Virus record (IMG/VR): IMGVR_UViG_3300042868_003198
Location: 1 to 23,175 of that record
Reading direction: 5' to 3' (one strand)
From: a virus
Length of the DNA stretch: 23,175 nucleotides
In this document: piece after piece, positions 1 through 23,175 of the stretch
How the letters are laid out: the number at the start of each line of letters is the position of its first letter
Position numbering within the stretch: position 1 is the first letter of the stretch
Notes under the pieces: model-generated
The model's database searches: none
The model's input: only the letters and a program-made list of their open reading frames with translations
What the model was told of the DNA's origin: nothing
Program-made: the position numbers and the translations under genes

Positions 1-45
1 CTTTAAATAATACCGAGTGGTAGCGGTAAAGAAGAATTTTAAATT

Positions 46-98
46 AAAAGCCTTCAAGTTAGTACGGAACTACCACCCTGAACACTTGAGGGCTTTTT
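46..98 (+). terminator. Hairpin with T-run ahead of the primase gene
   Basis: A 13-base arm at 46-58 (AAAAGCCTTCAAG) pairs with 85-97 (CTTGAGGGCTTTT) with one G-T wobble. The right arm runs into five T residues (94-98), so it reads as an intrinsic terminator or attenuator for + strand transcription. The 26-base loop is long, which lowers confidence. It lies 12 bases before the ATG at 110, arguing against starting the primase at the upstream in-frame GTG at 17, which would translate through the hairpin. Bases 1-45 are probably the tail of an upstream gene or spacer; a frame ending in TAG at 21-23 is open from the window edge. Confidence 0.5.
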
Positions 99-109
99 GC
101 ATTAACATT

Positions 110-2494
110 ATGAAAGTAAGTTTTTTTACATCAACATTTTCAACTAGTCCGAAAGTATCAAAGGATGTTTCTTTTTTCTTGGATAGGATTAGAGACGGAG
201 CATCAAAGACATTAGTCGGAGACATTAGGGCAGCGAATGAACCCGAAAAGCAAAAGGAGTTAAAACAGAAATTGCCTGCGGTTTGCTTTAATGGTTATTT
301 TGCTAATCGGTCAAAGACTGGATTGAAAAAGTCTTCAGGACTGGCAATATTAGATTTTGACGATACAAAGGATATTGATTCGGCAAATAGTTTGAAAGCT
401 GAACTAGTCAAAGATAAACACATTTTTGCGACATGGATTTCACCACGGTACGGAGTTAAGGCGCTTTACAGAATTGTGGAAATTCAGGATGACCAAGAGT
501 TCAAAAAGGTTATTGAACAAATATTTGAGCATTACCCAAATGCAGACAAAAGCGGTTCGGATATTTCTAGGTTGTGCCTTGAATCTTATGACCCTGAAAT
601 ATACGTAAACTTAAATGCTGAAATATTTATACCTGAGGTTAGGGTATTGCCTCACGAAATAGATATCATTGGTCAAGTCACAAACATACCATTAACCGAC
701 CAAGACCAAATAGCGAATAGGTTGATACATTGGTTTCAAAAGAAATACGATGCCAAACAAAGAAACACTAGTCTGTTTAAATTATGCAGTGCGTTTAATG
801 ATTTCGGAGTGGATAAATCGATTGCGGAAATGTACTGCATCCGATATGCTCAAAAAGATTTTGATGCACCTGAGATTAAGAAAATAATTGATTCAGCATA
901 CAAAAAGACTTCGCAGTTTGGAGCGCAAAGATTTGAGGATAAAGACCGCGTTCGTAGATTGACCAATATGGTTATGGGTGGTAAAAAGAAAGCACACATT
1001 AAACAAGAATTTAAGGATGTTTCAGATGATGCCCTAGATAGTGAAATTGAAATAATCAAATCAAATATTAAAGTAGAGAAGTTTTGGGACTTTGATAAGG
1101 ATGGAAGACCGATTATTAACGCATACAAATTTAAACTATACACAGAGAGTCTAAACTATTTTAAGCACTATCCAAGCGGACAAAACAAAGGGTTTATCTT
1201 CATTCATAAAGACGATAATTTTATTGATAATGCCCATGAGTTTAGAATCAAGGATATTGTAATGGGTAATCTTCTAGCAAATGACGAAATCGATGTGTTC
1301 AATGTAGTAGCTGAAAACACTAAATTGTTTTTGCCTAGTTATTTGAGCATGATTGAAACAGCTGAAGTCGACATTGAAAAGGATGGTAAAGACTTTGCAT
1401 GGATATACTTTAAAAATTCAGCGGTAAAAGTTTTTCAGGAACGAATAGAAATATTTGCATACAGTGAACTTGATAAACACATTTGGCGCGACCAAGTTGT
1501 TGACCGTGACTTTACGGATGCCGACCATCACGAAAGTATGTTTAGAACGTTTGTATGGTTAATCGCTGGTGAAGACGTGGAGCGTTACAACACTATGAAG
1601 TCAATAATCGGTTATCTATTGCATAGCTACAAAACGAGCGCAAACAACAAAGCTATTATTTTGAATGATGAAACGATTTCAGAGCATCCAAATGGAGGCT
1701 CAGGAAAAGGAATTTTGACCAATGCAATAGGGCAAATGAAAAAGGTTTCGACTATTGACGGTAAAAACTTTGATTTTAATAAGTCGTTTCCATATCAAAC
1801 AGTACCAACGGATTGCCAAGTGTTGGCATTTGATGATGTAAAAAAGAACTTTAATTTTGAAAGTCTATTTAGTTTGATTACTGAGGGTATCACAATTGAA
1901 TACAAAAATCAAGGCGCTACAAAGTTGCCAGTAAGTGAAAGTCCGAAAGTATTGATTTCAACAAATTACACTTTGAAGGCTGAGGGCGGTTCGTTTAAGC
2001 GCAGGATGTTTGAAGTTGAACTATCTTCATATTTTGGAGCGCATCACAGTCCTAGAGACGAATTTGATTGTATGCTGTTTGATGACTGGGATGTGATGGA
2101 ATGGGCGCGATTTGACCACTACATGATAAACTGTTTGCAATACTTTCTAGAGAATGGCTTGGTTGAATACGAGCATAAAAATCTCGGTATTCGTAAATTG
2201 ATAAATAACACATCGAGAGAGTTTGTACAATGGATGGATGAAAAAGAGTTCAGCAATAAGGAAAGGGTTTATTATAAAGACTTTATGGAGCGTTTTGTTT
2301 CGGATTATACCGACTTCAAAAAATTCTTAACGCAAAGAATGTTTAACACATGGTTAAAAACGTACTTTGATTTTAAGCATATTGAAATTGTTTCAGGCGC
2401 TGCAAATGGCGTTCGATACTATGAATTGAATAATGACGATTTAAAACACATTGACGATGCCGAAAGTAATATTGAAACAGACACCCCTTTCTGA
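110..2494 (+). CDS. VirE_N/BT4734-type primase fused to SF3 helicase
   Basis: This 794-residue protein should prime and unwind phage DNA at replication initiation. Residues about 50-190 look like the VirE_N/BT4734 primase-like domain of Bacteroidetes mobile elements: SGLAILDFDD (76-85), an ISPRYGVKAL segment, then a D-x-SR-x-C pattern. A helical primase-C-terminal-like stretch follows. The C-terminal half is a superfamily 3 helicase: Walker A GGSGKG near 529, Walker B VLAFDDV at 571-577, a sensor VLISTN at 614-619 and an FKRRMF arginine-finger segment shortly after. The start at ATG 110 is preferred over GTG 17 because a hairpin occupies the space between. The 3' end overlaps the next gene by 38 bases, suggesting coupled translation. 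Architecture is seen; replication role is family inference. Confidence 0.85.
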   Translation: MKVSFFTSTFSTSPKVSKDVSFFLDRIRDGASKTLVGDIRAANEPEKQKELKQKLPAVCFNGYFANRSKTGLKKSSGLAILDFDDTKDIDSANSLKAELVKDKHIFATWISPRYGVKALYRIVEIQDDQEFKKVIEQIFEHYPNADKSGSDISRLCLESYDPEIYVNLNAEIFIPEVRVLPHEIDIIGQVTNIPLTDQDQIANRLIHWFQKKYDAKQRNTSLFKLCSAFNDFGVDKSIAEMYCIRYAQKDFDAPEIKKIIDSAYKKTSQFGAQRFEDKDRVRRLTNMVMGGKKKAHIKQEFKDVSDDALDSEIEIIKSNIKVEKFWDFDKDGRPIINAYKFKLYTESLNYFKHYPSGQNKGFIFIHKDDNFIDNAHEFRIKDIVMGNLLANDEIDVFNVVAENTKLFLPSYLSMIETAEVDIEKDGKDFAWIYFKNSAVKVFQERIEIFAYSELDKHIWRDQVVDRDFTDADHHESMFRTFVWLIAGEDVERYNTMKSIIGYLLHSYKTSANNKAIILNDETISEHPNGGSGKGILTNAIGQMKKVSTIDGKNFDFNKSFPYQTVPTDCQVLAFDDVKKNFNFESLFSLITEGITIEYKNQGATKLPVSESPKVLISTNYTLKAEGGSFKRRMFEVELSSYFGAHHSPRDEFDCMLFDDWDVMEWARFDHYMINCLQYFLENGLVEYEHKNLGIRKLINNTSREFVQWMDEKEFSNKERVYYKDFMERFVSDYTDFKKFLTQRMFNTWLKTYFDFKHIEIVSGAANGVRYYELNNDDLKHIDDAESNIETDTPF

Positions 2495-3518
2495 GTATAA
2501 ATACAGCCATGCTTATGATGACTTTGAAAATTTAGTATCACGAGAAAGGGCTATAAATGATGGAAGACCGTACTACTTTGATATTGAAAAACAGATTAAG
2601 TTAAAGACAAAAACATCTAGTCTAGGTAACTTGTTTTGGAGTGCATATCCGAATCAGAAATACACGTTGCGAAATGTAAGCTATGATTTTTCTGAATTAG
2701 AAAAGACCTTTGAAACCTATGAACATAGGAAATTTAAGGGAGATATAATTGAAAATCTAAGTTTTAAATACAAAGGGTTTGATGTGTTATTGCAAAATGC
2801 TCAAGAGGAAATAAGGATTATTGATTCATATTTCAGGAGTGATGTAAAAGCACAACTGTTATGCGGTACAGATTGCATTGTTGAGGTCGTAAAGTCTAGT
2901 GATATATCAAAGAATAAAGCGCAGTTTATTGAAGACAATCAAATATTAACATTTAAAATTTATATCGATGACAAAGGAAATCAAAAGTCGGAGCGAGATA
3001 GTATCATTGGAGACCGAGAAATTGAAGACATTAATAGAAGAATACATGACGGGCAAGGCAAACTTGCAGAACAAAAGGACGAATTGGAGCAACTGGATAA
3101 AATCGGAAAAAATAAAGCATTTACAGAGATATCTAGATTTGAGGGATGGATTGAACCTAGAATTAGAATTTTTGAAGACAGAAATAAAGATTTTAAGCGA
3201 ACAAAAGGAGAGCTTCTTGGAACAGAAATTGACAGAAGAGACGGAATTAGAGAAAGAATTACAGAATTTAGTAACAGAATTGAATCAACTAGAAGAGAAA
3301 TTGAATACGAACGAGAACAAGTTAACAGTTTTGAAAGTGGGTCAAAAAGAACAACTGAATGCGTTTCAAAAATACCTGAACTTGAAAGCAGAATTACAGA
3401 AATCAATAACAAGTTTAGAGAGATTGCAAAGGACTGCAAAATTGAATGGTTTAGAAACAAATGGATGCAAGGTAAATGCATTGATAAATTAAGTGAAATA
3501 AAATATTGGACATCATGA
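2457..3518 (+). CDS. Unknown coiled-coil protein of the replication block
   Basis: A protein of 353 residues with no family I recognise. The first ~170 residues are mixed alpha/beta with many aromatics; the remainder is strongly charged, predicted helical and unusually arginine-rich (roughly 27 Arg in the last 175 residues against about 7 in the first 170). ATG 2457 is preferred over TTG 2451. The stop (TGA 3516-3518) overlaps the ATG of the nuclease gene as ATGA, which favours this frame as a genuinely translated operon member. From 2968 to 3492 a second long frame runs inside it, see separate entry. The composition break near 2970 could mean that the C-terminal part is read in the other frame, through frameshift or mutation. 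Position suggests a replication or recombination accessory role, but that is inference only. Confidence 0.6.
   Translation: MPKVILKQTPLSEYKYSHAYDDFENLVSRERAINDGRPYYFDIEKQIKLKTKTSSLGNLFWSAYPNQKYTLRNVSYDFSELEKTFETYEHRKFKGDIIENLSFKYKGFDVLLQNAQEEIRIIDSYFRSDVKAQLLCGTDCIVEVVKSSDISKNKAQFIEDNQILTFKIYIDDKGNQKSERDSIIGDREIEDINRRIHDGQGKLAEQKDELEQLDKIGKNKAFTEISRFEGWIEPRIRIFEDRNKDFKRTKGELLGTEIDRRDGIRERITEFSNRIESTRREIEYEREQVNSFESGSKRTTECVSKIPELESRITEINNKFREIAKDCKIEWFRNKWMQGKCIDKLSEIKYWTS
2968..3492 (+). CDS. Nested +1-frame ORF encoding a Leu/Glu/Lys coiled coil
   Basis: A 174-residue ATG-initiated frame lies wholly within the preceding gene, one base out of phase. The product is a textbook coiled coil, with heptad-like runs such as LEKELQNLVTELNQLEEKL and LNLKAELQKSITSLERL, using ordinary tta/ttg/gaa/aaa codons. 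This composition looks more natural than the arginine-rich reading in the host frame. Three readings remain: a true overlapping gene, the real C-terminus of the upstream protein reached by a +1 shift, or a by-product of repetitive coding. No strong ribosome-binding site is visible before 2968. It ends 22 bases before the nuclease ATG at 3515. Confidence 0.42.
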   Translation: MTKEIKSRSEIVSLETEKLKTLIEEYMTGKANLQNKRTNWSNWIKSEKIKHLQRYLDLRDGLNLELEFLKTEIKILSEQKESFLEQKLTEETELEKELQNLVTELNQLEEKLNTNENKLTVLKVGQKEQLNAFQKYLNLKAELQKSITSLERLQRTAKLNGLETNGCKVNALIN

Positions 3519-3988
3519 ACAAAGACAATAAACACCTACTCCAAGCAATGCACCACGCATGGCAATTGCAGCGCAACCCGTCTTTTCCTGAGCATTGCAT
3601 ACCCGTACAAAAGTACAATGATGACAGCGCAAACGCTTTGACAAAATCAATTATTGACTTTCTTACGTTTAGCGGTTTTCAAGCCGAGAGAATTAACACA
3701 ATGGGCAAACGTATTGACAAAACGAAAACAGTCGATACCGTATTAGGAAAGCGTCAAATAGGTGGCGTAAGTTGGATAAAAGGAACTGGGACAAAAGGAA
3801 GCGCGGATATTAGCGCGACTATCAAAGGGCGCTCCGTAAAGATTGAGGTCAAATATGGCAAAGACCGTCAAAGCGAATACCAGAAAGAATACCAACAAGC
3901 AATAGAAACAGCGGGAGGCGTGTATGTAATTGCTAAGGACTTCGATAGTTGGTACGTGTGGTTTAATCAATTTGTAAAGTCGATATAA
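3515..3988 (+). CDS. VRR-NUC-like PD-(D/E)XK nuclease
   Basis: A 157-residue protein resembling VRR-NUC-type nucleases, which cleave branched DNA or Holliday-junction-like structures. The core is visible: GSADIS places the metal-binding Asp at 98, IEVK supplies Glu111 and Lys113 of the (D/E)xK motif, and Gln119 and Gln128 lie in the helix that follows, before AGGVYVIA (133-140). The first ~85 residues are a basic N-terminal part with no recognised domain. ATG 3515 is chosen over TTG 3506 because it forms an ATGA overlap with the upstream stop. The size suits stand-alone phage members of the family. It probably resolves replication or recombination intermediates alongside the primase-helicase and the ERF protein. 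Confidence 0.78.
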   Translation: MNKDNKHLLQAMHHAWQLQRNPSFPEHCIPVQKYNDDSANALTKSIIDFLTFSGFQAERINTMGKRIDKTKTVDTVLGKRQIGGVSWIKGTGTKGSADISATIKGRSVKIEVKYGKDRQSEYQKEYQQAIETAGGVYVIAKDFDSWYVWFNQFVKSI

Positions 3989-4018
3989 AAATAATTAAAT
4001 TATTTTCACTTTTTTTAT
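3988..4018 (+). terminator. AT-only palindrome plus T-tract after the nuclease
   Basis: A perfect 9-base inverted repeat (AAAATAATT at 3988-3996, AATTATTTT at 3998-4006) begins at the last base of the nuclease stop and is followed by CAC and seven T's. All pairs are A-T and the loop is one nominal base, so the hairpin is weak; it may be a weak terminator or merely AT-rich spacer between two transcription units. Confidence 0.3.
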
Positions 4019-4046
4019 TGCTGTTTAAAAAATTTAGTTACTTTTG
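4018..4046 (+). promoter_or_regulatory. Bacteroidetes-type promoter for the recombination block
   Basis: TTG at 4018-4020 and TACTTTTG (TAnnTTTG) at 4039-4046 are separated by 18 bases, matching the Bacteroidetes -33/-7 promoter layout. Transcription would start near 4050-4055, leaving a leader of about 35-40 bases before ATG 4090. It sits in the longest gap of the early region, after the nuclease gene, and would drive the 4090-5908 genes. Confidence 0.65.
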
Positions 4047-4089
4047 TATCGTCTTAGCAACGGAGTTAAGGCGAAAAAACTAAACAACG

Positions 4090-4431
4090 ATGACAAATTC
4101 AGGACTATTAATCACATTAGGATTTCAAAACACGGCAAACTTCACGAACAACGTTGCAAAACGTTTGCCAAACAGAGTTGAACAAGCGTACCTATCAAGT
4201 GTAGGCATGGAAAGAAAAGCTACTGGTTCTTATAACTATTTTCTTGATATCGAAGTCAATGGTGAAATGACCACTTTGAGAAAGCATACAAACGATTCAA
4301 TGGCTTGGGATTTCTATACAGATTTAGAAGATGGTTCAAGAGCCTTAAGCAACTTTAAAAAACAGGTTGTGTTAATGATTCTTGAAGATTGCAAAGATGA
4401 AATCATTGAGTTAACTGAAGAGTTAGTTTAA
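4090..4431 (+). CDS. Small unknown early protein (113 aa)
   Basis: I do not recognise this family. The product is soluble-looking, with no signal peptide or membrane segment. The central part (about residues 48-75) alternates hydrophobic and polar residues as in beta strands (NYFLDIEVNG), and the C-terminus (89-113) is an acidic amphipathic helix ending in EELV. It is the first gene after the 4018-4046 promoter, so it should be the most strongly expressed of its operon. Its start context (AAAAACTAAACAACG before ATG) is repeated exactly before the ERF gene at 4687. Early operon position suggests a takeover, regulatory or recombination accessory function, without direct evidence. Confidence 0.65.
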   Translation: MTNSGLLITLGFQNTANFTNNVAKRLPNRVEQAYLSSVGMERKATGSYNYFLDIEVNGEMTTLRKHTNDSMAWDFYTDLEDGSRALSNFKKQVVLMILEDCKDEIIELTEELV

Positions 4432-4481
4432 CAAATCAAAACGGGGGACGCATCCATAACGCACAAATTAAACAAATAACA

Positions 4482-4664
4482 ATGGCAAACAAGAAAACAG
4501 CGGGTCGGCATCCAAAGCCCGAAAGCGAAAAGCTAAGTCACGCTTACAGATTGGCGTTCAATGAATCGCAGAACCAAGCGTTAAAGGCTAAGGCTAAAAA
4601 AGTATTAGGTATTGACGATGTACATATGTACTTACGCAGCCTTAGCTTGAGAGATATTAATTAA
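4482..4664 (+). CDS. Ribbon-helix-helix-like small DNA-binding protein
   Basis: A 60-residue basic protein. After a lysine-rich N-terminus (GRHPKPESEKLSHAYR), residues 20-30 could form the DNA-contacting beta strand (AYRLAFNE), followed by helix 1 (ESQNQALKAKAKKVLG) and helix 2 (DDVHMYLRSLSLRD). This strand-helix-helix order is typical of ribbon-helix-helix repressors or mobilisation accessory proteins. It could autoregulate the promoter at 4018-4046, which is inference. The 50-base gap before it holds a GGGGGAC-containing stretch with no clear hairpin. Confidence 0.5.
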   Translation: MANKKTAGRHPKPESEKLSHAYRLAFNESQNQALKAKAKKVLGIDDVHMYLRSLSLRDIN

Positions 4665-4671
4665 ACAAAAC

Positions 4672-4689
4672 AAAAACTAAACAACGATG
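4672..4689 (+). promoter_or_regulatory. Initiation leader identical to the one at 4075-4092
   Basis: The 18 bases AAAAACTAAACAACGATG, ending in the start codon, occur both here (ERF gene) and at 4075-4092 (first gene of the block). No Shine-Dalgarno motif is present; A-rich leaders are typical of Bacteroidetes translation initiation. The exact repeat suggests a shared efficient initiation or regulatory site. Confidence 0.4.
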
Positions 4690-5187
4690 GAAAAGACAAT
4701 TCTACAAAGGCTGTTTGATGCACAGAAAGAAATAGGCAAGGTAGTAAAGAACGCCAAAAACCCGCACTTCAAAAACACGTATGCAGACATCAATGCAATA
4801 GTTGACGCGGTTGAGCCTATTCTTAACAAGCATGGATTGATGTTGATACAACCAATTGAAGATGGTATCGTAAAAACAAGAATAATAAACGTAGAGAATG
4901 GTGAAGCAATCGAGAGCGCAATGCCTTTGGTTATGAGTGGCACACCTCAAGCAATGGGCAGCCAAATCACCTATTACAGACGCTACACGCTTCAATCATT
5001 GCTTTGCTTACAAGTTGAAGACGATGATGCGCAAACAGCATCAAATCAAAAGCCAGCGTTCACATCCGCGAACTTTGAAAGTGCATTCACTAAGTGCAGC
5101 ACTATTGAGCAAATCAAGTTAGTGGCAACGGTAACGCCTGAGATTGAAAAGGCATACAACGAATTTGTAAAATCAAAAACTAAGTAA
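4687..5187 (+). CDS. erf: ERF-family single-strand annealing recombinase
   Basis: A 166-residue protein matching the ERF superfamily, phage annealing proteins that pair complementary single strands in RecA-independent recombination. Diagnostic segments are KNTYADINAIVDAVEPIL (residues 29-46), KHGLMLIQP (48-56), PQAMGSQITYYRRYTLQSLL (87-106) and the acidic cluster VEDDDAQ (110-116), in the usual order. The ~130-residue core is complete. The C-terminal ~40 residues form a short helical tail, probably the variable partner-binding part. It is followed one base later by the next gene and shares an operon with an SSB-tail protein, its probable partner on single-stranded DNA. Confidence 0.88.
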   Translation: MEKTILQRLFDAQKEIGKVVKNAKNPHFKNTYADINAIVDAVEPILNKHGLMLIQPIEDGIVKTRIINVENGEAIESAMPLVMSGTPQAMGSQITYYRRYTLQSLLCLQVEDDDAQTASNQKPAFTSANFESAFTKCSTIEQIKLVATVTPEIEKAYNEFVKSKTK

Positions 5188-5188
5188 A

Positions 5189-5644
5189 ATGAAACAAGAG
5201 GAAATATATCACAATGCCCAATGGGAGCAAATGGAAGCCCGTTTGTCAATGAGCAAAAACGAAATCCAATTGGAAGCGCAGCACCAACTCCAACAAATTT
5301 TAGACGCTGGCGAAACAGATGAGTTCAAGCTATTAGCCATTACGGAGCGAAATAAGACGTTTTGGGACACTTTCAGCAGCGAAGTAAGGGCAAAGATTAA
5401 CGACACCCCTGAGAAGTCTTACAAAGCGTTTGGTTGTGAGTTTGCAATAAGAAACACGGGAGACCGTTTAGACTACGCATCCGATACTATCTACGCTCAA
5501 ATTCAAGAGCAACTCAAAGAAAGGGAGGCATTGTTAAAAACAGCGTTCAAATCAAAGCAACCAATCTACGACGAACACGGGGCAGAAGTGCCGAAAGTCC
5601 CCGTTAAAACTTTTGGCAAAGAAACATTAATCGTTAAATTCTAA
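5189..5644 (+). CDS. Unknown protein coupled to the ERF annealase
   Basis: A 151-residue protein without a recognised family. Residues 1-40 are a glutamine-rich amphipathic helix; the middle holds an aromatic segment (KTFWDTFSSEVRAKI) and a predicted strand (KAFGCEFAIRNTGDRLDYA); residues 105-120 are a charged helix; the tail ends in TLIVKF. The ATG lies one base after the ERF stop, so the two genes are probably translated together. Position between ERF and an SSB-like protein suggests a recombination accessory, perhaps a nuclease or nuclease modulator, but no catalytic motif is visible. Confidence 0.6.
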   Translation: MKQEEIYHNAQWEQMEARLSMSKNEIQLEAQHQLQQILDAGETDEFKLLAITERNKTFWDTFSSEVRAKINDTPEKSYKAFGCEFAIRNTGDRLDYASDTIYAQIQEQLKEREALLKTAFKSKQPIYDEHGAEVPKVPVKTFGKETLIVKF

Positions 5645-5656
5645 AATCAATAAACA

Positions 5657-5908
5657 ATGAGTAATTACGACAACACCAATACTGGTGCAATTTTCAAGAA
5701 CGAGCAAAAGACTGGCTCGCAGCCCGATTATCGAGGCACAATCAATGTCGATGGAGTGGATAAGCAAATAGCGCTTTGGGTAAAAGATTCAAAAGCAGGT
5801 AAAAAATTCTTTAGCGCTAAGATTTCTGAGCCATACCAAAAAGACCAACAAGCACCGAGCGGAGGGCTTACAGTCGCGGACGTGGAAAACGATGATTTGC
5901 CTTTTTAA
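5657..5908 (+). CDS. Small protein with SSB-like acidic C-terminal tip
   Basis: An 83-residue protein ending in VENDDLPF. An acidic stretch closing in an I/L-P-F tripeptide is the hallmark of bacterial SSB C-termini, which recruit replication and repair enzymes. Residues 8-58 could make a compact beta barrel (GAIFKNEQKTGSQPDYRGTI, then KQIALWVKD and KKFFSAKISEP) similar to DUF736-type small OB-like proteins. A linker (QQAPSGG) precedes the tip, as in SSB. It is shorter than normal SSB (~110-180 aa). It is the last gene of the ERF operon and could coat single strands and bind the annealase, or mimic the tip to compete for host partners. Tail motif is seen; fold is inferred. Confidence 0.6.
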   Translation: MSNYDNTNTGAIFKNEQKTGSQPDYRGTINVDGVDKQIALWVKDSKAGKKFFSAKISEPYQKDQQAPSGGLTVADVENDDLPF

Positions 5909-5916
5909 ACAAAAAC

Positions 5917-5940
5917 GGGGAGCGTAACAACTCCCCTTAT
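5917..5940 (+). terminator. GGGGAG/CTCCCC hairpin closing the recombination operon
   Basis: GGGGAG (5917-5922) pairs with CTCCCC (5931-5936) around an 8-base loop, followed by TTATTA, a short T-poor tail. It lies just after the SSB-tail gene. The same stem occurs after the major capsid gene at 22788-22809, which supports a terminator or processing signal used by this phage. Confidence 0.6.
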
Positions 5941-5952
5941 TAAACTAACACA

Positions 5953-6009
5953 ATGACCTTGCAAGAAGTGAGAGATGCGCTGGGTAAACCTAATTTGGTT
6001 ATTGAGTAG
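5953..6009 (+). CDS. 18-codon ORF, possible truncated gene start
   Basis: ATG 5953 begins MTLQEVRDALGKPNLVIE and stops at TAG 6007-6009. It has the same A-rich leader (AAACTAACACA before ATG) as neighbouring genes, so it could be translated. The sequence reads like the N-terminus of a larger helical protein cut short where the cassette-like segment begins. It may be a remnant or leader peptide. Confidence 0.3.
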   Translation: MTLQEVRDALGKPNLVIE

Positions 6010-6075
6010 TGATAACGGTTTCGGGCTTGCCGTCAGGTTGGGATTAATTAGTACAAATTTTAAATTGAAATACAA
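6010..6075 (+). repeat. Cassette-junction-like spacer A
   Basis: The spacer starts TGATAACGGTTTC, holds a small ACGG...CCGT inverted repeat (about 6014-6017 with 6029-6032), and ends in a leader (ATTAATTAGTACAAATTTT then ACAAATG) that aligns with the leader before the next small ORF at 6404-6441 (GGTTAATGAGTAGAAACTT then ACAAATG). A GATAAC box near the start parallels the TATAAC box of the other two spacers. It appears to be a diverged member of the same junction family, with no full-length palindrome visible. Confidence 0.35.
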
Positions 6076-6318
6076 ATGTTAAATAAAGCACTTACATACA
6101 TAGAAGCACGAATGCCCAACTTGCGGCAAACCCGTGTTATAAGCCGTTTTTTATGCTACTTCGGAGTACATAAGATAAGAATAGGCTTAGGTTGGTCAGG
6201 AATTAAAAGATTTGATACTTGCTATCATTGTAAGTATTCAATTTGGGTTGAAGATATTGAAGGCAATAAAAAGATTAATGCTGAATTACAAAAGCATATT
6301 GATAGCAAGTCGTCTTAA
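6076..6318 (+). CDS. Unknown 80-aa protein with CxxC pair
   Basis: I do not recognise this protein. It is basic, with an N-terminal amphipathic helix, a hydrophobic mid-section (VISRFLCYFGVHKIRIGLGW) and a CYHCKYSIW segment whose two cysteines could bind metal, though only one CxxC is present; Cys27 might contribute. The C-terminus is a charged helix. It is flanked by inverted-repeat spacers, so it resembles an accessory gene cassette rather than a core phage gene. Confidence 0.5.
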   Translation: MLNKALTYIEARMPNLRQTRVISRFLCYFGVHKIRIGLGWSGIKRFDTCYHCKYSIWVEDIEGNKKINAELQKHIDSKSS

Positions 6319-6325
6319 AATGACT

Positions 6326-6397
6326 TATAACGTTTTGCAGATACACGCTGTGAGCGTTGTATTGAGCGTGGCAAAATAGCGTGTATGTGCTGTTATA
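6326..6397. repeat. Long imperfect inverted repeat, attC-like (spacer B)
   Basis: TATAAC (6326-6331) pairs with GTTATA (6392-6397), and GCAgATACACGCT (6337-6349) pairs with AGCGTGTATgTGC (6378-6390) with a single mismatch. Unpaired spacers of 5 bases (left) and 1 base (right) separate the boxes, and the 28-base centre is largely unpaired. Two box pairs with an asymmetric spacer and variable centre in 72 bp resemble the layout of integron attC sites, although the outer boxes only loosely fit RYYYAAC/GTTRRRY. It separates two small unknown ORFs. Confidence 0.55.
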
Positions 6398-6438
6398 GCC
6401 AGTAGCGGTTAATGAGTAGAAACTTAATTTAAAAACAA

Positions 6439-6672
6439 ATGGAAGATATAAAACAGAAAGCAGAAGAACTTATTGAAAAGTTCAGCCAAATAGATACACC
6501 AAATTGGAATCCAATGACAGGAAAACTTGAACAAGAACCAATAGGGTATCATTCGGGTAAAATTGGTGCTGAAATACACTTAAAAACAATGATACTTGAA
6601 ATGAGTAGAAGCAATACATCAGTAGATACTATTCGTCATTGGCAGAAAGTTTTGTCGGAGGTGATGTCGTAG
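6439..6672 (+). CDS. Unknown 77-aa helical protein
   Basis: Not recognised. It starts with an acidic amphipathic helix (EDIKQKAEELIEKFSQ), has a short proline/asparagine-rich turn region (DTPNWNPMTGKLEQEPIGYH) and ends with two helices (AEIHLKTMILEMSR and DTIRHWQKVLSEVM). No membrane segment or cysteine pair. It begins after inverted-repeat spacer B with a leader similar to that of the preceding small ORF and ends just before the similar spacer C, so it looks like a second accessory cassette. Confidence 0.5.
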   Translation: MEDIKQKAEELIEKFSQIDTPNWNPMTGKLEQEPIGYHSGKIGAEIHLKTMILEMSRSNTSVDTIRHWQKVLSEVMS

Positions 6673-6679
6673 CTATTGG

Positions 6680-6717
6680 TTATAACTAACAAATACACGC
6701 TATTATTTAGCGCATAT
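6680..6717. repeat. Cassette-junction-like spacer C
   Basis: TATAAC (6681-6686) and ATACACGCT (6693-6701) repeat the left-arm boxes of spacer B, 6 instead of 9 bases apart. ATAcaCGCT is mirrored by AGCGcaTAT (6709-6717) around a 7-base loop. The right outer box (GTTATA) of spacer B is absent downstream. It looks like a shortened copy of the same element. Confidence 0.45.
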
Positions 6718-6738
6718 ACAACATTTAATAATAACACA

Positions 6739-7263
6739 ATGAAAACAACACTAATAATCCTAATTGCCATACTCGCATCGTGTTCGACAGCATGGCACTA
6801 TGGCAAAATCAACAAGAAAGACCCGAACTTTTGGTCCCAGTTCAATGATACAATTCAGATACCCTTCAAGACGTATGACACCATTTACCAAGATGGCGAC
6901 ACGATAGCCATAATTGAGCGCATCGAGTACAGAGATACAATCATTCAGACGCGAACGATTAACCCAAAATCACGCTACGATTACAAGTCACAACGCGACC
7001 AACTTAGACACGAACTGAAATTGGAAAAGGAGCGCACAAAGCAACTGAAAGACGAGAACAAAACGCTGCGAACACAATCAAGAACAGAACGCACGGATAT
7101 ACGCCAAACGAACCGCACAGAACGCACAGAAACACGAAAAGAACACAGAGGCGCACGAACATTTCTATTGTGTTTAATCTCGTTTGTAATGGGCTGCATA
7201 CTTGGAATGGCTTTCATGTTTAAATATAGAATAAATGTTTTACGCTGGCTAAGAGGATTTTAA
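6739..7263 (+). CDS. Candidate unimolecular spanin (outer/inner membrane lysis protein)
   Basis: The 174-residue product starts with a lipoprotein signal peptide: a hydrophobic stretch ILIAILAS then Cys15 in an LASC lipobox. Residues about 40-75 are beta-prone, residues 80-138 form a highly charged helix with repeated RTERT units, and 141-161 form a single transmembrane helix followed by the basic tail KYRINVLRWLRGF. An N-terminal outer-membrane lipid anchor plus a C-terminal inner-membrane anchor is the topology of single-protein spanins such as T1 gp11, which disrupt the outer membrane at lysis. Spanins are often near terminase or lysis genes. ATG 6739 is preferred over the upstream TTG at 6676. 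No endolysin or holin is recognisable nearby. An alternative is a structural or superinfection-exclusion membrane protein. Confidence 0.55.
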   Translation: MKTTLIILIAILASCSTAWHYGKINKKDPNFWSQFNDTIQIPFKTYDTIYQDGDTIAIIERIEYRDTIIQTRTINPKSRYDYKSQRDQLRHELKLEKERTKQLKDENKTLRTQSRTERTDIRQTNRTERTETRKEHRGARTFLLCLISFVMGCILGMAFMFKYRINVLRWLRGF

Positions 7264-7264
7264 T

Positions 7265-7272
7265 TACATTTG
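7265..7272 (+). promoter_or_regulatory. -7 box next to the GTG start: possible leaderless promoter
   Basis: TACATTTG fits the Bacteroidetes TAnnTTTG box and ends five bases before the GTG at 7277, so transcription would begin at or close to the start codon. A -33 TTG at ideal distance is not evident; only a TTTTA at 7238-7242 lies upstream. The candidate therefore rests on the -7 box alone. Confidence 0.4.
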
Positions 7273-7276
7273 CGAT

Positions 7277-7768
7277 GTGAACAAGGAAACAATCGACAAA
7301 TTTTTCACCGTGAACGATTCAGAAATTGAATCCGTAATCGCGGCTAATATGTCGAAGTGCAAGAGCCCAAACCGCGAAAGCATCAAAACAGACTTGTATT
7401 TAATCTGCATTGAAAAGAAACATATCATAAAAGACCTAAGCCTTAGCTGGATTAAGCATTTAGCAGCAACAGAATATCGTTGGAAAAACAGTCAATCGAA
7501 TAAAATAAATACTATATTTGCAAATGAACATGAGCTGAGCGCAGACATCGAGAGTGATGAATACTGCGAAGATGAACAAAATTTAGAATTTTCACTGGCA
7601 AAATACTTACTACAAGCCAAGCCATCTGAGAAACTATTTTATGATTTATACGTTAACAAAGGAATACGGACAGTGCGAGGTGTGGCAAAATATTTGAATA
7701 TATCACACCGTAGCGCATGGACTATTATAAATGATTTTAAAACTAAAATTAAAAGCTATGAGCGGTAA
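7277..7768 (+). CDS. Sigma-70-like helix-turn-helix transcription factor
   Basis: A 163-residue protein with the size and layout of a small phage sigma factor. Residues 30-75 are helical and could correspond to a reduced region 2 (DLYLICIEKKHIIKDLSLSW then AATEYRWKN). Residues 118-160 look like region 4: EKLFYDLYVNKGIRTVRGVA followed by the turn and recognition helix YLNISHRSAWTIINDFKTKI. Region 2 is weak, so a simple HTH regulator is possible. GTG 7277 is the only plausible start. It sits before the late packaging and virion genes and may direct their transcription. The gene overlaps the following small ORF by 11 bases. Confidence 0.5.
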   Translation: MNKETIDKFFTVNDSEIESVIAANMSKCKSPNRESIKTDLYLICIEKKHIIKDLSLSWIKHLAATEYRWKNSQSNKINTIFANEHELSADIESDEYCEDEQNLEFSLAKYLLQAKPSEKLFYDLYVNKGIRTVRGVAKYLNISHRSAWTIINDFKTKIKSYER

Positions 7769-7862
7769 AGACAAATTAAAAAAAGGCACACAAGTTGAGC
7801 CACAAATCGAAGTGAAGGAAACACCAAAGCCAAAGTCAGCACCAAAGAATAAAACAAAGTAA
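7758..7862 (+). CDS. 34-aa Lys/Pro-rich small protein
   Basis: ATG 7758 begins a basic, probably disordered peptide: MSGKDKLKKGTQVEPQIEVK, then a PKPKSAPKNKTK tail. It overlaps the end of the sigma-like gene by 11 bases, and its stop (7860-7862) is one base before the ATG of the lipoprotein gene, so it fits the operon spacing. Short, but the tight gene packing supports it. Confidence 0.5.
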   Translation: MSGKDKLKKGTQVEPQIEVKETPKPKSAPKNKTK

Positions 7863-7863
7863 C

Positions 7864-8115
7864 ATGAAAAGACTACTAATTTTAGCAGCACTTGTGACCA
7901 CCATCGCATCCTGCAAGAAAGAAACACCATCAACACCAATGTGTCAATGTAGAGAGGTTACGTTTATCCAAGGCAATCAAGGCTATTGGACTGAGCAAAG
8001 CAGCACAGCCAAATCAAGCATGGATTGTGGCTTAAATGGAACGGTAACGCAGACATGGAATGTTCAGCAGCCTGCATGGGTTGTGTACTACAAGAAACAA
8101 ATCGTTTGTGAGTGA
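7864..8115 (+). CDS. Small lipoprotein
   Basis: An 83-residue protein with a clear lipoprotein signal (KRLLILAALVTTIAS, Cys17 in an IASC lipobox, followed by KK). The mature part has four further cysteines (27, 29, 55, 82) and aromatic-rich segments, so it may be a small disulfide-stabilised beta domain. It would be anchored to the periplasmic face of a membrane. In this position it might serve lysis or superinfection exclusion, but there is no direct evidence. The final codons overlap a GTG start of the next gene. Confidence 0.6.
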   Translation: MKRLLILAALVTTIASCKKETPSTPMCQCREVTFIQGNQGYWTEQSSTAKSSMDCGLNGTVTQTWNVQQPAWVVYYKKQIVCE

Positions 8116-8350
8116 TATTTCCAATGCTTTTGCACGTTGTATTATTGAAGATTCACGTGGTGTTTTCTTAGATAAAAATAACATCGGTTGGAGAATTGTA
8201 GATGGAGAATGGATAGGCAAAAGAACTGTTTGGACTTATGACTTCAGAGCGTGTTGGTTAGAGCAAACAACACGTGAAAACATCAAGTCTTGGTGGTGTG
8301 GGAAGGATTCGGATTATAACGAAATATTCAAAAACAATGGGAAAGCATAA
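8108..8350 (+). CDS. Unknown 80-aa protein, GTG start
   Basis: Not recognised. GTG 8108 overlaps the lipoprotein stop by 8 bases, favoured over ATG 8060 whose extra 16 codons would overlap by 56 bases. The product (from VSDISNAFARCIIEDSRG) is mixed alpha/beta with many tryptophans (WRIVDGEWIGKRTVWTYDFR, then KSWWCGKDSD). No signal peptide. A frame directly coupled to the lipoprotein suggests co-expression. Confidence 0.5.
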   Translation: MSDISNAFARCIIEDSRGVFLDKNNIGWRIVDGEWIGKRTVWTYDFRACWLEQTTRENIKSWWCGKDSDYNEIFKNNGKA

Positions 8351-8371
8351 ATACATCAAAACACTTCGGTA

Positions 8372-9073
8372 ATGAATATCGAATCAGTTAAAATATCAAC
8401 GGTTAAATCAAACCCAAACAATCCGAGAGTAATCAAAGATGACAAGTTTGATAAGTTAGTGCAGTCGATTAAAGACTTCCCTCAGATGTTGGAAATACGC
8501 CCGATAGTAGTCAATGATGACATGATTGTTTTGGGTGGCAATATGCGATTAAAAGCGTGCAAGGAAGCAGGGCTTAAAGAAGTGCCTATCATCAAAGCGT
8601 CAGACCTTACCGAAGAGCAGCAGCGCGAGTTTATCATTAAAGATAACGTTGGCTTTGGTGAATGGGACTGGGAGCAGCTAAAAGAATGGGATGGCGAAGA
8701 GTTGGAAGCATGGGGATTGGATGTGCCAAAAGATAAAACATTAGATACTGATGGACTGTTTGATATAGAAATACCATTTTATACAGCAAGTGATGAAAAA
8801 CCAAACGAAATAGAGTTAGCAGATACTTCTCGTTCTGATGAATTAATAAAAAAAATTGATTCATTGGATTTAGATACAAGGCTTAAAAATATTTTAAAAA
8901 TACGTGCTGCTTTTTTTACTGATTTTAACTTTCAAAAAATAGCAGACTACTATCATAATTCAGACAAAAATATAAAAGAATTGTTTGAAGATTTAGGAAT
9001 GGTTATTTTGACACCTCGTAAAGCATTAGAAAAGGGATTTGTTGATATTAGTGAAAACATAATGGAGTTATGA
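8372..9073 (+). CDS. ParB-like N-terminal domain protein, partner of the glycosyltransferase
   Basis: A 233-residue protein. Residues 1-90 form a ParB/sulfiredoxin-like domain (NPNNPRVIKDD, then IRPIVVNDDMIVLGGNMRLK with the GGNMR nucleotide-binding motif). Phage relatives often carry a DNA methyltransferase after this domain, but here a linker (DGEELEAWGLDVP) leads into a different helical C-terminus, ending AFFTDFNFQKIADYYHNSDK and LTPRKALEKGFVDI. I recall this C-terminal pattern from ParB-like phage proteins but cannot check it. The sequence becomes more AT-rich after about 8750. The stop overlaps the glycosyltransferase start as ATGA. The likely role is in a DNA modification step, perhaps DNA binding or nucleotide handling. 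The domain is firm; the role is inferred. Confidence 0.72.
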   Translation: MNIESVKISTVKSNPNNPRVIKDDKFDKLVQSIKDFPQMLEIRPIVVNDDMIVLGGNMRLKACKEAGLKEVPIIKASDLTEEQQREFIIKDNVGFGEWDWEQLKEWDGEELEAWGLDVPKDKTLDTDGLFDIEIPFYTASDEKPNEIELADTSRSDELIKKIDSLDLDTRLKNILKIRAAFFTDFNFQKIADYYHNSDKNIKELFEDLGMVILTPRKALEKGFVDISENIMEL

Positions 9074-9864
9074 TTTTTTTTGTTTTATCTATTCAGGAAA
9101 AAAAACACAATAAAACTGTTCGTTATTTAGAAAAGCGAGGGTTTGATTATCGCGTTTTGATTCCTAATTGTTTAAATGATGAAATACACATAAGTTACAA
9201 AGAAAATGCTATCGTATACGACACCGAAGAATGTAAGAGATTTGTTGATTTTTGCGGAACTAACATAACAAATGGAGCGGCAGTAGGACGAGTTGCAAGC
9301 ATACGTGAGTCAAAAAAAATAAGTGGCGTTTCAGTTTGTTTAGATGATGATTATGGTGGCGTGTTTGGAAGCAGACCAATAAACACATACACAAAAGACA
9401 GATTGATTTATTTAATACTTCAATTACATGAGATGCAAAAAAATACTGGCGTTATTTTTGGGGGCTATTCAGGGGGGGCAATGCCAAACCTAAAGAGAAA
9501 TATTATGCAAATTTGGCTATTAGATAAATCATATCAAGAAAACGAACTAAACATGATTTTAAATGAAGATGTGAATTTTTCAATAAAAAAATGGCAAAGA
9601 GGTGTGGCAAATTTTGGATTGGCAACTATTTTAAGAAGTGGAGCACAAACAGCGGAGATGGATAAAATAGATGGAAACACAAAACATATTTACGCAACCG
9701 ATAGGAGTTATAGAAAGTCATACGGTAGTGTGTTACAAGACCCGAATAATGCTAAATTAACAATAAACAGACATAACACGAAAAGAGGTGCTTTATGGCA
9801 TCACAGAGTGAGTTGGATGGGTTTATGCCCAATGATATTAGATAAAGATGTATATTCGCGTTAA
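9070..9864 (+). CDS. GT-A-type glycosyltransferase, candidate DNA-base modifier
   Basis: The 264-residue product looks like a GT-A glycosyltransferase. It starts with a strand-helix unit (FFVLSIQEKKHNKTVRYLEK), then a GRVASIRES helix and VSVCLDDDYGGVF with the metal-binding DDD at 92-94. NEDVNF (165-170) fits the usual acidic catalytic/acceptor motif, and WHHR (243-246) supplies late histidines. It resembles the TAGT/GREB1-type glycosyltransferases predicted to glycosylate modified bases; I could not run a search. Coupled translation with a ParB-like protein supports a DNA substrate, while protein or surface glycan substrates remain possible. The gene is notably AT-rich against its neighbours, and a G5/G7 stretch at about 9460-9477 is an indel-prone site. 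Confidence 0.65.
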   Translation: MIFFVLSIQEKKHNKTVRYLEKRGFDYRVLIPNCLNDEIHISYKENAIVYDTEECKRFVDFCGTNITNGAAVGRVASIRESKKISGVSVCLDDDYGGVFGSRPINTYTKDRLIYLILQLHEMQKNTGVIFGGYSGGAMPNLKRNIMQIWLLDKSYQENELNMILNEDVNFSIKKWQRGVANFGLATILRSGAQTAEMDKIDGNTKHIYATDRSYRKSYGSVLQDPNNAKLTINRHNTKRGALWHHRVSWMGLCPMILDKDVYSR

Positions 9865-9887
9865 AACAGCCAAAAAACAGCCTAAAA

Positions 9888-10280
9888 ATGGAGAATCCAA
9901 TACCAAATAACAAGCCTTTCAAAAAAGGTCAATCAGGAAACCCAAACGGTCGCCCGAAGAAAATTGAAACCGTGCTGGCGGATTACTTTTTTTCTGAGCA
10001 TAATTTGAAGCTATCGAAGACGCAAACGCAGGATATTATTCAAGTTATTTTGGGTAAGACAAAAAAAGAGTTGATGGATTTGGCTGCGAATGATGAGTTA
10101 CCGTTTTGGGTTGCTTTGATTGCCAAGAAAGCGAAACGTGATTTTGAGAAGGGCAGCATACATATTCTCGATGTGTTATTCGATAGAGTGTATGGTAAGC
10201 CAAAAGAAGAGATTAGCCAAACGGTGCACAATGTAGAGATATTCAAAGGGCTTGAGATAGATGTTAAAGAAGACAACTAA
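9888..10280 (+). CDS. terS: Terminase small subunit-like DNA-packaging protein
   Basis: The N-terminus holds the KKGQSGNPNGRPKK motif (12-25) typical of DUF5681-type packaging proteins found directly before terminase large subunits. The remainder (130 residues in all) is helical, with SIHILDVLFDRVYGKPKEEI near the C-terminus. It would bind the packaging site of concatemeric DNA and deliver it to the large subunit encoded one small gene downstream. Short for a small terminase but normal for this family. Confidence 0.7.
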   Translation: MENPIPNNKPFKKGQSGNPNGRPKKIETVLADYFFSEHNLKLSKTQTQDIIQVILGKTKKELMDLAANDELPFWVALIAKKAKRDFEKGSIHILDVLFDRVYGKPKEEISQTVHNVEIFKGLEIDVKEDN

Positions 10281-10295
10281 TTAAAACTAAAAAAA

Positions 10296-10499
10296 ATGAA
10301 AAAAGAAGCAGCCGTTTATATCATGGCAAAATTAGCCACCGAAATAGGAATGAAATCTTTTAACGATGTTGTTCAAGAAGTAGTCGAAATGGATAACCAA
10401 ATTCAAGATGAAAAGAGTGAGCAAACAATATTAGAGCGTGCCGTGATGTATATGAGATTAAATCAAGAGGCATTAGAAACAGCTAACCAACTACCTTAA
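10296..10499 (+). CDS. Small unknown protein between terminase genes
   Basis: A 67-residue, probably all-helical acidic protein with regularly spaced hydrophobics (DVVQEVVEMDNQIQDEKSEQ). No family recognised. It starts 15 bases after the small terminase gene and ends one base before the GTG of the large subunit gene, so it is likely co-translated with both and may assist packaging. Confidence 0.55.
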   Translation: MKKEAAVYIMAKLATEIGMKSFNDVVQEVVEMDNQIQDEKSEQTILERAVMYMRLNQEALETANQLP

Positions 10500-10500
10500 T

Positions 10501-11670
10501 GTGTTAAAGAAGACGACAGCGCAGAGTAAAATTGCAGCACTTCGCAAACGTGTTCGCATTGTTCAGGGCGGTTCAAGTTCGAGCAAAACATTCACTATTA
10601 TACCGTTTCTAATCGACTACGCAAACAAGAACACTGGCAAAGAGATTAGCATAGTATCTGAAAGCATACCACATTTAAGGCGTGGTGCAATGCGTGACTT
10701 CGTTAAGATTATGGAGTGGGTGGGCTTGATGGATTACTCAGCATGGAATAAGTCTACTTTGACCTACTACTTTCCAAACGGTTCATTCATCGAGTTCTTT
10801 TCAGGCGACCAACCGGACAAGATGCGAGGCGCAAGGCGTGACGTGTTATTTGTGAATGAGGCGAACAATGTAGCATGGGAAACATACTATCAATTAGCCA
10901 TTAGAACAAGGGAGTTCATTTACATTGACTTTAATCCAACTGCTGAATTTTGGGCACACACTGAGTTACAGAACCAGCCCGATGTTGACTTCATAATCCT
11001 TACCTACCGTGATAACGAAGCCTTAGAAGCGTCAATCATAAACGAGTTTAAGAAAGCAGAGGAGAAAGCCAAAACAAGCGAGTATTGGGCGAACTGGGTA
11101 CGGGTTTATGTGAATGGCGAAATAGGTAGTTTGCAGGGCGTTGTGTTCGAAAATTGGAAACAATGCGATTACGTTCCTGAACACGCTCGATTAGTTGGGT
11201 ATGGCTTAGACTACGGATACAGAAACGACCCTACAGCATTGGTTGCTATTTGGTATGCTGACAACACCTACTACTTAGATGAGTTGATATACCAAACGGG
11301 TTTATTGAATCAACAGATTAGCGCTTTGATGCGTTCATTGGGTGTGGATGCGTTCCAGTCTATTATCGCAGATAGTGCCGAGCCAAAGTCCAACGCAGAA
11401 TTACGGGTTGAGGGGTGGCGTATATTGGACGCAAAGAAAGGCGCTGACTCAGTTGTGTACGGTGTGAGCAAAATGCAGGAACTTGATTTGCGAGTAACGA
11501 AGCGCAGCCTAAACTTAATCAAAGAATTAAGGAATTACACATGGGCAACGGATAAAGATGGCAACCCACAAAACAAACCTATTGATGCGTATAATCATGC
11601 TTTGGATGCGGTTAGATATTACTTTCAAACGGTTACATACGCTCCTGACACCCCAAGAATGATTTGGTAA
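10501..11670 (+). CDS. terL: Terminase large subunit
   Basis: A 389-residue packaging motor of the PBSX-like type. ATPase motifs: Walker A GGSSSSKT (23-30) and Walker B VLFVNEA (115-121), with FIYIDFNPT (139-147) following. The nuclease domain shows GLDYGYRNDPTA (235-246, Asp237), IIADSAEP (288-295, Asp291) and DAYNHALDAVRY (362-373, two Asp), giving the RNase H-like acidic set. The length is normal for compact TerL. It uses a GTG start one base after the previous stop. It pumps DNA into proheads and cuts concatemers. Normally the portal gene follows; here a small tail-type gene does. Confidence 0.93.
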   Translation: MLKKTTAQSKIAALRKRVRIVQGGSSSSKTFTIIPFLIDYANKNTGKEISIVSESIPHLRRGAMRDFVKIMEWVGLMDYSAWNKSTLTYYFPNGSFIEFFSGDQPDKMRGARRDVLFVNEANNVAWETYYQLAIRTREFIYIDFNPTAEFWAHTELQNQPDVDFIILTYRDNEALEASIINEFKKAEEKAKTSEYWANWVRVYVNGEIGSLQGVVFENWKQCDYVPEHARLVGYGLDYGYRNDPTALVAIWYADNTYYLDELIYQTGLLNQQISALMRSLGVDAFQSIIADSAEPKSNAELRVEGWRILDAKKGADSVVYGVSKMQELDLRVTKRSLNLIKELRNYTWATDKDGNPQNKPIDAYNHALDAVRYYFQTVTYAPDTPRMIW

Positions 11671-11698
11671 ACAAACCGAAAAACAGTACGTTATAAGT

Positions 11699-12085
11699 AT
11701 GGCAACGATTCAAGACGTATATCGCAGACAAGGGACAGCAACGAGAGTGTTGAATACCGAAATCAAAAAGGAGATTATACGCCAGAAAGCAGTCGACACG
11801 GGTCGCATGAAAAACGTTTCAAAGATAGTGCAGTTGAAGTGGAATGAAGACACAGACTCAGTTAGTTACTATATTGATTCGACGTTCTATTTTCATGGAA
11901 TAGGGCTTGATGGTAAGAAATGGGCAGAAGGTGGCGTTGATGTTCGGAGGGCAAAGAAATGGTTTAATGGAAGCATACCGCGAAACATATCCGAGGCGTT
12001 TAGTAAGCGCGAAAAGGTCGTTGAGCAAATAGATAAATTGATAGAAGTTATTTTCGAGTATAGAATAGACCAACAATTCCAATAA
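11699..12085 (+). CDS. Putative tail-completion (HK97 gp10-like) protein
   Basis: A 128-residue protein. Helix 1 contains VLNTEIKKEIIRQKAVDTGR, where VDTGRM(K/R)N is a feature of the HK97 gp10-like neck/tail-terminator family. Predicted strands follow (VSKIVQLKW, DSVSYYIDS) and a long C-terminal helix. Such proteins cap the tail tube or link tail to head. Position at the head of the tail block fits, but identification rests on one short motif, so it is tentative. Confidence 0.4.
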   Translation: MATIQDVYRRQGTATRVLNTEIKKEIIRQKAVDTGRMKNVSKIVQLKWNEDTDSVSYYIDSTFYFHGIGLDGKKWAEGGVDVRRAKKWFNGSIPRNISEAFSKREKVVEQIDKLIEVIFEYRIDQQFQ

Positions 12086-12086
12086 A

Positions 12087-13553
12087 ATGGCAGTTACATT
12101 AATTAGTTCACCAGAGGTATTTCACCCCGCATATAATCAATCTTATTTCGTTTTTGATTCAGATGATTCGGCAGAAAACGGATTCAGATATGTCGTGGAT
12201 GTCATTGTAAGTAGTGAAATCGTGGCGACTTACAAAATACGTCCTTTGCCGAATACGTTGTATGGTGAAGTTGACATTGCAAAGGTAGTCCAATCTTTAC
12301 TGAGCAAAGACTTTCAGTTATTAGACACGTACAACGCGACTGGGCATTTCGTGAATTACACGCTTCAAATTGATGAAGAGTATTTCGTTAACCATCCGTT
12401 TAGTTTGGCACTTGCAGCGAGTGGTGGGCTATTGTTTACATGGCCGAACTTTGGCAACCTTACAATAAACCCCGATGGAGGTGTGAAAACACAACTAACA
12501 AGCGCAACCGAGCCACCATTTAGCGCAGGAGATTTGATAAACGTTCAACAAGATACGGTGGTTAACGCTGCTATTGAGGGCGTGCATACTGTTTTGGATA
12601 AGTACCTTGCAGGCGGTGTTTGGTATTTGGTTATAGATTTGCCTTGGGTTGGTGGTGGCATCATAACAACGTCAGGTGATATAGGATATGCCAACGGATT
12701 AAAGGCTCGATTCACGGGGCTAACAACAAGCCAGTTCACAGCGTTTCGCGGTGCGTTTGGTTTCGCTTCATTTCCAAGTTACAACGCTGCCGACTACCTT
12801 ATTGATGGGACCACAAAGAAACTACTCACCACGCTTCCAAACGGTGTTCGTATATCGCGCAACACAATGACAAAGTTTGCTTGCAGAAAGCCAAGCGCAG
12901 CCCGTTATGCGGTCTTCAACTTGGAAGGCGATTTATACCGATTCCAAATTGCGAGTGGCACGGTGGTTAACTTTGATGGACTACCTACAAATGCCAATAT
13001 TGAACAATGGTATGATGGGGCGAACTGGGTGGCAAATACAGACGATATTGATGCTTTAGTAGCAGCATCAACAAGTTATGAATTGACACTTAGAACGTCT
13101 GCTTTGACCGTGATGAGCCAAACGAGGGTTATTACGCTTTACTCTGAGTGCGATTTCTTTGACAAATACGACATCACATTTATGGATAGATTGGGGTCTT
13201 ATATCACGATTCCTTTTTATAAAGCAGATGCAATTAGTGCAAGTGTTGAGCGTTCCGAATTGAATAGAAAACTGCCGAACGATTACAGTCTTTTAGATGC
13301 TGGTATGGATTCATACCATATTGAAGAAACGCTATCATACACGGTCAATAGTGGGCAGTTGAGCCAAACAGAATACTACTACATGAGGGAGTTACTCAGC
13401 ACCCCACAAGCGTTTGTGAGCATAAACGGAGCGGCACAGCAAAGGATAGTTATAACATCGAGTAACTTTGATTTGCTACGCCAACGAACGTCAAAGCAGC
13501 GTAACTTAGCGATTCAGTTCAGAATGAGTACCCAAGACGAAATTAACGGATAA
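12087..13553 (+). CDS. Large tail-tip-like structural protein (unrecognised family)
   Basis: A 488-residue, beta-rich protein with no signal peptide or catalytic motif. Repeated short strands and many aromatics and small residues (LAASGGLLFTWPNFGNLTIN; GGVWYLVIDLPWVGGGIITT) look like a tail-tip, baseplate hub or receptor-binding-associated protein. It is one base after the previous stop and abuts the 949-residue protein downstream, so the two are probably assembled together. Family not recognised; role inferred from the location beside the tape measure and from size. Confidence 0.5.
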   Translation: MAVTLISSPEVFHPAYNQSYFVFDSDDSAENGFRYVVDVIVSSEIVATYKIRPLPNTLYGEVDIAKVVQSLLSKDFQLLDTYNATGHFVNYTLQIDEEYFVNHPFSLALAASGGLLFTWPNFGNLTINPDGGVKTQLTSATEPPFSAGDLINVQQDTVVNAAIEGVHTVLDKYLAGGVWYLVIDLPWVGGGIITTSGDIGYANGLKARFTGLTTSQFTAFRGAFGFASFPSYNAADYLIDGTTKKLLTTLPNGVRISRNTMTKFACRKPSAARYAVFNLEGDLYRFQIASGTVVNFDGLPTNANIEQWYDGANWVANTDDIDALVAASTSYELTLRTSALTVMSQTRVITLYSECDFFDKYDITFMDRLGSYITIPFYKADAISASVERSELNRKLPNDYSLLDAGMDSYHIEETLSYTVNSGQLSQTEYYYMRELLSTPQAFVSINGAAQQRIVITSSNFDLLRQRTSKQRNLAIQFRMSTQDEING

Positions 13554-16403
13554 ATGACACGAATACAATTAGCAACGGGCTTTCTTGAGGTTGATGTTGA
13601 CTTCCCGATAACGGTGTCATTCAATGACATTCTAAAGCGTGGGCAAAGGTCTGGAGGGTTCAGCCAATCCATCGAGGTGCAGGGCAACGCAAACAACCAA
13701 ACATTATTAGGGCTGTATTTTGATGTGGACTTAGAAAACGATACGTTTAATCGGAATATCAAAACAGAATGTAGCATCATTCAGAATGATGTTGAGGTGT
13801 TTAATGGCTTCATTCAATTGCTTGAAATTAAGAGAATAAACAAAGGGCGTTCAAACAACGAGCAAAAGATTACATACAGCGTATTTGTATTCGACGAGGT
13901 GGCGAATTTCTTTAATTCAATGGCTGACTTTGAGTTGACCGATTTGAGTTTTCCTGAATATAACCATACATTTAACCGTGCTGAGATTATATCTTCATGG
14001 CAGGATAGCCAAGAAGGGTATTGTTATCCACCATTCGCCAAGCAAGATAATGTTTATACGCTAAGAGATTTCAAGCCTGCATTGTTTGAATACGAGTATT
14101 TTAAAAAGATATTCGCAATGCATGGTTATACCTTTGAGTTCACCCAGTTCAATGATTCGACCTTACGGATGGATAGGCGGATAGTCCCCTACAATGGCAA
14201 AGGTCAAAACCCACAACTTTCAGCGGTGCTGCAGAACCAATACAAGGTTATTGGTGAGCAGGAAACATACGATGAGTTGATAGCACAGACCATGCCTTAC
14301 GGATTCCTACCAAGACCCGATGCGATTAACGCAGGGGCACTTCAGTCATACGCAGCAACCCAAGCCGAAATTGAATTGGATATACTTCAAGACACCCAAA
14401 GCCAATACAATACATCAACTTTTTTGCTTGAAAACTTAGCAGGCGCACAGCGAACATGGACGTTCCTGAGTAGGTACAATGTAACCACACGAGTAAGGGC
14501 TTACGATGACACAAATACGTTGGTTAACAACTGGCAAAACGACTTACAAGCAATCACAAACCGTGTGGATATTATTGTGTCTTTGGTTATTCAAAGCACA
14601 ACGGACAACAATAAAAGACTTATTTTAGATGTCGGCAGTCCAATTGATTCATGGGGCAATCAGTCCTTTGTTGGCGGTGCAGGCTCATGGGTTGACTTAG
14701 GGACTGCGAGTATTGCAAGCGTGGGCAACTTAGGGCTATTTGACCAAGGCGAAGAGGTGCGAATCACACCGTTGATATTTGCACAAGCCATTCAGAATGA
14801 TGGGCAAGTAGTGCCAACATCAGCCTTTGGAATAAACCCGTTTGCAACGCTTGGCGTCTACACGAATCAAGAGGGCTATCGTATTTGGGATGGCACAGAC
14901 AACCTTCGCTTAGAGTTCGATATTGAAATAAATGATTTGTCATTGGAAGCCATACCCAACATAGAAGAGTTGATAAGCGGTTCGGTTGTGGATATTTCGG
15001 CGTTTATACCTCAGAAGATTAAGCAAAAGGATTTCATTTCTACAATCATAAAGACGTATAATTTACTATTAGAGCCAGACCCAAACAATGAACAGAACAT
15101 CATAATTAGCACACGCGATGCCTATTTAGATGCAGGTGTTGAGTGGGATTGGACTCAGAAATTAGCGCAGGATATTGAAAACAATATCACGTTCCTGAGC
15201 AACGATATTAACAGAGTTCAGGTTTATACCTACAAAGAAGATAAAGACACTTTAAACACAGCCTATCAAACGCAAATCAAAGAGGTGTACGGTGAAGCGC
15301 AGTTAACCTTAGATAACCAATACAAGCGTGGCGAAGACGTGAATCAATTAATCTATTCACCAACGCCAAACATTCAAAGTGCGATAGGATTAACGCTACC
15401 ATCAATTAACGGAATAGACCCCGATATGAACGCGAGGGTGTTATTGAATAACGGATTAGTGCCATGCAACACAATGATGTTATATGATTCGTTGCTACCT
15501 GATACAACTGCCCAAAACGTAGTTGAAACGCTGCACACGTCAATGTTTGACAATGACCAAACACCGAATTTTAGTATTTGTTTTGATTCTCCTAAGTACC
15601 TATTCCATCCTACTCAGCAAGGGCAAACAACGAACTATCTTTATTTCCTGCACCATAAACGCGAGGTTACCAATCTGAATAACGGTAAAATGTTTGTAGG
15701 TTATTTCGACCTTACAGAGGTGGATTTCCAACGGGTTGCAAGGCAGTTGAATTGGAAGATATGGATTAAGGATAACGGATGGTTTTATATTAACAAAGTT
15801 GACAAATACAACGCAGGAAAGCGCACTTTGACCCGTGTTGAATTGATAACCTTAGACGATGAGAGCGACCTGAAACTACCTACCGTGATAGGCACGGGAA
15901 CGCTTCCGAATAGCACTATCGTCACGAATGATTTTTTACTGCAAGTGAATCAAAGCACGAACATAATCATGTCGCCAAACACACGAATACAAGGCGGTTA
16001 TAATTTCGTGACGATGCCAGACGTTACGATTATGGGCAACAGAAACACGGTGTTATCGCCAAACGTCCGAGTTATGGGCAACAATAACAGATGCGAGGCA
16101 GGGTCGGACGGTTCGATTGTGTTAAGTGATGATGCAGTTGTTTCACAGCGCAGCACGGTTGTAGGTAATCGTAATGTGAATCAAGATGTGATAACCTTAG
16201 ATTTAGAATCTACCCTCACGATTACTTTTGTAGCAGCGTTTGATTTTATTATTGAATCGGTTACATTTTTAACAACATCCACAACTGAAACGATAGAAGT
16301 CAACACAGTTCCTTACACATTTGGCGTGAAAATTTTAATAGGTCAAATGGTTGAGGTTACCGTATTAGCCAACACGACAATCAATTTAAACATATACCGA
16401 TGA
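13554..16403 (+). CDS. Tail-tip/fibre protein with beta-helix-like C-terminus
   Basis: A 949-residue protein beginning MTRIQLATGFLEVDVDFPIT. The first ~750 residues are beta-rich with no recognised domain. From about residue 797 to 873 there are short repeating turns (NIIMSPNTRIQGG, VTIMGNRNTVLSPNVRVMGN, SIVLSDDAVVSQ) of the parallel-beta-helix style, ending in a small strand-rich cap. This suits a tail spike or fibre that contacts the host surface. Its stop overlaps the tape-measure start as ATGA. Role as host-recognition or baseplate protein is inferred; attachment domain homology is not recognised. Confidence 0.55.
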   Translation: MTRIQLATGFLEVDVDFPITVSFNDILKRGQRSGGFSQSIEVQGNANNQTLLGLYFDVDLENDTFNRNIKTECSIIQNDVEVFNGFIQLLEIKRINKGRSNNEQKITYSVFVFDEVANFFNSMADFELTDLSFPEYNHTFNRAEIISSWQDSQEGYCYPPFAKQDNVYTLRDFKPALFEYEYFKKIFAMHGYTFEFTQFNDSTLRMDRRIVPYNGKGQNPQLSAVLQNQYKVIGEQETYDELIAQTMPYGFLPRPDAINAGALQSYAATQAEIELDILQDTQSQYNTSTFLLENLAGAQRTWTFLSRYNVTTRVRAYDDTNTLVNNWQNDLQAITNRVDIIVSLVIQSTTDNNKRLILDVGSPIDSWGNQSFVGGAGSWVDLGTASIASVGNLGLFDQGEEVRITPLIFAQAIQNDGQVVPTSAFGINPFATLGVYTNQEGYRIWDGTDNLRLEFDIEINDLSLEAIPNIEELISGSVVDISAFIPQKIKQKDFISTIIKTYNLLLEPDPNNEQNIIISTRDAYLDAGVEWDWTQKLAQDIENNITFLSNDINRVQVYTYKEDKDTLNTAYQTQIKEVYGEAQLTLDNQYKRGEDVNQLIYSPTPNIQSAIGLTLPSINGIDPDMNARVLLNNGLVPCNTMMLYDSLLPDTTAQNVVETLHTSMFDNDQTPNFSICFDSPKYLFHPTQQGQTTNYLYFLHHKREVTNLNNGKMFVGYFDLTEVDFQRVARQLNWKIWIKDNGWFYINKVDKYNAGKRTLTRVELITLDDESDLKLPTVIGTGTLPNSTIVTNDFLLQVNQSTNIIMSPNTRIQGGYNFVTMPDVTIMGNRNTVLSPNVRVMGNNNRCEAGSDGSIVLSDDAVVSQRSTVVGNRNVNQDVITLDLESTLTITFVAAFDFIIESVTFLTTSTTETIEVNTVPYTFGVKILIGQMVEVTVLANTTINLNIYR

Positions 16404-18631
16404 GCGAAACAAGAGTAATATCATACAAGATAGAAGTTGACGATGCACCCGTAAAGTCATTAAAGCAGCAACTTCGTGAGGCCACATTAGAGGCGCAACG
16501 ATTAGCCACAGCCGAGATAGTTGACGAGAAAGCACTCCAAGCCGCGATTGAAAAGACCGCTCAACTCAAAGACCAAATGATGGACGTGAACGAGCAGGTT
16601 ACTGAACTTGCAGCGGGTTCGCCATTTGAGAAAATGAAAAACAGCATCGGCGGGGTTCAAGGCGCTTTGATGAACTTGGACTTTGATAAGGCAGCAACGA
16701 GCGCAAAGGCTTTGACGAATACCATAACCAATTTAAACCCTGCTGCGATGGCTTCGCAGTTTGCGGCATTTGGTGGTGTTGTGATGCAGTTAGGTAGGGC
16801 AGTTGGTATGCTTACGGTCAAGTTTGTTCAAATGGGTATTGCATTGCTGGCGAATCCTATCTTTTTATTGGTGGCTGCGATTGTGGCTATTGTGGCAGCG
16901 GTTGTGGTATTCCTGCATAAGATAGGCGTACTACAAAAGATTTTGGACGTGTTAATGATTCCGATTAATTTGCTAATTGATGGATTCTATGCGCTCACAG
17001 ATGCCATTGGATTAACGTCAAAGGCAGCGGAAGAGGAAGCCGAAAAGATTAAAACAGCCTATGAAGATTCTGCTAAAGCAATAAACGAACGTGGTAAAAT
17101 ATTAGAGGCGCAAGTTGGGAATGAGTTGGAATTGCTCAAAGCGCGAAGCACGGGAACGGAAGAGGATTTAGAAAAAATTAGAAAAAAGGAAGAGCAACTG
17201 TTATTCGTTAAGCAAAAGGGCGCTCAGGATAGTTTGACTTTAGCCCAAAGCACGCTGAACCAAATGAAAAACAACTCCGAAATAACGGAGGAGGAATTAG
17301 AGAAACAGCGCTTATTGGTTTTAGATTTGCAGTTAGCTTATGACAAAGCAAAGACCGCATCACTGTCATATTTTGCAAAACAAATTTCTGATGCTTCAAT
17401 TGCCAAAACAAAGGCTGATGAAGATGCTTTAAAAGCCAGCAAAGAAGCCGCTGATAAAGCGTCCCAAGAAGCTGATAGAAGAGCAAAAGAGGCATCACAA
17501 AAAGCCGAACAAAGAAGAAAAGAATTGATAGCCGCTGAACAAGCGAGAATTGTATTCTTAGAAGATTTAGAAGACCAAGCTATTGTTGACGCTGATGAAC
17601 GAGAAGATGCTTTATTAGTCAGAAAAGTTGAAAGGGCTAAAAAAGAGATGGAATCTTCATTGCTTTATCAACAAGCAACTGCCGATGAAAAATTGAAAAT
17701 AGATGCTTCTTTTGATGCTCAAATATTAGAAATAGAAAACAAAAGAAAAGCGGCTGATGATTTAAAAGAAAAAGAAAAGGAGAATAAAGAACGCGCTCAC
17801 TTATCCAACATGAACGCCTTGCAACTTGAGTATAATGCTATGTTGGTTGGAGAAAATGATTTCCAAGCTAAGTTAGATTTAAAACAAGCTGAATACACTG
17901 AAGAACAAAGGTTATTAAAGGAAAAATTAGATACTGAAGCTATCACTCAAGAGGAGTACAATCTTAGAAAAAAGATGGGTGAAGAGCAGTTAGCCGCTGA
18001 TATTACAGCAATCAAAAAAGCCCAAGCAGATAAAGAAGGTGAAGATGTAAAAAAATTGGTTGATTGGGAAATTGCTCAAAAAACATACTTGAAAGATTCG
18101 GTTTTAGGAATAGCAAATGAAACGGTTGATTTGTTAAAAGCAGTTGGAGGTAAAAGCAAAGGAGTTGCATTAGCTGCATTAGGTATAGAAAAGGGAGTTG
18201 CGATTGCTAACGTGGTTATAAACACGATGAAAGAGCTGTCGGCAAACGCGGCAACATCAGCATTGAACCCAGCCAATGCAGTAACTTTTGGAGCAGCAGG
18301 GGCGGCACAACTGTTGAAGATGAACGCTGTCAGTAAAATTAGAGCGGGTTTAAGAATTGCTACAATTGCAGCAACTGGTATTTCAGGCGCAAAAAGTATT
18401 TTCGCAGGCGGCGGCGGCGACGGAGGCGGCGGAGGTGGTGGAGGAGGAACGCCACCAATTAGCGCAAGCATGGGACAAGCACAAAACACCCCGCAGATTA
18501 ATATGTTTCAAAACAACCAAAATAACCAACCAATGAGCGGTGTGAATAGGGTATCCGTTGTGGATTATACCGACATACAAAACACTGGCAACCGTGTTGC
18601 TATGTTGCAAAATGCAGTATCTTTGGGCTAA
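16400..18631 (+). CDS. Tape measure protein
   Basis: A 743-residue protein with the tape-measure layout. A coiled-coil N-terminus (KQQLREATLEAQRLATAEIV) is followed by hydrophobic membrane segments (residues about 145-172, FLLVAAIVAIVAAVVVFL, plus a second stretch near 185-200). Long charged coiled coils fill the middle, and another hydrophobic segment and a C-terminal glycine run (about 669-685) follow. Length predicts a tail of roughly 110 nm if each residue spans 1.5 angstroms. It sets tail length and helps DNA delivery. The 17040-18200 part is more AT-rich than both ends, suggesting recombination within the gene. ATG 16400 overlaps the previous stop. Confidence 0.85.
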   Translation: MSETRVISYKIEVDDAPVKSLKQQLREATLEAQRLATAEIVDEKALQAAIEKTAQLKDQMMDVNEQVTELAAGSPFEKMKNSIGGVQGALMNLDFDKAATSAKALTNTITNLNPAAMASQFAAFGGVVMQLGRAVGMLTVKFVQMGIALLANPIFLLVAAIVAIVAAVVVFLHKIGVLQKILDVLMIPINLLIDGFYALTDAIGLTSKAAEEEAEKIKTAYEDSAKAINERGKILEAQVGNELELLKARSTGTEEDLEKIRKKEEQLLFVKQKGAQDSLTLAQSTLNQMKNNSEITEEELEKQRLLVLDLQLAYDKAKTASLSYFAKQISDASIAKTKADEDALKASKEAADKASQEADRRAKEASQKAEQRRKELIAAEQARIVFLEDLEDQAIVDADEREDALLVRKVERAKKEMESSLLYQQATADEKLKIDASFDAQILEIENKRKAADDLKEKEKENKERAHLSNMNALQLEYNAMLVGENDFQAKLDLKQAEYTEEQRLLKEKLDTEAITQEEYNLRKKMGEEQLAADITAIKKAQADKEGEDVKKLVDWEIAQKTYLKDSVLGIANETVDLLKAVGGKSKGVALAALGIEKGVAIANVVINTMKELSANAATSALNPANAVTFGAAGAAQLLKMNAVSKIRAGLRIATIAATGISGAKSIFAGGGGDGGGGGGGGGTPPISASMGQAQNTPQINMFQNNQNNQPMSGVNRVSVVDYTDIQNTGNRVAMLQNAVSLG

Positions 18632-18641
18632 AATTAAGACT

Positions 18642-19193
18642 ATGATTAAGTATACAAAAGGAAGTCAAGAATACAAGTTGAGAAACTTACCAAAGGAAAT
18701 AACGCTTTTGGAGATGTCAAAAGTTGCTATAATCTTAAAAGATGGCACTATTTTAGACAAGGTCGATACCTATTTGAAAGTGATTGATATTTTGGGCGAT
18801 AAAGGATTATCCGATGTTATTTCGTTTACCAATATCCAACAGTTCGCTGACAATTTCCAAAAGGATGCACCGAAAAAAATCAAGAAAACAATCGAGGTGA
18901 ACGGGCGCAAATATGTTTACAATCCTGAGCCAAGCGCACGAGCGGTGTCATTAGTTGAAAAGAACATCACGAACAGTAACGGTTTGGTGTATCTGTTTGC
19001 CATTGCTTATGAAGATGAACAATTGACAATCAAAGAGCATAACGACCCTGCGCACATTAAGCACAAAGTTGAAATATTTGGCGCTAATGTCATGGCTGAC
19101 GTATCAACTCCCGTACTGGTTAAGATGACCGATTTGTTCATTCAAAACACAAAGCAACTGAATGAAAGTTTGGCAGTGGAAACAAATCAATAA
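18642..19193 (+). CDS. Putative tail assembly chaperone (upstream member)
   Basis: A 183-residue protein (ATG 18642; the longer frame from 18558 would overlap the tape measure heavily). A segment such as LPKEITLLEMSKVAIILKDG followed by TYLKVIDILGDKGLSDVISF is reminiscent of tail assembly chaperones. It adjoins the tape measure gene and is followed, with a 32-base overlap in another frame, by a second chaperone-like gene, as in G/GT pairs. The order relative to the tape measure is inverted compared with lambda-like phages. Confidence 0.42.
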   Translation: MIKYTKGSQEYKLRNLPKEITLLEMSKVAIILKDGTILDKVDTYLKVIDILGDKGLSDVISFTNIQQFADNFQKDAPKKIKKTIEVNGRKYVYNPEPSARAVSLVEKNITNSNGLVYLFAIAYEDEQLTIKEHNDPAHIKHKVEIFGANVMADVSTPVLVKMTDLFIQNTKQLNESLAVETNQ

Positions 19194-19884
19194 GGCTATT
19201 GCTGAGGGGTTTATTTCGCGCATGATTCTATTCGTTTCTATCTTAACAGAAACACCTGAAGAGGAAATTGAAACTTTGCCATCAAGTGAATTAATCAAAC
19301 GGTTCAAAACGATTCAGCATTTAGGACAAGTTAACGACAATAACAAAGACGTTATTGATTTGGGTATTGACTTGAAATTAATTCCGTTCAAGCAACTTAC
19401 ATTCGGGCAGTTCATTGATTTGGAAACGATGGTGTCTGAGGATTGGGAAGGTAATTTCTGTAAGATAGTTGCATCAATTTACCTACATGATTCTGGTGGT
19501 GGATTATACGACACGAAGCCTGAGCCATACGAACACATAAACGTTTCACATCGTGCCGAACTAATTGAGGAGTGCGAAATTTCGGATGTTTACGGAGCGG
19601 TGCAAAAGTACCTTAAATGGCGACAAACATTCTTTAATTCTTACGAACTATTTGCTGACCCGTTTGAGGGAATGGATGAAAGCAACGAAGATGATAAGCA
19701 AGTTATTGAGCAAGAAAAGAAACGCTTGCAAAATAGCGGTGACCAATGGATGAACATTCTCAACACGCTTACTGATAACGATGTAACCAAGTTTGAGGAC
19801 GTGCTACGAATGAATGTTTATCTGGTGTTTAATCAACTTACTCATTTGAAATCCGTAACAAAAAACAGTCTTTCTACGTTATAA
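19162..19884 (+). CDS. Putative tail assembly chaperone (downstream member)
   Basis: A 240-residue protein. ATG 19162 lies inside the preceding gene and is preceded in its own frame by TGA (19159-19161), so a long upstream frame extension is impossible. Initiation by re-start, or a frame shift within the 32-base overlap, could produce it. The sequence (KAIAEGFISRMILFVSILTE, then PSSELIKRFKTIQHLG) is helical and chaperone-like. Its C-terminus is acidic and charged. Identification is by position and pattern; a head-to-tail adaptor is the main alternative. Confidence 0.42.
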   Translation: MKVWQWKQINKAIAEGFISRMILFVSILTETPEEEIETLPSSELIKRFKTIQHLGQVNDNNKDVIDLGIDLKLIPFKQLTFGQFIDLETMVSEDWEGNFCKIVASIYLHDSGGGLYDTKPEPYEHINVSHRAELIEECEISDVYGAVQKYLKWRQTFFNSYELFADPFEGMDESNEDDKQVIEQEKKRLQNSGDQWMNILNTLTDNDVTKFEDVLRMNVYLVFNQLTHLKSVTKNSLSTL

Positions 19885-19886
19885 GC

Positions 19887-21746
19887 GTGGAGCAGATTGC
19901 AGAATATTACGTTACCCTAAAACCAACGCACGACAAAGGCAGAAACGCTGATGGAATGCACCATATTGCGTTTGTAGAAGACCCTGCAATTGAAGAGATA
20001 GGCATCTACCTAAATGCTCATGATTCGCGAATTGTAGCAGATGAGCAAATCAAATCAAAGATTTTAGAATACTTAAAATCATGCGGTCAAGAAGTGCCAT
20101 CACATTGGCGCGAAGTTACCGACGAAGAGTATTTGGCAGCGCGTGAAGTTGAGTTGACCACCGACCCTACAAGCCGCGAATCTTATAATGATTTATCAGA
20201 CCCGAAAGGTGGCGGTCAGTGGCTTGTTAGATACAAATATTTTGGACCGCGTGACGATAGAAATAGAACCTTTTGCGCTGAGGTGTTATCCTTAAGCAGA
20301 ATCTACACTGAAGAAGAAATACAAAACGGTTTATCCAATCCTGAGTTTGGCAACTACTCAATATTTGATTACAAAGGTTCGTATGGATGCCGACACGTAT
20401 GGAAGCGCCAAATCTATTATGAAGACTACGAAGATGATGAAGTGCGCAAGGTGGGCTTCGTGCCGCGCGTTGTTTCACGTTTAGATGACACCGATGCAAC
20501 AACATTAAATGCGTATTTGTCTAAAGACGAGAAGATGCAGGTAGTTGCTCCGTTGCTTATTCCTGAAAAGAAAGTATTTCGCAATGATGAACTTGGAAGG
20601 TACTACATGATATTTTCTAAAGAAACGATAACGGAACTTCGCGAAATAGCCCATCAAAAAGGTATCTTAATGAGTAAAAACTTGTTCAAAGATACCCACG
20701 ATGGAGGCATAGCACCGAGCTACATTTTGGACGAGTGGCAAATCGAAGACGAAAACGACAAGGCGTATACTGACTATGGTTTCAACATACAAAGATGCCC
20801 CGTGGGAACTTGGATGGTGATGAGCCAAATCACAGACAAAGAATACTGGAAAAAAGAAATTAAGCTAAATAAGAAACACGCGTATTCAATAGAGGCACTT
20901 ATTAATTTAACAATTATAAAAATGTCAGCTATTCAAGAATTTGGTGACGTTGTGGTTTTTAATAAAAAAGGTGAACTTCTTATTTTGCAGAGGCATGAAA
21001 ATGACGATTACGAACCCAATAAAATTTGTTTTGCGGGCGGTAAAATTGAAAAAGGGGAAGATATAAAAGTAGGCGCATTACGTGAACTTAGAGAAGAAAC
21101 GGGTATAAATGAAACAGATGCAAGATTTATTCAAACGATTGAAAATTCAAACGGTAGTAAATCGCATTATTTTGCTGTAACAACAAACCAACAATTCACT
21201 CCAAGCGATGAGCATAAAGCGATGAGTTGGGTGAAAAACTTAGATAGCATTCCAAAGGAAATGTTTATCGAAGGCGATAAAGAAAGGTTAGTAAATATAA
21301 TTAAATTAGTACAAATGGCAGAAACACAAAAAGTTGTTTTACCTGATGGCGAGCACTTAATCAACGGAACTATCTATGTAGTTCAAGGTGGTGAAGTTGT
21401 ATCGACTAAAGAGGTAACAGAGCAACAAGAAGAAGTTATTGAAGAGGTTGCTGAAAACGCAGTTGAATCAATGACAGTGCACACAGAGGTGAAACCAGAA
21501 GAACAGATGTCTGTTCACACGGAAGAGCCTAAGCCCGTAACAGAAATGGAAGCGGTAATACCAACACCCGAAGCACCAGCGGAGGACGAAAGAGTGAGTA
21601 AATTAGAATCTCAGATGGGAGAAATGGTTACTGAAATAGCAACGCTTCGCGCAATGCTTGAAACACCAGCACCCGTTGAAGATGTCGAAGTACAAATGAG
21701 TGGTTCATTGTGGCGTTCAATCGCCGCGTTAAGAAGTAAAAACTAA
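19887..21746 (+). CDS. Fused prohead protease (XkdF-like), Nudix and scaffold protein
   Basis: A 619-residue multidomain protein using GTG 19887. Residues 25-46 (HIAFVEDPAIEEIGIYLNAH) match the N-terminus of XkdF-type prohead proteases. An insert (110-175) carries RNRTFCAEV and GSYGCRHVW cysteine/histidine motifs resembling minor-head (Mu F-like) proteins. The XkdF core resumes near 219-340 (KNLFKDTHDGG with His271; CPVGTWMVMSQITDKEYW; HAYSIEAL). Residues 351-465 form a complete Nudix hydrolase domain with a full Nudix box, G385-x5-E391-x7-REL-REETGI. The tail (477-619) is acidic, with a coiled coil near 568-594, as expected for a scaffold. It lies directly before the capsid gene. The Nudix segment is AT-rich. 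Catalytic activity is inferred. Confidence 0.75.
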   Translation: MEQIAEYYVTLKPTHDKGRNADGMHHIAFVEDPAIEEIGIYLNAHDSRIVADEQIKSKILEYLKSCGQEVPSHWREVTDEEYLAAREVELTTDPTSRESYNDLSDPKGGGQWLVRYKYFGPRDDRNRTFCAEVLSLSRIYTEEEIQNGLSNPEFGNYSIFDYKGSYGCRHVWKRQIYYEDYEDDEVRKVGFVPRVVSRLDDTDATTLNAYLSKDEKMQVVAPLLIPEKKVFRNDELGRYYMIFSKETITELREIAHQKGILMSKNLFKDTHDGGIAPSYILDEWQIEDENDKAYTDYGFNIQRCPVGTWMVMSQITDKEYWKKEIKLNKKHAYSIEALINLTIIKMSAIQEFGDVVVFNKKGELLILQRHENDDYEPNKICFAGGKIEKGEDIKVGALRELREETGINETDARFIQTIENSNGSKSHYFAVTTNQQFTPSDEHKAMSWVKNLDSIPKEMFIEGDKERLVNIIKLVQMAETQKVVLPDGEHLINGTIYVVQGGEVVSTKEVTEQQEEVIEEVAENAVESMTVHTEVKPEEQMSVHTEEPKPVTEMEAVIPTPEAPAEDERVSKLESQMGEMVTEIATLRAMLETPAPVEDVEVQMSGSLWRSIAALRSKN

Positions 21747-21759
21747 AAACAAATAAAAA

Positions 21760-22779
21760 ATGAAAAATAACGAAACCGTTACATTCAACTTTGGTGAGAA
21801 GTCAATCTCACTATCTGCAAGCGACTTCATGAATGGAGTATCTTCAACTGAGGGCGTTAATGCCAACTTGGCAATGACCGTTGATGCCTCAGCGAACTAC
21901 GCTACAAATGCGCAGGAGTATTTCACACGTGCCATGATTGGTGACGAGGCATCACGCACAAACTTCCGTCAATTGCTTGGCGTGAAAGACCGCGTGAAAC
22001 TTGGTGGTGTTACTACTACTGGCATAAACATCAAGCCTTATGCTGCGGTATTTAACCCTGATAACACAACTGTAGTTCAGAAAGAGTACGTGGTGCAGCC
22101 TTTGATGTGGGGTACTAAGTTCGATGTTCGTTCATTGGAGATTGCCTTCATGTCAGACCAATTAGCAAAAGGGTCAAACAACTTTAGCGACCAATTTGCA
22201 TTCATGACGTTTTTCTATTCTGAAATTGAAAGACGCATCCAAGAAGATATGGAATTGTTGACGTTTCAAGGCGTTTTAGCTACTGATGGCGTTGATGGAT
22301 TGGAAACATTGTTGGCAGTTGATGGTAACGTATTGTTTCCAACAGCGGGCAACGGTGGTGTGGCTTCGGCTGTTACGTCTGCTAACGTAATTGCGAAATT
22401 GACACAAGCAAGAAACGTAGTTCCAAAAGCAATCCGTAAGCGTTCAGATTTCGTTTATATTGTTTCGCAAAACGTGTATGATGCTTTGGCTGATATCGTA
22501 GCAGATAACAAAGCAAGTGGTTTGTATTACTTAGAGGCTGAAACAATGCGTTTCCAAGGCCGTCAAGTTTATCTTGCCGATGGTGCATCTGACAATACAA
22601 TCATTTGTACGTACTGGGAGAACTTGGTTAACGTGATGGACTTGATGTCTGATGAGGTTGGATTCAACACAGTTGACTTTATGGGGACAACTTTGGAGCG
22701 TTCAATTGGTATTCGTGCCGACTTCAAGTTTCAACCATCGTATGTTAATTCAAACGAAATCTACTTGCACACATTCTAA
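21760..22779 (+). CDS. Major capsid protein (HK97-like)
   Basis: A 339-residue protein with an acidic N-terminus and the HK97-fold style: an N-terminal arm, a hydrophobic spine-helix region (FSDQFAFMTFFYSEIERRIQ), alternating strands, and a C-terminal segment with RQVYLADGASDNTIICTYWE and a SIGIRADFKFQPSYV finish. The length is normal. It follows the protease/scaffold gene after a 13-base A-rich spacer and is followed by a terminator hairpin, so it may be transcribed at high level. No frameshift extension is seen. The family is assigned from its neighbours and overall pattern rather than a single motif. Confidence 0.75.
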   Translation: MKNNETVTFNFGEKSISLSASDFMNGVSSTEGVNANLAMTVDASANYATNAQEYFTRAMIGDEASRTNFRQLLGVKDRVKLGGVTTTGINIKPYAAVFNPDNTTVVQKEYVVQPLMWGTKFDVRSLEIAFMSDQLAKGSNNFSDQFAFMTFFYSEIERRIQEDMELLTFQGVLATDGVDGLETLLAVDGNVLFPTAGNGGVASAVTSANVIAKLTQARNVVPKAIRKRSDFVYIVSQNVYDALADIVADNKASGLYYLEAETMRFQGRQVYLADGASDNTIICTYWENLVNVMDLMSDEVGFNTVDFMGTTLERSIGIRADFKFQPSYVNSNEIYLHTF

Positions 22780-22786
22780 TTAATTG

Positions 22787-22818
22787 AGGGGAGTTGAAAT
22801 ACACTCCCCTTCATTTAT
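22787..22818 (+). terminator. Strong hairpin after the capsid gene
   Basis: AGGGGAGT (22787-22794) pairs with ACTCCCCT (22803-22810) around an 8-base loop, followed by TTCATTTATT. The stop of the capsid gene is at 22777-22779. This is probably an intrinsic terminator or a transcript-processing signal allowing high capsid mRNA levels. Its GGGGAG/CTCCCC core is the same as that at 5917-5936. Confidence 0.7.
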
Positions 22819-22843
22819 TCACTTATTTTAAAAAATAGAAATT

Positions 22844-23175
22844 ATGCCAGTATGTAGTAATTTAGTAGGTATTCCAAAGGACTGCGGTGACAACAATCAA
22901 GGCTCGATTAAGCGTGCTGCGTTGTTGGACTACGAAGATTTGGTATCCGTAACCTTAACAACGGGAGGTACAGCCGACACCGATAACATTGCGAGCGCGA
23001 TTTCAATTGAAGTTGGCTCTCAGTTTGAGGAGTTTTATTTTCCGAAAGATACAAGTTCATTCACTCAAGAATTGGTGCAAGATTTGGCAGCAGACACGCA
23101 CGGATTCAGCCAAACTTTGACGCTTGGATTCAGACGTATTGACACACGCAAGCGAAACGCAATTAGCGTACTTTG
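22844..23175 (+). CDS. Structural protein, 3' end truncated by the window edge
   Basis: ATG 22844 opens a frame running off the window after about 110 codons. It begins MPVCSNLVGIPKDCGDNN and continues with strand-rich, mildly acidic sequence (SVTLTTGGTADTDNIAS; SFTQELVQDLAADTHG). No stop appears. It lies just downstream of the capsid terminator, with A-rich leader AAAAAATAGAAATT. Likely a head decoration, head-tail connector or tail tube protein, but no family is recognised. Confidence 0.6.
   Translation, partial: MPVCSNLVGIPKDCGDNNQGSIKRAALLDYEDLVSVTLTTGGTADTDNIASAISIEVGSQFEEFYFPKDTSSFTQELVQDLAADTHGFSQTLTLGFRRIDTRKRNAISVL

Follow-up and report, generated by a model that had tools for sequence, protein, structure and literature searches.

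We identified a complete Nudix hydrolase domain inserted in frame between the capsid-protease part and the scaffold-like tail of a single open reading frame (ORF) in the window, the 23,175-nucleotide stretch of viral DNA that we analyzed. The insertion site is exact, it is filled in some close relatives and empty in others, and a second, divergent lineage carries its own Nudix domain at the same place.

Domain order and the Nudix domain

The ORF (positions 19887..21746, + strand, as are its parts and the next gene described below) encodes a 619-aa protein arranged as an N-terminal region, an XkdF-type protease, the Nudix domain and a scaffold-like tail, and it begins with a GTG in register with the ATG starts of its relatives. 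The XkdF-type capsid maturation protease domain (PF14550; 20523..20897, amino acids 214-337) scored 20.8 bits with hmmscan, which is sub-threshold, and 25.6 bits in a second search, just above the cut-off of 24 bits. The protease part also matches phrog_24921 (E = 2e-20), which ties it to a member of that family, the gene 1 product of Nonlabens phage P12024L, for which the XkdF assignment is clear (PF14550 at 3.8e-17). Two residues of the protease core, His271 and Ser334, are invariant in 20 relatives and are likely to be catalytic; the Nudix insert starts 12 residues beyond Ser334. Amino acids 100-205 (20184-20500, YTEEEI...YKGSYGCRHVWKR), N-terminal to the protease, make up one of its best-conserved regions overall and weakly match the C-terminal end of the portal-protein family phrog_33693 (3e-4).

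The tail (143 aa; 21315..21743) consists of an LPDGEH beta hairpin, an acidic linker, a helix/coiled coil and a short C-terminal helix, with helices at residues 512-530, 567-592 and 608-617 in a low-confidence AF2 model. An XkdF core upstream of the Nudix domain and a scaffold-like tail downstream had been proposed in an earlier, sequence-only reading of this DNA, and the protease matches and the acidic coiled-coil character of the tail agree with that description. The product of the next gene (21760..22779) is likely to be the major capsid protein, judging by gene order; its sole match was phrog_11320, a family of unknown function, and tblastn found no match within the phage collection. The terminase encoded in the window is 53% identical to Flavobacterium psychrophilum phage terminases, which points to Flavobacteriia as the likely host group. 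Two scans of GTDB genomes recovered no relatives, and hence no host genome. Elsewhere in the window, within a tape-measure-like ORF (16400-18631), positions 17422-18470 have no DNA similarity to two close relatives (L004 and L005), in spite of about 86-94% identity on both sides; a different, helix-rich segment takes the place of part of this protein.

The Nudix domain spans amino acids 346-476, and the Pfam NUDIX model matches residues 355-450 with an E-value of 6e-16 and a score of 59 bits, well above its cut-off of 21. The Nudix box (GKIEKGEDIKVGALRELREETGI; 21039..21107, amino acids 385-407) is complete, reading G385-x5-E391-x7-R399-E400-L-x-E403-E404-x-G406-I407 and satisfying the consensus GX5EX7REUXEEXGU at every position. 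A chance match is excluded because of this E-value and because every box residue is retained in both this Nudix domain and that of a divergent relative, L059, which are only 60-61% identical. The segment is AT-rich, with about 32-34% G+C against 40-47% in its surroundings, so that the place, full box and base composition described in the sequence-only reading were all recovered.

The enzyme is probably active. We observed weak similarity to MutT-like enzymes, rather than to the NudE type of published cases: NCBIfam MutT-like models scored 36-42 bits and the bacterial NudE model 25 bits, all far under their cut-offs. No substrate-specificity motif stands out. Both AF2 models are of low confidence in the Nudix part (pLDDT 41, from an alignment of three sequences), and a Foldseek search with this low-confidence model returned no match. 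The best phage match to the domain is 40% identical, and among members of phrog_1198, identity is 40% for a Nudix protein of Chryseobacterium phage MA9V-3 and 28% for one of Bacteroides phage DAC22. A pattern scan of IMG/VR and GTDB genomes found no standalone close relative that could represent a donor. Flavobacterium phage MaF61 (L027, 3095-5866) has a Nudix domain (34-35% identical) within a 924-aa protein.

Filled and empty alleles of the insertion site

Searching IMG/VR with the full 619-aa protein as query recovered seven relatives (L001-L007). Three of these (L001-L003) have the Nudix insert at the same base as the window, and the remaining four (L004-L007; 92-95% identical) lack it. 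The empty site reads IIKMQKMAE (IIKM-Q-KMAE), with a one-codon linker and no other scar; the empty DNA allele is ATAAAAATG-CAG-AAAATGGCAGAA and the filled allele is ATAAAAATG-TCAGCT...GTAC-AAATGGCAGAA. Comparing relatives with and without the insert, as the sequence-only reading had suggested, placed the inserted segment at 20925..21311, with an uncertainty of about 4 bases at the junctions. At the left junction, an ATG (20922..20924) is common to the protease frame (IIK-M) and the Nudix domain (M-SAIQEF), and the right flank begins with a second ATG (Met477; 21315..21317) that is invariant in every relative with a tail of this type. Both ATGs had been noted from the sequence as marking K-M junctions; the codons are real, but the right junction reads V-Q-M, and it is in the empty site (IIK-M-Q-K-M) that K-M occurs at both. 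We also considered whether the end repeat (IIKM on the left, IIKL on the right) is a target duplication. The right-hand copy is probably the C-terminal helix of the Nudix domain, as seen from L059, and we therefore claim no duplication.

Wider scans added about 25 further relatives, outgroups included. Relatives whose tail is of this type have IIK[ML]-x-KM, or a close variant of it, at the site and no insert, with the exception of the divergent L059 (core 64% identical to that of the window), which has its own Nudix domain with a full box at the same site. The frame stays open from protease through Nudix domain to scaffold in both carrier lineages, with a stop at neither end. No domain other than Nudix was found at the site among near relatives. 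With the insert bounded to a few bases by the two kinds of allele and the box intact in both carrier lineages, the proposal that a complete Nudix domain has been spliced into a protease-scaffold protein is upheld, and erosion of the box in relatives, which would have told against it, was not found.

Gene boundary, candidate internal start and predicted route into the head

In seven distant relatives (L067, L068, L070, L075, L077, L081 and L083), the protease ORF ends just past the equivalent of the YSIEA motif, and thus the Nudix site corresponds to a gene boundary. A membrane-type ORF of 53-58 aa comes next in these relatives, followed in most by a separate acidic scaffold-like gene. The layout is similar, but homology of the fused tail to these separate scaffold genes was unsupported by hmmsearch and hhalign. 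The 53-58 aa ORF, with its hydrophobic segment (e.g. KDSIAN...LTMALIVTGIILNVVRI), adjoins the 3' side of the protease gene in L067, L068, L069, L070, L073, L075, L077, L081 and L083, and resembles a small protein of the holin type, unusually placed.

In a set of 15 relatives without the Nudix insert, synonymous constraint is stronger across the ten codons that precede the second Met than anywhere else in the gene (z about 4). With the constraint window fixed, this stretch ranked 2 of 466 with a random-codon p of 5e-5, and subsets gave weaker values (p of 1e-4 to 0.05); these p-values serve as a guide only, since the sequences are related. The matching ten codons in the window (20892..20921) are A-rich and start-like and lie immediately upstream of the left-junction ATG. 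That ATG has the context TTAATTTAACAATTATAAAA-ATG, with A at -3 and -6 like the start sites of this phage, the scaffold Met (Met477) also lies in an A-rich context, and both codons resemble the starts of the phage's other genes. Bacteroidota genes are without Shine-Dalgarno sites and favor A at -3, -6, -12 and -13 (PMC6847099). A constraint peak just upstream of an invariant Met in an A-rich context suggests an internal scaffold start, and the simplest reading is that ATG 21315 is the proposed start of free scaffold, as in phage lambda C/Nu3, where the scaffold is made from an internal start within the protease gene (Shaw and Murialdo 1980, cited in PMC8508860). In both systems the protease and the scaffold occupy a single frame, and for the window ORF an internal start where the two meet is probable. 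The sequences of the two systems are unrelated, and only in the window ORF does an inserted domain separate protease from scaffold.

We tentatively favor, at somewhat below an even chance, a reading in which the Nudix domain is an optional in-frame cargo at an old protease/scaffold gene boundary, entering the prohead by means of the scaffold and freed by the protease. The scaffold tail would carry the Nudix domain into the prohead, where the protease would then cut it loose; the freed domain could remain in the head and enter the next host with the DNA, or exit with scaffold fragments. It would hydrolyze a nucleoside-diphosphate compound, whether inside the particle, in the producing cell or in the host infected next, and its benefit to the phage may be limited to certain hosts, for instance through countering nucleotide-based defense signals or damaged nucleotides, a benefit that would explain its patchy presence. 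Packing in the prohead and proteolytic release are plausible given the domain architecture and the published predictions for other head-Nudix fusions (PMC9503650). The separate Nudix genes close to protease and capsid genes in other Bacteroidota phages also speak for this reading; the MutT-like rather than NudE-type best matches, the short-term substitution pattern of the insert described below and the poor models of the Nudix part speak against it. An extension of this reading, which we regard as doubtful, is that insertion shifted the internal start of the scaffold from 21315 to 20922, such that every scaffold copy, and not just the small number of protease copies, would be Nudix-tagged and the prohead filled with hydrolase copies freed at maturation, with the domain circulating among related phages as swappable cargo at a fixed slot.

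The enzyme might instead act in the cytoplasm late in infection, in nucleotide clean-up or in NAD/ADP-ribose or RNA-end processing, with the boundary being merely a convenient, strongly translated place and the domain freed by internal starts or cleavage before or without packaging. This is possible, if on the improbable side. The start-like contexts, for Bacteroidota, of both ATG 20922 and ATG 21315 are consistent with it, as is the arrangement in phages MA9V-3 and DAC22, whose phrog_1198 Nudix protein, of the same family as that of the window, has a separate gene of its own, one to two genes upstream of those for the maturation protease and the major head protein, so that a Nudix enzyme need not in every case be tied covalently to the scaffold; the protease in those phages belongs to another family (phrog_1028). 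By contrast, the frame running open through protease, Nudix domain and scaffold in both carrier lineages argues against this alternative and favors a fused product.

Exchange, selection and relation to known systems

On the protease tree, L059 groups with L022 and L023, which lack the insert (support 90/88), and placing the carriers in one clade was rejected (AU test, p = 7e-8), on a tree with long branches and a mosaic L003. Presence and absence of the insert require three changes on this tree. The outgroups L061 and L066 and the more distant relatives are without the insert, and its absence from about 25 further relatives, these included, indicates that the empty site is probably the ancestral state. 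Between the window and L059, the insert (61% identity, dN 0.30, dS 1.5) has diverged about as much as the core (64% identity, dN 0.295), a pattern equally consistent with a single older gain and subsequent repeated loss through recombination with empty alleles. Both the tree and the mosaic SNP patterns disfavor a single vertical gain without exchange. Of the positions at which the L001 and L002 ORFs differ, 30 lie outside the insert and none within it (p = 9e-4), and L003 is a mosaic of long blocks common to different partners. Filled and empty alleles have evidently been exchanged among related phages, and we do not claim a direction for every event.

The excess of dS over dN in the comparison with L059, together with the kept box residues, indicates long-term purifying selection on the insert. 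Over the shorter distance between L001 and L003, the insert has 7 nonsynonymous and 3 synonymous substitutions, against 10.5 and 29.5 in the core, an excess of amino-acid changes that is compatible with relaxed constraint. These counts and the patchy presence of the domain could mean that the insert is a nearly neutral passenger entering or leaving the population, at a flexible-linker junction that tolerates foreign domains. We consider this distinctly unlikely, since neutral domains would erode, and here every box residue is kept in two lineages that are 60% identical, dN is core-like, and Nudix is the sole domain found at the site in near relatives. That the Nudix fold is a non-catalytic module tuning prohead size or assembly would suit its position in an assembly protein, immediately ahead of the scaffold part, but is very improbable because the catalytic box residues are all intact in both lineages, which is unexpected for a purely structural role. 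A fusion of separate genes during assembly or sequencing, a concern raised in the sequence-only reading for which an abrupt change in composition is the sole indication, has practically no standing, as three further contigs, each from a different metagenome and two of which have SNPs of their own, show the same junction, and L059 shows an analogous one.

The combination of domains had been called unusual, which is right in part. Nudix domains fused to MuF, portal and capsid-processing serine peptidase proteins have been surveyed, with packaging and injection predicted (PMC9503650), and separate Nudix genes lie beside the protease gene in MA9V-3 and DAC22. The surveyed fusions resemble the window ORF in that a Nudix domain is covalently attached to a protein of head assembly, the capsid-processing serine peptidase among them. 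They are described as T4 NudE-like and mostly from myoviruses, whereas the best, though weak, matches of the window domain are MutT-like; the window domain also differs in lying between protease and scaffold and in having near-identical empty alleles. Bacillus PBSX XkdF and gene 1 of P12024L (PF14550) have the protease core in common with the window ORF, in which, unlike in these relatives, the protease is fused to a scaffold-like tail and a Nudix domain. Polyvalent and MuF-fused injected effectors (PMC5512222) are likewise enzyme cargo on head proteins, whereas the window Nudix is a single small domain and is not attached to MuF. Nudix-head protein fusions were thus already known; the recurrent exact site, the presence/absence alleles, the further lineage of carriers and the connection with a likely internal start are new.

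Near-identical phages with and without the Nudix domain, joined at the same bases, constitute a natural experiment. With such filled/empty pairs one can ask directly whether fusion to an assembly protein leads to packaging and release of an enzyme and whether the enzyme is of use, points for which predictions from domain fusions have until now been the main source. The position of the insert, at an old gene boundary with a probable internal start, suggests a route by which phages may add cargo to the head without breaking assembly.
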